In this document: piece by piece, positions 1 to 64,000 of the stretch
Layout: each line of letters begins with the position of its first letter
How positions within the stretch are numbered: position 1 is the first letter of the stretch
Assembly: GCA_005954745.1 (NCBI GenBank)
Contig: CP040678.1
Span: forward strand, 62,001-126,000
Direction: 5' to 3'
Length of the DNA: 64,000 nt
DNA from: Halostella pelagica
Lineage (GTDB): Archaea; Halobacteriota; Halobacteria; Halobacteriales; Natronoarchaeaceae
Notes under the pieces: model-generated
The model's database searches: none
Seen by the model: the letters and a program-made list of their open reading frames with translations, nothing else
Told to the model about the DNA's origin: nothing
Made by a program: the position numbers and the translations under genes

Positions 1-1061
1 ACGGGAACGGTGTCGGCGTCCGGGTCGATGTAGTCGGGGCGGGCGATGGTCTCGGCCCGGTAGGTCTCCGGGTCGAGCACCTGTACGGCGTTCTCGTCCT
101 CGACGGTGACGAGCGTCGTCTCCTCGGCGTCCTCGACGGTGCCGAGCTTCCGGGCCTCGGGCGCGTCGCCGTCCTCGAACGACGCCTCGTACGCCTCGCC
201 CGTCGTGACGCGCGTCCCCTTCAGGTTCCCCTGGACGCTCCGGACGAGGACCGGCCCGTCGTCGTCGGCGGTGTCGATGACGTCGCCGGGCCGGAACGGC
301 GGCAGGCGGACGGCGTAAGTGACGCGGTACACCTCGTTCCCGTCCTCGTCTTCGGTGACGAGCGTCTCGTAATCGCCGACGGTGCCGCCGAACTCCTCGA
401 CGGTTTTGCGGGCGATCTTCTGGCCGATCTTGTTGGTCGAGACCTTGAGATTCAGCCCGTCGTCCGTCTCGTTGGCCTCCGTGACGAAGGCGTTGCGGTC
501 GCCGGTGTCTTCCATCTCGGCGACGACCTCGTTCGCGATCGCCTCCGCCCGTTCGACCTCTTCCGTCGTCGGCGTCCGGTCGGCGGCCCGTATCTGGACG
601 ATGCTCGCGTAGTAGTCGCCGGCGATACGGCCGCACCGGTCGCAGGTCCCCCGAGAGATCTTCACCGGGACGACGATGTCTTCCTCCAGCGGCGTATCGC
701 GGACGATACCGGTGAAATAGCAGTGCATCCGGATCGTGTTCTGGTCGACCTGCTCGGGGTCGACCTGCCAGGACACCTCGGTCGCGTCGACGTGGACGCC
801 CAGCGACTTGCTGACCTCCTCGATGGCGATGTCGGTGTAGTCGCGTGCGTCGACGTCGACCCAGCGGTTGCCGCGGTGAACGGCACCGCACCGCGAACAG
901 ACCTGAACCTCGATCCGCTCGGGCGCGTCCACGAGGTCGAAATCCTCGAAGTAACACGCGTCACAGAGGTTGGGGTCGCTGCGCGCCTCGCCCGGGCGCA
1001 ACCCCTCTCGCTCCGCGACGGGGTCGCCACAGCGAGGACAGAACGCGCGTGATTCGCTCAT
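1..1061 (-). CDS. NMD3-family ribosome export/assembly protein, C-terminus cut by window edge
   Basis: The archaeal homologue of eukaryotic NMD3, the adaptor for the large ribosomal subunit; in archaea it presumably acts in 50S maturation or quality control. The start is the ATG at 1061 and 353 complete codons are visible before the window ends. The N-terminal part carries four CxxC zinc knuckles (CPRC, CDAC, CSRC, CDRC), the hallmark of the family. They are followed by a mixed alpha/beta region and an OB/SH3-like acidic C-terminal part. It is divergent from htpX, with a repeat element in the shared promoter region. On the reverse strand a TATAAA lies at 1149-1154, about 90 bases before the start. 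Family assignment is firm; the exact role in archaea is inferred. Confidence 0.88.
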   Translation of the reverse strand, partial: MSESRAFCPRCGDPVAEREGLRPGEARSDPNLCDACYFEDFDLVDAPERIEVQVCSRCGAVHRGNRWVDVDARDYTDIAIEEVSKSLGVHVDATEVSWQVDPEQVDQNTIRMHCYFTGIVRDTPLEEDIVVPVKISRGTCDRCGRIAGDYYASIVQIRAADRTPTTEEVERAEAIANEVVAEMEDTGDRNAFVTEANETDDGLNLKVSTNKIGQKIARKTVEEFGGTVGDYETLVTEDEDGNEVYRVTYAVRLPPFRPGDVIDTADDDGPVLVRSVQGNLKGTRVTTGEAYEASFEDGDAPEARKLGTVEDAEETTLVTVEDENAVQVLDPETYRAETIARPDYIDPDADTVP

Positions 1062-1151
1062 TACCCGTGGTACGGCGCTCTCGCTTTTAAACGGCGCGTT
1101 CGGTGGTCGTCCGGCATTTCGGTTCCTCGCATTGCTGTAACGCGACGCTTT

Positions 1152-1230
1152 ATACTGTCGGCTGTAACTTCGTAAAGATAATCGGACCGAGAGGGTCCGA
1201 TATTCTCCAAGGGATTACAGCCGACAGTAT
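1152..1230. repeat. Dispersed hairpin repeat, copy A (variant interior)
   Basis: A 79-base element with a perfect 16-base inverted repeat (1152-1167 and 1215-1230) enclosing a second hairpin (ATCGGACC at 1181-1188 with GGTCCGAT at 1194-1201). The arms match the ends of the copies at 8415, 34488, 43656 and 53950, but the interior sequence is different. It sits between the divergent genes NMD3 and htpX. Its right end (AGTATTAG) falls 25-32 bases before the htpX ATG and its left end reads TATAAA toward NMD3, so it may supply both TATA boxes. Confidence 0.8.
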
Positions 1231-1257
1231 TAGGCGTCAGGTCCCGTACGAAGACCT

Positions 1258-2139
1258 ATGCAGTGGAAAACGGACTGGGGGCTTCGCCTGCGGATGTTCG
1301 TGACGATGTTCCTGCTGTTCGCACTGTACATCGTCTTCGCCGCGGTGATCGTCCAGTACATCGGCGGCGGCATCCTGATGATGGGACTGATATTTGGCGG
1401 GTTCTCGCTCGTACAGTACTTCTTCAGCGACACGCTGACGCTGTGGAGCATGGGCGCAAAGGAGGTGTCGGAGGAGGAGTATCCCGAACTTCACGCCGCG
1501 ATGTCCCGGCTCTCGCAGCAGGCCGACCTCCCCAAGCCGAAGGTCGCGGTGGCGGACGACAAGGTTCCGAACGCCTTCGCCACGGGTCGGTCTCAACGCA
1601 ATGCGGCCGTCTGCGTGACGACCGGCCTCATGCGGACGCTAAACCAAGACGAACTAGAAGGCGTTCTCGCCCACGAACTCGCCCACGTCAAGAACCGCGA
1701 CATGATGGTGATGACGCTCGCCTCCTTCCTCTCGACGGTCGCGTTCGTCGTCGTCCGCTGGGGCGCGTTCTTCGGCGGCGGCCGTCGCCGCGACGGGGGC
1801 GGTGGCGGCATCATCGTCGCCATCGGCGTCTCGTTGCTGGTGTGGATAATCAGCTACGTTCTCATCCGTGCGCTGTCGCGCTACCGCGAGTACGCCGCGG
1901 ACCGCGGCGGTGCGAGCATCACGGGCCGGCCGTCGGCGCTCGCGAACGCCCTGCTGAAGATATCGGGCGAGATGGACAACATCCCGAAACAGGACATGCG
2001 CGACGAGGCGGAGATGAACGCCTTCTTCATCATCCCGATCTCGAAAGGCATGATCTCCCGCCTGTTCAGCACGCACCCGCCGACGGAGAAACGCGTCGAG
2101 CGCCTGCGCGACCTCGAACGGGAGATGGAAGGGTACTGA
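1258..2139 (+). CDS. htpX: HtpX-type membrane zinc metalloprotease (M48)
   Basis: An integral membrane endoprotease thought to degrade damaged membrane proteins under stress. The 293-residue protein has two N-terminal membrane segments (about residues 10-58) and the zinc site HELAH with the first His at residue 139. The third ligand Glu is about residue 211 in EYAADR. Two more hydrophobic segments lie between these motifs, around a Gly/Arg-rich loop. Length and motif order are normal for HtpX. It is followed 87 bases downstream by pspAB, a pairing seen in many haloarchaea that suggests a joint membrane-stress role. The putative TATA box is the right arm of the upstream repeat element. Confidence 0.95.
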   Translation: MQWKTDWGLRLRMFVTMFLLFALYIVFAAVIVQYIGGGILMMGLIFGGFSLVQYFFSDTLTLWSMGAKEVSEEEYPELHAAMSRLSQQADLPKPKVAVADDKVPNAFATGRSQRNAAVCVTTGLMRTLNQDELEGVLAHELAHVKNRDMMVMTLASFLSTVAFVVVRWGAFFGGGRRRDGGGGGIIVAIGVSLLVWIISYVLIRALSRYREYAADRGGASITGRPSALANALLKISGEMDNIPKQDMRDEAEMNAFFIIPISKGMISRLFSTHPPTEKRVERLRDLEREMEGY

Positions 2140-2194
2140 CGGCTCTCCGCCGTCCGGATGCTAGTAGCAGGTACAATCGCACTCCCAACCGTCA

Positions 2195-2202
2195 GTATAA
2201 GG
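2195..2202 (+). promoter_or_regulatory. Probable TATA box of pspAB
   Basis: GTATAAGG lies 25-32 bases before the pspAB ATG. The surrounding CCGTCAGTATAAGG resembles the arm ends of the dispersed repeat. An 8-base inverted repeat (CAACCGTC / GACGGTTG) flanks it. Confidence 0.5.
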
Positions 2203-2226
2203 CCCGAGCGGTCCGACGGTTGAACC

Positions 2227-2880
2227 ATGGGACTGCTCGACGGGTTGCGCGAACTGCTCGGCACCCGCGCAGAGTCGGACGCGACGCGGGACGCTGACCC
2301 CGAGGATCTGTTCGGCATGAGCACCGCCTACCTGACCATGCAGGCGGAACTGGGCTACGACACCGTCGACGAGGCTGCCCTGTGTTTCGCCGGCGTCGAC
2401 AGCACGGACTTCGCCGATACGGTCGACGAGGTCGTCGCCATTCTCGAACGGGGGCAGGAGGAAACCGGCACCGAGGCGGAACTCCACGAGGACGGCCACG
2501 GCTACCGCTGGGTCGTCCTGCGCGACGAGGACGACTACGAGGACCTGGTGACCAGCATGCATTTCGCCGCGGACACGTTCATCGAACGCGACTACGGGTC
2601 GCGCCTGCTCGCGGCCGTCTTCGGGTTCGAGAAGAGCGATGGCTCTGCGAGCCATCGAGGGGGAGGCGGTGGAACCGCCGACCGCGACCCGGCCTACTGG
2701 ATCTACTCCTTCCGCCGCGGCGCGTACTACCCGTTCGCCCCGCGGCCGGGCAACGAACGCGACTCCAGCGTCGAGTTCAAACTCGAGAGCGTGCTCGACG
2801 GCGAACTCGGCGTGGAGAGCGACAAGGAGTACTGGTATCCGCTGTGGCCGAGCGAAACGGGCGAACACCCCTGGGAGTAG
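2227..2880 (+). CDS. pspAB: PspA-associated protein PspAB
   Basis: A 217-residue soluble acidic protein starting MGLLDGL. Its sequence and its place directly after htpX match the haloarchaeal PspAB family, named for association with the phage-shock protein A envelope-stress system. No catalytic motif is visible. A Gly/Ser/His-rich linker at about residues 138-152 separates an N-terminal helical part from a C-terminal part. It probably works with HtpX in membrane maintenance. It has its own likely TATA box, so it can be transcribed apart from htpX. The family call rests on recognition plus context; the molecular function is unknown. Confidence 0.8.
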   Translation: MGLLDGLRELLGTRAESDATRDADPEDLFGMSTAYLTMQAELGYDTVDEAALCFAGVDSTDFADTVDEVVAILERGQEETGTEAELHEDGHGYRWVVLRDEDDYEDLVTSMHFAADTFIERDYGSRLLAAVFGFEKSDGSASHRGGGGGTADRDPAYWIYSFRRGAYYPFAPRPGNERDSSVEFKLESVLDGELGVESDKEYWYPLWPSETGEHPWE

Positions 2881-2993
2881 CCGGCGAACCCCGTTGAGTA
2901 CTGCCCGTCTGCAGAACAGGGCCAACTCGCGCCGGTACTTTCGCGCTTTCGGATCCCGCATCGCTTTTCCCACCCGCCATTGTCCTCACTGGT

Positions 2994-4370
2994 ATGTTCG
3001 GAACGAGCGGTATCCGCGGGAAAGTCGGAGAGGACGTGACGGCGGACCTCGCGCTCTCCGTCGGTCGGGCGCTCGCCGTCGAGGCCGACCGCGTCGTCGT
3101 CGGCCGGGACCCCCGAGAGAGCGGCGCGTTCCTCGCCGACGCACTGACCGCCGGGCTCCGGGAGTGCGGCACCGACGTCGTCGACCTGGGGCGGGCGGCG
3201 ACCCCCACGGTCGGCCGCGCGGTCGCGTGGCAGGACGCGGACGCCGGCGTCGCCGTGACTGCGTCGCACAACCCCGCGCCGGACAACGGGATCAAGCTCT
3301 GGTCTCCGAGCGGGCAGGCGTTCGACGAGAGCCGGCGCGAGACGATGAAAGAGCGGATCCTGGCGGACGACCACGACCTGCGCGAGTGGGACGCATTGGG
3401 GACCCAGCGCCGGTGGGACGGCGCGTTCGACCGCCACGTCGAGGCGCTCGCGGCGTCGGTGACCGTCGACGACCCGCCGAGCGTCGCCGTGGACGTGGGC
3501 AACGGGATGGGCGGCGTCACCGTCGCGGCGCTGTCCCGACTCGGCTGCGACGTGGAGACGCTGAACGCGCAGGAGGACGGGTCGTTCCCGGGTCGACCGA
3601 GCGAACCCACTGCCGAGAACTGCGCGTCGCTTCGCGCCCTGGTCGAGCGGACAGACGCCGACCTGGGCATCGCGCACGACGGGGACGCAGACAGGATGAA
3701 AGCCGTCACATCCGACGGCGAGTTCGTCTCGGGCGACGTGTTGCTGGCGCTGTTCGGCCGCGAGGCCGCGGGCGAGGGCGACCGCGTCGCCGCGCCGCTA
3801 AACACCAGCCTCGCGGTCGACGACGCCCTCGCCGAGGTCGGCGCGTCGCTCACCCGGACGCGAGTCGGCGACGTGTTCGTCGCGGAAGCGGCGACCGCGC
3901 CGGACGTGGCGTTCGGCGGCGAGGAGAGCGGGGCGTGGATCTGGCCCGAGGAGACGCTCTGTCCGGACGGCCCGCTCGCGGCCTGCAAACTCGTCGAACT
4001 CACGAGCGAAACCGGATCGCTCGCCGCGCTCGTAGACGATATCGACACCTACCCCATCCGCCGCGACAGCATCGAAACCGGCGAGAAGGTCGCCGCCATG
4101 GACCGCGTCCGCGAGGCTGTTCTCGGGGAGTACGAGGAGATCCAGACGGTCGACGGCGTTCGCGTGGACCTCGGCGACGGCTGGTTCCTCGTCCGCGCCA
4201 GCGGGACGCAACCGCTCGTGCGGATCACCGCCGAGGCGCGCGATCCCGACCGCGCCGACGCCGTCTTCGAGGAGGCGTCGGCTCTGGTCGCGGACAGCGT
4301 CGCCGGGGACGACCGGGAGACTGCCGTCTCGTCAGAACCGGACGGTTCCGAGACGACGGAGACGCACTGA
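2994..4370 (+). CDS. glmM: Phosphoglucosamine mutase
   Basis: Interconverts glucosamine-6-phosphate and glucosamine-1-phosphate on the way to UDP-N-acetylglucosamine. The 458-residue protein has all four loops of the alpha-D-phosphohexomutase family: the phosphoserine loop TASHNP (Ser about residue 91), the Mg-binding loop DGDADR, the sugar-binding GGEESG, and the C-terminal phosphate-binding RASGTQP. Starting MFGTSGIRG without a long leader favours GlmM over phosphomannomutase/phosphoglucomutase paralogues, though archaeal enzymes can be bifunctional. The last 25 residues form an acidic Ser/Thr/Glu tail. It stands alone between pspAB and an SDR gene. Confidence 0.9.
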   Translation: MFGTSGIRGKVGEDVTADLALSVGRALAVEADRVVVGRDPRESGAFLADALTAGLRECGTDVVDLGRAATPTVGRAVAWQDADAGVAVTASHNPAPDNGIKLWSPSGQAFDESRRETMKERILADDHDLREWDALGTQRRWDGAFDRHVEALAASVTVDDPPSVAVDVGNGMGGVTVAALSRLGCDVETLNAQEDGSFPGRPSEPTAENCASLRALVERTDADLGIAHDGDADRMKAVTSDGEFVSGDVLLALFGREAAGEGDRVAAPLNTSLAVDDALAEVGASLTRTRVGDVFVAEAATAPDVAFGGEESGAWIWPEETLCPDGPLAACKLVELTSETGSLAALVDDIDTYPIRRDSIETGEKVAAMDRVREAVLGEYEEIQTVDGVRVDLGDGWFLVRASGTQPLVRITAEARDPDRADAVFEEASALVADSVAGDDRETAVSSEPDGSETTETH

Positions 4371-4449
4371 CCGAACGGACCGCGTGTAACTGCCGTGGCG
4401 ACCGTCCGTTCGGCCCGAACGTTTTGTCGCCCGACGACTATGCTACCGC

Positions 4450-5163
4450 ATGGCACGAACTGCGGTCGTAGCGGGCGTCGGTCCCGGTCTCGGCGAATCG
4501 ATCGCCAGGAAGTTCGCCAGCGAGGGCTGTAACGTCGGCCTGTTCGCCCGTTCCGACGAGTACCTGGGTGAACTGGCCGGCGAACTGCACGCGGAGACGG
4601 CGGGGGACGCCGCCGCCGTCCCGACGGACGTCACTGACGAGTCGCAGGTCGAGAGCGCGTTCGAGCGCGTTCGCGAGACGTTCGGTCCCGTCGACGTGCT
4701 GGTCAACCACGCCGGCGGCGGCGGATGGAGCGGCCTCCGCGAGTCGTCGGCCGAGGAGTTCGAGGACGCGTGGCGTACCTGTGCATACGGCGCGTTCCTC
4801 TGTTCGAAGCGAGCGGTGTCGGACATGGTCGAGGGCGACGGCGGGACGGTCATCTTCACGGGCGCTACCTCCGCCGTCCGCGGCCGCGGCGGCGCTGCCG
4901 GGTTCAGCAGCGCGAAGTTCGCGGTCCGCGGCCTGGCCGAGTCGATGGCTCGTGAACTCGGCCCGAAGGGGGTCCACGTAGCCCACGCGGTAATCGACGG
5001 GCAGATCCTGACGCCGGACGCGAGAGAGCAAGCCGACGGCCGCTCCGAGGACTCCTTTCTCGACCCGGACGCTATCGCGGAGTCGTACTGGCATCTCGTC
5101 GAGCAAGACCGCACCGCATGGACGCTGGAACTCGACCTCCGGCCGGCCGTCGAGGAGTTCTGA
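4450..5163 (+). CDS. SDR-family oxidoreductase with FxxxK in place of YxxxK
   Basis: A Rossmann-fold short-chain dehydrogenase/reductase-like protein of 237 residues. The N-terminal cofactor motif is GVGPGLG and NHAG replaces the usual NNAG. A Ser is present in GATSA, but the position of the catalytic Tyr holds Phe (FSSAK). The Lys of the triad is kept. A subfamily with FxxxK and the following helix ending in MARELGPKG exists in bacteria, so this is a family trait and not a sequencing error. Whether it still does redox chemistry is unclear. It has no operon partner; the next gene starts 38 bases downstream. Confidence 0.85.
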   Translation: MARTAVVAGVGPGLGESIARKFASEGCNVGLFARSDEYLGELAGELHAETAGDAAAVPTDVTDESQVESAFERVRETFGPVDVLVNHAGGGGWSGLRESSAEEFEDAWRTCAYGAFLCSKRAVSDMVEGDGGTVIFTGATSAVRGRGGAAGFSSAKFAVRGLAESMARELGPKGVHVAHAVIDGQILTPDAREQADGRSEDSFLDPDAIAESYWHLVEQDRTAWTLELDLRPAVEEF

Positions 5164-5201
5164 CGTCCGACTCTTTTGCCGCCGGCGACCGTACGTTGGA
5201 C

Positions 5202-5783
5202 ATGTCGCAATCCATCCTGTCGGACGAGCGAACGAACGCTGCGCTCTCGTGGCTGTCCGTCGCCTTCCTCCTGTTCGCGACCGTCGAGAGCTTCGTCACG
5301 GGCGAACCGCTGTGGGGCGGGTTCGCAGCCGTCGTCGCGGCCGTTGCTCTCATCCCCGCGGTCGTCCGGCGGTCCGCGACGACGATGCCGCCGCCGGAAC
5401 TCGTCGGCCTCGCGGCGCTGCCTGCCGTCGTTCGGTCGTACGGACTCTACACGCAGATCGCCGGGTACGTGGCCGTCGCCGCGCTCGCGCTTCTGATCGC
5501 GGTCGAACTCGACGTGTTCACTGAGATCGAGATGACCGCCCGGTTCGCCGTCGCGTTCGTCGTCATCACGACGCTCGCCGTCGCCGGCGGCTGGACCGTT
5601 GCGCGGTATTTCTCCGACCTGTACCTCGGCACCAGCTTCTTCGCCGACATCCCGGACATGATGTGGGACCTGGTTACCGCGGCCACCGTCGGCGTGGTCG
5701 CCGGCGTCGTCTTCGAACTGTACTTCCGCCGGTTCAGCCCGGCAGCGACCGTCACGCGCGACGGTCGGGAGGAGTTCGGATGA
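5202..5783 (+). CDS. Haloarchaeal multi-pass membrane protein, unknown function
   Basis: A 193-residue protein from the ATG at 5202; longer readings start inside the upstream gene. It has about five hydrophobic segments (about residues 18-60, 65-100, 110-130 and 150-175) and a short cytoplasmic tail. No catalytic motif is visible. Its stop overlaps the ATG of the next gene by four bases (ATGA), so the two are translationally coupled and probably work together. I do not recognise the family. Confidence 0.75.
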   Translation: MSQSILSDERTNAALSWLSVAFLLFATVESFVTGEPLWGGFAAVVAAVALIPAVVRRSATTMPPPELVGLAALPAVVRSYGLYTQIAGYVAVAALALLIAVELDVFTEIEMTARFAVAFVVITTLAVAGGWTVARYFSDLYLGTSFFADIPDMMWDLVTAATVGVVAGVVFELYFRRFSPAATVTRDGREEFG

Positions 5784-6430
5784 ACCTCCGCGACGCGGTC
5801 GGCCTGACCGACTCCTCGCTGTGGCTCGCTGTTCGCGGGCTACAGCTCCTGTTACTCGGCATCGCCGGGTACGCGGTCGCGACACTCAACTTCGGACTCG
5901 TGGTCAACGCTGTCTTGCCGCTCCTGGTGACGCTCACGCCGGAGTTCGTCGCCTGGCGCTACGACCACACCATGAGCGGCGGTCTCGCGCTGTGGATCGC
6001 CACCGCGGCGTTTCTCCACTCGATCGGTGCGCTGGGTCCGTACAAGTGGGTCGGCTGGTACGACCAGGTGACACACACCCTCTCCGCGACTCTGGTCGCC
6101 GGCGTGGGCTACGCTCTCGTGCAGGCGTTAGACGAGTCGTCCGACGCCGTCGACTTCCCGCCGAAGTTTCGGTTCCTCTTCATCGTCCTGTTCGTCGTGG
6201 CGTTCGGCGTCGTCTGGGAGATAGCGGAGTTCGCCTCGGGTGGTCTGGCCAGTCTCGTCGGCGGACAGGCGGTGCTCGCCCAGTACGGCATGAGCGACAT
6301 CGTACTCGACCTCGTGTTCAACGGTCTCGGCGCAGTGGCGGTCGCGCTCTGGGGAACCGGCTACTTCGACGGTGTCGCCACGGTACTCTCTCGCGGTATC
6401 GCCGGCGTCTTCGGGCGGCAGGAAAGCTAG
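5780..6430 (+). CDS. Membrane protein resembling the DUF2238/YjdF family
   Basis: A 216-residue polytopic membrane protein starting MNLRDAVG in a four-base overlap with the upstream gene. It has five to six membrane segments. A central region with a Trp-Tyr-Asp-x-x-x-His pattern (WYDQVTH) and a later VVWEIAEF stretch resembles DUF2238 (YjdF) proteins. The conserved charged residues inside the membrane suggest binding or transport, but no role is established. It is convergent with the Orc1/Cdc6 gene, 11 bases away. Confidence 0.7.
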   Translation: MNLRDAVGLTDSSLWLAVRGLQLLLLGIAGYAVATLNFGLVVNAVLPLLVTLTPEFVAWRYDHTMSGGLALWIATAAFLHSIGALGPYKWVGWYDQVTHTLSATLVAGVGYALVQALDESSDAVDFPPKFRFLFIVLFVVAFGVVWEIAEFASGGLASLVGGQAVLAQYGMSDIVLDLVFNGLGAVAVALWGTGYFDGVATVLSRGIAGVFGRQES

Positions 6431-6441
6431 GCTACGGCTGA

Positions 6442-7566
6442 TCAGAGCCGTTCGAGGACGGCGTCGGGGTCGTACGCCAGCGTTAGCGACCGCGACCGCC
6501 CGCGCCCCTCGACGTCCGTGTACTCCGTCTGGACCAGGCCGAGGTTGTCGAGTTTGTTGATTATCTCCGAGTAGCGGGTGTATCCCAGGTCCGTCTCGTC
6601 GTGGAACGCCTCGTACACGTCGCCGGCCTGTTCGCCCTCGTGTTCGGCGATGACGCGAACCAGCGTTCGCTCGCTGTCGCTCAGGTTCTCCAGGCTCCGC
6701 GAGAGGTGGACGAACTTCGACTTCTCGTACGCGCTCTCGACGTCCTCGACGGTGACGGTCTTGCTCGCGCGCATCTCAGCGTTCAGCCCCGCCCGTCGCA
6801 GGAGGTCGATACCGACCCGGAGGTCGCCGCTCTCGGCGGTGAGTTCGGCCACCCTTTCGGTGACGGAGTCCGCGATCACGTCGTCGTGGAAGCCGCGCCT
6901 GACGCGCTCGTTCAGGATGTCGACGATCTCCTGCTGGCCGTAGACGGGGAAGTAGATCTCCTCCGGGCGGAAGACGCTCTGGACGCGCCCGTCGAGTTCG
7001 TCGATCAGGTCGAGGTCCGGATCCGACGAGATGACGATGACTCCGATCCGTGCGCCGGTGTGTTCCTCGTGGGCCCGCAACAGCGAGTACAGCGTGTCCG
7101 AGGCCTCGCTTTCGTAGAACAGGTAGTTCACGTCGTCGAGCGCGACCACCAGCACCTCGTCCTCCTCGACTAACTTCTCCGTGATCTGACCGAACAGTTT
7201 CTTGAACGAGATGCCGCTGGAGGGCGGTTCGTAGTCGAACATCGTCTCGAACAGCTGCGAGAACACCGAGTAGCGGGTGGCGTTGACCTGGCAGTTCACA
7301 CGCGTCGTCCGGACGCTCGGCTTGCCGGACAGTTCGCCGAACATCTTCTGGATCGCCGTGGTCTTGCCAGTCCCGGGTGGTCCACGGACCATCGCGTTCA
7401 GGGGTCTGGACCCGCGGACCGCCGGTCGAAGACAGTGTTTGAGGCTGTCGACCTGGCTTTCGCGGTGTCTGAACGCCTCCGGAACGTAATCTATCTCGAA
7501 GACGTGTTCGTTCTGGAACACCGATTCGTCCCAGGACAACATCCCCTCGTCGGGGTCGTCCGCCAT
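6442..7566 (-). CDS. Orc1/Cdc6-family replication initiator AAA+ ATPase
   Basis: A candidate origin-binding initiator and helicase loader, or one of the many paralogues haloarchaea carry. The 374-residue protein starts at the ATG at 7566; a GTG 12 bases upstream would add four residues. The Walker A motif GPPGTGKT is at about residues 62-69 and a Walker B-like VVALDDVN follows. The C-terminal third is a winged helix (TRYSEIINKLDNLGLV) of the Cdc6 type. The upstream region has spaced inverted repeats and a G-rich tract, but no convincing set of origin recognition boxes. It stands alone. Confidence 0.88.
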   Translation of the reverse strand: MADDPDEGMLSWDESVFQNEHVFEIDYVPEAFRHRESQVDSLKHCLRPAVRGSRPLNAMVRGPPGTGKTTAIQKMFGELSGKPSVRTTRVNCQVNATRYSVFSQLFETMFDYEPPSSGISFKKLFGQITEKLVEEDEVLVVALDDVNYLFYESEASDTLYSLLRAHEEHTGARIGVIVISSDPDLDLIDELDGRVQSVFRPEEIYFPVYGQQEIVDILNERVRRGFHDDVIADSVTERVAELTAESGDLRVGIDLLRRAGLNAEMRASKTVTVEDVESAYEKSKFVHLSRSLENLSDSERTLVRVIAEHEGEQAGDVYEAFHDETDLGYTRYSEIINKLDNLGLVQTEYTDVEGRGRSRSLTLAYDPDAVLERL

Positions 7567-7611
7567 TACTTTCACCACGCTCCCGTAGACACTTAGTCTT
7601 TCGGCAGACAG

Positions 7612-7681
7612 GTGTCAGACTCTTCGCTTTCGGGCGTTTTGCCCACCTGACCCCCACAGTCGAGCTATCAGGTTCTGACAC
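7612..7681. other. Spaced inverted repeat upstream of the Orc1/Cdc6 gene
   Basis: GTGTCAGA (7612-7619) is inverted as TCTGACAC (7674-7681). Between them lie a small GGGC/GCCC hairpin and an ACCTGACCCCC tract. The G-string and the position beside an orc gene recall origin recognition boxes, but sequence match and copy number are too weak to call an origin. Confidence 0.25.
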
Positions 7682-7707
7682 GTCACGGCGGCGGGTGTCC
7701 CTGCGGT

Positions 7708-7866
7708 TTAGGGCCCTATGATCCGCTCTTCGACTTCGGCGCGTTTCCCCGCTTCGTCGTGTTTGTCCTGACGGTGTTGCTGGGCGTTTTCGACGACGCT
7801 CTCCATGTCGTTGTCCCGCGCGCTGTACTCGCAGTTCGCCTCCGGACAGTCGTAGTTGTACGGCAC
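7708..7866 (-). CDS. Small DUF1059-like protein
   Basis: A 52-residue protein read from the GTG at 7866 to the TAA at 7708. A GGGGGGAA ribosome-binding-like stretch lies five bases upstream of the GTG. The sequence has the spacing typical of DUF1059: a Cys pair (DCPEANCEYSARD), then DMESVVENAQQH and a second His in DKH, giving a likely Cys2His2 metal site. Family members are about this size and of unknown function. The pattern supports it well, but the start is GTG and the gene is short. Confidence 0.72.
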   Translation of the reverse strand: MPYNYDCPEANCEYSARDNDMESVVENAQQHRQDKHDEAGKRAEVEERIIGP

Positions 7867-7981
7867 GTGTTCCCCCCTTCGAGGGGACGACCGACGACGA
7901 CGTAAGGGTTTGGCCGCTCTCCGGTCAGCCGTCGCGATCCCGTTTTCCCGCGTCGCTCTCGCGGCGGACTCCGCCCAAAAG

Positions 7982-7989
7982 TTAAAATA
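7982..7989 (+). promoter_or_regulatory. Probable TATA box of the gene at 8013
   Basis: TTAAAATA lies 24-31 bases before the ATG, the spacing expected for a leaderless haloarchaeal transcript. Confidence 0.6.
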
Positions 7990-8012
7990 CTGATAAACCG
8001 CACGGAGTTCGT

Positions 8013-8324
8013 ATGGATCTGGAGCCTTCCGACAATATCCCGGAGTTCCTCGTCGAACGTTTCCACGAACTGCCGGCCGAAGAACTCCGAGCGGTCGCGG
8101 AGTACGTCCAATCGGACGAGTTCTTCACGTCGAGCGACGTACCGGACGACCTTACCACATCGTTCGAACTTCAGGACGACCAGACGATGGAAGCGATCGG
8201 GGAACACGTCGAGAAGTTGGCCGTCTACAGCGAGGAACACGGCGGACAGCCGGTCGAGGAAATAACCGACGAATCGGAAGAGGACGAAGAAGACGACGAC
8301 GCACACCGCTGGCACGGGTTTTGA
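8013..8324 (+). CDS. Acidic haloarchaeal protein, unknown function
   Basis: A 103-residue highly acidic protein. The first two thirds look helical (FLVERFHELPAEELRAVAEYVQ) and the tail is a Glu/Asp run ending HRWHGF. No membrane segment, signal peptide or metal motif is seen. A clear TATA box supports expression from its own promoter. I do not recognise a family. Confidence 0.7.
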   Translation: MDLEPSDNIPEFLVERFHELPAEELRAVAEYVQSDEFFTSSDVPDDLTTSFELQDDQTMEAIGEHVEKLAVYSEEHGGQPVEEITDESEEDEEDDDAHRWHGF

Positions 8325-8414
8325 ACAGAGGGGACCAAATCGCTCGCTGTTGGCCGGTAGGACGCTTTCGCTCGTCGGAACACGGACCTCGGACCGAGAG
8401 TTACTCTCCCGCTC

Positions 8415-8493
8415 ATACTGTCGGACGGACCGACGCGACGAGATTCGACACTCCGGGGTATCGACAGTTTTCACCGGCCTCGTCAGACAGTAT
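8415..8493 (+). repeat. Dispersed hairpin repeat, copy B
   Basis: A 79-base element with ends ATACTGTCGGACGG and (near-inverted) TCGTCAGACAGTAT. The interior holds the shared core GACGAGATTCGAC followed by an imperfect hairpin closing at TCGACAG. It lies between the ends of two convergent genes, so it can affect only their 3' ends or be an independent element. Confidence 0.8.
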
Positions 8494-8530
8494 TAGTCGC
8501 CCGTCCCAGCGTCGCTTTCCGCCGCGACGG

Positions 8531-10573
8531 TCAGGACTCGAACTTCTCCAACAGTCCGTTGTAGAACGCCGCCGCGTGGTCGGCGGCGCTTGCACCCCCG
8601 TCACCGTCCGCGTCCGTCGCTAACTTCTCGACGATGAGTTCCGGCGTCGACCGGGCGAGGTGGTCTTTGACCGGCGAGCGGTTCACCTGCAGTTCGCCGT
8701 CTTTCAGGCCCTTCGCCTCGATGCCGTCGATAGTCACGTCGAAGTCGGCGGCGTCGCGGATCTCGCCGGCGAGGTGCGAGACGAAAACGCCCGCGGCACC
8801 GTTCTCGTGGAGGGCTTCGAGGATGCCGGCGATTATCTTCGCGCTCGCGCCGGGTTCGGTGATGCTCTCCAGTTCGTCGACGAGCACCAGCGACCCCTCG
8901 CCGCCGGTCGCGAGGTCGGCGAACTCCCGCACGGTGGACTCGAACGCGCCTGCGTCCAGCGTTCCCTGCGTCTTGGCGTGGTAGTGGAGTTCTTCGACGC
9001 GTTCGACCCGCGCGTACTCGGCGGGGACCGGTAGGCCCATGTGCGCCAGGACGACCACCGTCGCTACCATATCGAGCGTTGACGTTTTCCCGCCGCTGTT
9101 GACGCCGGAGAGCAGGGCGACCCCGTCGACGCCGTAGTCAACCGGATCGACCGCTTCGTGTGGGACGTCGAGCAGCGGCGAGCGCCCGCGTTCTATCTCG
9201 AACCCGCCGCGGGATTCCGTCCCGTCCGATCCGGCGAGTCCGCCGCCGAACTCGGGCATCGTGCAGTCGAAGTCCGCGGCGAAGCGCGCGACGGCCAGTT
9301 CCACGTCGAGTTCCAGCGCCGTCCGCACGAGCGCCGCGGCCGGGTCGCGCAGGTCCGCGAGGTCGCTCGCCAACTCGCGTTTCAGCGCCGTGGCGCGTCG
9401 TTCCTTCGCCGCGGCGAGGTCGTCGCGGAGGCGGGAGATGGCCTCCTCGTTCCGCTCGACCGGAAACGTGGGTTCGTCGGAGAACGCCCGCTTTATCATC
9501 TCGGCCTCACCGGCGTCCAGGTCCAGCGCGTCGATCACGTGGTCGCGAGCGGCGTCGGCCGCCGCGGCGTACTCGTCTGCCAGTTCCCGCGAGAGCAGGG
9601 AATCGACGCCCGCACCCTGTTCGACCAGCGAGAGGAGGTCGGCCCCTTCGACGGTCACGTCTCGCTCGCGGATCGACTCCCGGAGGCGGTCGTTGGCGAC
9701 GCTCTCGGCGGTGCCGACGGCGGCGTCCAGGTCGTCGACGGCGGCCGTCAGGCGGTCGAGTTCGTCGTCGCCGACGACGGTTCCGTCCTCGTCGATGCGG
9801 ACGAGGGCGTTTTCCAGGGTGTCGAGGTCGCAGGGGGCGTCCATACCCGCCGCGCGGTGAACGTCGACGGCGGCCCGCAGGCGGTCGCGGTTCGCCGCGA
9901 AAAACGCCAGCACGCGTTCGGGTACGACGTCGGCGGGGTTCTCCAGCGCCGACGGTGCGACGCGAACGTCGCCGTCCACGTCGACGCCGGCGAACTCCTC
10001 GTCGAGCGCGACGACGGTGGCGTACCCGCGGGCGAGTTCCGCCAGGTCGCGGGCGTCCTCGACGACCTCGACGCTCAGTTCCGGCAACGCGTCGCGCGCC
10101 TCGCTGTAGCGCTCTGCGTCTTTAGTCGCGACGCACCGGTCCCGAACGCGGAGGTCGTCGGGACTCGACAGCGGTTCCACGCCGTCCAGCGCCTCGACGA
10201 GTTCCGGCGTCGGGTCGCGGTCGGTCGCCGACGCGACGAACTCGCGGACCTCCTCGATGCGCGACGCCGACGCGCTCGGGTAGAACGTCTCCAGACGCTT
10301 CTCGGCGTACTCCGTTACCGTCCGCTCTCGGAGCAGGCTCAACACCTCCTCGTACACCTCTCCGGCCCTGTCGGTCGCGAGGAACCCGCCGGGGTCGTCG
10401 TGGTCCATCCGGATCGCTGCCCGCGCGATGCGGGCCGCTCGGCCCTCGCTGATACCCGGTGCATCCGAAAGCGTGGCCACGTCGCCGGCCTGCAGCGCTC
10501 GCTCGGCGTCGTCGAGTTCGGCGAGCGCCGTCGCGGTCTTCTCGCCGACTCCGGGGATCGCCTCGAACTCCAT
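8531..10573 (-). CDS. MutS-family ATPase with N-terminal helix-hairpin-helix
   Basis: A 680-residue DNA repair or recombination ATPase related to the archaeal MutS5/MutS2 group. The N-terminus is a helix-hairpin-helix pair (IPGVGEKTATAL and APGISEGRAARIA), a structure-independent DNA-binding fold. The middle is long and helical like the MutS core/clamp. The C-terminal ABC-type ATPase has a Walker A GVNSGGKTST and a Walker B LVLVDELES. No mismatch-recognition FxE domain and no Smr nuclease are visible, so post-replicative mismatch repair is unlikely and junction binding or an anti-recombination role is more probable. The ATG at 10573 is the natural start. Single gene. Confidence 0.85.
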   Translation of the reverse strand: MEFEAIPGVGEKTATALAELDDAERALQAGDVATLSDAPGISEGRAARIARAAIRMDHDDPGGFLATDRAGEVYEEVLSLLRERTVTEYAEKRLETFYPSASASRIEEVREFVASATDRDPTPELVEALDGVEPLSSPDDLRVRDRCVATKDAERYSEARDALPELSVEVVEDARDLAELARGYATVVALDEEFAGVDVDGDVRVAPSALENPADVVPERVLAFFAANRDRLRAAVDVHRAAGMDAPCDLDTLENALVRIDEDGTVVGDDELDRLTAAVDDLDAAVGTAESVANDRLRESIRERDVTVEGADLLSLVEQGAGVDSLLSRELADEYAAAADAARDHVIDALDLDAGEAEMIKRAFSDEPTFPVERNEEAISRLRDDLAAAKERRATALKRELASDLADLRDPAAALVRTALELDVELAVARFAADFDCTMPEFGGGLAGSDGTESRGGFEIERGRSPLLDVPHEAVDPVDYGVDGVALLSGVNSGGKTSTLDMVATVVVLAHMGLPVPAEYARVERVEELHYHAKTQGTLDAGAFESTVREFADLATGGEGSLVLVDELESITEPGASAKIIAGILEALHENGAAGVFVSHLAGEIRDAADFDVTIDGIEAKGLKDGELQVNRSPVKDHLARSTPELIVEKLATDADGDGGASAADHAAAFYNGLLEKFES

Positions 10574-11039
10574 CTACCTCCCCAATTTGGGGGGGAGGGG
10601 AAAAATCCCCCGCCCGGAACCGCCGACACGACCGGCGGCGTTCGGCGCGCACCCCTCGGCTTCTGGTGGAGATGTCCGCAGAAGTCACACGACCGGTCGA
10701 TCCGCCACCTCTCCGGCGGCGTCGGGTTCCACCGGAAACGCGGCACTGTGTTAAACGTTGGCGTACTAACTGGAAAACCCCACCGCTTCAGGTGGAACTC
10801 GCTGGGTCCGCACCGACTGGCTGTCGTCGGAGCGATACTCGACGATGTTTGCCCCGTCGTCTCTGACATCTCGACGGGGGTGACGACCTACCTCACTGTT
10901 CGACTATCTTTCCCGCCGTCTGCGGTGCGGATCCGACGACGGTAGTGCAGAGTTCGTGCTGGTTTCCGCAGCACTGCCCCGGTCCGGCTCGTCGTCGACG
11001 ATGTAGAAGGCTTTTGCGCGCCGGATGCAAACGCTAACT
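10574..11039. other. 466-base intergenic region without a supported gene
   Basis: It begins with a C- and G-rich stretch (CTACCTCCCC / GGGGGGGAGGGG) next to the MutS-like start and contains a small hairpin CCACC-GCTTCA-GGTGG at about 10780-10796. A reverse-strand reading holds one CxxC (CDFCGH) but lacks haloarchaeal codon bias. I see no tRNA, no full transposase and no clear terminal repeats. The last part is the promoter region of larE. Confidence 0.5.
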
Positions 11040-11972
11040 ATGTCCCTCAAAGAGAAGATCACGGCCGTCCGCGAGGACCTGGCGGAACGCGACGGCGTGT
11101 TGATCGCGTTCAGCGGCGGCGTGGATTCGGGCGTCGTCGCTGCCCTCGCCCGCGACGCCCTCGGCGACGACGCCGTTGCCTGCACGGCGAAAAGCGAGAC
11201 GCTCCCGGCGGCCGAACTCGACGACGCCCGGCGCGTCGCCGACGAAATAGGCATCCGCCACGAGATAGTCGAATTCAGCGAACTCGACAGCGCGGCGTTC
11301 GTCGAGAACGACGGCGACCGCTGCTATCACTGTCGGTCGATGCGGCTCGGGCGCATGTTCGACGCCGCCGAACGGCTGGGTATCGAGGTCGTCTGCGACG
11401 GGACGAACGCCAGCGACCCGGGAGAGGGTCATCGCCCCGGCCTGCAGGCGGTCGACGAACTCGACGCGTACTCGCCGTTGCTGGCCCACGGCATCACCAA
11501 GGAGGAGGTCCGGGAGATCGCCGACCGCTTCGACCTCTCGGTCGCGGACAAGCCCTCGATGGCGTGTCTCTCCTCGCGGATCCCGACCGGCCTCGAAGTG
11601 ACCGAGGAGCGTCTCTCCCGCGTGGAGAAAGCCGAGACGATCCTCCGTCAGTGGGGCTTCTCCCAGTTCCGCGTCCGCGACCACGACGGTCTCGCACGCA
11701 TTGAGGTCGCGCCCGACGAACTGGACGCGGCGCTGGATCTCGACTTCGTGGAAGCGGTCCGCGACCACCTCGCGGACATCGGCTTCGACCACGTCACGCT
11801 CGACCTGCACGGCTACCGTACCGGCAGCGTCAGTCCCGACGAGGACGACGAACCGGTCGTCGAGAACGTCTTCGAAGAGGGCGACGGCGACGGCCGCGGT
11901 GACGACGCCGTCACCGGGGACGACTCCGACAGCGGCGACGTGTTCGCCACGGACTACCCGCGAGCGGAGTAA
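11040..11972 (+). CDS. larE: LarE-type ATP-dependent sacrificial sulfur transferase
   Basis: LarE adenylates and thiolates the pyridinium cofactor of lactate racemase-type nickel-pincer enzymes, donating sulfur from a Cys or from a cluster. The 310-residue protein has the PP-loop SGGVDS near residue 23, a CYHCR motif, the DGTNASD block and the PSMACLSSRIP block of the family. The start is the ATG at 11040; an in-frame ATG 15 bases upstream would add five residues. The last about 45 residues are an acidic Asp/Gly/Glu tail not seen in bacterial LarE. No larA, larB or larC is adjacent, so its partner lies elsewhere or it thiolates something else. Confidence 0.85.
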   Translation: MSLKEKITAVREDLAERDGVLIAFSGGVDSGVVAALARDALGDDAVACTAKSETLPAAELDDARRVADEIGIRHEIVEFSELDSAAFVENDGDRCYHCRSMRLGRMFDAAERLGIEVVCDGTNASDPGEGHRPGLQAVDELDAYSPLLAHGITKEEVREIADRFDLSVADKPSMACLSSRIPTGLEVTEERLSRVEKAETILRQWGFSQFRVRDHDGLARIEVAPDELDAALDLDFVEAVRDHLADIGFDHVTLDLHGYRTGSVSPDEDDEPVVENVFEEGDGDGRGDDAVTGDDSDSGDVFATDYPRAE

Positions 11973-12238
11973 CCACCGTTCCGACCGCCCGTTCGAACAC
12001 GCACTCGCGGCCCTCACTACGGGATCGTCCGCGGGATCGCCGCGGACCCATGCTCGACGCGTTCGTCGCTGTGGCTGCGTCCGAATCACAGTTTGACGCC
12101 TCTGACGGTACACAAACGTTTGATTATCCGCCGAATGCATTGGCCTGTTCTGAAGTACCCGTACAGAAACCGCTCGAACCACCGCGAATATTGACCGAAC
12201 CTTCACGGAAGTAAGGTAACGGACGGTAGGGATCCGTG

Positions 12239-12625
12239 ATGGATGGAGACGAAAGCCCGACGAACTGGGAGCGCAGAACGCACGAGATGCGGTCAACCGT
12301 GTACGTGGATTACGTTCACGGCTCCGAGGACGTTCGAATCCGGATCACTCCGCCGGAAAACACCGCGGACGGCGGGCACGCCCTCGACGTGACGCTGTTT
12401 CCGTACACCGAGAGTTCGGAGTCCTACGACGTGCGGGCGGTGGCTTCTCGCGACCGCGCCGAACGGATCGCCCGCGAGTTCATCGACCTCTTCGACGGTG
12501 CGTACGATGGTCCCGGCGGCGACGGCGGTGGCGGAACGGCGCTGGAGGGTGCCGCGACCTACGCCCTCCAGCGGACGCGCCCCACCGAGGCAGTCGGGAC
12601 GGACGTGCCGTCGCGGGACTCGTAA
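12239..12625 (+). CDS. Haloarchaeal protein of unknown function
   Basis: A 128-residue soluble protein from the ATG at 12239 (a GTG directly precedes it). It looks mostly beta-stranded (STVYVDYVHGSEDVRIRITPP, HALDVTLFPY), with a Gly-rich linker near residue 97 and an Ala/Thr-rich end. The 265-base upstream gap holds a 10-base palindrome CAAACGTTTG at 12113-12122 that could be a protein-binding site. No family recognised. Confidence 0.65.
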   Translation: MDGDESPTNWERRTHEMRSTVYVDYVHGSEDVRIRITPPENTADGGHALDVTLFPYTESSESYDVRAVASRDRAERIAREFIDLFDGAYDGPGGDGGGGTALEGAATYALQRTRPTEAVGTDVPSRDS

Positions 12626-12721
12626 CTACATTACACCCGGTCGGTCGGTGGCCGCCCGTTCACGCCCTCGACCCCGACCGCTCCGAGTCCGGTGTTCGAA
12701 GACGCGTCTGTCGACCGCGCG

Positions 12722-13714
12722 TCAGCGGCCGACCCAGCGCAGTATCGCAAGCGTCCCCTCGAACAGGATCACCATCGTCGCGGCGATGATGATGGGCGCC
12801 ATCCCCGTCGGGTCCGGGCTGAACAGGAAAGCGATCCCGAGGAACGCGCCCCAGAAGTAGAGGCGGCGGTTCGCGAGCCACTTCCGGGTCGTGATCCCCA
12901 TCATGATCGCGAGCATGATGAAAAGCGGGATCTGGAACACGACCGCAAGCATCCCCATCATCATGAGGATGAGATTGAACGTGTCCTGAAGCGCGAACGC
13001 GATGTCGGCGGTCTGCTGGGAGTAATAGAGGAAGTACGTAAACAGCGCCGGGAGGACGAGGAAGTACGCGAAGGCGACGCCGACCACCGCGAGAACGAGA
13101 CTGGTCGGCACCGCAGCGAGGTAGTACCGTCGCTCCTGCGGGTAGAGGCCGGGCCGCATGAACAGGTACGTCTCGTAGACGAACACCGGCAGGGCGAGGA
13201 TCAGGCCGGCGAGGCTGGCGAGTTTCAACTCCGCCAGTTTCAGTTCGAGCGGGCCGTAGACGTGGGGCGGCGCACACGACTCGGCACCCGGACACTGCGT
13301 TATGGTTCCGGGGTGGATATGGTACCAGATGGTCGTGATGAACTCCGAAGCGAAGGGGAAGGCGGCGCTCGTCACGATGGCCGCGAGAAACAGGACGACC
13401 GCCAGCCGGCGGATCATCTCTTCGATGTGGACCGCTAGAGGAAGTTCCTCGTCGTCCGGCGGGTCGGTCCACTCCTCGTCGGCGTCGGGTTCGGGAGCCT
13501 CGCCGTGTCCCGGCGTGCCCGCAGGCGGCGCGTCGACGTTGTCTCCCGTTGCCGTCTCGGCGGACGGTTGCGGGAACGGGTCGTCGGGGGCGTCGTCGGC
13601 CGTCGGGACCTGGTGCTCCGGGACCTCCTGCAGGTCGGGCGACTCCCACGTGTCGTCGGGATCGTTTTTTGTCAGCCCAGAATCGTCGTCCGGGTCCTCC
13701 GGCTCCTCCGGCAT
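12722..13714 (-). CDS. tatC: TatC, single-domain twin-arginine translocase receptor
   Basis: A core receptor for folded proteins with RR signal peptides, the main export route in haloarchaea. The 330-residue protein has an acidic, Pro-rich cytoplasmic N-terminal extension of about 95 residues, then the TatC domain with six membrane segments. Typical features are HIEEMIRRL, the block FVYETYLFMRPGLYPQERR and a C-terminal FSPDPTG. It is divergent from the fused double TatC, sharing a 107-base intergenic region, as in other haloarchaea (TatCo/TatCt pair). Confidence 0.93.
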   Translation of the reverse strand: MPEEPEDPDDDSGLTKNDPDDTWESPDLQEVPEHQVPTADDAPDDPFPQPSAETATGDNVDAPPAGTPGHGEAPEPDADEEWTDPPDDEELPLAVHIEEMIRRLAVVLFLAAIVTSAAFPFASEFITTIWYHIHPGTITQCPGAESCAPPHVYGPLELKLAELKLASLAGLILALPVFVYETYLFMRPGLYPQERRYYLAAVPTSLVLAVVGVAFAYFLVLPALFTYFLYYSQQTADIAFALQDTFNLILMMMGMLAVVFQIPLFIMLAIMMGITTRKWLANRRLYFWGAFLGIAFLFSPDPTGMAPIIIAATMVILFEGTLAILRWVGR

Positions 13715-13739
13715 TCGTCCGAGAATAGGCGGGCGGCAT

Positions 13740-13747
13740 CTTATAGG
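13740..13747 (-). promoter_or_regulatory. Probable TATA box of reverse-strand tatC
   Basis: CCTATAAG on the reverse strand, 26-33 bases before the ATG at 13714. Confidence 0.55.
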
Positions 13748-13821
13748 CCTTTTTGTACCGAGTACGCCGCCGACGAGAGAAGAAGATTGATAACTCCGAG
13801 CTAGTAACCCTCCGACGACGA

Positions 13822-16062
13822 ATGAGTTCAGCCGTCGACGAAGATACAGCGAAGGCCATCAACTCCGGCCGGGAAACCATCGGCGCGATGCTCTCGTCCG
13901 CGCAGTCACACCTTCAGAAGGTGTTCATGGTCTTCGTCGTCGGTCTCGTCGGAACCATCTACGCGCTCCGGACGTTCATCTGGGACTTCCTGCAGACGAA
14001 CACCACGTCCCAGCTCGCCGGCACCGTCGCCGAGGGCCGGGTCAATTTCATCGTTCGGACCCCGTTCGACGTGATCCTCTTGCAGGTGAAGATAGGCCTG
14101 CTCGTCGGCGTTTTACTCGCGATACCGTTCTTGCTTTACTACTCGAAAGACGCGCTGAAAGAGCGTGGATACGACTCCATCGTTCCGGTCACTCCTGCGC
14201 GGGTCGCCGGGTTCATCCTCCTCTCGGTCCTGTTGTTCGCGGGCGGCATCGTGTACGCCTACGCCGTCTTCTTCCCGTTCATGTTCGAGTTCCTCGCGGT
14301 CAACGCCGTCCGCGCGGAGATCAAGCCCAGTTACGGTATCGTCCTCTACACGCAGTTTCTCCTCCTGTTGACCGCCTCGTTCGGCCTCGCCGCGCAACTC
14401 CCACTCGCGATGAGCGTCCTCTCGTACGCGGAGATCATCCCCTACGAGACGTTCCGCGACAAGTGGCGCTACGCAGTCGTCGGCATCTTCGGGTTCGGCG
14501 CGCTGTTTTCGCCTCCCGACCCGTTCACCCAGATCATGTGGGCCGCGCCGCTGGTCATCCTCTACGTCATCAGCCTCGGACTCGCCAAGGTGGTGACGAA
14601 CGTCCGGCGGGCAGGTGCCGCGCCGGACGCGGTCGAGAGCGGGTCGATGGGTCGGACCGTCGCGCTGGTCGTCGCCGCCATCCTCGGCACGTTCGCCGGG
14701 ACGGTCGGCGCGATTCGCACCGGCGGCGTGGCCTACGCGAACCGCGAACTCCTGCCGGTCGTCGAGCGAACCGTCGTTCCGGTTCTCAACGACACCCTCC
14801 TCCCGATGCTACCGTTCGGTCCGGGACAGGTGACGACTCGGCCGCTGTCGACGCCGCAGGCGTTACTTGACCAGGCAGTCGTTGCGGCGGAAATCGGCGT
14901 CCTCGTCGGCGTCTTGCTGGTACTCGTCTTCACTGTCCGGGTACTCCGTGCGCCCGTCGCGCCGCGGTACGACACCGTCACGGGCACGCCGGACCCGGAG
15001 GATATCGACGTCGATACGCTGGACGCCGAGGGCGTCCGCGCCGCGCCGCCGGAGGTGTTCGCTGACTGGGGCGAAGACGATGCGCTCCGGCACGCGCGCG
15101 AAGCGATGAACGACGACCGACCGGAGAAGGCCGAAGCGCTCCTCGACCGCCACGACGAGGTGACGGCGATGCAGGCCGAGGCCAACGACCCGGCGGACGC
15201 TCCCGGCGGCGAGTCGGCTGCGGCGGAGGACGACGGCCCCGGCGTCGTCACCAGCACGACCACGGGTGTCGTCGACGCGTTCACCGAGGACGACACTGAC
15301 GAGGAGGACATCGGCGGCTACTACTACGACATCAGCTTCGTCCTCCAGAGCCTCACCTCGAAGATGTTCCGCATCGTCGGGGTGTTCATGGCCGTCCTCG
15401 CGACCACCTTCTTCTGGCTCTACCGCGGCGGTATCGGCCAGATCCGGGAGGACTTCCTGCGGAAGATGCCGCCGGAAGTGATCGGCGAGGTGCAAGACCC
15501 CGTCATCGCGATGCACCCCGTCGAGGCGCTCATCTTCGAGGTGAAGGTAAGCACCATCCTCGGCGGCATCGCCATCCTGCCGATGATCGCCTACTACGCC
15601 TGGCCGGCGGCGGCCGAACGCGGGATCGTCAGCGGCGACCGCCGCGTGTTCGGCTTCTGGGGCCTCGCCATCGTCGCCGGTCTCGTCGGCGGGAGCGCGG
15701 TCGGCTACCTCTTCGTCGCGCCGACGATCATCTCGTATCTCGTCTCGGACGCACACCAGGCCGGGATGGTCATCTCCTACCGCCTGAAGAACTTCTTCTG
15801 GCTCATCTTCCTCACGACTGCGGGCATCGGCATCCTCGGTAACATCCTCGTCACGCAGATCCTGTTCCACGTCGGCGGTCTCATCTCCTTCGAGGCGATG
15901 TACGAGCGCTGGCGGATCGTCACGATCCTCATCTTCGCGCTGGCCGGCGTGTTGACGCCCTCGGGCATCCTGACGATGATGATCGTCTCTATCCCGGTCG
16001 CACTGACGTATCTGCTCGGTCTCGGGATCCTCTTCGTGCTGACGCTGCCCGGACGGCTCTGA
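13822..16062 (+). CDS. Fused double TatC (TatCt type)
   Basis: A haloarchaea-specific fusion of two TatC domains in one 746-residue chain. The first domain covers about residues 30-270 and is followed by extra hydrophobic segments. An acidic linker (about 405-500) leads to the second TatC domain (about 505-740). The start is the ATG at 13822 (MSSAVDED), since the codons before it are promoter sequence. It is divergently paired with the single TatC. This tandem TatC is known in the halophile Tat system and is thought to work with the single TatC and TatA; the reason for the fusion is not known. Confidence 0.9.
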   Translation: MSSAVDEDTAKAINSGRETIGAMLSSAQSHLQKVFMVFVVGLVGTIYALRTFIWDFLQTNTTSQLAGTVAEGRVNFIVRTPFDVILLQVKIGLLVGVLLAIPFLLYYSKDALKERGYDSIVPVTPARVAGFILLSVLLFAGGIVYAYAVFFPFMFEFLAVNAVRAEIKPSYGIVLYTQFLLLLTASFGLAAQLPLAMSVLSYAEIIPYETFRDKWRYAVVGIFGFGALFSPPDPFTQIMWAAPLVILYVISLGLAKVVTNVRRAGAAPDAVESGSMGRTVALVVAAILGTFAGTVGAIRTGGVAYANRELLPVVERTVVPVLNDTLLPMLPFGPGQVTTRPLSTPQALLDQAVVAAEIGVLVGVLLVLVFTVRVLRAPVAPRYDTVTGTPDPEDIDVDTLDAEGVRAAPPEVFADWGEDDALRHAREAMNDDRPEKAEALLDRHDEVTAMQAEANDPADAPGGESAAAEDDGPGVVTSTTTGVVDAFTEDDTDEEDIGGYYYDISFVLQSLTSKMFRIVGVFMAVLATTFFWLYRGGIGQIREDFLRKMPPEVIGEVQDPVIAMHPVEALIFEVKVSTILGGIAILPMIAYYAWPAAAERGIVSGDRRVFGFWGLAIVAGLVGGSAVGYLFVAPTIISYLVSDAHQAGMVISYRLKNFFWLIFLTTAGIGILGNILVTQILFHVGGLISFEAMYERWRIVTILIFALAGVLTPSGILTMMIVSIPVALTYLLGLGILFVLTLPGRL

Positions 16063-16119
16063 CCGGCGTTCTGTTCCGACCCGGCCGGTTTTAACACCGT
16101 CCTCCGATATTACACGGCT

Positions 16120-16302
16120 ATGCCCAAGATAAGCGTCGAGATCCCGCAGGAACTGCTGACGGATCTGGACCGGCACGTCGGCGAGGACGGCAAGTACGTC
16201 AACCGGAGCGAGGCCGTTCGGGCGTCGATACGGAAGAACCTCGATATCTTAGACGAGATAGACAAGCGTCACGGCCGCCTGGAGGACTCGGAGCGGTCGT
16301 AG
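16120..16302 (+). CDS. Ribbon-helix-helix (CopG-type) DNA-binding protein
   Basis: A 60-residue regulator. The N-terminal strand KISVEIPQELLTDLD is followed by two helices (NRSEAVRASIRKNLDIL), the classic RHH dimer fold whose paired strand reads the DNA major groove. The tail is short and charged. A TATA-like GTTTTAAC lies 25-32 bases upstream. No toxin gene is adjacent, so a plain repressor is more likely than an antitoxin. The target is unknown. Confidence 0.82.
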   Translation: MPKISVEIPQELLTDLDRHVGEDGKYVNRSEAVRASIRKNLDILDEIDKRHGRLEDSERS

Positions 16303-16345
16303 ACAACGGTCGTGGACATTTCCGTGGGACCGTCGTAGGTCGGGC

Positions 16346-16549
16346 ATGGGCTCGGACGGCCTCATCGAACTGGACGAGGAGTGCTGGACGGCGCTCGCGA
16401 AGTACAATCTCCTGTTGAGTACCCTGTTCGCAGCCCTGTTGCTCGTGACGCGGACGGTAGCGCCGGAGCAGACTGTCCTCATCGTCCAGAACGGAGTACT
16501 CGCGCTGCTGTTCGGCGGCGTCCAGACGTACTGCTGGATCTCGCGGTAG
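16346..16549 (+). CDS. Small two-segment membrane protein
   Basis: A 67-residue protein with two hydrophobic helices (about residues 20-40 and 44-65) after a short acidic N-terminus. It lies 43 bases after the CopG-type gene on the same strand and could be co-transcribed. Function unknown. Confidence 0.55.
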   Translation: MGSDGLIELDEECWTALAKYNLLLSTLFAALLLVTRTVAPEQTVLIVQNGVLALLFGGVQTYCWISR

Positions 16550-16577
16550 TCCGAAGCGGAGAAGTAAGCGGCCGGGT

Positions 16578-17354
16578 TCAGTCGGTTCGCTTTGCGAAGC
16601 CGAAGCGCGGCTTCACGTCCGTCACTTCGATCTCGACTTCCTCGCCCTCGTCGGAGTTCCGCACGAACAGCGTGTAATCGTCGACTTTCGCCACGCCGTC
16701 GCCTTCGCTGCCTTCGTCGACGATTTCGACGGTCAGGCGGTCGCCTACGCGGACTGGCGCGGTCAGGCGGCCCTTCGCGATCAGGTACATCTCCGAGGAC
16801 TCGTCGCGTGAGGCGTCGGGACTGGTCGTACGGACGTACTCGAACTCCGCTTCCATATCCTCGCGCAGGTCGTCCAGGTCCGGGCCCTGGAACACTTTCA
16901 CGGCGAAATCTCCGCCGGTATCGAGGAGTTCCAGTGCCGTCTCGAACGCCTGCCGGGCGAGGTGAACCGAGCGCGCGTGGTCGAGACTGTACTCGCCGGT
17001 CATGTTCGGGGCGAGGTCGGAGATGACGACGTCGGCGGAGCCGGCGATGTCGACGACCTCCTCGCGCGTCTCGTCGTCGGTCATGTCCCCGCGCACCGTC
17101 TCGACGTGAGCGCCGTGGTCGTCCTCCAGCGGGTCGATCCGCTGACGGTCGACGCCGATCACGGTGCCGCCGTTACTGGCCATCTCCGCGGCGACCTGCA
17201 TCCATCCGCCGGGAGCAGCACCGAGGTCGACGACGGTGTTTCCCGGGCCGATCAGGCCCTCCAGCTGGTCGAGTTGCTTTAGCTTGTAGGCGGCGCGGCT
17301 GCGGTACCCCTGCTGTTTCGCTTTGTTGTAGTACTCGTCGCGGCCGGACACCAT
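16578..17354 (-). CDS. rlmE: RlmE/FtsJ-type 23S rRNA 2'-O-methyltransferase with TRAM domain
   Basis: Methylates the ribose of the conserved A-loop uridine in 23S rRNA using S-adenosylmethionine. The 258-residue protein starts at the ATG at 17354. It has the SAM site VVDLGAAPGGW and the K-D-K-E tetrad: Lys in AAYKLKQ, Asp in SDLAPNMTG, Lys in FAVKVFQG and Glu in SSEMYLIAKG. The last about 60 residues form a TRAM RNA-binding domain (RVGDRLTVEIVDEGSEGDGV), a common addition in archaeal FtsJ. It is divergent from pcn. Confidence 0.92.
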   Translation of the reverse strand: MVSGRDEYYNKAKQQGYRSRAAYKLKQLDQLEGLIGPGNTVVDLGAAPGGWMQVAAEMASNGGTVIGVDRQRIDPLEDDHGAHVETVRGDMTDDETREEVVDIAGSADVVISDLAPNMTGEYSLDHARSVHLARQAFETALELLDTGGDFAVKVFQGPDLDDLREDMEAEFEYVRTTSPDASRDESSEMYLIAKGRLTAPVRVGDRLTVEIVDEGSEGDGVAKVDDYTLFVRNSDEGEEVEIEVTDVKPRFGFAKRTD

Positions 17355-17557
17355 TACCGGACCCCTCCGGGACCCTGAACCGATAGAACAGCGGCAAATT
17401 CTCTCATCTTGGTCGCAGATACGGCGGTACGACGGAAAAGCTGACCGATGCGCCGGACGTATCGCGACCCGAGACGACGTAGGGTCTCGTCCCGTCCTGC
17501 AACTCACCACGGCAATGCGGCGAGTGGGCGCTCGCGCGGACGCGCGGAACGCGTGCC

Positions 17558-17565
17558 TTTTTATA
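17558..17565 (+). promoter_or_regulatory. TATA box of pcn
   Basis: TTTTTATA lies 27-34 bases before the pcn ATG, giving an essentially leaderless transcript. This also fixes the ATG at 17592 as the start against longer readings. Confidence 0.75.
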
Positions 17566-17591
17566 GCGGGGAGCCAAATCTCGACGCAATA

Positions 17592-18335
17592 ATGTTCAAG
17601 GCGATAGTGAGCGCGGAAACGCTCCGGACGGCGCTCGATTCCGTGAGCGTGCTGGTGGACGAGTGTAAGATCCACTTGAACGAGGACGGTATCGAAATCC
17701 GGGCCGTCGACCCGGCCAACGTTGGGATGGTCGACCTCTCGCTTTCGGCGGACGCGTTCGAATCCTACGAGGCCGACGGCGGCCTCATCGGCGTCAATCT
17801 CTCGCGACTGGAAGACATCGCCGGAATGGCCGACGCCGGCCAGCTCGTCGAACTGGAACTCGACGAGGAGACCCGGAAGCTTCACACGCAGATCGACGGT
17901 CTCGAGTACACGCTCGCGCTGATCGACCCCGACTCGATCCGCCAGGAACCGGACATTCCCGACCTGGACCTGCCCGCGGAGATAGTTATCGAGGGTGCCG
18001 ACATCGACCGCGCTGTCACGGCCGCCGACATGGTGTCGGACCACATCGCGCTCGGCGTCGACGAGGCGGACGAACTGTTCTACATCGACGCCGAGGGAGA
18101 CACCGACGACGTCCACCTCGAACTCGACCAGGGCGACCTCATCGACCTGCAGGTCGGCCCGGCTCACTCCCTGTTCAGTCTCGACTACCTGAAAGACATG
18201 GACAAAGCCATCGCCAAGGACGCGGAAGTGACGATGGAACTGGGCGAAGAGTTCCCTGTCAAACTCCACTTCGACATCGCTGAGGGGAACGGGCACGTCA
18301 CGTTCATGCTGGCACCGCGCATCCAGAGCGACTGA
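17592..18335 (+). CDS. pcn: PCNA DNA polymerase sliding clamp
   Basis: A ring-forming processivity clamp for polymerases, Fen1, ligase and other replication or repair partners. The 247-residue protein starts [11 protein letters not shown] and has the duplicated clamp fold, with the interdomain connector around residues 115-130 and the C-terminal MLAPRIQSD. The surface is strongly acidic, as in the halophile clamps. It is followed by a convergent gene and then priL, so the locus groups replication functions. A clear TATA box drives it. Confidence 0.96.
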
Positions 18336-18364
18336 TATCGACTGCGTTCGACTGTCATCTCCGA

Positions 18365-19006
18365 TTACGTTCGACGGTCGATAACTCGCTTTGCGGCCGT
18401 CGCCTTCTCCTTCCAGCCGTACCCCTCCTCGTAGACGTGACGCTTGCTGGTGACGAGTTCCTCCGGCGAGGCTTCCTCGAACCCCCCGCGTGACCAGGTT
18501 CCGCTCTCGTGAAGCCACTCGACGACCTTCTCTTTCGTCTCGCGCCAGGAGAACCCGACCATCTCGTAGTACGCGATCATCGCGAAGACGGCGTTGTCGT
18601 GACAGCCCGGTACGGACCCTTCGCGGTAGATAGTCCGGAGCGGGTCGCGGTCCGGTTGGCTCAGATGTTCGCGGCGCTGTTCCGGACTGGTCAGCGCCAG
18701 GTCGCCGTCCTCGGCGCGGACGCGGTTGGCGGCGTCGTCTCCCTCCGTCCCGTCGCTGCCGACCTCGTAGACGCGGTACTCGTCGCGCAGCAGCGACAGC
18801 GCAGCGGCGTGAATCGATCCCCAGTCACCGTCGACGGCGTCGCGGACCGCGGCCTCCGGCCGGGGGTCGGCCGAGAGGACGGCGACGATGTCGACGTAGG
18901 CTTTCTCGATCTCCGCCCACGACGTGCCGGCGAACCGACAGTCCGTCTCGTGGAGGTCGTTCGTCGTCCGGCAGTCGGGACAGGGGTAGTCGAAATACGG
19001 TACCAC
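18365..19006 (-). CDS. Unknown protein with N-terminal zinc site, between pcn and priL
   Basis: A 213-residue protein read from the GTG at 19006; no ATG lies upstream in frame. The N-terminus has a CPDC pair followed by HETDC, a likely zinc site. The C-terminal half (about 125-210) runs GCHDNAVFAMIAYYEMVG, then a WRETKEKVVEWL helix, faintly like the primase C-terminal helical domain of phage-type primases; this is only a resemblance. It is divergent from priL (311 bases) and convergent with pcn (29 bases), so a replication-linked role is plausible but unproven. Confidence 0.7.
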   Translation of the reverse strand: MVPYFDYPCPDCRTTNDLHETDCRFAGTSWAEIEKAYVDIVAVLSADPRPEAAVRDAVDGDWGSIHAAALSLLRDEYRVYEVGSDGTEGDDAANRVRAEDGDLALTSPEQRREHLSQPDRDPLRTIYREGSVPGCHDNAVFAMIAYYEMVGFSWRETKEKVVEWLHESGTWSRGGFEEASPEELVTSKRHVYEEGYGWKEKATAAKRVIDRRT

Positions 19007-19317
19007 GAACGCTCGTAGGGAAACGCTCGGACTTAGTTCGTCCGATCGCCGGTTGATCGCGACTCGACTCCGCGGTCTGTGTGTCCGGGTCCGGGTACCG
19101 TAGCGACGGATCTCCTGTCGCGACGCGAAAACGGTTCGTCGCGCGGGGAGCGACCCTCTGCTCGCTTGTCACGCGGTATCCGAACGTCGGCGTTAGTAAG
19201 GCGGTGTTACGGTTTCAGGGTAGACGCGCTCTACGCGTGACTCAGTCGTTCTGAGAGGTAAGAACGGCTTACCGCTTACCGGGTGATTTATCGGTGCCCG
19301 CGAAGAACTGAGCGGCG
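19007..19317. promoter_or_regulatory. Divergent promoter region of the zinc-site gene and priL
   Basis: 311 bases without a gene. Near priL there is a hairpin GGTAAG-AACGG-CTTACC (19257-19273) that continues into a second direct CTTACC copy, then a TATA-like GATTTATC at 19285-19292, 26-33 bases before the priL ATG. The repeated CTTACC could be a factor site next to the promoter. Confidence 0.4.
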
Positions 19318-20343
19318 ATGAAACGGTTCCACGCTCGGTACCCTTTTCTCGACGCCGCGCGGGAGGCGGTCGACGAGGCAGCGGTCGATCTGGCCGACCT
19401 CGTGGCCCGCGATGACCCCGCCGCCGTCGCGCGCGCCGTCGGCCGCGTCGAGGCCGCCCTCTCCGGGGAGACGACCGGCGACCCACACCGGAGGCCGCGG
19501 GTCGAACTGCTCTCCTATCCGGTCGCGCGCGTTCTCGTCTCGCTCGTCGAGGACCCGGTCCTGACCCGAAAGTACGCCCGCGCCGAAGCCGTCACCGCCT
19601 ACCTGCGATTCACCGACGACTTCGAGGGCGACGAACTCCGGAGCGCCAGCGGCGAGCGGATGACGCTCGACCGTCTCCTCCGTGAGTTCGACCTGGCCGC
19701 CGCCATCACCGAAGCCGACGGCGGGTACCGGGTCGACGTCGGCGAGTACCTCTCGCTCTCGGGCGATCTACCGGGCGACCGGTGGCAACTCACGACTCGG
19801 GCGCTGTCTGACGGCGGCGTTCCCGTCGACCGCGAGGAACTTCACCTCCTCCTGCGTCAGGCGGTCGAACGCCGGGTGAGCGCCGGCCTGCCGCTGAGAG
19901 TTCCCGAGGCCATCGCCTCGGAACTCGAAGCGGCGGTCGACGACGTGGAGGAGTCGCTCGCCGACCTGGAACTGGCAGGCGACATCGACACCGTGGTTCC
20001 GGACCTGTTTCCCCCCTGCATGACGAACCTGGTAGACCGAGTTCGGGACGGCAAGGACCTGCCCGAACACTCCCGATTCGTCCTCACGTCGTTTCTGACC
20101 GCTATCGGGATGGACGAGACGGAGATAGCTGAGTTCTGTAGCGGCGACGCGGACGCCTACCGCACGGAGCGGATCGCGACCGCTGACGGCGGGACGGAGT
20201 ATCCGCCGCCGAGTTGCGAGACGATGGTCGCCTACGGGGACTGCGTGAACACCGACGAACTGTGCGAGACGATACCGCACCCGATGAAGTACTACGAGAA
20301 GCGACTCGATTCGGCCGACGCCGCGAGCGACTGGCGCGATTAG
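19318..20343 (+). CDS. priL: DNA primase large (iron-sulfur) subunit PriL
   Basis: The regulatory subunit of the archaeal/eukaryotic-type primase, which works with catalytic PriS (not in this window). The 341-residue protein starts MKRFHARYPF. The C-terminal domain carries the four cluster-ligand cysteines expected for the 4Fe-4S site, in PPCMTNL, PPSCETM, YGDC and ELCETIPHP; an additional Cys is in EFCSG. Placement next to pcn supports a replication locus. Confidence 0.93.
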   Translation: MKRFHARYPFLDAAREAVDEAAVDLADLVARDDPAAVARAVGRVEAALSGETTGDPHRRPRVELLSYPVARVLVSLVEDPVLTRKYARAEAVTAYLRFTDDFEGDELRSASGERMTLDRLLREFDLAAAITEADGGYRVDVGEYLSLSGDLPGDRWQLTTRALSDGGVPVDREELHLLLRQAVERRVSAGLPLRVPEAIASELEAAVDDVEESLADLELAGDIDTVVPDLFPPCMTNLVDRVRDGKDLPEHSRFVLTSFLTAIGMDETEIAEFCSGDADAYRTERIATADGGTEYPPPSCETMVAYGDCVNTDELCETIPHPMKYYEKRLDSADAASDWRD

Positions 20344-20344
20344 T

Positions 20345-20593
20345 TCACACGCCGTTTGCGTTGTCCGATTCGACCTGCTCGGCGTCGGACTCGAAATCGG
20401 CTTTCGCCAGGCCGTAGCCGACCCCGAACATGAGCAGGATGAACAGGAATATCACGCCGACGAACACCTTCCCACCCTCGGTCGTCAGTTCGCCGTTCTC
20501 GGAGAACGTCGTCCCGACGAACATCATCGCGCCGATCATGACCCCGACGGACCCCACGGAGACGGCGATCTCGACCAGCGTCTGTCGTTCCAT
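20345..20593 (-). CDS. Small haloarchaeal membrane protein
   Basis: An 82-residue protein from the ATG at 20593 (MERQTLVEIAV). Two membrane helices (about 7-28 and 42-63) flank a short Gly/Asn loop with VGTTFSENG, and the tail is acidic. It is convergent with priL (one base apart). It looks like a family widespread in haloarchaea, but I know no function. Confidence 0.7.
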   Translation of the reverse strand: MERQTLVEIAVSVGSVGVMIGAMMFVGTTFSENGELTTEGGKVFVGVIFLFILLMFGVGYGLAKADFESDAEQVESDNANGV

Positions 20594-20634
20594 ACGTCCG
20601 CCGATACTCCCGGCGGCCAAAAGCGCTTCGAAGG

Positions 20635-21690
20635 TCACTCGACCGAAAGCGTCGTCTCCGACGAGGCGACGAACGCGGTTTCGTACCCCTCGTGACGCGC
20701 GGTCTGCGGCGGGACTTCGACCCGGATCGTTAGCTCGTCGCCCGACTCGACGCCGTCTACGGCGGCCCCGTAGTGGTAGTTCAGTTCGGGATCGAGCGCC
20801 CGTTCGAAGGGGCCGTCGAACACCGTTTCACCGTCGCGTTCGAGCGTCCCCGACACCGCCATCTCCGGAAGCAGCATCTCGTTGTATCGGGTTCGAGCGG
20901 ACAGAGCGAGATACGTTCCGTCACCGCCGAAATCGGCGGCATCGAGGGCGGTAGCGACGAAGACGGCGTCGCCGCTTTCGGCCTCGCCGAGGCGCTCGCC
21001 CGGCAGCGGGTCCGGGGCGACGGCGTTCGGGAACGACATCGACATCGGCGAGAGTGCTTCCCGCGCGCCGGCGTCGTCGAACTCCTCGAACGCGAGTGAC
21101 TCCGTTCGCTCCTCGCTGTACTCCCACTCGATCGTCACGCTGGCCGGGTCGCCGAACTTCCCCTCGAACCCGCGGGTACGACGGGTACTCGTGCCGCCGA
21201 CGCTGACGCTTACGTCGTAGGTGCCGTCGCCGTCGAGCGAGAAGTTAGCGCCGTAGTGAAAGCCCATCGTCTGGGAGATCATCGGATAGATCACCTCTTC
21301 GCTGGTGAGGTCCCCGTCGGCATCATGGATCTCCAGGGTCAGTCCGGTGTCGGGGAGGACGGTTCGGCTTTCCGGGTCCCAGACGACGGCCATGACGTGC
21401 GCGTCGTGTTTATCGAGCAGTGACTGCTTCTCGACATCCTCTCCGGTCACGGTCCAGAACCGGTGGGGGTAGCTGTACGTCAGTGCGAACTTGTAATCGC
21501 CCGTCTCCGCGCTCCCGACCATCGCCATGCCCTCACGGTGGGTCGGCAGATAGACCGCATCGGGGCGGTCGTCGAGCACCGGCGGTATTCCGGAGGAGTC
21601 GGTTTCTAACAGGCTTCCGAGACAACCGGCCAGCGCGGTGGCTCCGAGGCCCCCGCTGGCGCGCAACACGTCGCGTCGATCCATACGCAT
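20635..21690 (-). CDS. Tat-secreted lipoprotein resembling Tp34-type iron-binding proteins
   Basis: A 351-residue extracellular protein. It begins MRMDRRDVLRASGG, followed by a hydrophobic core and the lipobox LAGC, so it is exported by Tat and lipid-anchored. The middle part, with AMVGSAETGDYKFAL and the SYPHRFWTVTG region, resembles Tp34/P19-like metal-uptake proteins. The C-terminal half is beta-rich and of the kind found only in haloarchaea. Iron or other metal binding is inferred. The regulator/membrane pair upstream on the same strand (start 22591) may be related but is separated by 62 bases. Confidence 0.72.
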   Translation of the reverse strand: MRMDRRDVLRASGGLGATALAGCLGSLLETDSSGIPPVLDDRPDAVYLPTHREGMAMVGSAETGDYKFALTYSYPHRFWTVTGEDVEKQSLLDKHDAHVMAVVWDPESRTVLPDTGLTLEIHDADGDLTSEEVIYPMISQTMGFHYGANFSLDGDGTYDVSVSVGGTSTRRTRGFEGKFGDPASVTIEWEYSEERTESLAFEEFDDAGAREALSPMSMSFPNAVAPDPLPGERLGEAESGDAVFVATALDAADFGGDGTYLALSARTRYNEMLLPEMAVSGTLERDGETVFDGPFERALDPELNYHYGAAVDGVESGDELTIRVEVPPQTARHEGYETAFVASSETTLSVE

Positions 21691-21752
21691 CCCTCCGTAT
21701 TCGGCGAGAAAACGCGTTCTGGTTCACATGTCGAATCCGATGGGCCAACGGC

Positions 21753-22265
21753 TCACTCGGCGAGCATATTGTCGACGAGGCGGGTGAACCTGTCGACGAG
21801 GCGCTCCGGAATCGACGGCTCAACGGCGTCCAGAAGACGGGCCGTCGCCTCGGGTCTCGCAAGGACGAGCGTCACCCGACCGCGGTCGTCGCGCTCTTTT
21901 CTGACGAGATCCTGTTCGGTCAGATGGTTCAGGTGGTACTCTAGCGTGCTCCGGGCGACGCCGAGTTCGTCGGTCAGGTCGGCAGGTCGTTTCGGGCCGT
22001 ACACGAGCAGCATCGCTATCAAGTCGCGCGCGGTCTCGCGGCGACACATCGCTAGCGCTCCCCGTTCCCACTCGTCGGTATCCGGCGGGAAGTAGTGTGT
22101 ACGACCGTACAGGTTCTCCCGAACGAGTCGGTCGGAGTCCAGCAGTCGGCCCATATGGTACTGGACCTGTCCCGACGCGAGGTCGAGCGACCGGACGAGT
22201 TCGTTGAAGTGGACGCCGGGATCGGATTCGACCTGCTGTTCGATACGGGTGCGAGTGGCGCTCAT
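21753..22265 (-). CDS. Two-domain winged-helix transcription regulator
   Basis: A 170-residue protein with two winged helix-turn-helix domains: one at the N-terminus (HFNELVRSLDLASGQVQYHM) and one in the middle (RPADLTDELGVARSTLEYHL). The DNA-binding helices resemble ArsR/MarR-type regulators of haloarchaea. The ATG at 22265 overlaps the stop of the upstream membrane protein by four bases, so the two are coupled. A 14-base palindrome before the pair is a candidate operator. Target genes could include the downstream lipoprotein. Confidence 0.85.
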   Translation of the reverse strand: MSATRTRIEQQVESDPGVHFNELVRSLDLASGQVQYHMGRLLDSDRLVRENLYGRTHYFPPDTDEWERGALAMCRRETARDLIAMLLVYGPKRPADLTDELGVARSTLEYHLNHLTEQDLVRKERDDRGRVTLVLARPEATARLLDAVEPSIPERLVDRFTRLVDNMLAE

Positions 22266-22591
22266 ACGTCCCCCTCCGTAACGTCTGGTGCTGTCGTCCG
22301 GGAGGCGTACACCGCAGCGATGACGAGACCGGCCATGGCAACGTCGAGTGCGTGTTCCGAGAGGTGGTGGACCCCGTCGGAAAGGATCCCCATCATCGTC
22401 AGCGCCGCGACGGACGTTCGGGCCACGAGCGTCCCCAGCGCGAGGACGATAAGCAGGTAGGGCTTCGTCTGCCGCCGGAAGAGCGCCGCCAGACCGAGAC
22501 CGAGGATGAGGGCGGAGGCGACGCCGGCGAGACCGAGAACGGTGACCAGCGCCGGGTCGCCGGTGGTGGGCGAACTGTGGAGCGGGTTCAT
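22262..22591 (-). CDS. Three-segment membrane protein coupled to the HTH regulator
   Basis: A 109-residue protein from the ATG at 22591 (MNPLHSSPTTG) with three hydrophobic helices (about 13-35, 42-63, 78-98) and His residues in GVHHLSEH between the last two. Its stop overlaps the regulator start (ATGA). Similar membrane/HTH pairs occur across haloarchaea; the membrane partner may sense a signal for the regulator, but that is inference. Confidence 0.72.
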   Translation of the reverse strand: MNPLHSSPTTGDPALVTVLGLAGVASALILGLGLAALFRRQTKPYLLIVLALGTLVARTSVAALTMMGILSDGVHHLSEHALDVAMAGLVIAAVYASRTTAPDVTEGDV

Positions 22592-22625
22592 GCGTTTGCC
22601 TACGAGGAGCGTCGGCCTTAGGGTT

Positions 22626-22639
22626 GTGATTCCAATCAC
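22626..22639. promoter_or_regulatory. Candidate operator palindrome
   Basis: GTGATT-CC-AATCAC is a perfect 14-base palindrome 35 bases before the ATG of the membrane/HTH operon, just upstream of where its TATA region would be. The position fits autoregulation by the HTH protein. Confidence 0.5.
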
Positions 22640-22774
22640 GTCCGCCGCCCCGAACTCTCTCGATCTGTCATATCGATCCACGTACGTGCAAGACTTACCC
22701 GTGCCGAGCCCCAAGAACCGGTACAGAGTCCGGCAACGCGCCGGAACACGGCGCTTCGCCGACTCGCATCACCC

Positions 22775-23413
22775 ATGACGCAAACAGAAAACACAGTCGC
22801 GTCATCGAAAGCCACGCTCGACGTTCCTAGGGACACGGAACTCGACGAGCGGTCGCTTCGAGCGCGCACCGAACAGATGTCAGTCTCCGCCTTCGGCACC
22901 GATCTCTACGAGGTCGCGTCCGAGAGCGGCAACACGTACCACGTCAACCTGCCCGCCGGGCGGTGTACCTGTCCTGACCACGGCATCCGCGGCGAGCGGT
23001 GTAAGCATCTCCGCCGGGTCGCTATCGAGATCAACGAGGGTCGCGTCCCGCCGCCGGGACAGGTCACCGCCGACTGCGCGGTCTGTGACGGGACGACGTT
23101 CGTCCCCCGCGACACCTCGGGACCGCACCTCTGTCCCGACCACGCGGTCAGGGCCGGCGACCGCGTCCGCGACCGCGAGACGGGCGACCTGCTGACGGTC
23201 GTCACCGTCTCCGAGACGCGCGCCGACGAGGTCGCCATCGACAACTCCGTCTACTCGGTCGCGGAGTACCCCTCGAACCGCGACTACGACCACGACGACC
23301 CCGTCGCGGGCGTCGTCTACCCGCAGTCGGTTCGGATCGACAGGGACGGACCGAAGCCCGAGTCGCTCAAGGTGTACTCGTTCCCGCTGTCCCGTCTGGA
23401 ACGGCTGGAGTAG
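22775..23413 (+). CDS. SWIM zinc-finger protein
   Basis: A 212-residue protein with a SWIM-type finger at about residues 66-84: CTCPDHGIRGERCKHL (CxC...CxH), predicted to bind DNA or protein. After it come two further Cys pairs (CAVC and LCPDH), probably a second zinc site, and a beta-rich acidic C-terminal domain. It starts MTQTENT. SWIM proteins in archaea include recombination-linked and transposon-linked types, but no partner gene is adjacent. Confidence 0.85.
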   Translation: MTQTENTVASSKATLDVPRDTELDERSLRARTEQMSVSAFGTDLYEVASESGNTYHVNLPAGRCTCPDHGIRGERCKHLRRVAIEINEGRVPPPGQVTADCAVCDGTTFVPRDTSGPHLCPDHAVRAGDRVRDRETGDLLTVVTVSETRADEVAIDNSVYSVAEYPSNRDYDHDDPVAGVVYPQSVRIDRDGPKPESLKVYSFPLSRLERLE

Positions 23414-23911
23414 GACGGGTCGCGCTTTCTTTCGGTATTCCGCCACGTTCACTCGACGAGAGCCCCTCGGCCGGGGAGACCACCAATTTTTACTGCTCGG
23501 GCCCTAAACACCGCGGTACATTGACCACGGGCTCCGGGTCGAACTCCGTCTCCGAGTGATCCGCGCCACCGCGCGGAAACGAGGACGGGTTCGGCCGGCT
23601 CGCCAACTGTGGGCGTTTCGGTGACTCGACCGGATTCGCGATCGGTCGTGGCTCTCGGCGGGGCGTCACGCTGATTGGCACTTCGTACACGCCCTGCGCC
23701 TAGTCGCGCGTGAACCCCTTCTACAAGTTCTCTCCGACGAGCGCGCAGTGCGTGGGACGATTCGCTAGCCGACTGCCGCGAGCTACGACCCCACGTCAAT
23801 GCCAGACACTACACCGACGAAGCCGACGTACAGCCGACAGCGACGCCTGCCCGTCCACCAAACGACCGCCCGCTGTTTTCGCGGGTTTCCGGACCCGGCC
23901 GGAGGATCGCC
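23414..23911. other. 498-base intergenic region, no confident gene
   Basis: It contains a T-run (AATTTTTA at 23485-23492) that could end the SWIM transcript. A reverse-strand reading 23690-23490 of 66 residues starts with GTG (MYEVPISVTP) and has a plausible composition, but weak codon bias and no recognisable motif. The rest shows only Arg-rich readings in shadow frames. Confidence 0.35.
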
Positions 23912-25039
23912 ATGACGAGCGCTTCTCGCGAGTTAGCCCTCGAATCGCGCGTTCCGGGCGCTCGTCCGACCTATCGCTTCGACACCGCGGACGGCGTCTG
24001 CTCGAAACGCTCGTTCCGGACGGCCGAACTCCTGCTTTTAGAATCCCTCTGGGACGCCGACCTCGGCCGCCTGCTGACCGTAGAATCCAACTACGGGGTC
24101 GTCGGTATCGTCCTCGCCGACCGCGCCTCGTCCGTCCGAATGGTGGAGTCAAGCGCCCGTGCAGTGCGGCTCTGCGACCGAAACGCACGCAGAAACAGCG
24201 TCGACGCCACGACCGCGCTCGTGGCCGATATCTCTGCGCTCGACGAGTCGTTCGACACGGTCGCGTACGCTCCGAAGCCCTACACTCCGATTTCGGTTGG
24301 AATGCAGCGGATCGTCGACTCCCTCTCGGTGTTGCGACCCGGCGGGAGTCTCTATCTGGCGGCGTCGAAACAAACCGGGCTCACGCGCTACGAGGACTGC
24401 CTGCATCAGACAGCCGCGTCCGTCGAACGGCTCTCCGAGCGCGACGGGGTCGCTCTCCTCGAAGCGACTCGACCCGGGTCGTTCGACCCGCCATCGCACG
24501 TATCGCCGCGGTCGATACGGCCGGAGATAGACGAGACAACTCTCTCGCTGGTGACCGTTCCGGGTCTGTTTTCGGCCTCCGGACTGGACGACGGGACGCG
24601 TCTCCTGCTGGAGACGACGAGTATCGAAGACGACGAAACAGTGCTCGATCTCTGCTGTGGATACGGAGCTATCGGGACGTACGCCGGGCGAGTTGCGGAC
24701 TGCGAGGTGTGGCTCAGTGACGATGACCGAGTTGCGACGACGTGTGCGGAACAGAGCCTTCAGGCGTCCGGCGTCGACGGGACCGTGGTAACCGCTGACT
24801 GCGTTGCGGGCGTCGCTGACCGGACGTTCGATCGGGTTCTCTGTAACCCACCGACGCACGCCGGCGCTGGCGTGCTCTCCGACCTCCTCGACGGCGCACG
24901 TGACGTTCTCGCGCCCGGCGGCGAACTCGCGATAGTGCATCACCGCGAACTCGACCTCCGCGACCACCTCTCTCGGTTCGACGCGATAGAACGGCTTCGG
25001 AGGGGGACCGACCACGTCGTCCTGAGCGCGACCGACTGA
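23912..25039 (+). CDS. RsmC-like class I SAM-dependent methyltransferase
   Basis: A 375-residue protein with two methyltransferase-like halves, as in RsmC/RlmG rRNA guanine-N2 enzymes. The N-terminal half (1-190) is a degenerate copy. The C-terminal half has the SAM site LDLCCGYGAIGTYA and the catalytic NPPTHAG motif. That NPP block points to exocyclic amino methylation of guanine in RNA. Third-position GC is a little lower than in neighbouring core genes. Substrate is unknown. Confidence 0.82.
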   Translation: MTSASRELALESRVPGARPTYRFDTADGVCSKRSFRTAELLLLESLWDADLGRLLTVESNYGVVGIVLADRASSVRMVESSARAVRLCDRNARRNSVDATTALVADISALDESFDTVAYAPKPYTPISVGMQRIVDSLSVLRPGGSLYLAASKQTGLTRYEDCLHQTAASVERLSERDGVALLEATRPGSFDPPSHVSPRSIRPEIDETTLSLVTVPGLFSASGLDDGTRLLLETTSIEDDETVLDLCCGYGAIGTYAGRVADCEVWLSDDDRVATTCAEQSLQASGVDGTVVTADCVAGVADRTFDRVLCNPPTHAGAGVLSDLLDGARDVLAPGGELAIVHHRELDLRDHLSRFDAIERLRRGTDHVVLSATD

Positions 25040-25109
25040 CCGGTTTCGCAGTCCGCGGCTCGGTCCGTTGGCGACGACCGGCGGCCGAACACCGTTCGAC
25101 TCCGGTCCG

Positions 25110-25625
25110 CTACTCCAACATCGCCGCCGCCTCCTCGACCGACATATCGCCGCGCTCGACGGCCTCTAACACGTCGACCACCCGCTGGTCCGGACCGTCG
25201 GTCTCGCCGACTTCGTCCAGAGTGACCTTCTCGGACTGGCCGGTGAACTCCGCGAAGTCGGTTCCGTCCGCGAGCGCCGTCTCCTTTTTCACGCGGTAGT
25301 TCCCGCCGTCGGTCTTGTACAGGTCGCCCGGGTGGAAGAAGTACCAGTCCTCGCGGTCGAATCGGATGCCGACCCGGGGTTTCGCTCCGAAGTTCTGCGA
25401 GAAATACACCAGAGCCTCCACCTCTTCGCCGGTGAGGTAGATCGGGTCGCCGGCGCTGGACTTCGCCTCGATAGCGTAGAAGCTGCCGCCGTCGCCGGCT
25501 AACACGTCCGGGAGTTCGCGCTCAGTGGCGCTCCCGCTCGCCGGCGCGCGCATCACCGCGAACCCCGACTCGTCCAGTTCGTTCACGAGTTCCCGCTCCC
25601 GCCGGTCACCCTTCGCGTTCGACAT
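25110..25625 (-). CDS. hjc: Holliday junction resolvase Hjc
   Basis: A structure-specific endonuclease resolving four-way DNA junctions. The 171-residue protein starts at the ATG at 25625 ([10 protein letters not shown]). The nuclease-fold residues are visible: Glu12, the block [10 protein letters not shown] with Asp40, and ExK with Glu53 and Lys55. It extends about 45 residues past the usual archaeal Hjc, ending in an acidic helical tail ([13 protein letters not shown]). Longer readings begin in promoter sequence. Single gene, convergent with the methyltransferase. Confidence 0.92.
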
Positions 25626-25781
25626 CGACGAGACGTATCGTCGCCAGGTGCTTAAAGGAGTTGTCACCGTTTCGCGGGAGACATCACCGACCCGTATGTG
25701 ATATCTGGTACTCGATCGGTGTGGCGATATCGTTTCAAAGCACCCCAGAACGAGGACCCTCCTCGCCGACGAGGTTGGCTG

Positions 25782-26429
25782 TCAGCGGAGCGCGTCCGGT
25801 AGCTCCGCGACGCTCTCGATGCGCGCCGTCGCGGCGGGTGCGTCCGGCGCGTCGCCATCCCTGTCGACGAGCACGGCGTCGACGCCCGCGCGGTTGGCGG
25901 CCGCGATGTCGACTCCCCTGTCGCCGACGTACGCCGCCGCGTCGGCGTCGAGTTCGTCGAGCGCAGTTTCGATGTGGTAGGGGTCAGGTTTCTGCCGCTC
26001 GATACCCCACGGGTCGTACGTGCATCCGCGGATAGTATCGAACAGGTCGTAGAGGCCGACACTCCGGAGGAACTGTTCGACGACGGCCGGCTGGTTGTCG
26101 CTAACGACGCCCAGCGGAACATCGAGCGACCGAAGCGCACTGACGTCCGCGTACGCGGTTCTGGCACCCGATTCGAGCTCTCGGTACTGTTCGCGTGCGG
26201 AGTTACGGGCCGCCCGGTAACAGAACTCCATCGTGTCGATGCCGTGGTCCCGGCAGAACCGTGCGATCTCGCTTACGTCGCCGGACTTGAGCGTGTCGAG
26301 GTGGTTCGACGCGGGGACGTCGACGGCGAAACTCCGAAGCGTCTCGCGGCCCGCCCGAACGATCGATTCTCGCGACGGCCCCTCGACGAGAACGCCGTCG
26401 TGGTCGAACAGTATCGCGTCGTATTCCAT
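25782..26429 (-). CDS. HAD-superfamily hydrolase
   Basis: A 215-residue phosphatase-type protein starting MEYDAILFDHDGVLV. Motif I is DHDGV, the motif II region is VVSDNQ, the motif III Lys lies in QKPDPYHIE, and motif IV is YVGDRGVDIAAA. The cap is helical (C1 type). Substrates of this phosphoglycolate phosphatase-like branch are small phosphomonoesters, unidentified here. Single gene. Confidence 0.88.
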   Translation of the reverse strand: MEYDAILFDHDGVLVEGPSRESIVRAGRETLRSFAVDVPASNHLDTLKSGDVSEIARFCRDHGIDTMEFCYRAARNSAREQYRELESGARTAYADVSALRSLDVPLGVVSDNQPAVVEQFLRSVGLYDLFDTIRGCTYDPWGIERQKPDPYHIETALDELDADAAAYVGDRGVDIAAANRAGVDAVLVDRDGDAPDAPAATARIESVAELPDALR

Positions 26430-26590
26430 GTCCGTGGGACGGGGTGCAGCCCAGATGAATGTATCCGGCGGCCACATTCACGGCGTGAACGTGTTCGCGG
26501 TGTGGACGGCGGACTGGTTCGGTCGGCGGACGCCGTTTGCGGTCGACGCGGTGGGGAACGCCTAAGTCGGAACCGCTCGCAGTGGCCGAC

Positions 26591-27397
26591 ATGACCCGAG
26601 AGTCGGCTGACGAGACGTTAGAGCGCCGGCTCGAATCGCTCCAGTTCGCCGCCGGATCGTCGGTCCGCGTCCGGATCCTCCGGACGCTCGCCGACGGCGA
26701 CCGGACCAGCGACGACCTCAAGCGCCGACTCGACGTCCCGCGGACGACGCTCCGGCGAAACCTCGTCGAACTGACCGACCGTCACTGGATCGACCACGAC
26801 GCTGCAGCCGATGCGTACGGACTCACACCCGCCGGGGAACTCGTACTCTCGGGCGTCGAGGACGCCATCGAACCGGTCGGGGCCGCGACCGATGTCGGCG
26901 CTTTCCTCCGAGACCTCCCCGTGTCGCCGCCGGTCGCGCCGTCGGCGCTCGCGGCCGCCGAGATAACCGTCGCGACGGAGGCCGACCCGTTCCGCCCAGT
27001 CTCACGGGTCCGAGAACACCTCGACGGGACGGGCCGTGTCCGTGGGTTCGTCCCCGTCATTAATCCGGTGTACGTCTCCGCAGTCGCGGACCTTCAGAGC
27101 GACGCCGTCCCGTTCGAGTTCGTCACCGACGCCGCCGCCATCGAGACGTTCCGGGATACCCACCGAGACGCGTTCGACCTCCTGCTGGCGTCGCCGACGG
27201 CTGATCTCTACGTCGCCGACTCGGTCCCGGAGTACGGAATCGCGCTCCTCGACGAACACGTCTTCGTCGGCGGGTACGACGGAACCATGCGTCCCAACTC
27301 TACTCTCCGGGCGGACCGCGGCGAACACCGCTCAATCGTCGAGTGGGCGACCGATGCGTTCGACCGGGTCAGGGCGAGGGCGACGCCGTTGGACTGA
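26591..27397 (+). CDS. Winged-helix transcription regulator
   Basis: A 268-residue protein with an N-terminal winged helix (RTSDDLKRRLDVPRTTLRRNLVELTDRHWI) and a large alpha/beta C-terminal domain resembling the effector part of FilR1-like archaeal regulators. The ATG at 26591 (MTRESADE) is chosen since the preceding codons are low-bias. Target and ligand are unknown. It is convergent with the Bat-type sensor. Confidence 0.8.
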   Translation: MTRESADETLERRLESLQFAAGSSVRVRILRTLADGDRTSDDLKRRLDVPRTTLRRNLVELTDRHWIDHDAAADAYGLTPAGELVLSGVEDAIEPVGAATDVGAFLRDLPVSPPVAPSALAAAEITVATEADPFRPVSRVREHLDGTGRVRGFVPVINPVYVSAVADLQSDAVPFEFVTDAAAIETFRDTHRDAFDLLLASPTADLYVADSVPEYGIALLDEHVFVGGYDGTMRPNSTLRADRGEHRSIVEWATDAFDRVRARATPLD

Positions 27398-27460
27398 CCG
27401 CTGCGTACCGTCTGACCACTGGGCCAAAATTCCCCGTTCCCCCGGGTCGGTCGCGACCGC

Positions 27461-30400
27461 TCATTCGTCGTCTCCGTCGCGCCCGTTCTCGAACAGTTGC
27501 GACAGGATCCGCTGCTGGCCGACGCGGAGGTGGCGGTTGACCGTCGGCTGGGTGATGTCGAGCATCTCGGCGACCTCCTCGCCGGTGCTCTCTCGCGGCC
27601 AGTCGAAGAAGCCGGCGAAGTAGGCGGTCCGAATCACTTCGAGTTGCCTGTCGGTCATCCCCTCGAACAGCGCCGTCACCACGTCCCGTCTGGTCTTGAG
27701 CGCGCGCTGGACGTCGTGGCGGGCGACGAGTTCGACGCTCCGGTAGTCGTCTTCGAGCGCCCCGACGAACTCGCGGACCGAAGTCGCCGGCGGTACGTCG
27801 ACGACGACTTCGAGTTCCGTTCCGTCCGCCCGTATCGTCCGGGGGCGCCCCCCGCGTCTAACGAGTTTCGCCGCCAGCGCGTCACTTGCGATGGTCGCCT
27901 CGAACCGACAGCGGTCTGCTGTTTCGCTCACCAGCCGATACGTCTGTACGGAGACGAGGTCGTCGAGTAACGTCTCGACGGTTTCCGGGTCCGCGCCGAT
28001 GGTCTCGAAGAACAGTTGCGTCTGGTCGGGTGTGTTCGCGCCGAGCCCTTCGTACTCGACCTGACATCCGGTTTCTCTCGCCACCTTCGAGAGGAACTCG
28101 TCGAGGGCGTCCACTCGAAGCGTGAGTTCGAGGAGGGTGTCGGCGTGCAGCGCTCGCCGCGTCTTTGCGGCGTTGATCGAGTTGGCGATGTTGCGCCCCA
28201 ACTCCTCGAACACCGTCCGCTCCAGGTCGCAGAACGCGTTCGGCTCGTCCGCGTACACCGTCAGAACGCCGTGGTCGTACTGGCCGAACGAAAGCGGGAC
28301 GCTGACGACAGAGTGCAGGTCCGCGGCCAGCGCGTGCTTTCGCCAGTCCTCCGCTTTCAGCTGTTCGACGACGCTGCCGACGATCGTCGACTTGCCAGAC
28401 AGCGCGGCAGCGACGGACGGTTCCGCGTCGTCCTGTCGGAGCGAAAGGGCGTTCAGATACTCTGGAGCGGACCCGGCCCACGCTCGCGGGGTGAGTTCCG
28501 TCCGTCCGCTCTCGAAACCGCCGATCCAGGCGAAAGAGATGTTCTCCGCATCGACTAGTCGCTCACACACCGTCTCTTCGATCGCTTCCTGACTGTCGGC
28601 CTGGATGAGCGTCCGGTCGATCGAGCGAATGATCTCGTTGATACCGATCTGCCGTCTGAGTCGACGGTTCTGCTCGCTGAGTTCCGCGTCGCGTTCCCGG
28701 AGTGCAGCCTCGCTCTCGAGGCGGTCGAACGCTGCTTCCGTGGTCGCGGCGAGCGTTTCGACGAGTCGTCGCGTCTCGTCGTCGATAGTCGTCGTCTCCG
28801 CCACAGCGACGAACACGCCGTGGTCACCCAGCGGGACTAACAGACCGTTCCCGCTAGTGGGGCACACCGCTTCGTCGACGGGGTCGACGTCGTCGAGCGT
28901 AGTTTGCGTTCGCGTGACGAACGTGTCCCACACTAGCGAATCGTTGTCGCCGATGTCAACGGGGCTCGGGCCGTCACAGACATCGACGAACCCGTCCGTG
29001 TACGCGGCCGGGTCGAGGCAGCTATTCTCGCCGTCGAGGAGGTACACTGCGATGCCGTCGACGTCGAGAACGTCACCGGCGGCGTCGGCGACCAGTCCCG
29101 CTACTTCGGACTCCGTCTCGGTGTTTAACAGACTGTGAGCCACGTCGTGGAGTGACTTGAGCGCGAGTTCGCGCTCTTTCTGCTCGGTAATGTCCTGAAT
29201 CGATCCCCGGACCCGATCTACCTCGCCGTCCTCGTAGACGGGTTCGCCGATAGACCGCACCCATCGTTCGTTCCCCTCCCGCGTGACGATCTTCGCCTCC
29301 AGGTCGTACTCCTCTCCGTTCTCTACCGCGTCTCTGACGGCGTCTCGGACGCGCTGGTGGTACTCGGACCGGTAGAACTCGATCCCGTCGTCGACGCTGA
29401 TATCCTCCTCAGGGGGGACATCGTGGATGTGATACACCTCGTCCGTCCAGGCCATGTCGGTGTCGCCGTCGCGGACGTCGAATTCCCAGGCGCCGACCTG
29501 AGCGAGGTGTTGGGACTGCTGGAGCATGTTTTTGGTTCGTTTCAGTTCCCGCTCGCGCTCTTTCTGCTCGGTGACATCTCGACCGATACCGGCGATCACT
29601 CTCTCTCCCTGAGGGTCTTCGAGCGGTGCTGCGACGAACTCGTAGGGTATCTGTTCCCCGTCTTTCGTCAGTATATCCGCCCGTAGATACTCGCCTATCA
29701 TCTCGTCTATTCGACCGATGGCCGCCGTAACCGCCTCTCGGTCGTCTTCGACGAAGAACTCCCGCGCGTGCATCGATTCGACCTCCTCGCGAGAGTATCC
29801 CGTCACGCGACACAGGCTCTCGTTCCACCGCTGGAGGGCCCCGTCCTCGTCGAAGACGTAGAACATGTCGTCGATCGTGTCCAGGATCTTGTCGGTGTAC
29901 TGCCTGTGACGTTCGAGTTGTCGCTCCCGCTCGCGTAGCTTCCGTTCTCGCTTCTTGCGGTCGGTCACGTCCCGGCCGATACCGACAATGATCGTGTCCT
30001 CGCCGCGGACCGCCAGTTCGGACGCAACGAACTCGTAGGGTATCTGTTCGCCGTCTTTCGTCAGGAGTGGTGCCTCCACCCGCGCGTGTCCCTCCTCGTA
30101 CACCGTTTCGATCGCCGACAGTATCCTGTCGACGTAGGGCTCGTCGAAGAACTCCAGCGAGTGCATCGATTCCAGTTCCGCGTCAGTGTACCCCGTCACC
30201 TCGTTCAGGGTCCGGTTCCACTGTCTGAGCAGTCCGTCCCGGTCCAGAACGTAGAACACGTCGTCGACGGCCTCCAGTATCTTCCCGGTGTGGGCCCGGT
30301 ACTGTTCGAAGCGGCGCTCGCGCTCCCGCGTTTCGAACACGTAGCCGGTCCAGCGAGAGATGAGGCCGACGATCGCCTTCTCGGCGGGCGTGAACGGTTC

Positions 30401-31120
30401 GTCACGGGGGTCCCGGCCGACGAAACAGAGCGTCCCGTAAACCTCGCCGCGAACGGTCAGTTTCCCGCCGAGATACCAGCCGACGTTACTGAACTCGGAG
30501 TCCATCCCGTCCGCAGTCGACGCATCGTACACGCTGCGGATGTCGTCCGACTCGACGGTGTCCCGGCAGTACGTGTTCGAGATGTCGGTTTCCGAACCCT
30601 CGCTAACGAGGTCACTCCCGTGAACCGTCCGTATCTCGTATCGTCCCGAGGACCCGTCGATCCGACTGACGAACCCGCTCGCCGCGCCGAGGTGGTCGCA
30701 GCCGAGTTCGAGCAGTCGCCGGACCTTGACCTCGTCGTCGAGCGACGCGTCGGACGCGATCCGGTACAGCCTCGGGCGGTACTTCTCGGTCACCTGTTCC
30801 GTCCGCTCACGCTCTCGCAGCGTCGACGCCAGGTCGTCGACGGCGTCGGCGAGTTCCCCCACGCCGTCGTCTCTCTCCGCCGTCACCGTCACGTCGTACT
30901 CGCCCTCGTCGAGTCGTTCGACGGCCTCGATCACGCGTTCGAGGTCGTCAGTCGGTCCGTCCACGGTGGCGAGAGCGACGCCGCCGACCATGAGGACCCC
31001 CTCTAGCGCCGGGCGCGAACCGGCGATAGCTGCGACTCCGGCCGCGGCGACCGAGAGAGCGGCTATCACCCCCGGCCCGATACCATTCGCGATAGCGATA
31101 CGGAACGAGCCAGTTTTCAT
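27461..31120 (-). CDS. Multi-sensor Bat-type transcription regulator (HAMP-GAF-PAS-PAS-PAS-GAF-GAF-HTH)
   Basis: A 1219-residue regulator. The order is: two N-terminal hydrophobic segments (about 9-33 and 38-53), a HAMP-like linker (60-110), a GAF domain (130-265), three PAS domains (about 270-385, 400-530, 540-665), two GAF domains (about 675-810 and 835-980), a bacterioopsin-activator module (985-1150) and an HTH_10 domain (FAGFFDWPRESTGEEVAEML) at the end. PAS repeats share the FYV(L/F)D(R/E)DG pattern and end in GIGRDVT. No histidine kinase domain is present, so it probably binds DNA directly in response to light, oxygen or redox signals. An AT-rich promoter lies at 31161-31172. Confidence 0.9.
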   Translation of the reverse strand: MKTGSFRIAIANGIGPGVIAALSVAAAGVAAIAGSRPALEGVLMVGGVALATVDGPTDDLERVIEAVERLDEGEYDVTVTAERDDGVGELADAVDDLASTLRERERTEQVTEKYRPRLYRIASDASLDDEVKVRRLLELGCDHLGAASGFVSRIDGSSGRYEIRTVHGSDLVSEGSETDISNTYCRDTVESDDIRSVYDASTADGMDSEFSNVGWYLGGKLTVRGEVYGTLCFVGRDPRDEPFTPAEKAIVGLISRWTGYVFETRERERRFEQYRAHTGKILEAVDDVFYVLDRDGLLRQWNRTLNEVTGYTDAELESMHSLEFFDEPYVDRILSAIETVYEEGHARVEAPLLTKDGEQIPYEFVASELAVRGEDTIIVGIGRDVTDRKKRERKLRERERQLERHRQYTDKILDTIDDMFYVFDEDGALQRWNESLCRVTGYSREEVESMHAREFFVEDDREAVTAAIGRIDEMIGEYLRADILTKDGEQIPYEFVAAPLEDPQGERVIAGIGRDVTEQKERERELKRTKNMLQQSQHLAQVGAWEFDVRDGDTDMAWTDEVYHIHDVPPEEDISVDDGIEFYRSEYHQRVRDAVRDAVENGEEYDLEAKIVTREGNERWVRSIGEPVYEDGEVDRVRGSIQDITEQKERELALKSLHDVAHSLLNTETESEVAGLVADAAGDVLDVDGIAVYLLDGENSCLDPAAYTDGFVDVCDGPSPVDIGDNDSLVWDTFVTRTQTTLDDVDPVDEAVCPTSGNGLLVPLGDHGVFVAVAETTTIDDETRRLVETLAATTEAAFDRLESEAALRERDAELSEQNRRLRRQIGINEIIRSIDRTLIQADSQEAIEETVCERLVDAENISFAWIGGFESGRTELTPRAWAGSAPEYLNALSLRQDDAEPSVAAALSGKSTIVGSVVEQLKAEDWRKHALAADLHSVVSVPLSFGQYDHGVLTVYADEPNAFCDLERTVFEELGRNIANSINAAKTRRALHADTLLELTLRVDALDEFLSKVARETGCQVEYEGLGANTPDQTQLFFETIGADPETVETLLDDLVSVQTYRLVSETADRCRFEATIASDALAAKLVRRGGRPRTIRADGTELEVVVDVPPATSVREFVGALEDDYRSVELVARHDVQRALKTRRDVVTALFEGMTDRQLEVIRTAYFAGFFDWPRESTGEEVAEMLDITQPTVNRHLRVGQQRILSQLFENGRDGDDE

Positions 31121-31160
31121 TGGGCGCTTTTCGTGTCGAACAACTATGATGGCACCGGGT

Positions 31161-31172
31161 AAATATATATTT
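31161..31172 (-). promoter_or_regulatory. AT-rich probable TATA box of the Bat-type regulator
   Basis: AAATATATATTT, the strongest AT stretch nearby, lies 41-52 bases before the reverse-strand ATG at 31120. This implies a short 5' leader. Confidence 0.5.
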
Positions 31173-31355
31173 CCATACCAATATTCCTCGGACTAATGGC
31201 TAGAGGAACCTCAATCGGTGAGAACGAGTCTCGAGAGAAACACCCCGGATCGGAGTTCCATCCGACTTGCGGAAAACATGTATCGTGTCGCAGAGGCCGC
31301 GCGTTTACACACGTAGTGAACAGTTCGATACCCGAGTCCGGCCAACTACCTGGCG

Positions 31356-31604
31356 ATGCTCGACGCCAGTCCGTCCGAGGACCCGACCCGTCCGAGTACC
31401 TGGATCGTGAAAGCGTTGGCCGACGCGGTCGACATCGATCCGGTCGCGCTGCACCCGCCGCTCTACGACGTGATCGATCTGGACACGCTCGACCGGCTTT
31501 TCGGGTCCGGGAACGTGACTACTGTTGAATTCGAATATCACGGCACTGCGGTCACGGTACGCGAAGACGAGATCGTCGTCGACGGAACCGCATACGAACC
31601 CTGA
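31356..31604 (+). CDS. HalOD1 output-domain protein
   Basis: An 82-residue protein starting MLDASPSEDPTRPSTW. The fold pattern, with VKALADAVDIDPVALHPPLYDVID, then LDTLDRLF and two terminal strands (VEFEYHGTAVTV, EIVVDGTAYEP), is the HalOD1 domain, a stand-alone or C-terminal output domain typical of haloarchaea. Ligand and role are unknown. It starts 235 bases from the divergent Bat-type gene and may share signalling. Confidence 0.82.
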   Translation: MLDASPSEDPTRPSTWIVKALADAVDIDPVALHPPLYDVIDLDTLDRLFGSGNVTTVEFEYHGTAVTVREDEIVVDGTAYEP

Positions 31605-31676
31605 TACGTCGACGCTATCTCACTCGGCCGCAGTCCCGGGCAGTAAAACAGTCAACGCCCGTCTCGTCGAGGAGCG

Positions 31677-32963
31677 CTACGTCCCGTGCTGCCAGGAGCC
31701 CATGTACTCGCGCTGTTCGTCCGTCAGGTCGTCGAACTCGACGCCTTCGGCAGCGAGTTTTATCTCCGCGACTTCGCGGTCCAGGTCGTCCGGCACGTCG
31801 TGAACGCCGGCGTCGTACTCTTCCGGATTGGCGACTATCTCACGGACGCAGGCGGCCTGAATCCCGAAGCTCTGGTCCATGACCTCCACGGGGTGACCCA
31901 TCGCGATGGGGCTGGCGAGGTTGACCAGACGCCCTTCCGCAAGGACGTTCAGGCGCGTCCCGTCCTCAAGTTCGTACTCGTGGACGCCGTCGCGAGCCTC
32001 GCGCTCGCTCACGGCGAGGTCCGAGAGCGCGTCGAGATCGATCTCGATGTCGAAGTGGCCGGCGTTTGCGAGCAGGACGCCGTCTTTCATCTTCGGATAA
32101 TGCTCGCCCGTGATCACGTCGCGGTTGCCCGTCGTCGTGATGAACACGTCGCCCACTTCGGCGGCCTCCGCCATCGGCATGACGTCGTACCCCTCCATGT
32201 GCGCTTCGAGCGCGCGGCGGGGTTCGACCTCGGTGACGATGACGTTCGCGTTCTGGCCGGCGGCCTTCTTCGCGACGCCCTTGCCGACGTAGCCGTGCCC
32301 CGAGATGACGACGTTTTTGCCGGCCCACGAGAGGTTCGTCGTCATGGCGATGTTCGCGAGCGAGGACTCGCCCGTCCCGTGGACGTTGTCGAACAGCTGT
32401 TTCATCGGCGTGTCGTTGACCGCGAAGACGGGGTATTTCAGCTCGCCGTCGTCGTCCATCGCGCGGAGCCGGTGGACGCCCGTCGTCGTCTCCTCGCACC
32501 CGCCGACGATGCCGTCGATGAGTTCGGGGTAGTCCTCGTGGATGGCGGCAACCATGTCCATCCCGTCGTCGACGGTGAGCGTCGGTTCGTGGGCGATGAC
32601 TGCCTCGATAGCGGCATAATACTCCTCGTCGTCGACCTCCCGCTTGGCGTAGCTGGTGATCGAGTCGTTAGCGTCCAGCGCCGCGCTCACGTCGTCGTGG
32701 GTCGACAGCGGATTACAGCCGGTGATGGCGACCTCCGCCCCGCCAGTCGCGAGCAGTTCGACGAGGACGGCGGTTTTCGCTTCGACGTGCATCGCCATAC
32801 CGATCCGCTCCCCGTCGAGCGGACGTTCCGTCTCGAACTCCTCGCGGAGCGACTCCAGGATCGGCATGTGCTGGCGCGCCCAGTCCATCTTGCGGCGGCC
32901 CTCTTGGCGAGCGGTCTCTACGTCGTCTAGCTGCTCGCTGATGGCCGGATAGCCGTCAGTCAT
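31677..32963 (-). CDS. ahcY: S-adenosylhomocysteinase
   Basis: Hydrolyses S-adenosylhomocysteine to adenosine and homocysteine, relieving product inhibition of methyltransferases. The 428-residue protein starts at the ATG at 32963 (MTDGYPAISEQ). It shows NAD-binding VVISGHGYVGKGVAKK, the metal-independent catalytic region around GCNPLSTHDD, and the C-terminal AMGHPVEVMDQSF. Length is normal for the archaeal/short form. MtaD at 39634 handles the same metabolite by deamination. Single gene. Confidence 0.95.
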   Translation of the reverse strand: MTDGYPAISEQLDDVETARQEGRRKMDWARQHMPILESLREEFETERPLDGERIGMAMHVEAKTAVLVELLATGGAEVAITGCNPLSTHDDVSAALDANDSITSYAKREVDDEEYYAAIEAVIAHEPTLTVDDGMDMVAAIHEDYPELIDGIVGGCEETTTGVHRLRAMDDDGELKYPVFAVNDTPMKQLFDNVHGTGESSLANIAMTTNLSWAGKNVVISGHGYVGKGVAKKAAGQNANVIVTEVEPRRALEAHMEGYDVMPMAEAAEVGDVFITTTGNRDVITGEHYPKMKDGVLLANAGHFDIEIDLDALSDLAVSEREARDGVHEYELEDGTRLNVLAEGRLVNLASPIAMGHPVEVMDQSFGIQAACVREIVANPEEYDAGVHDVPDDLDREVAEIKLAAEGVEFDDLTDEQREYMGSWQHGT

Positions 32964-33216
32964 GTGTACTGCGAGGACGAGAAGCGGGAAAACGCTACCG
33001 AACCGTTCCGACGACACGCCGCCGAACGGCACAGTCTCACCCCCGCTCGCCGTACTCGGAGGAAAACAGAGCGGTGTGATAGGCCGGGAATCGGAATGAC
33101 AGTGTTCTACGTCTCGGTGTATCGCAGGCGGCCCGCGCTCTGTGGGTGAGGCGTCGTTCGGGGTGTCGAAAGCAGAGTGTGTTTCGCGTGCGAGTGCGTC
33201 AGGTTACGGTGAGCGG

Positions 33217-33770
33217 TTACGACCCGTTGCCGTTCCCGTTGTTGCCGTTCCCGTTGTTTCCGTTGCCGTTCCCGTTGTTTCCGTTGCCATTGTTCCCGTT
33301 TCCGTTTCCGGGACCGCCGTCGTTAGCTCCGTCCGCAGTTTCGTCTTCTTCCTCTTCGTCTTCTTCCTCTTCCTCAACTTCCTCCTCTTCGTCTTCTTCA
33401 TCTACTTCGTCTTCTTCCTCTTCCTCATCTTCCTCCTCTTTTTCATCTTCGTCGTTACCGCGGTCCGCAGGCGGCCCACGGTCGTCGTCATCGTCCGGAC
33501 CCGCGTGACTCGGCGGACCTTGATCCGTTTCGTTGTCGTCACCGTCGGGGCCGCGGTCTTCGGGCGGGCCGCGTTCCGTTTCGTTCTCGTCACTGTCCGG
33601 GCCACGGTCCTCGGGCGGGCCTCGATCCGTTTCGTTGTCGTCACCGTCGGGGCCGCGGTCTTCAGGCGGGCCGCGTTCCGTTTCGTTCTCGTCGGGACCG
33701 CGGTCCTCGGGCGGGCCGCGTTCAGTTTCGTTGTCGCCGTCCGGGCCCGCGTGGCTCGGCGGGCCCGTCT
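33217..33770. repeat. Coding tandem repeats of the surface protein gene
   Basis: Four to five degenerate units of about 36-45 bases encoding ERGPPEDRGPD-type repeats (about 33490-33770), then a GAA/GAG run (33340-33455) and GGAAACGG-type units encoding NGNGNN (33220-33310). Units differ by point changes and small in-frame length changes. Confidence 0.7.
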
Positions 33771-34278
33771 GACCGGGCGCGTTACTGGGGTTGTTTGACA
33801 CGACGAAGTCGGCGATCAGGAGTCCGCGCGGGCCGTCGGTGTCGCTGCTGTTTAGCTCCCCCATGAAGCTCGTCAGGTAGAGGCCGAAGTTCTTCTGCTC
33901 GTACCCCTGTTCGTCATCCCCGCCAGCGACGAGCGTCGCCTCGGTAGACGCGGACGTGTCGTCGACGGTGGCCGTGACGCTGACGTTCACCGTCTCGGAC
34001 GGGGCCGGCAACTCGACTGTTCCGTTCGTGATCCCGTAGTCGCCCGCTCCGCCGTACGTGGCGTTGTCGTCGGTGACTGCGACCGACACCGTTCCGTTAT
34101 CCACGTCGTCTCCCGTGACGGTCACGGTAGCTGTGCCATCGCTGTTTTGCGCGACATCGACGGAGAGATCCGTGTTCGCCGCGGCCGCGACTCCGCCCGC
34201 AGCCATAGCGGGTGCGACCATCGATACCACCAGCGCGACGCCGACCGCGAGCGCCGATAGCTTTCGTATCTGACTCAT
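33217..34278 (-). CDS. Secreted low-complexity cell-surface protein with acidic and Pro/Gly repeats
   Basis: A 353-residue exported protein. It has a Sec signal peptide (MSQIRKLSALAVGVALVVSM, cleavage near AMAA). A beta-rich N-terminal domain (30-150) is followed by a tandem repeat region (about 195-275) of units like ERGPPEDRGPDG, then a Glu/Asp run (about 285-325) and a final NGNGNN repeat. There is no membrane anchor. The repeat DNA also yields an artefactual plus-strand reading. Function unknown; adhesion, extracellular matrix or ion binding are possible. The start ATG at 34278 directly precedes the signal peptide. Confidence 0.82.
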   Translation of the reverse strand: MSQIRKLSALAVGVALVVSMVAPAMAAGGVAAAANTDLSVDVAQNSDGTATVTVTGDDVDNGTVSVAVTDDNATYGGAGDYGITNGTVELPAPSETVNVSVTATVDDTSASTEATLVAGGDDEQGYEQKNFGLYLTSFMGELNSSDTDGPRGLLIADFVVSNNPSNAPGQTGPPSHAGPDGDNETERGPPEDRGPDENETERGPPEDRGPDGDDNETDRGPPEDRGPDSDENETERGPPEDRGPDGDDNETDQGPPSHAGPDDDDDRGPPADRGNDEDEKEEEDEEEEEDEVDEEDEEEEVEEEEEDEEEEDETADGANDGGPGNGNGNNGNGNNGNGNGNNGNGNNGNGNGS

Positions 34279-34487
34279 TTCACTCCGAGAATGACCGGTA
34301 CTGCGCATAAACCCCGTTTCCCGTTCAGTTCGTTCAATAACTCGATAGAGGGGGACAGAACGTTTTAGAGCGTTCAAAAACATACCTGAGAGTTTAAAAT
34401 CCGACTAATTGGGCGGTGGTGGGACGGTCGACCCAGTTTCAGGGTGTGCGAATTACGGTGCCGTCGTCACCGCACAGCACGCGTCTG

Positions 34488-34562
34488 ATACTGTCGGACG
34501 GTCCTGTGTGACGAGGTTCGACCTCTTTGTGTGGACAGTCCTCATCGCCCTGTCCGACAGTA
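34488..34562 (+). repeat. Dispersed hairpin repeat, copy C
   Basis: A 75-base element with ends ATACTGTCGGACGG (34488-34501) and CTGTCCGACAGTA (34550-34562). The core GTGACGAGGTTCGAC is shared with copies B, D and E, but the inner hairpin is weaker. It lies 3' of dppF and 5' of the surface protein gene, both on the reverse strand. Confidence 0.8.
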
Positions 34563-34566
34563 CGGC

Positions 34567-35865
34567 TCACTCGCTTCGGTTCGTGTTCGACGAGTCGTCC
34601 GGCCGGTAGCGGTGACACGTGACGGCGCAGCCGTCGGATCTGTGTTGCGCCGGTCGCTCACGCTCGCAGACGCTCGGAAACGTCTCCGCGAGCCGCTCCG
34701 ACGCGGCGCTCGCATCGCCGTCAGCGAACGCCGTGAGCGCCTCCGATAGCGACCGCTCAGCCCGTTCGTTGGCGAGTTCCTGCGCCACGCCGTACTCCTC
34801 GCGAACGGCCGCCGCGACTGCGGCCGGGGACGGTGTTTCGTCGTCGCCGCCGAGGCGCTCGCGGACCGATTCGAGGCCGATGTCGCCGTTCCGGAGGCCG
34901 ACGCGGAGCGCGAACACCGACTGGAAGGTCGACTGGTCGATATCGAGGTCGTCGGGCGGGATGACCGCCTGACAGCGGGTGTGGAAGCGGCAGCCGTCGG
35001 GCGGCGAGGCGGGGTCGGGAACCTCGCCGTCCAGTTCGGCGTCTCCGAGTTGCTCGTGTGGGTCTGGGTCGGGAATCGCCGCGAGGAGCGCGCGCGTGTA
35101 GGGGTGTTTCGGGTCGTCGAACAGACTCTCCGTCGGACCGCGTTCGACGAGTTCGCCCAGATACATCACCGCGACCCGGTCGCAGAGTCGCTCGACGACG
35201 CTCATGTCGTGGCTGATGAGCAAGATGGCGAGGTCGAAGGCTTCCTGAAGGTCCTGAACCAGAGCGAGTATCTCCGCCTGAACGGAAACGTCGAGCGCGC
35301 TCACGGGTTCGTCCAGTACGAGTACGTCCGGGTTCAGCGACAGCGCCCGGGCGAGCGCGGCCCGCTGTTTCTGCCCGCCGGACAGTTCGTGCGGGTAGCG
35401 CTCGCGGTCGTCCGCGGCGAGGCCGACGACTTCCAGCAGCGATTCGACGCGCTCGCGCCGCCGATCCGCGTCGTCGAGGCCGTGAGCGACCATCGGTTCG
35501 GCGACGGACTCGCCGATAGTCATTCGCGGGTCGAAACTCGAACCGGGGTCCTGAAACACTATCTGGACTCGCCGTCTGAAGCGCTTTCGCTGGGTCCGAG
35601 ATTGGTCTGCGATGTCTTGCCCGGCGACCGTCACCGATCCAGCCGTGGGTGATTCGAGCGAGAGCACCGTCCGCGCGACCGTCGACTTGCCGCAGCCGGA
35701 TTCGCCGACCAGTCCGAGCGTCTCCCCGCGCCGGAGGTCGAAGGAGACGCCGTCTACCGCCCGGACGCGACTCGTCTCGCGGTTCAACCACCCGCTCCGG
35801 ACGGGGTAGTGCTTTTCGAGGCCGCGGACGGACAGAAGCGCCGACGAGTCGGTGGCGTCACTCAT
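34567..35865 (-). CDS. dppF: Dipeptide/oligopeptide ABC transporter ATPase (DppF/OppF type)
   Basis: One of two ATPases powering a peptide (or nickel-chelate) importer. The 432-residue protein has Walker [11 protein letters not shown]-loop FQDP, signature LSGGQKQR and Walker B VLVLDEP. The Cys cluster CRFHTRC and later Cys residues near the end are typical of this family, but they are spread over an about 115-residue C-terminal extension. It overlaps dppD by eight bases, so it is in the operon dppC-dppD-dppF. No substrate-binding protein is encoded nearby. Confidence 0.9.
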
Positions 35866-36949
35866 CGTCGCTCACCCCCAGCGACGACGCCTCGCCCGTC
35901 GACCCCGCGTCGCGCTCCCCGTTCGGATCGGCTCCGTCCATCGTATCCGACTCGCTCGCGTCCTCCCGGAGCGCGGACGGGTCGCGCCCGTCGCCGTAGT
36001 ACACGCACGACGCCGTGTGGTCGTCCCCGTCGACCGCTTCCAGAGGGGGCTGTCCGTCCGTACTGCACTCCTCGACCGCGTGCGGGCAGCGCGGATGGAA
36101 CCGGCATCCGGACGGCGGGTCCGTCGGGTCCGGGAACGACCCGTCGATCGGTTTCGAATCCCGGCCGCGCCGCGGGAGACAGTCAAGCAACGCGCGGGTG
36201 TACGGGTGTGCCGGACGGTCGAAGATGTCGACGACGTCGCCTCGCTCCATCACCTTCCCGGCGTAGAGTACGACGACCCGGTCCGCGATCTGAGCGACGA
36301 CGCCGAGGTCGTGTGTGACGAACACGATAGCCATCCCGTGTTCGTCCTGAAGGTCCTGGAGCAGTCGTAGGATGCCGGCCTGCGTCGTCACGTCGACCGC
36401 CGTCGTCGGTTCGTCGGCGACCAGCACGTCGGGGTCCGACGCGAGCGCCATCGCGATGACGGCCCGCTGTTTCATGCCGCCGGAGAACTCGTGGGGGTAC
36501 TCGTCGACTCGCTCCGCCGGGTTCGGGATCCCCACCCGGTCGAGCAGGCGCACCGCGCGTCGCCGCGCGTCCGACCGGGACACATCGCGGTGAATCCGGA
36601 TCGACTCGACGAGTTGCTGTCCGACGGTGTAGACCGGATCGAGCGCGCCCTGTGGGTTCTGGAACACGTGGGCGATCCGGTCGCCTCTGACCGACCGGAG
36701 TTCGCGTTCGGACGCGGCCAGCAGGTCCTGCCCGTCGAACCGGATCGTCCCGTCCAACTTCGCCGGCGGCGACGGAACGAGACGGGTGAACGACTCGCAA
36801 GCGACGGTTTTCCCGGACCCGCTCTCGCCGACCAGACAGACCGTCTCCCCTCGGCGAACGTCCACGTCGAACCCGTCGAGGGCCGTGACGGTGCCGCGGT
36901 CGGTGTCGAAGGTGACTGAAAGGTCAGACACCGAGAGCAGCGGGGCCAT
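35858..36949 (-). CDS. dppD: Dipeptide/oligopeptide ABC transporter ATPase (DppD/OppD type)
   Basis: The second ATPase of the importer. The 363-residue protein has Walker A GESGSGKT, signature FSGGMKQR, Walker B VLVADEPTT and the family Cys motif CRFHPRCPHAVEEC. The start codon follows the dppC stop without a gap (36949/36950) and the end overlaps dppF, so translation is coupled. Peptide specificity is inferred from the family; nickel import is an alternative. Confidence 0.92.
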   Translation of the reverse strand: MAPLLSVSDLSVTFDTDRGTVTALDGFDVDVRRGETVCLVGESGSGKTVACESFTRLVPSPPAKLDGTIRFDGQDLLAASERELRSVRGDRIAHVFQNPQGALDPVYTVGQQLVESIRIHRDVSRSDARRRAVRLLDRVGIPNPAERVDEYPHEFSGGMKQRAVIAMALASDPDVLVADEPTTAVDVTTQAGILRLLQDLQDEHGMAIVFVTHDLGVVAQIADRVVVLYAGKVMERGDVVDIFDRPAHPYTRALLDCLPRRGRDSKPIDGSFPDPTDPPSGCRFHPRCPHAVEECSTDGQPPLEAVDGDDHTASCVYYGDGRDPSALREDASESDTMDGADPNGERDAGSTGEASSLGVSDDE

Positions 36950-38140
36950 CTACGTCTCACCCCGCGGGTCGAGAACGTCTCGAAGCGTGTCCCCGACGAC
37001 GTTGAGCGCGATCACGGTCGAGGAGAGCAGAACGACCGGGAACAGCCAGACCCACCACTTCGCCATCGGCGACAGCGCCGCAAGCGGTGGCATCCCGCCT
37101 GCCGTCCTGAACCCGTTGCGGATCGTCTGTCCGAACGACGGGTACCACCGTCCGATGTCGCCGAGGCTGAGAAACGTGATCGCCGCCTCGATCAGGATCA
37201 GTTGCGGTACCTTCTGGGTAGCGCCGACCAGCACCGTGTTCGACACGTTCGGGAGAACGTGTCGTCGGAGGACGGTGAGATGGCCGACGCCGGCGCTTCT
37301 GGCCGCCTCGATGTACCCCTCCTCCCGACGCTGTAACGTTTCGCTCCGAACGAGTCGGGCCATGCTTCCCCAGCTTAACAGACTGAACACGACGGCGAGC
37401 AACAGCAAACTCCGCCCGTAGATGAAGATCAGGATCACGTAGATGACGAAGGCCGGAACCGACTGCTGGACGTCGACGTACCCCATCAGTAGGGTGTCGA
37501 CCCACCCGCCGACGTAGCCCGCGACGACGCCGACGGCCGTGGCGAGCGGCACCATGATCACCGTGGCGATCACGGCCATCTGAAGGCTCGTCCGCAGGCC
37601 CCAGAGGAGGAGCGTGTGCATGCTGTATCCCCGGTGAGCCGTACCGAGCGGGTAGTTAAGCGTCCCTCGACAGAACTCCTCGCCGCCGGACGTGACGACC
37701 GGCCCGATGCAGTCGTCCCCGGCCGGTGCAGTGATGAACGCCGGTGGCTGGTGTTCGATGTACAGGTTGAGTTGCGCCCGCTCGACCAGTATCGGGGCCA
37801 ACAGTGCGAGACTGACCACGACAGCGAGATAGCCGAGACAGACGACGGCGACCCTGTTGGACGCGAACCGGTCCCAGTAGCGGCGAGTCCGCGCCGGGTC
37901 CCGGACCAGCGGCGGAACGACGATGAACGCGAGCACGACGAGGCCCGCCCGGTACACCCAGGTCAGTCGGGACGGGAACATGAGAACGGCGTCGCCGTGT
38001 TCCCCGTAGTGCAGGCGGAGCGCCAGGAGGGCACCGAGCGAGAGGACCAGTCCGACGAACTGCCACGGGACCGACCACCCTCCGTCGCGGCTCTCCCAGT
38101 TGATCGACTCTATCGGGGGCGAATCGTTCTCGGAACTCAT
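36950..38140 (-). CDS. dppC: ABC transporter permease (DppC/OppC type)
   Basis: A 396-residue permease with about seven membrane segments. Three extra N-terminal hydrophobic stretches precede the transporter core. The ATPase-contact loop reads GYIEAARSAGVGHLTVLRRHVLPN. The large extracytoplasmic loop with two Cys (about 160-190) is long for DppC. It is first in the reverse-strand operon; its partner permease dppB is divergent across the tandem repeat region. Confidence 0.9.
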   Translation of the reverse strand: MSSENDSPPIESINWESRDGGWSVPWQFVGLVLSLGALLALRLHYGEHGDAVLMFPSRLTWVYRAGLVVLAFIVVPPLVRDPARTRRYWDRFASNRVAVVCLGYLAVVVSLALLAPILVERAQLNLYIEHQPPAFITAPAGDDCIGPVVTSGGEEFCRGTLNYPLGTAHRGYSMHTLLLWGLRTSLQMAVIATVIMVPLATAVGVVAGYVGGWVDTLLMGYVDVQQSVPAFVIYVILIFIYGRSLLLLAVVFSLLSWGSMARLVRSETLQRREEGYIEAARSAGVGHLTVLRRHVLPNVSNTVLVGATQKVPQLILIEAAITFLSLGDIGRWYPSFGQTIRNGFRTAGGMPPLAALSPMAKWWVWLFPVVLLSSTVIALNVVGDTLRDVLDPRGET

Positions 38141-38565
38141 GCGACGGTATACCCCTGAGACCGACCGGAGAACGGCCGAGTAGCGCCTGATCGAAATGCG
38201 CGTTGTTGGATGGCGAACGACCGGACCGAGTACGGTTGGATGGCGAACGACTGGCCGGAGTACAGTTGGATGGCGGACGACTGGCCGGAGTACAGTTGGA
38301 TGGCGGACGACTGGCCGGAGTACAGTTGGATGGCGGACGACTGGCCGGAGTACAGTTGGATGGCGGACGACTGGCCGGAGTACAGTTGGATGGCGGACGA
38401 CTGGACGGCGTTCGGGTGTTGACTGTGGAGGGGGGTCATCGTGGATGATTTCGGGTTCTGGCGGCAGTTATGCGGTGACTATGGTTATGTTAGCATTTCT
38501 CCACGAATCATTCATTAATTTTTTGTATTCTCTCCCTCACACTCGATCCGTCAGAGCCCTCCACA
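38141..38565. promoter_or_regulatory. Divergent dppC/dppB intergenic region
   Basis: 425 bases without a supported gene. About half is the 30-bp tandem repeat. The 3' part (38470-38530) is the most AT-rich stretch around, with ATTAATTTTTTGTAT at 38515-38529 as a likely TATA region about 40 bases before dppB. The dppC promoter must lie between the repeat and 38140. Confidence 0.6.
38206..38415. repeat. 30-bp tandem repeat, seven units
   Basis: Seven head-to-tail 30-base units; units 3-6 (38266-38385) are identical and the outer units diverge. Each unit begins TTGGATGGCGGACGACTGG and ends CCGGAGTACAG. As 30 is a multiple of three, several frames on both strands stay open across the array, giving apparent proteins such as a W-M-A-D-D-W-P-E-Y-S repeat. 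There is no spacer variation as in CRISPR. Near-identity implies recent expansion, so copy number should vary between strains. Confidence 0.95.
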
Positions 38566-39522
38566 ATGCCGCCCTGGAAACACGTCACGAAACGAGTCCT
38601 CTTCGCAGCGTTCGCCATGTATCTCGTCGTTTCGGTTACCTTCGGCCTCGTCGCGTTGACTGAGGACCCGAACGAGGCTCGGGTCGCCCATCAAGCCACC
38701 GAGGAGGCGAGTCCGGGTCAGGAGGAAGAAGCGGTCGAGGAAGCCCTCAGCGACTACCGGGAACGGAACAACCTGGACGACCCGATCACGGAGCGATACG
38801 TCCGCTGGGTGGTCGGCATCGCGACGTTAGACTGGGGGTATTCGACCACGCAGAACGCGCCCGTCACGGACGTGATACAGCGAACGCTTCCCGCGACAAT
38901 CGCGTACGTCCTGCCGGCGATGCTGTTCGCACTCGTTGGGGGTGTCGGACTCGGCGTGTTCTCAGCGATGAACGACGGGACGGTCATCGAGCGCTTCTCG
39001 ACCGGCGGGCTCTCGCTCGCGTACGGCGTCCCGAACTTCTGGTGGGCGCTCGTGATACCGATGGTCGCGCCGCGGTTTGTCGGCGACGCGCTGTCTTCTA
39101 TCCCCGAGTTCCAAACGATCGTCTTGCCGGCCGGCATCCTGGGCACGAGTCTCATGGCCGCCCAGCTCCGGTACGCGCGGGCGGAGTCGAACGAGTACGT
39201 CAACAGGGAGTTCGTTAAGCTTGTCCGCGCGAAAGGCGCCTCGAACGTCCGCGTTGGCCGCCATGTCCTCCGGAACGCGGCGCTCCCGTTGTTCTCGCTG
39301 TTTTTCGTCGAACTGCTGGGCGTCCTCGTCGTGAACGTCTTCGTCCTCGAACAGATCCTCCCGATCGGGGGGATCGGTGCCGTCGGTCTCCGGGCGATCA
39401 ACGACCGCGACATGGCGCTCATCATCGGCGTCGCGATAGTCACCGCCTTCGCGGGTATCGTCGGTAGCCTCGTTCAGGACCTCGCACACCTCTCTCTGGA
39501 CCCGCGGGTCGAGGCGGACTGA
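38566..39522 (+). CDS. dppB: ABC transporter permease (DppB/OppB type)
   Basis: A 318-residue permease with six membrane segments. The ATPase-contact loop is VKLVRAKGASNVRVGRHVLRN. A Glu-rich stretch (about 40-65) lies in the first periplasmic loop. It is transcribed away from dppC-D-F, whereas these families usually have B and C adjacent on one strand. It starts MPPWKHVTK after an AT-rich promoter. It most likely pairs with the reverse-strand DppC. Confidence 0.9.
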   Translation: MPPWKHVTKRVLFAAFAMYLVVSVTFGLVALTEDPNEARVAHQATEEASPGQEEEAVEEALSDYRERNNLDDPITERYVRWVVGIATLDWGYSTTQNAPVTDVIQRTLPATIAYVLPAMLFALVGGVGLGVFSAMNDGTVIERFSTGGLSLAYGVPNFWWALVIPMVAPRFVGDALSSIPEFQTIVLPAGILGTSLMAAQLRYARAESNEYVNREFVKLVRAKGASNVRVGRHVLRNAALPLFSLFFVELLGVLVVNVFVLEQILPIGGIGAVGLRAINDRDMALIIGVAIVTAFAGIVGSLVQDLAHLSLDPRVEAD

Positions 39523-39633
39523 TAGGGGCGGTGGTAACTGTGTCCCGGTAGTCGCCGACGCGGCCCGCCGAACTACTGAACTGGCATCCAACAGGCCCTA
39601 TGAGTCGGAAAACGGACGGCGGACTCGGCCAGC

Positions 39634-40932
39634 TTACTCCGTTGCGCGCTCGACGAGGGCGGACGCTCGCCGCTCGGCCCGTTCTACGACTGCCGCCTCG
39701 TCGACGGTCAGCACGTCGCGGTCCCGCATGAGCACCTCGCCGTCACAGACCGTGTGTCGAACGTCGCTGCCGGACGCGGCGTACGCGAGGTGGCTCACGA
39801 GGTCGTGGTGCGGCGTCAGATGCGGTGCCGACAGGTCCACGACCGCGAGATCGGCGTTCGCGCCGGCCTCGATCCGGCCGCTGTCGATGCCGAGCGCGGC
39901 CGCGCCGCCCCGGGTCGCCATCTCGACGACCCGCTCCGCGGGCACCGCGCTCGCGTCGTCAGTGGCGAGTTTCCCGACCATCGCGGCGTCGCGCATCTCG
40001 TCGAAGAGGTCGAGGTCGTTGTTCGAGGCCGCGCCGTCCGTGCCGAGGGCGACCGTGATCCCCGCGTCGACCATGCGCTGGACGGGCGCTATCCCGCTGG
40101 CGAGTTTCATGTTCGACGCCGGGCAGTGGACAACGGCGGTTCCCCGCTCCGCCAACAGTTCGATCTCCGTCCCGTCGACGTGGACGCCGTGGGCGACGAA
40201 GTCCTCCGGCCCGAGCATCCCGTGGTCGTCGGCGTAGGCGAGCGGTCGCTCTCCCCGCTCCTCGACGATAGGGTCGACCTCGTCAGTCGTCTCGTTGGCG
40301 TGGTAGTGGAGTGGAATTCCGGACTCGCGGGCGCGGTCGGTGTACTCGGACAGATACTCGTCGGCGACCGTCGTCAGACTGTGGGGCATCACGGCCGTCG
40401 AAACGCGGCCGTCCGCCGCACCGTTGTACTCCTCGGCGATGTCCAGACACTCCTCGAAATCCGCGATGGCGACCTCCTCGTCCTTTCCCACCGTGACCAC
40501 GCCGTGGCCGACCAGAGCGCGCATTCCCGACTCGTCGACGGCGTCGACTATCTCCGGGACTTCGAAGTACATGTCGCCGAAGGCGGTCGTCCCGGACCTG
40601 ATCATCTCTACGATGCCGAGATCCGCCCCGGCGCGGATGTCCTCGGCCTGAAGGGCACCCTCGACCGGCCAGATGTCTTCCTGCAGCCAGGCGTCGAGCG
40701 GTTTATCGTCGGCGTACCCGCGGAGGAGCGTCATCGAGACGTGCGTGTGAGCGTTCACCAGGCCCGGGATCACGAGGCCGCCGCTCGCGTCGAGTCGGTC
40801 GTCGGGGTCCTCGCCGACATCCTCGCCCACCGCCAGTATTTCACCGGCATCCCGGTCGACGAGTACGTCCGCGCGCCTCACTGTCATATCTGGACGGAGC
40901 ACTGACCCGTCCGAGACCAGCATGGTGGTCAT
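39634..40932 (-). CDS. mtaD: 5'-methylthioadenosine/S-adenosylhomocysteine deaminase-type amidohydrolase
   Basis: Deaminates SAH, MTA or related adenosines, feeding purine and methionine salvage. The 432-residue protein starts MTTMLVSDG at 40932; an ATG nine bases downstream is an alternative. The metal site shows in [25 protein letters not shown] and [12 protein letters not shown], with His and Asp ligands in the order of the MtaD/TrzN/SsnA branch. It complements AhcY at 31677. Single gene, divergent from the SpoIIM-like gene. Confidence 0.9.
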
Positions 40933-41050
40933 ACCGTGGGGTTTCCGGTCCTGTGGCGTCAATCTACCGGGTCCACGTCGGCCGGTTCGCTCACTGAACG
41001 TCGGACGCGTGCGACCGGGGTTTATTTTCCCGGGCTCCGTCGTCGTTCGT

Positions 41051-41629
41051 ATGCAGTTCCAGTGGCTCAGTTTGGCGCTTCGAGAACACCGTCGGTATCT
41101 ACTGGTCTCGGTCGGCCTGTTCCTCCTCGGGACCGTCGTGGGCGTCGGGCTGGTCGCTCGCGGCGTCGACCTCTTGGCCGAACTCGAACTGGACTCTCTC
41201 CAACAGGTGTTTCCCGCGGAGCCGACCGTCTCGTTCATCCTCGTGAACAACACGCGGGCATTTCTCGTCTTTCTCGTCGGCGCACTTTCGCTCGGCCTGA
41301 TCACGGTTCTCGGACTAGTGGTCAACGGTGTCCTCCTCGGCTACGTCGGCGCGCTTGCGGCGGGCAACGAGGGTATCGGCTTCGTCGTCCTCGCCATTGC
41401 CCCCCACGGGATCCTCGAACTCCCCGCGCTGTTTGCCGCCAGCGCGGTCGCGTTCCGCGTCGTCGCGCGGGCCGGTGCGAGGATCGCTGGCCGACGCTCC
41501 ACCGTCATGTCCGGCGACGAGTGGCGGCGGACCGCCGGGTTCGTTGCGGCGGCCTGGGTGGTCCTCGCCGTCGCCGCGTTCGTCGAGATATACGTCACTT
41601 TCGGGCTGGTCGAGGCGCTGTACGGGTAG
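41051..41629 (+). CDS. SpoIIM-like (DUF95) membrane protein
   Basis: A 192-residue protein with about four membrane segments. The region [33 protein letters not shown] followed by [10 protein letters not shown] matches the stage II sporulation protein M family, which is widespread in archaea without sporulation. It begins with the ATG at 41051. Role unknown in archaea. It ends 41 bases before hisG and may be co-transcribed. Confidence 0.85.
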
Positions 41630-41670
41630 CGAACGAAAAGCAGTTCCACGCGGACCTCGTTGACCCGACC

Positions 41671-42528
41671 ATGCGCATCGCCGTGCCGAACAAGGGTCGT
41701 CTCCACGAACCCACTATCGAGTTGCTCGAACGCGCCGGTCTCCACGTCGTCGACGGCGCGGACCGAAAACTGTACGCCGATACGGTCGACCCGGACGTGA
41801 CGCTACTGTTCGCCCGGGCCGCGGACATCCCGGAGTACGTCAGCGACGGCGCGGCCGACGTGGGCATCACGGGCCTCGACCAGGTTCGCGAGGCAGAGCC
41901 CGGAAACGTGGTCGAACTCCTCGACCTGGAGTTCGGCCGCTGTCGCCTCGTCCTCGCCGCGCCGCGCGACGGGACGATCGAGTCCGTCGACGACCTGGAG
42001 GGCGGCACCGTCGCGACTGAGTTCCCCAACGTCGCCCGGACGTACTTCGAGACGACGGGCGTTTCGCCGGACATCGTCGAGGTTACCGGTGCGACGGAAC
42101 TCACTCCGCACGTCGATATGGCCGACGCCATTATCGACATCACATCGACGGGGACGACGCTCAAGGTGAACAACCTCGCCATCATCGACGAAGTGCTTTC
42201 CAGTTCCGTCCACCTGATCGCGCGCGACGACGTGCTTGACGACCCGAAAGTCGAGCAGACGGAGACCGCGTTCCAGTCCGTTCTCTCCGCGGACGGCAAG
42301 CGCTACCTGATGATGAACGCCCCGCAGGACCGCCTCGACGAGGTGCGCGACGTGATCCCGGGCCTCGGCGGCCCGACCGTGATGGACATCGCGGACGAGA
42401 ACGGCGGCGAGAAGGTCGCTGTCCACGCCGTCGTCGACGAAAGCGACGTGTTCGAGACGATCACGGAAGTGAAAGAACAGGGCGCGAGCGGCATTCTCGT
42501 GACGGAGATCGAGCGGCTGGTCGAATAG
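41671..42528 (+). CDS. hisG: ATP phosphoribosyltransferase, long form
   Basis: First step of histidine synthesis: ATP plus PRPP gives phosphoribosyl-ATP. The 285-residue protein has the N-terminal block [11 protein letters not shown], the PRPP loop region [21 protein letters not shown] and a C-terminal regulatory (HisG_C) domain from about residue 205, which marks the histidine-inhibited long form that does not need HisZ. Other his genes are not in the window. Confidence 0.95.
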
Positions 42529-42567
42529 CTCCGCCGACCCGGACGGTATCGGTCCGCCCGCACAGCG

Positions 42568-42939
42568 TCACGTCGGTGCCGTCCCGAGCAAGCCGACCAG
42601 GTTCACGAGCGTGATTCCGGCGATCACGGTCACCGTGTAGTGGATGACGGCGACCAGTCCTGCGAGCCGGTAGTTCAGCCGATACGCGCTCCGAATGGCG
42701 AGGTAATCACCGAACATCGTAACGCCGATCGTGATCGCCGGCCCGTACTGCTGGAGCAGCACGGAAGCGGCGGCGGGGACCGGTCCGACGAGCAGGGCCC
42801 GCCGCGCCGATACCTCCCCGAGAACGTACCGCGCGGCGATATGCGCGGTCACTGAATAGCCGAGTGCGAATATCAGAAAGGTCCCGACGTATGCCACCAG
42901 CGTTCCGCCGGCCGGATCCAACTGTGCGACGAATGCCAT
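42568..42939 (-). CDS. Haloarchaeal membrane protein, unknown function
   Basis: A 123-residue protein with three to four hydrophobic segments (about 12-35, 48-65, 68-85, 95-118). It begins MAFVAQLDPAGGTL. No charged motif suggests a transport or enzyme function. It lies 39 bases downstream of tbp on the same strand and may be expressed with it. Confidence 0.7.
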   Translation of the reverse strand: MAFVAQLDPAGGTLVAYVGTFLIFALGYSVTAHIAARYVLGEVSARRALLVGPVPAAASVLLQQYGPAITIGVTMFGDYLAIRSAYRLNYRLAGLVAVIHYTVTVIAGITLVNLVGLLGTAPT

Positions 42940-42978
42940 GTCGACCGATCGGAGTCCGACAGGTAGTGCGTACCGATC

Positions 42979-43539
42979 TTACTCCAGCAGACCGAGGTCC
43001 TCGAGTCGAGAGACGATCTTGTCGACCGCGTGTTCGGCGTCTTCTGGCTTTTTGCCGCCGGTGATGACGAGCTTCCCGCTGCCGAACAGGAGCGCGACGA
43101 CCTCGGGCTCGTCGAGGCGGTAGACGAGACCCGGGAACTGCTCGGGTTCGTATTCGATGTTTTCGAGACCGAGACCGATCGCGATAGCGTTGAGGTTGAG
43201 ATTACGACCGAGGTCCGCGCTCGTGACGATGTTCTGGACGACGATCTCGGGGTCTTCGTTGACGTTGATCTCCAGTTCGCGGAGCTTGTCGAAGACGATA
43301 CGGAGACTCTCGTGGACGTCGTCAGTCGACTTCGCGCCAGTACAGACGATCTTGCCGGACCGGAAGATGAGAGCGGCGGATTTGGGGTCCTGCGTTCGGT
43401 AGACGAGACCGGGGAACTGCTCGGGGTCGTAGTCGGCCCCTTCCAGGTCCATCGCGACGCTCTGCAGATCCAGTTCCTGCCCGATACCCGTCGAGGCTAC
43501 CACGTTTTCGATATTAATGGTTTCCTTGGGATCAGTCAT
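42979..43539 (-). CDS. tbp: TATA-box-binding protein
   Basis: The general transcription factor that bends the TATA box and recruits TFB. The 186-residue protein is a perfect two-repeat saddle: EQFPGLVYR occurs in both halves (about residues 40-48 and 131-139), each followed by a lost/gained charged strand. It is very acidic. Haloarchaea often carry several tbp genes; this one has a strong own promoter and looks like a main-type TBP. Confidence 0.96.
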   Translation of the reverse strand: MTDPKETINIENVVASTGIGQELDLQSVAMDLEGADYDPEQFPGLVYRTQDPKSAALIFRSGKIVCTGAKSTDDVHESLRIVFDKLRELEINVNEDPEIVVQNIVTSADLGRNLNLNAIAIGLGLENIEYEPEQFPGLVYRLDEPEVVALLFGSGKLVITGGKKPEDAEHAVDKIVSRLEDLGLLE

Positions 43540-43566
43540 GAGTCGACTTAAAAGACGTATTTAAGG

Positions 43567-43574
43567 TTTATAAA
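43567..43574 (-). promoter_or_regulatory. TATA box of tbp
   Basis: TTTATAAA lies 28-35 bases before the ATG at 43539. Two more T/A-rich hexamers (CTTAAATA, CTTTTAAG) follow closer to the start, so alternate use or TBP autoregulation is conceivable. Confidence 0.7.
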
Positions 43575-43655
43575 GGTTGGTGCCGTCCGCAGACAGGTCG
43601 TCCACGAGACACACCGAATGGGCCGTTTATACCGATCCAATCGACCAAATACGCT

Positions 43656-43733
43656 ACACTGTCGGCCGTACGTCAGTGACGAGATCCGACACCCTGGTGT
43701 CGACAGTCGTCATGGGTCTCCGTCCGACAGTGT
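43656..43733 (+). repeat. Dispersed hairpin repeat, copy D
   Basis: A 78-base element with ends ACACTGTCGG (43656-43665) and CCGACAGTGT (43724-43733), a compensating A/T change at both ends. The core GTGACGAGATCCGAC is followed by a perfect hairpin CGACACC-CT-GGTGTCG (43687-43702). It sits between divergent tbp and trmG10. Confidence 0.85.
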
Positions 43734-43756
43734 GAAACAGTACGCTCGCCAGTATC

Positions 43757-43770
43757 AGCCGACAGTATCA
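43757..43770 (+). repeat. Isolated right-arm fragment of the dispersed repeat
   Basis: AGCCGACAGTATCA matches the right arm of copy A in 12 of 14 bases, without a left partner. It ends 27 bases before the GTG start of trmG10, the place expected for a TATA box. Confidence 0.55.
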
Positions 43771-43796
43771 TTGTCGGGCCACCCGGACCCTCTGTC

Positions 43797-44849
43797 GTGT
43801 ACGTCCTCGAACTCGGCGGTGAAGACGACGCGTTCGCGGCCCGCGAGGCTGCGAGCGCTGCCGCTGACGTCTCGATCGTCGGACCTGGTCTCGCCACCGC
43901 GCCGGCGATCAACCGCGACCGCGTCCGGACGCTCGCCTACACGCACCGAGCGAGTGAGATGATCGGCCGCGCGGACGCGACGGTCGACGGCGCTCGCGCA
44001 CTGCTCTCGGCGTCGACGCTCGACCGCCAGGGGACCGTCGCCGTCCGCGCACGAGACGTTCGCGGGAGCGCCGATATCGACACGCAGGCCGTCGAACGCG
44101 AACTCGGCGACGTGCTCGTCGACCGGGGGTTCACGATAGACCTCGACGACCCCGACCACGAAATCCGTGCGGTGTTCGCCCGCGGCGAACCGTCGGGTGA
44201 CGTCGACGCCGACCCCGCAGATACATCGATTCTGGGCTGGCTCGCCGCCGAGAGCCGGCGGGATTACGGCGAACGCAAACCGACCGACCGCGCCTTCTTT
44301 CAGCCCGGGAGCATGGACCCGCTGCTCGCCAGAGCACTCGTAAACATCGCTGGCGCGGCACCCGGCCGGACGATCCTCGACCCGATGTGCGGAACTGGCG
44401 GCGTCCTCGTCGAAGCGGGTCTCGTCGGCGCGCGCGTTCTCGGTAGCGACGCGCAGGCGCGGATGGTTCGAGGGTCCCGCGACAACCTGGCTCAGTTTCT
44501 CGGCACTGACGGCGATTACGGAGTCGTCCGCGGCGACGCCACTCGGTTACCGTTTGCCGGTGACGCCACTAACAGCGACGAAGATGCCTCATCGAACTCA
44601 CGGAGTTGGCCCGTAGACGGCGTGGTCTTCGACGCGCCCTACGGCCGCCAGTCGAAGATCGCCGCTCACGACCTGGATGACCTGGTCGCCGGCGCGCTGG
44701 CGGAGGCGCGCAGGCTCGCGCCCCGGACGGTGATGGTCGCTGATCGTTCGTGGGCCGGTACCGCCCGCGAGGTGGGCTGGGAGATCGAATCGTCGTTCGA
44801 GCGCCGCGTCCACCGGTCGCTGACGCGGCACGTGCTGGTGTTAGAGTAG
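43797..44849 (+). CDS. trmG10: tRNA (guanine-10-N2)-dimethyltransferase
   Basis: Methylates the exocyclic amine of G10 in tRNA. The 350-residue protein starts at a GTG (43797) and has an N-terminal THUMP-type RNA-binding half. The C-terminal methyltransferase has the SAM motif ILDPMCGTGG and the catalytic DAPYGR motif (D-P-P-Y class). The region PGSMDPLLARALVNIAG joins them, typical of Trm11/TrmG10. It ends in a nine-base overlap with the convergent membrane gene. Confidence 0.92.
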   Translation: MYVLELGGEDDAFAAREAASAAADVSIVGPGLATAPAINRDRVRTLAYTHRASEMIGRADATVDGARALLSASTLDRQGTVAVRARDVRGSADIDTQAVERELGDVLVDRGFTIDLDDPDHEIRAVFARGEPSGDVDADPADTSILGWLAAESRRDYGERKPTDRAFFQPGSMDPLLARALVNIAGAAPGRTILDPMCGTGGVLVEAGLVGARVLGSDAQARMVRGSRDNLAQFLGTDGDYGVVRGDATRLPFAGDATNSDEDASSNSRSWPVDGVVFDAPYGRQSKIAAHDLDDLVAGALAEARRLAPRTVMVADRSWAGTAREVGWEIESSFERRVHRSLTRHVLVLE

Positions 44850-45248
44850 GCGGTCGCACAACCACTTTCGGCCGGCGACGACGGCACCGACGAGGAGTCC
44901 GGTGAGCCAGGCCCCGAGGACGACGGTCCTGTCGGCCGTCAGTTGGTTCGACCCGGTGGCACCGAGCAGAAGGAGCGTGACGAACCAACTCGTCAGCGAA
45001 AATGACCAGATCTGGCCGTACGAGACGGGGATACGTTCCGTCGAGGCGAGGACGCCGACGACGAACCCGGGTGCAAACACCAACACACCTGCTATCCAGG
45101 GAGGCTGTCCGGCATCGAGAAGATGGGACCCGACGACTCCCATCGGCAGGGAGAGCAGGAGCGTCGCCCCGACGACGACCCCGGCCCGCTCCAGTCGCGC
45201 GGGAAGCGAGGCGTCCTCTGAGCTCTCGGTGACGGCGTTTTCAGTCAT
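44841..45248 (-). CDS. Four-segment membrane protein, unknown function
   Basis: A 135-residue protein from the ATG at 45246-45248 (MTENAVTESSED). A charged N-terminus precedes four hydrophobic helices (about 20-43, 50-70, 78-100, 108-127). Its 3' end overlaps trmG10 on the other strand by nine bases. No family is recognised. Confidence 0.7.
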   Translation of the reverse strand: MTENAVTESSEDASLPARLERAGVVVGATLLLSLPMGVVGSHLLDAGQPPWIAGVLVFAPGFVVGVLASTERIPVSYGQIWSFSLTSWFVTLLLLGATGSNQLTADRTVVLGAWLTGLLVGAVVAGRKWLCDRLL

Positions 45249-45481
45249 GCACCCTCCCGGGGAGAACGATCGACGGGGTCTGACGGACTCTCGACATGGT
45301 TCGGCTTGGCGGATGCTTCTGATAAGTGTATCCCCCATGAAACTAACAGGCGACACCGCATGTCACGGGACGAGTCGTCGCACAACCGCCTCGTCCGCCC
45401 CGTGTCGTCTGGTCAGGTCACGAGGGGTCTGGCCGCGGTTCGGTACAAAAAGGTGTAGACGCGGATCGATCGTCGACCCGC

Positions 45482-46480
45482 TTACCGGCCTATCTCCGCG
45501 AGCAAGTGCGAGACGTGCAGTCTGTCGTTCGTCCCCTCCGCGAGGTCCATATCTATCTCGCCAGCGATGCGGTGGAGTTCGGCGAGATGTTCGCCGCCGT
45601 AGCGCGAGCGCGCGATCCGGAGGATGTCGTCTAGGACCTCCTCGCCGCTGAACCCCTCGTCGACGAGCAGGTCGTCGAGCGTACTCCGGGCGTCGGTGAA
45701 CTCCCCGGCCTCGGCGTCGTCTAACATCTCTTTCACCTGGGTGTCTGCGCCGACGTCGCCGAGCGTTTCGTAGGCGGCGTTCATCGTGACCTCGCCTTCG
45801 GCTTCGCTGGTGGTCTGGGCGGCGAGGATCGCCCGCCGGAGGTCGCCGCCGGCGTAGCCGGCGACGTACTCCAGTCCGTCGTCGTCGTGGTCGACGCCCT
45901 CCGTCTCGACGATGTTTTCGAGGACGGCGACGACCTCGTCGTCGGTCGGTGCGCGCATCGGGACCGGGAAACAGCGCGAGCGGATCGGCGGGATGAGCTT
46001 GGTGGGCTGACGGGTCGTGATGACGAACTGGGTCATCTGGTGGTGGCGCTCCATCACGCGGCGAAGCGCCTGCTGGAAATCAACGCGGATCCCCTCGGCG
46101 TTGTCGAGTACGACCGTCTTGTACGTCCCCGAGACGGGTGCGTAGCTCGCTGATTCCTTGAGGACGTGGTTTATCATGTCCCGTTTGGCCATGCTGCTGC
46201 GCCCGTTGAGGAAGGAGGCAAACCGCGGGTCGTTTTTGATCTCCTTTTTCGTCCGGTCGAAGAAGTCCGCGACGTTTATCTCGACGAGGTCGTTGTCCGG
46301 GTCGTCGTGAGCTGCGCGGGCCAGCGCTCGCACGGCGGCGGTCTTGCCGCTCCCTTTCGGGCCGTGGACGACGAGGTTCAGCGGTTCGTCGACGGCCTTC
46401 TGGAGGTACTCCCGAACGTCGTCCTGCGGCAGGTCCGCGAGGTCTGGGGCGTAGGTGTCGGTCCACAGCGGCGCGTCCAT
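45482..46480 (-). CDS. rfcC: Replication factor C small subunit (second type)
   Basis: A clamp-loader subunit that helps load PCNA on primed DNA. The 332-residue AAA+ protein starts at the ATG at 46480 (a GTG codon precedes it). Walker A is GPKGSGKT and the arginine-finger motif SRC is kept (IRSRCFPV). The usual DEAD box of Walker B reads DNAE, so the catalytic Glu is replaced. This resembles the non-hydrolysing subunits of eukaryotic RFC and fits the second small subunit (RfcC) of haloarchaea; the large and main small subunits are elsewhere. Confidence 0.88.
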   Translation of the reverse strand: MDAPLWTDTYAPDLADLPQDDVREYLQKAVDEPLNLVVHGPKGSGKTAAVRALARAAHDDPDNDLVEINVADFFDRTKKEIKNDPRFASFLNGRSSMAKRDMINHVLKESASYAPVSGTYKTVVLDNAEGIRVDFQQALRRVMERHHQMTQFVITTRQPTKLIPPIRSRCFPVPMRAPTDDEVVAVLENIVETEGVDHDDDGLEYVAGYAGGDLRRAILAAQTTSEAEGEVTMNAAYETLGDVGADTQVKEMLDDAEAGEFTDARSTLDDLLVDEGFSGEEVLDDILRIARSRYGGEHLAELHRIAGEIDMDLAEGTNDRLHVSHLLAEIGR

Positions 46481-46604
46481 CACCCACTGGTAGTTCCGTC
46501 AGGGGTAAGAATCGGTCGGTTCCGGCGGCCGCGTTGCAGGTGGAGGAACGACTCCGGTCACCGTTTCGAAGCGGGTTTAGGCGAGGGCGGCCGACGATAC
46601 GTCA

Positions 46605-47549
46605 ATGTCGATTCGCGTCACCTTCCTCGGGACCAGTGGGGCCGTGCCGACGACCGAGCGAAACCCCAGTAGCCTGATGGTCAACCGCGAGGGTGACGGC
46701 CTGCTGTTCGACGTGGGAGAGGGGACTCAGCGCCAGATGATGCGGTTCGGAACCGGCTTTTCGATCTCGCACATCTTCATCACGCATCTCCACGGCGACC
46801 ACGTTCTCGGCCTTCCGGGACTGATCCAGACGATGGACTTCAACGACCGGGAGGAACCGCTTGCGATCCACGCGCCGCGAGGGACGCGATCCGAGGTCGA
46901 GGACCTGCTGTACGCCGCCAACACGCGGCCCTCGTTCGGGGTTCGCGTCAACGAGGTCGACGACGGCGACGTGGCGCTGACACAGTCCGACTACGAGGTG
47001 CGCGTCATCGAGGCCGACCACCGCACCAAGGCTATCGGCTACGCCATCGTCGAAGACGACCGCAAGGGCCGGTTCGACCGCGAGAAGGCGGAGGAGTTGG
47101 GTGTCCCAGTTGGCCCCAAGTTCGGCCGTCTTCACGAGGGAGAACCCGTCGAACTGGAGGACGGAACTGTCGTCCGCCCCGAACAGGTCGTCGGGGATAC
47201 GCGGCCCGGCCGACGCGTCGTCTACACCGGCGATACCCGGCCGATGGCGGCGACAGTCGAGGTGGCCGAGGACGCTGACCTGCTCGTACACGACGCAACG
47301 TTCGCTGACGACTTCGCCGAACGCGCCGGTCAGACCGGCCACTCGACGGCGCGCCAGGCCGCGGAGATCGCAGCGCGGGCGAACGCGAAACGCCTCGCCA
47401 TGACGCACATCTCCTCGCGCTACGCGGGCGACGTTTCCGACCACGAACGACAGGCGCGGGAGACGTTCGACGGCGAGGCGTTCGTTCCCGACGACGGACA
47501 GACTGTCGAAGTGCCGTACCCGGACACGGAGACGACCAACGGTATGTGA
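46605..47549 (+). CDS. rnz: Ribonuclease Z
   Basis: Cuts the 3' trailer of pre-tRNA. The 314-residue beta-lactamase-fold enzyme has the metal site HLHGDH with first His at residue 61, further ligands His in EADHRTK, Asp in YTGDTRP and His in MTHISSRY, and the flexible-arm region (about 145-190) of the short RNase Z form. It starts MSIRVTFLGTSG. It is divergent from rfcC. Confidence 0.95.
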   Translation: MSIRVTFLGTSGAVPTTERNPSSLMVNREGDGLLFDVGEGTQRQMMRFGTGFSISHIFITHLHGDHVLGLPGLIQTMDFNDREEPLAIHAPRGTRSEVEDLLYAANTRPSFGVRVNEVDDGDVALTQSDYEVRVIEADHRTKAIGYAIVEDDRKGRFDREKAEELGVPVGPKFGRLHEGEPVELEDGTVVRPEQVVGDTRPGRRVVYTGDTRPMAATVEVAEDADLLVHDATFADDFAERAGQTGHSTARQAAEIAARANAKRLAMTHISSRYAGDVSDHERQARETFDGEAFVPDDGQTVEVPYPDTETTNGM

Positions 47550-47610
47550 GACGACCGCACACCCTGGAAAACGTTTTTTCGTCAGTGGTCGAACTGCAAC
47601 TGAACCCCGT

Positions 47611-48573
47611 ATGTCTCACCGATTCCATATCTGTGACGTGTTCGCCACGGAGCGCTACGCCGGTAACCAGTTGGCCGTCGTTGAGGGGGCGGCCGATCTC
47701 TCTACCGACGAGATGCAGGCTGTCGCGAACGAGATGAACTACTCCGAGACGACGTTCGTCACGGGTCGCGACGCCGACGGTTGGGACGTCCGCATCTTCA
47801 CGCCGAACGACGAGGTGCCGTTCGCCGGTCACCCGACACTCGGCACCGCGGCGGTGATCCGCGACCACCTCGCCGACCGCCGACCCGACGAGGTGACTCT
47901 GCACCTGCAGGTCGGTGACGTTCCCGTACGCGTCGACGGGGAGACGTACTGGATGTCCCAGCGCGCACCCGAATTCGGGCGGGCTTTCGACCGCGAGACA
48001 GCGGCGGATGCGCTCGGTCTCGCTCCCGCCGACCTCCGCGGGGATCTGCCCGTCGAGTGGGTGTCGACCGGCCTCCCGACGGTGGTCGTCCCCCTGCGCG
48101 ACCGGGACGCGCTCGAACGGATCGACGTCGACCCGGCGGGATATGAGGCGCTTACCGGCGATCACGACGGGAAGAACGTGCTGGCGTTCTGCGCTCACCC
48201 CCGTGACGACGGCCACGACTACGCCGACAGGGTGTTCGCCCCGTACTACGACGTGCCGGAGGACCCGGCGACCGGCAGTTCCAACGGCTGTCTCGCGGCG
48301 TATCTCGCCCGACACGGCGACGGCGAGGTCGACGCTATCGTCGAACAGGGCTACGAGATGGGCCGCCCGTCGCTGCTTCGCCTCCGGGCGACCGACGAAG
48401 CGGCGACGGCGAGGAGTGCCGTTGACGAGACGACGGAGACGAGAGAGGGTGTCGACCAGGCGGAAAGCGGGGCCGACGAGGGATCTTCGGACGCCACTTC
48501 CGGGCCCGACGACCGAGTGGCCGTCGATGTCGGTGGGCGCGTTGTTCCGGTCGCTGAGGGGACGCTCTACTGA
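47611..48573 (+). CDS. PhzF-family isomerase/epimerase-like protein
   Basis: A 320-residue protein of the PhzF/diaminopimelate-epimerase fold. The N-terminus has the GNQLAVV block, the conserved Glu lies in NYSETTF (about residue 46), and RIFTPNDEVPFAGHPTLGTA and DPATGSSNGCLAAYL follow. An acidic, Ser/Thr-rich insert of about 40 residues (about 265-305) before the last strand is not seen in typical PhzF. Substrate unknown; phenazine genes are not present. Confidence 0.88.
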   Translation: MSHRFHICDVFATERYAGNQLAVVEGAADLSTDEMQAVANEMNYSETTFVTGRDADGWDVRIFTPNDEVPFAGHPTLGTAAVIRDHLADRRPDEVTLHLQVGDVPVRVDGETYWMSQRAPEFGRAFDRETAADALGLAPADLRGDLPVEWVSTGLPTVVVPLRDRDALERIDVDPAGYEALTGDHDGKNVLAFCAHPRDDGHDYADRVFAPYYDVPEDPATGSSNGCLAAYLARHGDGEVDAIVEQGYEMGRPSLLRLRATDEAATARSAVDETTETREGVDQAESGADEGSSDATSGPDDRVAVDVGGRVVPVAEGTLY

Positions 48574-48596
48574 GGTCTTCCGACTTCCGCCCGGTC

Positions 48597-48604
48597 TTTT
48601 ATAT
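48597..48604 (+). promoter_or_regulatory. TATA box of the DUF460 gene
   Basis: TTTTATAT lies 24-31 bases before the GTG at 48628. An upstream in-frame GTG at 48607 is only three bases from this box, so it cannot be the start. Confidence 0.7.
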
Positions 48605-48627
48605 CTGTGACTCCCTTACGCCGTCCT

Positions 48628-50607
48628 GTGAGTACCCGCACGAGTGCCCTCGACACGGTAGTCTTCGGCGTCGACGTGCAAAGCGGCGACGTCCGCGGCG
48701 ACGCTCCCTCTTACGCGCTCGTCGTCTTCGACGGCGAGGACATCGACCGCGATGTCGTCACGTACCGGAAGCTCAGACGCCTGATCGAGGACGAGCGCCC
48801 GGACATCATCGCGACCGACAACATGTACGAACTCGCGGAGGACAAGGACGCGCTCGTGCATTTCCTCGGCGAACTCCCGGACGAGACGCGCCTCGTTCAG
48901 GTCACGGGCGCGGAACAGCCGGAACCACTCTCTCGGGTCGCAGGCAGGCACGGCGTTCCCTACGGAAAGGATCCGATGCAGGAGGCGGAAGCCTCGGCCC
49001 GCCTCGCTGCCCGCAACGTCGGGCAGGAGGTGTCCGCATTCACGGACACGACCGAGGTGAAGGTCTCTCGCGGCCGCTCGACCGGCAAGGGCGGGTGGAG
49101 CGAGGACCGCTTCACCCGTCGGATCCACGGGGCGGTCCGTACTCGGGCCCGCGAGGTTGAGTCAGCCCTCGACGACGCCGGTCTGGAGTACGAGAAAGAT
49201 GCAACCGAGAAGTACGGCGGCTACTCCAACGCCGTCTTCCGCGTGACGGCCCGTCCGCAAGATATCCCAGTCTCCCGCCGGCGAAACGGCGACACCCGGA
49301 CCGAGATCGAGCGCGTCCGGCGCGACGGTATCGAATTCCGGCCACTCGCCAAGCGACGGGACCACGTTCTCGTCGGCATCGACCCCGGGACGACGACCGC
49401 CGTCGCCATCGTCGACCTGGACGGTGGCGTCCTCGACGTCCTCTCGACGCGGACCGCAGACACCGCCGCCGTCATCGAGTGGATAGTCGAGCGTGGCCGA
49501 CCGCTGCTCGTCGCCGCGGACGTGACGCCGATGCCCGAGACCGTCGAGAAGATCCGTCGCAGTTTCGACGCCGCGGCGTGGTCGCCGATGTCGGACCTCC
49601 CCGTCGACGAGAAACAGCACCGGACCCGCGATATCGGCTACGACAACGACCACGAACGGGACGCGATGGCCGCCGCGCTGTTCGCGTTCGACGACCACGA
49701 GGACCAGTTCGAGCGCATCGCCCGGAAAGTGCCGCCGCGGATGAACCGCGGCGAGATCACCGCCCGCGTCATCGCAGGCGACGAGTCAGTCGAGTCGGTT
49801 ATCGACGACCTCACCGAAACCCCCGAGGAGGAGGAAGAGACCACCGAGCACACACCCCGCGAACTCACTGCCGAGGAAAAGCGCATCCGAGACCTCGAAC
49901 GGCAGGTCGAGCGCCTGCAAGCGCACGTCGAGGACCTGAACGACACCGTCGCGGAGAAAGACGACCGCATCGACGAACTGGAGAGCGACCTCGACGCGGC
50001 CCGCAGCGAGGAGCGCCGCGAGGTCCGCAAGGACCGCGAGGTGACCCGCCTCGAACGCGAGACCGAGCGCCTCGAACGCGAATTAGAGGAAGAACGCGGG
50101 CGCAACGAGGAACTCCAGGGGAAACTCGACCGCCTCAAGGAACTGTGGAAACTCGACCACTCGAACTTCAGCGACGTGGCGGCCGAGAAGAAGGGCCTCG
50201 TTCCGGTCAAACCGGTAGAGAAGTTCACCAGAGGCGCGCTAGAGGCGGCAAACGAGTCGTACGGCCTCGCGGAGGACGACGTGATCTACCTCCGGGACGC
50301 AAGCGGCGCGGGCCGCAGCACTGCCGAGAAACTCGTCGACGTGAACCCACGCGTCGTCCTCAAAAACGGCGGCGCGATCTCCGATATCGCCGACGAGATC
50401 CTCTTCGAGAACGGGATCCCGGTCGGCCCCGCGGACGACGTGGCCATGCAGGAGGTCGACGAACTCGCGGTCGCCCGCGAGAGCGAGGTCGAGGCCGTCA
50501 TCGACGACTGGGAGGACCGCGCGGAGGAACGGCGCAAGGAACGCAAGGCCGAGGAACTCGACCGGCTAATCAGCGAACACCGGGCGGACCGCGGCGAGTC
50601 CGACTAA
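48628..50607 (+). CDS. DUF460 protein: RuvC/RNase H-like domains plus coiled coil
   Basis: A 659-residue archaeal protein of unknown function, started at the GTG at 48628 on TATA spacing. Residues 1-130 and about 230-370 look like RNase H/RuvC-like folds; the second has the catalytic-type strand VLVGIDPGTTTAVAIVDLDGG and later acidic residues (DNDHERDAMAAAL). Residues about 395-520 form a long coiled coil (KRIRDLERQVERLQ onwards). The C-terminal part (520-650) is charged, with an alpha/beta fold. A nuclease or a nucleic-acid scaffold is possible. It is followed by tyrS 260 bases later. Confidence 0.85.
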   Translation: MSTRTSALDTVVFGVDVQSGDVRGDAPSYALVVFDGEDIDRDVVTYRKLRRLIEDERPDIIATDNMYELAEDKDALVHFLGELPDETRLVQVTGAEQPEPLSRVAGRHGVPYGKDPMQEAEASARLAARNVGQEVSAFTDTTEVKVSRGRSTGKGGWSEDRFTRRIHGAVRTRAREVESALDDAGLEYEKDATEKYGGYSNAVFRVTARPQDIPVSRRRNGDTRTEIERVRRDGIEFRPLAKRRDHVLVGIDPGTTTAVAIVDLDGGVLDVLSTRTADTAAVIEWIVERGRPLLVAADVTPMPETVEKIRRSFDAAAWSPMSDLPVDEKQHRTRDIGYDNDHERDAMAAALFAFDDHEDQFERIARKVPPRMNRGEITARVIAGDESVESVIDDLTETPEEEEETTEHTPRELTAEEKRIRDLERQVERLQAHVEDLNDTVAEKDDRIDELESDLDAARSEERREVRKDREVTRLERETERLERELEEERGRNEELQGKLDRLKELWKLDHSNFSDVAAEKKGLVPVKPVEKFTRGALEAANESYGLAEDDVIYLRDASGAGRSTAEKLVDVNPRVVLKNGGAISDIADEILFENGIPVGPADDVAMQEVDELAVARESEVEAVIDDWEDRAEERRKERKAEELDRLISEHRADRGESD

Positions 50608-50627
50608 CGCGACCTCTTTTCTCGTCG

Positions 50628-50644
50628 GGTCGCCGAAGGCGACC
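50628..50644 (+). other. Perfect 7-bp hairpin after the DUF460 gene
   Basis: GGTCGCC-GAA-GGCGACC, 21 bases after the stop codon. A short T-run (CTCTTTTCTC) comes just before it, so it could take part in 3'-end formation, but no T-tract follows. Confidence 0.4.
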
Positions 50645-50867
50645 ACTCCTCCAAAAAATGTCGATCAAAAAGGCCGCTTGCTCACTCGCTACGCACGTTC
50701 GCTCGCGGACCGTTCTCTTGTCGCGCCTGCCTGCCCTCCCCCGAGTCGCGCGGTTCGTCGCGTCCGCTCCTCACCGCGCTCGCCGGCCGTAACTCGGAAT
50801 GATCGGATCCGACGCCCGTTCGCCGAACACCGTAGCGTTGAAACCCTCGCTCGTCCACCCTCTCGGT

Positions 50868-51854
50868 ATGGATACGTACGACCTGATCACCCGGAACGCG
50901 GCCGAGGTGGTCACCGAGGACGAGGTGGAGGAGATGGCCGAGAGCCCTGAGGTGAAGCGGGCGTACGTCGGCTACGAACCCTCCGGCGTCCTCCACATCG
51001 GTCACATGTTAACCGCGAACAAACTCATCGACCTGCAGGAGGCCGGTTTCGACGTGACCGTCCTGCTCGCGGACGTCCACGCCTACCTCAACGACAAGGG
51101 GACGTTCGAGGAGATCCGCGATACGGCCGAGCGGATGCAACAGCAGTTCATCGCGTACGGCCTCGACGAGGACAAGACCGACTTCGTCTACGGTTCCACG
51201 TACCAGATGGACGAGGAGTACGAACTCGATCTGCACGCCATGCAGGTGGAGACGACGCTGAACCGCGCCCAGCGCGCGATGGCCGAGATCCAGAGCGGCG
51301 AAACGGCAAAGGTGAGCCACGTCGTCTACCCGCTGATGCAGGCGTTGGACATCGAATATCTCGATGTCGACCTCGCAGTGGGCGGGATAGACCAGCGGAA
51401 GGTCCACATGCTCGCCCGCGAGAACCTGCCGGAACTGGGCTACGACTCGCCGACCAGCCTGCACACGCCTATCCTCGCCGACCTGACGACGGGCGAGGGG
51501 AAGATGTCGAGCAGCGAGGGCGTCACCATCTCCATGGAGGACTCAGCCGACGACTTAGCGGAGAAGGTCAACTCGGCGTACTGCCCGCCGACGCGCGATC
51601 CGGAACCGGACGACGACGGCAACGAGCGGGAGAACCCGGTCCTTCAGATATTCGAGTACCACGTGTTCCCGCGGTTCGAGGAAGTCGTCGTCGAGCGCCC
51701 CGACCAGTACGGCGGCAACCTCGAGTACGGAGACTACGCAGCGCTCGCGGACGACCTGGAGAGCGGCGAACTCCACCCTGCGGACGCGAAATCGGCGCTT
51801 GCCGACTACCTCGACCGCCTGATCGAACCGGGCCGCAAGCAACTTCAGTCCTGA
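50868..51854 (+). CDS. tyrS: Tyrosyl-tRNA synthetase
   Basis: Charges tRNA-Tyr. The 328-residue class I enzyme of the archaeal/eukaryotic type has the HIGH motif (GVLHIGHM, about 45-52) and the KMSSS motif (KMSSSEG, about 210). The tyrosine-site stretch GIDQRKVHMLARENLPELGY is present, and the short C-terminal domain is typical of archaea. The start is the ATG at 50868 (MDTYDLITRN). Single gene. Confidence 0.95.
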   Translation: MDTYDLITRNAAEVVTEDEVEEMAESPEVKRAYVGYEPSGVLHIGHMLTANKLIDLQEAGFDVTVLLADVHAYLNDKGTFEEIRDTAERMQQQFIAYGLDEDKTDFVYGSTYQMDEEYELDLHAMQVETTLNRAQRAMAEIQSGETAKVSHVVYPLMQALDIEYLDVDLAVGGIDQRKVHMLARENLPELGYDSPTSLHTPILADLTTGEGKMSSSEGVTISMEDSADDLAEKVNSAYCPPTRDPEPDDDGNERENPVLQIFEYHVFPRFEEVVVERPDQYGGNLEYGDYAALADDLESGELHPADAKSALADYLDRLIEPGRKQLQS

Positions 51855-51869
51855 CCGGCGGGCGCTCTG

Positions 51870-52355
51870 TTACTTCACGGGTAACTCCCCGTCGCACTCG
51901 GGACAGACCAGCGGTTCGCCGTCGGTTCCCGGAATCTGCATGTTGTCGTGTCCGCAGTCGGGGCAGGCGACGTTGCCGACGCCCGGGATTCGGGCGATGC
52001 GAACGTCCTCGGTTTCCCGCGGCGCGCCGAGTGCGAACGCCACCAGATCCTCGTCGCCCTCGTTCCCGCCGGTCTGGAACTCGCCGGTGGCGAACCGGAC
52101 CGCCTCGTCCTCGCTGACGGTGACCTCGCCCTCCCTCGTTCGGAACGTCGCCTCTCCTTCGACGACGAGGAATATCTCCTCCTGGTCCATGTGCGCGTGG
52201 AGCGCGCCGCTGAACCGCTCGCCGGGTTCGAGGACGTAGCGCGCGACGGCCACGTCCCCGGCGTTCAGCGGCTCGGTGAGGCCGCGACGGTCGTGCGTCC
52301 GGTTCTCCGGATCGAACGTGCTCGGTTCCACGTCGTCGATCGAGACTTTCTCCAT
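51870..52355 (-). CDS. Cupin protein with C-terminal zinc ribbon
   Basis: A 161-residue protein starting MEKVSIDDVEP at 52355. A cupin beta-barrel (about 35-110) has HAHMDQEEIFLVVEGEATF, the metal-binding motif 1 with two His and a Glu. The end carries two Cys pairs (CPDCGH, CPECDG), a zinc ribbon. The fusion suggests a small-molecule sensor or an enzyme with a protein-binding tail. Substrate unknown. Confidence 0.82.
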   Translation of the reverse strand: MEKVSIDDVEPSTFDPENRTHDRRGLTEPLNAGDVAVARYVLEPGERFSGALHAHMDQEEIFLVVEGEATFRTREGEVTVSEDEAVRFATGEFQTGGNEGDEDLVAFALGAPRETEDVRIARIPGVGNVACPDCGHDNMQIPGTDGEPLVCPECDGELPVK

Positions 52356-52442
52356 GGTCGCGGCTTCGACGGGCGGGATCAAAAACGTTCGCGGTGACGG
52401 GGACGTAAAAATAAGGGGGTGCGAAGCGGTTCTCCCGCAGTG

Positions 52443-52631
52443 TTACATCATCCCGCCCATGCCGAACGACGAGAGCAGGTTGCTGACGAGTGCTTTCACC
52501 GTGAGGACGAAGCCGAGTAGCATGAGCGCCAGTCCGGCGGCGATGATCTGACTCTCCCACGCGACGAGCGCTAACCCCGCAAGCACGACGACGATACCGA
52601 CTATGCCGACAGCGCCGAGTTTCTTTATCAT
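52443..52631 (-). CDS. Small two-segment membrane protein
   Basis: A 62-residue protein starting [14 protein letters not shown], with two hydrophobic helices (about 5-26 and 29-50) and a Met/Gly end (GMGGMM). A promoter TATA-like CCTTTAAG is on the reverse strand at 52655-52662. It is divergent from eif1A and belongs to a kind of protein common in haloarchaea without known function. Confidence 0.7.
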
Positions 52632-52654
52632 GGGTTCGAAGACGTGAGTCTACA

Positions 52655-52662
52655 CTTAAAGG
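52655..52662 (-). promoter_or_regulatory. Probable TATA box of the small membrane gene
   Basis: Reverse-strand CCTTTAAG, 24-31 bases before the ATG at 52631. Confidence 0.6.
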
Positions 52663-52692
52663 CCGGCGATGTATCGCGGCCGTCTCCCGCGC

Positions 52693-52700
52693 ATTTAAAG
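52693..52700 (+). promoter_or_regulatory. Probable TATA box of eif1A
   Basis: ATTTAAAG lies 24-31 bases before the ATG at 52724. Confidence 0.6.
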
Positions 52701-52723
52701 GTCTGCCGTACCTTATCTCGCGT

Positions 52724-53008
52724 ATGAGCGACAACCAGGGGCGCAAAGACCTTCGCATGCCTGACGAGGACGAGGTGTTCGCCACAGTGACGAACATGCT
52801 CGGCGCGAACCGAGTCAAAGTCCGCTGTGCGGACGGGACGGAACGGACGGCCCGTATCCCGGGCAAAATGCAAAAGCGGATCTGGATCCGCGAAGACGAC
52901 GTCGTGCTGGTCGAACCGTGGGACTGGCAGGACGAGAAGGCGGACATCACCTGGCGCTACGAGAAACAGGAAGCTGACCAGCTCCGCGAAGAAGGACACA
53001 TTCAGTAG
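52724..53008 (+). CDS. eif1A: Translation initiation factor aIF-1A
   Basis: Binds the ribosomal A site of the small subunit during start-codon selection. The 94-residue S1/OB-fold protein has [19 protein letters not shown] and [27 protein letters not shown], the family signature. The N-terminal tail is short (archaeal form). It stands 61 bases before rio1, an arrangement kept in many archaea. Confidence 0.95.
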
Positions 53009-53069
53009 CTCTTCTCATGGCGACGCCGTATCCCGACGACCGACTAGCGGGTGATCCGCCGGTGCGACG

Positions 53070-53930
53070 ATGAACGACGAGTACGCACTGGTCGACCAGG
53101 AGAACGCAGACGGCCCCGGCGACGAGTGGGAAGAACTCGACGTTTCCGACACCGAGGCGGACGAAATCGCCCGTCAGCGCGACCGGGAGTTCGACGAATT
53201 TCGCAAGAAGATCAAAAACAGCGAGCGATTCAAGGTCGAAGCGTCGGTGTTCGACGACGCCACGTTCGCCGCCCTGTACAAACTCGTTCAAGACGGCTAC
53301 GTCGACGCACTGGGCGGCCCCGTCTCGACCGGCAAGGAGGCGAACGTCTACTCCGCGCTCGGTAGCGGCGGCGAAGTTGCGATCAAGGTGTACCGAATCA
53401 ACGCCAGCGACTTCAAAGACATGCGGGAGTATCTCGTTGGCGACCCCCGCATCGAGGAACTCGGCGGCGACAAGAAACGGACCGTCCTCGCGTGGACGAA
53501 AAAGGAGTTCGCGAACCTCAAACGCGCCCAGAAGGCGGGCGTCCGCGTCCCGAACCCCATCGCCGTCCAGCGCAACGCCCTCGTCATGGAGTTCCTGGGC
53601 CACGACGGCGAACGCGCGAAGCGTCTCGCGGAGGTCGACGTCGAGAACCCCCAGACGGCATACGAGGTCGTCCGGGAGTACATCCGCCGCCTCTACGACG
53701 CCGGACTCGTCCACGGCGACCTCTCGGAGTACAACGTCGTCGTTTACGACGACCATCTCGTCGTCATCGACGTCGGGCAGGCGGTGACGATCCACCACCC
53801 CAACGCCGTCGATTTCCTCGAACGCGACTGCGAGAACGTCGCGAACTTCTTCTCGCGGCAAGGACTCCCGGTGTCCGGCGAGGACCTGCTCGCGTACGTG
53901 CAGGAACACTCCGAGCCTCGCGAAAACTGA
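53070..53930 (+). CDS. rio1: RIO1-type serine protein kinase
   Basis: An atypical kinase acting in small-subunit ribosome maturation. The 286-residue protein has the P-loop region GGPVSTGKEANVYSA, Lys in VAIKVYRINA, the catalytic loop HGDLSEYN and the metal-binding IDVGQAV (DFG substitute). The N-terminal 45 residues are acidic and unstructured. It is paired with eif1A upstream; the KH gene usually next to rio1 is 3.2 kb downstream. Confidence 0.94.
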   Translation: MNDEYALVDQENADGPGDEWEELDVSDTEADEIARQRDREFDEFRKKIKNSERFKVEASVFDDATFAALYKLVQDGYVDALGGPVSTGKEANVYSALGSGGEVAIKVYRINASDFKDMREYLVGDPRIEELGGDKKRTVLAWTKKEFANLKRAQKAGVRVPNPIAVQRNALVMEFLGHDGERAKRLAEVDVENPQTAYEVVREYIRRLYDAGLVHGDLSEYNVVVYDDHLVVIDVGQAVTIHHPNAVDFLERDCENVANFFSRQGLPVSGEDLLAYVQEHSEPREN

Positions 53931-53949
53931 TCGAGTCTCCCGAAAACCG

Positions 53950-54020
53950 ATACCGTCGAACGGACCGTCGTGACGAGATCCGACTCGGTGTCGACAGTCT
54001 TGGCCTCCGTCCGACGGTAT
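53950..54020 (+). repeat. Dispersed hairpin repeat, copy E
   Basis: A 71-base element with ends ATACCGTCGAACGG and CCGTCCGACGGTAT (13 of 14 bases pair). The T-to-C change in the left arm is matched by A-to-G in the right arm. The core GTGACGAGATCCGAC and GTGTCGACAGTC are intact. It lies between the convergent ends of rio1 and the hydrolase gene. Confidence 0.85.
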
Positions 54021-54066
54021 AGTAAACGCCGATCCTATGTAGACCGTCGCCGACCCCTCTCACCGA

Positions 54067-54948
54067 TCAGTCGGAAAACCATTCGACTGCCGACTCCCGA
54101 CTTTCGACCAGTGCCGACAGGTGGTCGTCGTTCGGGAGCCGAGTCAGTTTGGCGTCCGGAAGCCGTTCGGCGAGATGTGCCGCCGCCGCTGGCGGGGCGT
54201 TCGTATCTGCCTCGCCGTGCCAGAGACGGACCGGAGCGGCGACAGCGTCGATGTCGAACCCCCAGTCGCGGACGAACAACCGACTCTCGCTAGCAGCGGC
54301 CGCGCTCCCCTGGCGATACGCCTCGCGGAGGTTGGCTTCGACGAGTGGACCGAACGGTCGCTCGGTTCGTTCCTCGAAGTCGGCGAGCGGCCGGTCGCTG
54401 AACTGCCCGACCAGCGACTCGGCGTCGGACCGCTCGACGGCGAACGCCTGTAGCCGGAACAGCGCGCCAGTCAGTAGCGACGACCGGCGAGCGACCGCGT
54501 CCAGCGTCTTGCTCGTCAGTCCCGCACCGTCGTTCGGTGCGGACGGCGGACCGACGGTGCTTACCAGCGCGACGCGGTCGACGCGCTCGGGGTGACGAGC
54601 GGCGACCGCGAGCGCGTGTGGACCGCCGCCGGAAAAGCCGAGGACGCCGAACTCGTCGACACCGAGGCTGTCAGCGAGTGCAACGGCGTCGTCCGCCCAA
54701 CCGCCGAGACTCCGGTTCGCTACCGGGTCGGACTGTCCGGTTCCGGGCCTGTCGGGGGCGATCAGCCGTACCCCGTTCGACTCCGCGATGTCGTCGAACG
54801 CGGCACCGAGGAGCCGGGACCCGGGCGTCCCGTGGTGGTATATCACCGGCACCCCGTCCGGGGAACCGTATTCGTCGTACGCGACCGTCCGCCCGTCCGG
54901 CAGATCGACTGTCCCGTCGGGGTCGTTCGCGTCCACGCTCGTCGTCAT
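54067..54948 (-). CDS. Alpha/beta-hydrolase
   Basis: A 293-residue serine hydrolase. The nucleophile elbow is GFSGGG, the oxyanion region is HHGTPGSR, the acid is the Asp in HGEADTNAPP and the catalytic His is near the end in NDDHLSALV. It resembles haloalkane dehalogenase/epoxide hydrolase-like esterases; the substrate is unknown. It is not part of the neighbouring ribosome-maturation genes. Confidence 0.87.
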   Translation of the reverse strand: MTTSVDANDPDGTVDLPDGRTVAYDEYGSPDGVPVIYHHGTPGSRLLGAAFDDIAESNGVRLIAPDRPGTGQSDPVANRSLGGWADDAVALADSLGVDEFGVLGFSGGGPHALAVAARHPERVDRVALVSTVGPPSAPNDGAGLTSKTLDAVARRSSLLTGALFRLQAFAVERSDAESLVGQFSDRPLADFEERTERPFGPLVEANLREAYRQGSAAAASESRLFVRDWGFDIDAVAAPVRLWHGEADTNAPPAAAAHLAERLPDAKLTRLPNDDHLSALVESRESAVEWFSD

Positions 54949-55198
54949 GCAGAGATGTCTCTGCCTTGACTACAATTGGATTTCGTTCGGGCGGCGTCCA
55001 AAACAGTGATGTACGGAACAGTACGTACTCCCGCTCGATGAGGTCCGCTCCCGCTCGCTGCTGGCGCTGGCACACCCAGGGAGCGGACAGTGTCGGCAGT
55101 TCGGTCGGCGCGGCGTAACCCGTCGCCCGGGCGGTCGACGCTCACTCGCTTTCTCTCGCGCACCGCTTTCGACCAGCCGCGACTCCGACCACGACTCT

Positions 55199-56317
55199 AT
55201 GCCAGACGACACAGACTACGACAAGTTACTCGACGAGTTCGGCGCGGACGCACTGACAGACGACCAGATCGAACGGTTTCCGGACCCGCCCCACCCGCTC
55301 GTCCGCCGCGGCGTCTACTACGCCGAACGGGACCTCGATCCGTTCCTCGCGGCGGCCGAACGGGGTGACACCCACTCGATAGTGACGGGTGTCGGCCCTT
55401 CCGGACCGCTCCACCTCGGACACGTGGTCCCGCTGTACTTCGCGAAACACGTTCAGGACCGGACGGGCGCGCACGTGTACGTCCCCATCTCGGACGACGA
55501 GAAGTACTTCACGCGGGACCTCACGTTCGACGCGGTCCGCAAGCATCTCCGGGAGAACCTGCGCGACCTGCTCGCCGTCGGGTTCGACCCTGACCGGACG
55601 CGGATCGTGATCGACACGGCCGACGCCGACGCGCTGTACCCGCACGCGGCCTCGTTCGCGGGCGACATCACCCAGGCCACCGTCGACGCGACGTACGGCA
55701 CCCCGGAGAACGTGGGGCAGTCGTTCTACCCGGCGATGCAGACTGCGCACCTGCTGTTGCCCCAACTCGTCCACGGCGAACACCCCACGCTCGTCCCCAT
55801 CGCCGTCGACCAGGATCCCCACGTCCGGGTGTGTCGCGACGTCGCCGCGAAAGCGAAGTACAAGGTCCGCAAACCCGGCGCTCTACTCTCGAAGTACCTG
55901 CCCGGACTTGGCGGACCGGGGAAGATGAGCAGTTCCGACGACGCGCCGTCGATACGGCTCACCGACGACCGCGAGACGGTCGAGCGGAAGATCAAGAAAC
56001 ACGCTTACTCGGGCGGACGGGAGAGCCTCGACGAACACCGAGAACGCGGGGGCGATCCGGACGTGGACGTTGCCTACCAGTACCTCTACTCCTTTTTCGA
56101 GGACGACGACGCCGAGGTGGTGCGCCTCGCCCGCGAGTACCGCTCCGGGGAGTTGCTCTCCGGGGAGATGAAGGCGCGCGCCATCGACCGCATCGCGGAT
56201 TTCCTCGACGCGCATCAGCGCCGCCGCGAGGCGCTGGGTGACCTCCCCGAGGAACTCGAACTGTACCGGCTGACAGAGGACGAGCGCGAGCGGTTGCGCG
56301 CGGACCCGCTGGGGTAG
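55199..56317 (+). CDS. trpS: Tryptophanyl-tRNA synthetase
   Basis: Charges tRNA-Trp. The 372-residue class I enzyme has the HIGH-type motif GPLHLGHV (about 66-73), the KMSSS motif (GKMSSSDD, about 243) and the stretch FYPAMQTAHLLLPQ...VAIDQDPH-like region typical of archaeal/eukaryotic TrpRS. It starts MPDDTDYDKLL. The 250-base upstream gap shows no clear TATA box. Confidence 0.93.
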   Translation: MPDDTDYDKLLDEFGADALTDDQIERFPDPPHPLVRRGVYYAERDLDPFLAAAERGDTHSIVTGVGPSGPLHLGHVVPLYFAKHVQDRTGAHVYVPISDDEKYFTRDLTFDAVRKHLRENLRDLLAVGFDPDRTRIVIDTADADALYPHAASFAGDITQATVDATYGTPENVGQSFYPAMQTAHLLLPQLVHGEHPTLVPIAVDQDPHVRVCRDVAAKAKYKVRKPGALLSKYLPGLGGPGKMSSSDDAPSIRLTDDRETVERKIKKHAYSGGRESLDEHRERGGDPDVDVAYQYLYSFFEDDDAEVVRLAREYRSGELLSGEMKARAIDRIADFLDAHQRRREALGDLPEELELYRLTEDERERLRADPLG

Positions 56318-56390
56318 GCGTCGACCGCACGAGGTATCGCGGTTCCCCGGCCGGGGAAACGATAATACGGCCCGCGTTCAACCGTCAGTA

Positions 56391-57071
56391 ATGACAGTAC
56401 AGTTACCGGACGGTCTCTGGCAGCTCGATTGTCAGACCCGGGATAAACCGAACGCGTACGTCGTCGATGACGGGAAAATCACGCTTATCGATGCCGGATG
56501 GCCCGGCGACGAAGTGACTGTGAGAGACGGCCTCAGTGACGCCGGCTTCGAACCGTCGGACATCGACCGAGTCCTGTTGACTCATTACGATGCTGACCAC
56601 GTGGGCACGCTCTCGAAACTGACGCCCGCTCTGGACGCACCAGTGTACGTCCACCGATTGGAGGTATCTTACGTCGCCGGTGACCGGCTTCCACCTTGGA
56701 CTGCCCGCTGCGGACTCGAAGCCCTCCACCGACTCTACTACCGACGCCTCACGCTCCCCGATCTCCCTATCCGTGCCGTCGAGGACGGCGATACGATCGG
56801 CGGCTTTCGGGCGTATCACACGCCGGGACACACACCTGGTCACGTAGTCTACGTTCACGAAGAACTCTCCGCCTCGTTTTTGGGTGATCTCGCATACGGA
56901 CTCGGTGACAGTCTCCGCCCCTCCGGCCGGATCACGAGCTATGACCATAAACAGGTCGAGGAAAGTATTCAGTCTCTCTCCGACCGGACCGGGAGCTTCG
57001 AATACGCCTGTCCCGGACACGGTCCCCCGCTTCGGGATGGTCACCACCGGCTGTCGAGTCTGGTCGAGTAA
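56391..57071 (+). CDS. Metallo-beta-lactamase fold hydrolase
   Basis: A 226-residue MBL protein. The metal motif is THYDADH (HxxxDH type), with further His in HTPGHTPGH, Asp in FLGDLAYG and a C-terminal CPGHGPP. The pattern fits glyoxalase II-like or broad-range MBL enzymes. Codon use (more A/T-ending codons) differs a little from neighbours, which may mean later acquisition. Substrate unknown. Confidence 0.85.
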   Translation: MTVQLPDGLWQLDCQTRDKPNAYVVDDGKITLIDAGWPGDEVTVRDGLSDAGFEPSDIDRVLLTHYDADHVGTLSKLTPALDAPVYVHRLEVSYVAGDRLPPWTARCGLEALHRLYYRRLTLPDLPIRAVEDGDTIGGFRAYHTPGHTPGHVVYVHEELSASFLGDLAYGLGDSLRPSGRITSYDHKQVEESIQSLSDRTGSFEYACPGHGPPLRDGHHRLSSLVE

Positions 57072-57154
57072 CCCCGTAGGCGAACGTTCACCGGTCCCGT
57101 TTCGGACTGCCCCCTTGCCGAACCCTTAAAACGGCACATCGCCTACACCCTCTC

Positions 57155-57703
57155 ATGCAGCACGTGAAGATACCGCAGGACCGCATCGGCGTGCTCATCG
57201 GCGAGGGCGGTGAGACGATGCGAGAGATCGAGAACCGCGCCGAAGTACGCCTCGACATCGATTCGGAGAACGGATCAGTGAGTATCGACAAGACGGGCGA
57301 CCCGATTAGCGGACTGAAAGGGCCAGACATCGTCAGAGCCATCGGTCGCGGCTTCAAGCCGGAGGAAGCGCTGACGCTGCTGGACGACGAGATGATGATG
57401 TTCGACCTGATCGACATCAACTCCGCAGCCCGAAACAAGACCGACCTGAAGCGAAAGAAGGGGCGGCTCATCGGCGAGAACGGCCGGACCCGAGAACTGA
57501 TGGAGGAACTCACCGGCGCGTCCGTCGTCATCTACGGGTCGACGCTGGGCGCTATCGGCACTCCCCAACAGGTCGAAATCGTCCGCGAGGCCGCGGAGAT
57601 GATCTTAGAGGGCGCTCCCCACGGTTCCGTTTACTCCTTCCTCGAGCGCAAGCACAACGAACTCAAGCGCCAGGGTATGGAGTACCACCAGTTCACCGGA
57701 TAG
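57155..57703 (+). CDS. KH-domain RNA-binding protein (Dim2/Pno1/Krr1-like)
   Basis: A small-subunit rRNA processing factor homologue. The 182-residue protein has two KH domains: the first with GVLIGEGGETMREIE and the second with GRLIGENGRTRELME (GxxG loops). Archaeal Dim2 binds the 3' end of 16S rRNA and works with Rio1 and aIF-1A. It is separated here from rio1 by three unrelated genes. Confidence 0.9.
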   Translation: MQHVKIPQDRIGVLIGEGGETMREIENRAEVRLDIDSENGSVSIDKTGDPISGLKGPDIVRAIGRGFKPEEALTLLDDEMMMFDLIDINSAARNKTDLKRKKGRLIGENGRTRELMEELTGASVVIYGSTLGAIGTPQQVEIVREAAEMILEGAPHGSVYSFLERKHNELKRQGMEYHQFTG

Positions 57704-57797
57704 GCCGATCTCGGACATATAAACCCCGTCCTTGACACGGCGTAGCATGACGCACCGTGGCGGTCCCTTTGGTGGTTCTGTGGCCTCTTTCCGGTAC

Positions 57798-57806
57798 TTT
57801 TATATA
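57798..57806 (+). promoter_or_regulatory. TATA box of the thermosome gene
   Basis: TTTTATATA lies 28-36 bases before the ATG at 57834, the strongest TATA-like match in the window, fitting a highly expressed heat-inducible gene. Confidence 0.75.
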
Positions 57807-57833
57807 GAATCACATTCAACCTAAAGCTTGTAT

Positions 57834-59534
57834 ATGGCGCAGCAGATGGGCAATCAGCCGCTTATTGTACTTTCCGAGGACAGCCAGCGAACCTCCGGAA
57901 AGGACGCACAGTCGATGAACATCACCGCCGGGCAGGCGGTTTCCGAGTCCGTTCGGACCACACTCGGTCCGAAAGGCATGGACAAGATGCTCGTGGACTC
58001 CACGGGCGATGTCGTCGTCACGAACGACGGCGTCACCATCCTGAAAGAGATGGATATCGAGCACCCGGCGGCCAACATGATCGTCGAAGTCGCCGAGACC
58101 CAGGAGAACGAGGTCGGCGACGGCACCACGAGCGCCGTCGTCGTCTCCGGTGAACTCCTGAGTCAGGCGGAGGAACTCCTCGACCAGGACATCCACGCGA
58201 CGACCCTGGCTCAGGGGTACCGCCAGGCCGCCGAGGAAGCGAAGAACATCCTCGAAGACATCGCCATCGATGTCGACGAGGACGACACCGACATCCTCAC
58301 CCAGATCGCCTCCACGGCGATGACGGGCAAGGGTGCCGAGAACGCCCGCGAACTGCTCGCCGAACTCGTCGTCGACGCCGTCCGCTCGGTCGCCGACGAC
58401 GACGACATCGACACGGACAACATCAAGGTCGAGAAGGTCGTCGGCGGTTCCATCGAGAACTCGGAACTCGTCGAGGGCGTCATCGTCGACAAGGAACGCG
58501 TCCACGAGAACATGCCCTACTTCGTCGAGGACGCGGACGTTGCGGTGCTCGACGACGCTCTCGAAGTCAAGGAAGCGGAGATCGACACCGAGGTCAACGT
58601 CACCGACCCCGACCAGCTTCAGCAGTTCCTCGACCAGGAAGAGGAGCAGCTCAAGGAGATGGTCGACCAGCTCGTCGACGTCGGAGCCGACGTCGTCTTC
58701 GCAGAGGACGGCATCGACGACATGGCCCAGCACTACCTGGCCCAGGAAGGCATTCTCGCGGTCCGTCGCGTGAAATCCAGCGACGCTGAGAAGCTCGCGC
58801 GCGCCACGGGCGCTCGCTCCGTCGCCAACCTCGACGACATCGAGGCCGACGACCTCGGCTTCGCCGGCAGCGTCGCCCAGAAAGACGTCGGCGGCGACCA
58901 GCGCATCTTCGTCGAGGACGTCGACGAGGCCAAGTCCGTCAGCCTCATCCTCCGCGGCGGCACCGAACACGTCGTCGACGAAGTCGAGCGCGCCATCGAG
59001 GACTCGCTCGGCGTCGTCCGCGTCACGCTCGAAGACGGGAAGGTTCTGCCCGGCGGCGGCGCACCCGAGACTGAACTCGCTCTGAAACTTCGCCAGTTCG
59101 CCGACAGCGTCGGCGGCCGCGAACAGCTCGCAGTCGAAGCGTTCGCAGACGCGCTGGAGATCAACCCGCGCACCCTCGCCGAGAACGCTGGTCTCGACCC
59201 CATCGACTCCCTCGTCGACCTGCGCAGCCAGCACGACGGCGGCAACACCGCCGCCGGTCTGGACGCCTACTCGGGCGACATCATCGACATGGAATCGGAG
59301 GGCGTCGTCGAGCCGCTCCGAGTCAAAACGCAGGCCATCGAGTCCGCCACCGAGGCGGCCGTGATGATCCTCCGCATCGACGACGTCATCGCGGCGGGCG
59401 ACCTCTCCGGCGGTCAGGTCGACCCCGACGACGGCGGTGACGGCGGCGCAGGCGGCCCCGGCGGCGCGCCCGGCGGTATGGGCGGCGGCATGGGCGGCAT
59501 GGGCGGTATGGGTGGCATGGGCGGCGCGATGTGA
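57834..59534 (+). CDS. thsA: Thermosome (group II chaperonin) subunit
   Basis: An ATP-driven protein-folding chamber subunit. The 566-residue protein has the ATP-binding block [14 protein letters not shown], catalytic GDGTTS, and the nucleotide-contact GGAPETEL. It ends in a Gly/Met-rich tail (GGMGG repeats), the flexible C-terminus of chaperonins. The start is the ATG at 57834 ([10 protein letters not shown]); a TTG two codons upstream is not needed. It is a single transcription unit with a strong promoter. Confidence 0.96.
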
Positions 59535-59769
59535 AGTCGGGCAACGACTGATTTCACGGACGCCGTCGACCCCCCGGAACCCACGTCCGTCCGCGACCGC
59601 TCGGACGAATCACCGTACGGGAACGTGTGTTCTCGACTAACGCGTCGCGTTCGCCCGGCGGCGGTACGGTAGCCGGGCGACACGGTTCTCTTCGGATATT
59701 TTCGCTTTCGTTAGCCGATCTGTAGCCGTTCCGATTCACCTAAGTGAGCTACCGTGATAGTTGCAATAT

Positions 59770-60756
59770 ATGGACACGCTGCTGCTGAACAGCGATGCGG
59801 TCGACGAAAACGCGCGAATGGACGCTATAATCCGCTCCGTCGAAGAGGCGTTCGGAGCGTACCAGCGCGGTGACGTACAGATGCCGGCGAAGTCCTACAT
59901 CGAACTCGAACGATACAACGGTGACTTCCGGTCGATGCCGGCGTACATGGACGCCGGCGACTGGGACGCTGCCGGGATCAAGTGGGTGAACGTCCACCCT
60001 GACAACCCGGCGGACCACGGCCTGCCGACCGTGATGGGGACGATGATCTACTCGGACCCCGAGACGGCCTACCCGCTTTCGGTGATGGACGGGACGACGC
60101 TGACGATGAAACGGACGGGCGCGGCCGCCGCGGTGGCGACCGACCACCTCGCCGTCGAGGACGCGACCACCCTCGGGATCGTCGGCGCGGGCGTCCAGTC
60201 CTACACGCAACTGACGGCTATCGCGGAGGTCCGTCCCATCGAGACGGTCGTCGTCGCCGACAAGGACTCCGACCGGATCGACGCCTTCCGCGACGAGTTC
60301 GGCGACCGCTTTACCGTCCGGGAAGGCTCTATCTCCGACGCCGCCGCCTGCGACGTGCTCTCGACGGTGACGCCCGTCCGAGACCCGATCGTCTCGCTCT
60401 CTGACCTGGGCGAACACACCCACGTCAACGCGATGGGCGCCGACGCAGAGGGCAAACACGAACTCAGCGACGAGATCCTCCTGTCGTCGAAACTCGTCAT
60501 CGACGACCACGAACAGTGTACGCACTCCGGCGAGATCAACGTCCCCTGGCACGATGGGACCCTCGCCGACGACGACCTCTACGGCGAGATCGGCGAGATC
60601 GTCGTCGGCGAGAAGGAGGGTCGCACCGCGGAGGACGGGGTAACCGTGTTTGACTCGACGGGCCTGGCTATCCAGGACGTCGCCGCCGCCCGCGTCGTCT
60701 ACGAGGAGGCCACAGACGGCGACGAGGGCACGCCGTTCGACCTCGTGCAGGCGTAG
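59770..60756 (+). CDS. Alanine dehydrogenase / ornithine cyclodeaminase family protein
   Basis: A 328-residue NAD-binding enzyme of the mu-crystallin family. The Rossmann motif is [14 protein letters not shown]; the substrate region includes [10 protein letters not shown] and a conserved Lys in [11 protein letters not shown]. The archaeal alanine dehydrogenase of Archaeoglobus belongs here, as does ornithine cyclodeaminase, and sequence alone does not decide. It starts at the ATG at 59770. Haloarchaeal homologues are often annotated as alanine dehydrogenase. Confidence 0.85.
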
Positions 60757-61018
60757 GCGCATCGAATCACGCCCCGCCCGCGGACGGTTTTGCAGTTGCG
60801 TAGTAGTGCCGGAGGCTGCCGACCGACAGGCCCCGGACGAGACCAGTACGCGCAAGCAGCAGTACGAGCAGTGTCAGTGCACCGGAACGGGGTTTGATTT
60901 TCTTCGTCCGAACTCGCGTCGACCCGTCAGCGTCGGCTTCCGACGGCGTCCTCTATCCCGGCGCTGCTGTCGGATAGAAAGGTATAGGGAGTCGACCCGC
61001 CGAAACACGTACAAGCGA

Positions 61019-63682
61019 ATGAGCGACGAGAGTTACGACCACGCGGCGATAGAGACACGCTGGCAGGAGGCGTGGGACGACGCGGCGGTGTACCGGACGC
61101 CGGACGACGTCGAAGACCCGACGTACGTCCTCGGCATGTACCCGTACCCCTCCGGGAAGCTTCACATGGGCCACGTCCGGAACTACACGATCACCGACGC
61201 GTACGCCCGCTACCGTCGGATGCAGGGCGACGACGTGTTGCATCCGATGGGGTGGGACGCGTTCGGCCTGCCGGCCGAAAACGCCGCCAAGGAGCGGGAC
61301 ACGAACCCCCGCGACTGGACGTTCGACTGCATCGACACGATGAAAGGGCAGATGAAGTCGATGGGGTTCGGCTACGACTGGGAGCGGGAGATAGCCACCT
61401 GCACGCCCGACTACTACAAGTGGAACCAGTGGTTTTTCACCCGGTTCTACGAGGAAGGACTCGTCGAGCGACGCGACGCCGACGTCAACTGGTGCCCGTC
61501 TTGCGAAACTGTCCTCGCGGACGAGCAGGTCGAAGGCGAGGAGGAACTCTGCTGGCGGTGCGACAACCCTGTCGAGCAGCGCGAACTGGACCAGTGGTTC
61601 CTGCAGATCACGGACTACTCGGACGAACTTGTCGACTACATCGACGAACTGGAGGGCTGGCCCGACTCCGTCCGGCAGATGCAGCGCAACTGGATCGGCC
61701 GCCAGTACGGGACCCGCCTGCCGTTCGACGTCACCGGACCTGACGGCCACGACCACGGCACCGTCGAGGCCTTTACCACCCGCGCCGACACCGTCTACGG
61801 GGCGACGTTTTTCGCGCTCGCGCCGGACCATCCCATCACAGAGGAACTGGTCGCGGAAGACGACGACGTCCACGAGTTCGTCCACCACGAGGCCGACCCC
61901 GACGGCGACGAACCGAACGGCGTCGAGACGGACCTCACCGCCACGAACCCCGTAACGGGCGAGGAGATCCCGGTCTACGTCGCCGACTTCGTCCTCTCTG
62001 ACGTGGGGACCGGCGCGCTGATGGGCGTCCCCGGTCACGACGACCGCGACCACGAGTTCGCCTCGAAGATGGGCGTCGACATCGCGCCCGTCGTCGCGCC
62101 CGATACGGGCGAGGACGACGGGCCCGAAGCGCCCGACGTCTCCGAGTCGGCGTTCACCGACGACGGCGTCCTCGTCAACTCCGGGGAGTACTCCGGTCTG
62201 GACAGCGAGAGCGCCCGCGAGGCGATCACTGCGGACACTGCGGGAGCCGAGGAGGCGACCCAGTACCGCCTGCGCGACTGGGGCATCTCCCGGCAGCGCT
62301 ACTGGGGCACGCCGATCCCCGTTATCCACTGCGACGACTGCGGCCCTGTGATGGTGCCCGAGGAGGACCTGCCGGTGGAGTTACCGGAGTTCATCAACAC
62401 CACCGGCAACCCGCTCGACGAGGCCGAAGAGTGGAAACAGACGACCTGTCCCGACTGCGGCGCGGACGCGGTCCGCGAGACGGATACGATGGACACCTTC
62501 GTCGACTCCTCGTGGTACTTCCTGCGGTACGTCTCCCCGGACCTGCCGGACGCGCCGTTCGACCCGGCACGGACCAACGACTGGATGCCGGTCGACCAGT
62601 ACGTCGGCGGCATCGAACACGCCGTGATGCATCTGCTTTACTCTCGCTTCTTCACGAAGGCACTCGCCGACTACGAGGGATTAGAGCACCGCGAGCCCTT
62701 CACCAACCTGCTCGCGCAGGGGATGGTTCAGTTAGAGGGAGAGGCGATGTCGAAGTCGAAAGGGAACACGGTCTCGCCCCAGCGCATCGTCGAGGAGTAC
62801 GGTGCCGACACCGCTCGCCTGTTCATGATGCAGGCGGCCCAGCCCGAACGCGACTTCGACTGGACCGAGGAGGGTGTCCGCTCGACGTACCGGTTCCTCG
62901 GCCGACTGAAAGACCTGGTGCAGTCGTTCGACCCCGACGCCGGCGGGTCGGGAGACGACCCGATAACCGACTACGTCGCCGACGAGATAGACGCCTCCGT
63001 CGCCGTCGCGACCGAGGAGTACGACGACCTGACGTTCAACGTCGCGCTCCGCGAGGCGCAGGAACTGGTCGGAACGCTGCGACAGTACCGCGACTACGCC
63101 GACCCTCACCCCGAGACGTTCGAGCGCGGACTGGCTGTCGCCGTCCGATTGCTGGCCCCGGTGACGCCGCACCTGGCCGAGGAACTGTACGACGAACTCG
63201 GCGGCGACGGGTTCGTCGCCGAGGCCGAGTGGCCGAGCGCTGACGTCGACCGAGAGACGGCCGAAAAGCGCCGGCAACTGGTGGAAAACACCCGCGAAGA
63301 TGTCCGTCAGATCGTCGAGGTCGCGGGCATCGAAAACCCCGAGCGCATCGACATCGTCGTCACGCCCGAGTGGAAGTTCGACGCACTCGGCATCGCGGTC
63401 GAGAGCGACGCCGACAACCTCATCTCCGAACTGATGGGCGAGTCCCACATCCGCGAGCAGGGCGACGCGGCGGCCTCTTACGGGCAGGACCTTCAGGCGG
63501 AGCGCGAGGCGCTGTCGATGACGCTCGCTCCCGAGGACGAGTACGAGTCTCTCGTGGCCGCGGCGTGGCTCGTCGAGCGCGAGTTCGACGCCTCGGCCCG
63601 CGTCGTCCGCGCCGACGAGGCGGACGACGACGTCGCGAACACGGCCGAACCGGGCCGTCCCGCCATCGACATCGTGGAGTAA
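61019..63682 (+). CDS. leuS: Leucyl-tRNA synthetase
   Basis: Charges tRNA-Leu. The 887-residue class Ia enzyme has the HIGH-type HMGHVRNY (about 45), a zinc-knuckle-like CPSCETVL...CWRC, the editing domain (about 225-420) with the TRADT block, KMSKS as [11 protein letters not shown] (about 580) and an anticodon-binding C-terminal domain. It has a bacterial-like layout with LeuRS editing inserted after the zinc region. The start is the ATG at 61019 (MSDESYDH), since upstream codons are promoter. Confidence 0.95.
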
Positions 63683-63692
63683 CTCTCCCGCG

Positions 63693-63881
63693 TCACCGAT
63701 ATCTGATCGCCCAGGTGGTGGCCGTCCCGGCGAGAAATGCCGCGACGCCGGAGAGAACGGCCGTCACCGCGCGCGAAACCGGGTCCAGCGAAGCGCTGAA
63801 CCAAGCGAACACGGTTAGTATCACTGCGACCGCCAGGATCGATGCCCACTCCGTATCGGAGAACTTAGTGACACCCGACAT
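63693..63881 (-). CDS. Small two-segment membrane protein
   Basis: A 62-residue protein starting MSGVTKFSDTEW with two hydrophobic helices (about 14-32 and 38-58). It is convergent with leuS, 10 bases apart. Function unknown. Confidence 0.6.
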   Translation of the reverse strand: MSGVTKFSDTEWASILAVAVILTVFAWFSASLDPVSRAVTAVLSGVAAFLAGTATTWAIRYR

Positions 63882-63929
63882 ACGTTCAGGCTTACCTATC
63901 CCGTACTAAATACTGGGCGTTCGAACCCG

Positions 63930-64000
63930 TCACTCGATATCGATCTGGCGTCCCTCGGTCGACCCCTCCCGCTTGGGGAGACTCACCGTCAGAACGCCGT
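63930..64000 (-). CDS. Hsp20/alpha-crystallin small heat-shock protein, C-terminal fragment
   Basis: Only the last 22 residues and stop (63930-63932) are in the window. They read GVLTVSLPKREGSTEG then RQIDIE. The G-V-L motif followed by a terminal I-D-I, with a PKRE stretch, is the end of a small heat-shock protein alpha-crystallin domain. The reading continues beyond the window edge. It lies near the thermosome, 4.4 kb away. Confidence 0.7.
   Translation of the reverse strand, partial: GVLTVSLPKREGSTEGRQIDIE

Follow-up and report, generated by a model that had tools for sequence, protein, structure and literature searches.

Intergenic minisatellites, or VNTR loci, are known from prokaryotic genomes as head-to-tail arrays of near-identical 10–100 bp units, which have a homogeneous interior and are confined to one lineage. 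In Mycobacterium tuberculosis, tandem repeats have been described in the promoters of dop, lpdA and cysG (PMC12817950). The transcript architecture of haloarchaea is known from Haloferax volcanii, in which 72% of the protein-coding transcripts are leaderless and the remaining leaders are broadly distributed in length, and the same study argues that control via structured leaders is untypical of haloarchaea (PMC4983044).

The array described here, which lies in a haloarchaeal genome between two divergently transcribed permease genes (Table 1), has the properties of a minisatellite, as its units of 30 bp are arranged head to tail at high identity, and it is placed outside the protein-coding genes, in the dppC/dppB spacer, where no frame has Pfam or homologue support. 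The units are contiguous and are not split by unique spacers as CRISPR repeats are.

Table 1. Position of the array and of the neighbouring genes and putative elements; coordinates are those of the window, the whole 64-kb stretch of DNA that was analysed
Feature	Position	Strand	Basis or remark
dppC-like ABC transporter permease	36950..38140	-	BPD_transp_1 and OppC_N; heads the dppC-dppD-dppF run
Open frame of 100 codons through the array, possible weak leader ORF	38137..38439	-	Start at the GATGACCC block
Putative 5' leader of the dppC transcript, array included	38141..38480	-	Inferred
Tandem array, seven 30-bp units	38205..38414	.	Consensus GTTGGATGGCGGACGACTGGCCGGAGTACA
Open frame of 70 codons, MADDWPEYSW repeats	38210..38422	+	No support as a gene
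AT-rich (60–70%) stretch, putative (bi)directional archaeal promoter of dppB and dppC	38481..38535	.	AT content, conservation
dppB-like ABC transporter permease	38566..39522	+	Divergent from dppC

A homogeneous array in one lineage

The preliminary description of this DNA had reported seven 30-bp units, four of them identical, in the 425 bp between dppC and dppB, with several frames open on both strands, and all of these observations are borne out. The spacer extends between the ATG codons of dppC (38140, − strand) and dppB (38566, + strand), and the unit is open in all six frames. When the units are aligned in register, units 3 to 6 (38265-38384) are identical in sequence, unit 2 is 1 base off these, unit 1 shows 4 differences from unit 2, and the 4 differing bases of unit 7 all fall within its last third. 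Tandem Repeats Finder places the array at 38205-38408 with a period of 30, 6.8 copies, 96% matches, no indels and a score of 359. This is the top score of the window, and only one array in 464 kb of the same genome, a 297-bp coding repeat, scores higher, so the array is not due to chance. Here, 'dpp' is a family-level name that does not imply a substrate, because the NCBIfam scores fall short of the equivalog cut-offs. Across 34567-39522 of the window, dppB is split off and transcribed away from dppC-dppD-dppF, and a divergent dppB/dppC pair is found in 28 of the 29 haloarchaeal loci with a detected dppC, the present locus included.

The background of such arrays was sampled in 464 kb of the array's own genome and in 400 kb of two congeners (G002 and G003). 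Most arrays of at least 2.5 copies in the 464 kb are within genes for low-complexity proteins, and a few short, less regular ones look noncoding; two arrays of this genome (at 486 and 5602 of L074) lie within no ORF of at least 100 codons. The 400 kb from the congeners contain about three array places. Among the noncoding arrays of the sample, the dpp array is the most homogeneous, and no non-genic array of like homogeneity and copy number was found in the 464 kb or the 400 kb. Elsewhere in the window, a 388-aa signal-peptide-like protein (33217-34383, − strand) carries several nested repeats, namely units of 51 bp (DRGPPEDRGP...), a tract of acidic residues (Glu/Asp) and a tail rich in Gly and Asn.

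The unit is present in seven copies in the 3.94-Mb genome, all inside the array, and none occurs elsewhere in it at up to 3 mismatches. The 391 other genomes of the order that were searched contain no second array of the unit, and the 392 genomes together hold, beyond the array, just two scattered single sites at 2–3 mismatches. Viral contigs, plasmids and phages were without a match, hence an origin from a mobile element was rejected. A 25-mer of the unit recurs with 2 mismatches within a lipoprotein-like gene of the congener G004 (L057:1501-1525), where it reads QSSAI on the strand of that gene, the same as the − frame of the array. The array's genome has a 58% identical homologue of the lipoprotein-like gene, yet no copy of the unit (up to 3 mismatches) outside the array, so that the match is treated as chance and an origin from this gene was discarded.

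The congeners G002 and G003 keep the same divergent dppB/dppC pair (DppB 71–74% identical), and their spacers of about 165 bp contain an AT-rich element and an ATGACCC block, both conserved, and no array. The array is therefore lineage-specific among the genomes examined, a single one for each species, which supports the earlier proposal that units have multiplied in the region between the two divergent genes. As the interior units are identical and the array is absent from the two congeners, this expansion would also appear to be recent. Furthermore, fixed codons of dppB and dppC lie at a distance of 612 here, whereas the 27 other divergent pairs have a median distance of 399 (computed by hand from the measured distances), and the array alone could explain the excess length, because subtracting its 210 bp leaves 402. 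The dppB/dppC spacer of another haloarchaeon (G170, L045) contains an 18-bp × 2.3 repeat, TGGAGTACGACCGCCCGA, upstream of the dppB homologue.

Short-read assembly is known to cope poorly with short identical repeats, and the array might in principle be an assembly artefact, either inflated or given in a wrong copy number. However, it is just 210 bp long, its edge units are distinct, the contig that holds it measures 3.2 Mb and is one of 4 in the genome, and collapse is a commoner error than expansion, so that an artefact is very unlikely.

The promoter-like element and the putative dppC leader

The AT content of the spacer is maximal at 38481-38540, where it reaches 60–70%, and is 25–45% in the array. 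Part of this AT-rich stretch, TTCATTAATTTTTTGTATT, aligns with the two congeners as well as with two relatives at a greater distance. It belongs to the only AT-rich, conserved promoter-like element of the spacer, which lies wholly outside the array on its dppB side, and no AT-rich or TATA-like stretch is present 25–30 bp upstream of the dppC ATG. Because of this arrangement, dppC is likely transcribed from the element on the dppB side, which would make the array part of the dppC leader. The suggestion that the array serves as a spacer separating two promoters is not supported by the position of the element. A dppC leader of more than 300 nt, the length that this arrangement would imply, would be unusual. 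A scan for sigma-70 promoters and terminators, a method ill-suited to archaea, returned nothing.

The dppC-sense strand of the array folds worse than 100 of 100 shuffles (z = +2.96), and RNA of the opposite (+) strand folds better than nearly all shuffles (z = −2.88), but seven copies are folded together in this comparison and both z-scores amount to a single 30-mer counted many times. Since whatever one unit contributes is magnified by its repeats in this way, no meaning is attached to the strong structure on the + strand. An Rfam search of the spacer gave no match, and no inverted repeats were found when they were searched for as binding sites. An operator array of phased sites was also rejected, as inverted repeats are absent and the unit is found nowhere else in the genome within 3 mismatches.

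By analogy with M. tuberculosis, the array may act as a copy-number-variable regulatory tract, in which the gain or loss of units would shift the expression of dppC-D-F, and perhaps of dppB, between cells. Its identical interior units are a substrate for slippage, it is positioned between the promoter-like element and a transporter gene, and the M. tuberculosis promoter repeats of about 54–58 bp are variable within populations and have been proposed as an expression switch (PMC12817950). Nevertheless, the array is downstream of the putative promoter and not inside it, and the congeners are without the array, which means that such a switch is not conserved. Overall, we regard this role as unlikely.

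Coding potential of the array

The preliminary description had pointed to a frame of 70 codons on the + strand, starting at 38210, and to a Trp/Tyr/Asp-rich repeat peptide as its product. The frame itself is confirmed, and the features that would suit a young, acidic small protein are a GC3 of 0.91, a pI of 4.05 and a codon score that equals the median of 210-nt gene stretches. Yet the codon evidence effectively comes from one 10-codon unit, and 17% of the noncoding 30-mers of the same genome have a frame with at least an equal codon score. In addition, no homologue of the peptide was found among 194 further genomes of the order and it has no Pfam match, the frame is without an upstream AT-rich promoter, and the substitutions from unit to unit are nearly all amino-acid-changing in this frame. 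Matches of the peptide to phage repeat proteins, mainly those with pentapeptide repeats, are of low identity and were judged compositional. With neither homologues nor a codon usage that sets it apart from noncoding DNA, the array does not resemble a protein-coding repeat gene, and we consider a small protein encoded on the + strand highly improbable.

The frame on the − strand (38439 to 38137) has its stop in an ATGA that overlaps the dppC start, and is the better placed of the two coding ideas, although a weak one, because ATGA overlaps are established sites of termination-reinitiation in H. volcanii (PMC6728339). As a leader ORF, it would be entered by ribosomes at GATGACCC and read through the repeats in frame, followed by reinitiation on dppC, and a unit length that is a multiple of three would preserve the coupling. 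The start block is present in one congener with 13 of 14 bases identical, while the other has AATGACCC, and both congeners have, from that ATG onwards, a frame of about 21 codons with its stop across the dppC start; the dppC-sense strand is also unusually unstructured. On the other hand, the congeners use a different frame from the present one, and a more distant relative has no such frame. In codon usage, the frame described here scores 0.04 bits per codon versus about 0.5 for genes in comparable scoring, the pI of the product is 10.1 though the proteome is acidic, and the ATGA overlap was spotted after the fact. A translated leader ORF is therefore improbable. The resemblance to the translational coupling of H. 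volcanii (PMC6728339) is the ATGA with which an open frame overlaps the dppC start; the difference is that the upstream frame is without gene support here and is not conserved as a reading frame.

A variable copy number and a leader ORF could be combined in an archaeal contingency locus, in which 30-bp units would be gained or lost in frame within the dppC leader and peptide import would thereby be tuned differently in individual cells, possibly via a leader ORF that is translated and coupled to dppC. We think it quite improbable that the array works in this way.

Origin of the array and relation to known repeat loci

The array is probably a lineage-specific minisatellite in the putative dppC leader, one that is likely to be near-neutral and would owe its growth to slippage or unequal recombination. 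In the proposed sequence of events, a segment of about 30 bp in the leader of the dppC-D-F operon would have been duplicated first, and subsequently multiplied via replication slippage or unequal homologous recombination, which would leave the interior units homogeneous and the edge units divergent. Growth of this kind is suggested because the interior units are identical and the edges divergent, as would be expected. Being located downstream of the putative promoter on the dppC side, the array probably lengthens an unstructured leader from about 100 nt to about 300 nt or more, and any specific function that it has is probably slight or absent. Should its copy number vary, the likeliest effect would be a mild change in the stability or translation of the dppC-D-F mRNA.

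Several observations weigh against the minisatellite account. The array is unusual for its genome, given the sampled background, and a unit of 30 bp, which corresponds to about three helical turns and is a multiple of three, is also compatible with a reading frame or with binding sites in phase. Moreover, no convincing seed for the unit is found in the flanks or in the leaders of relatives (best p = 0.046 of 16 tests), and an origin from either was rejected.

As a minisatellite, the array would be an ordinary member of its class with a clear empty-site comparison. It differs from the prokaryotic minisatellites and VNTR loci in that its host is haloarchaeal and in that it is known from one copy number in one genome. 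A second short, homogeneous intergenic array is present in a homologous haloarchaeal dpp operon, that of Halomicrococcus gelatinilyticus GSLN9 (CP100465.1), where a perfect 36-bp × 3.3 array directly follows the dppC stop (L104:1431-1548). Its unit is unrelated and it sits 3' of dppC, which makes it an independent event and indicates that such arrays arise independently at homologous loci.

If the copy number proved variable and tied to dpp expression, the locus would be an archaeal case of a nutrient transporter subject to phase variation by tandem repeats, and a variable locus of this kind would be easy to score in populations. With the promoter repeats of M. tuberculosis (PMC12817950), the array shares tandem units shortly upstream of a gene and a possible effect on expression. 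At lpdA and cysG, the units are 54–58 bp long and lie just upstream of leaderless promoters, and their copy-number variation has been measured (PMC12817950), whereas the haloarchaeal units are 30 bp long and are probably located in a leader, downstream of the promoter.
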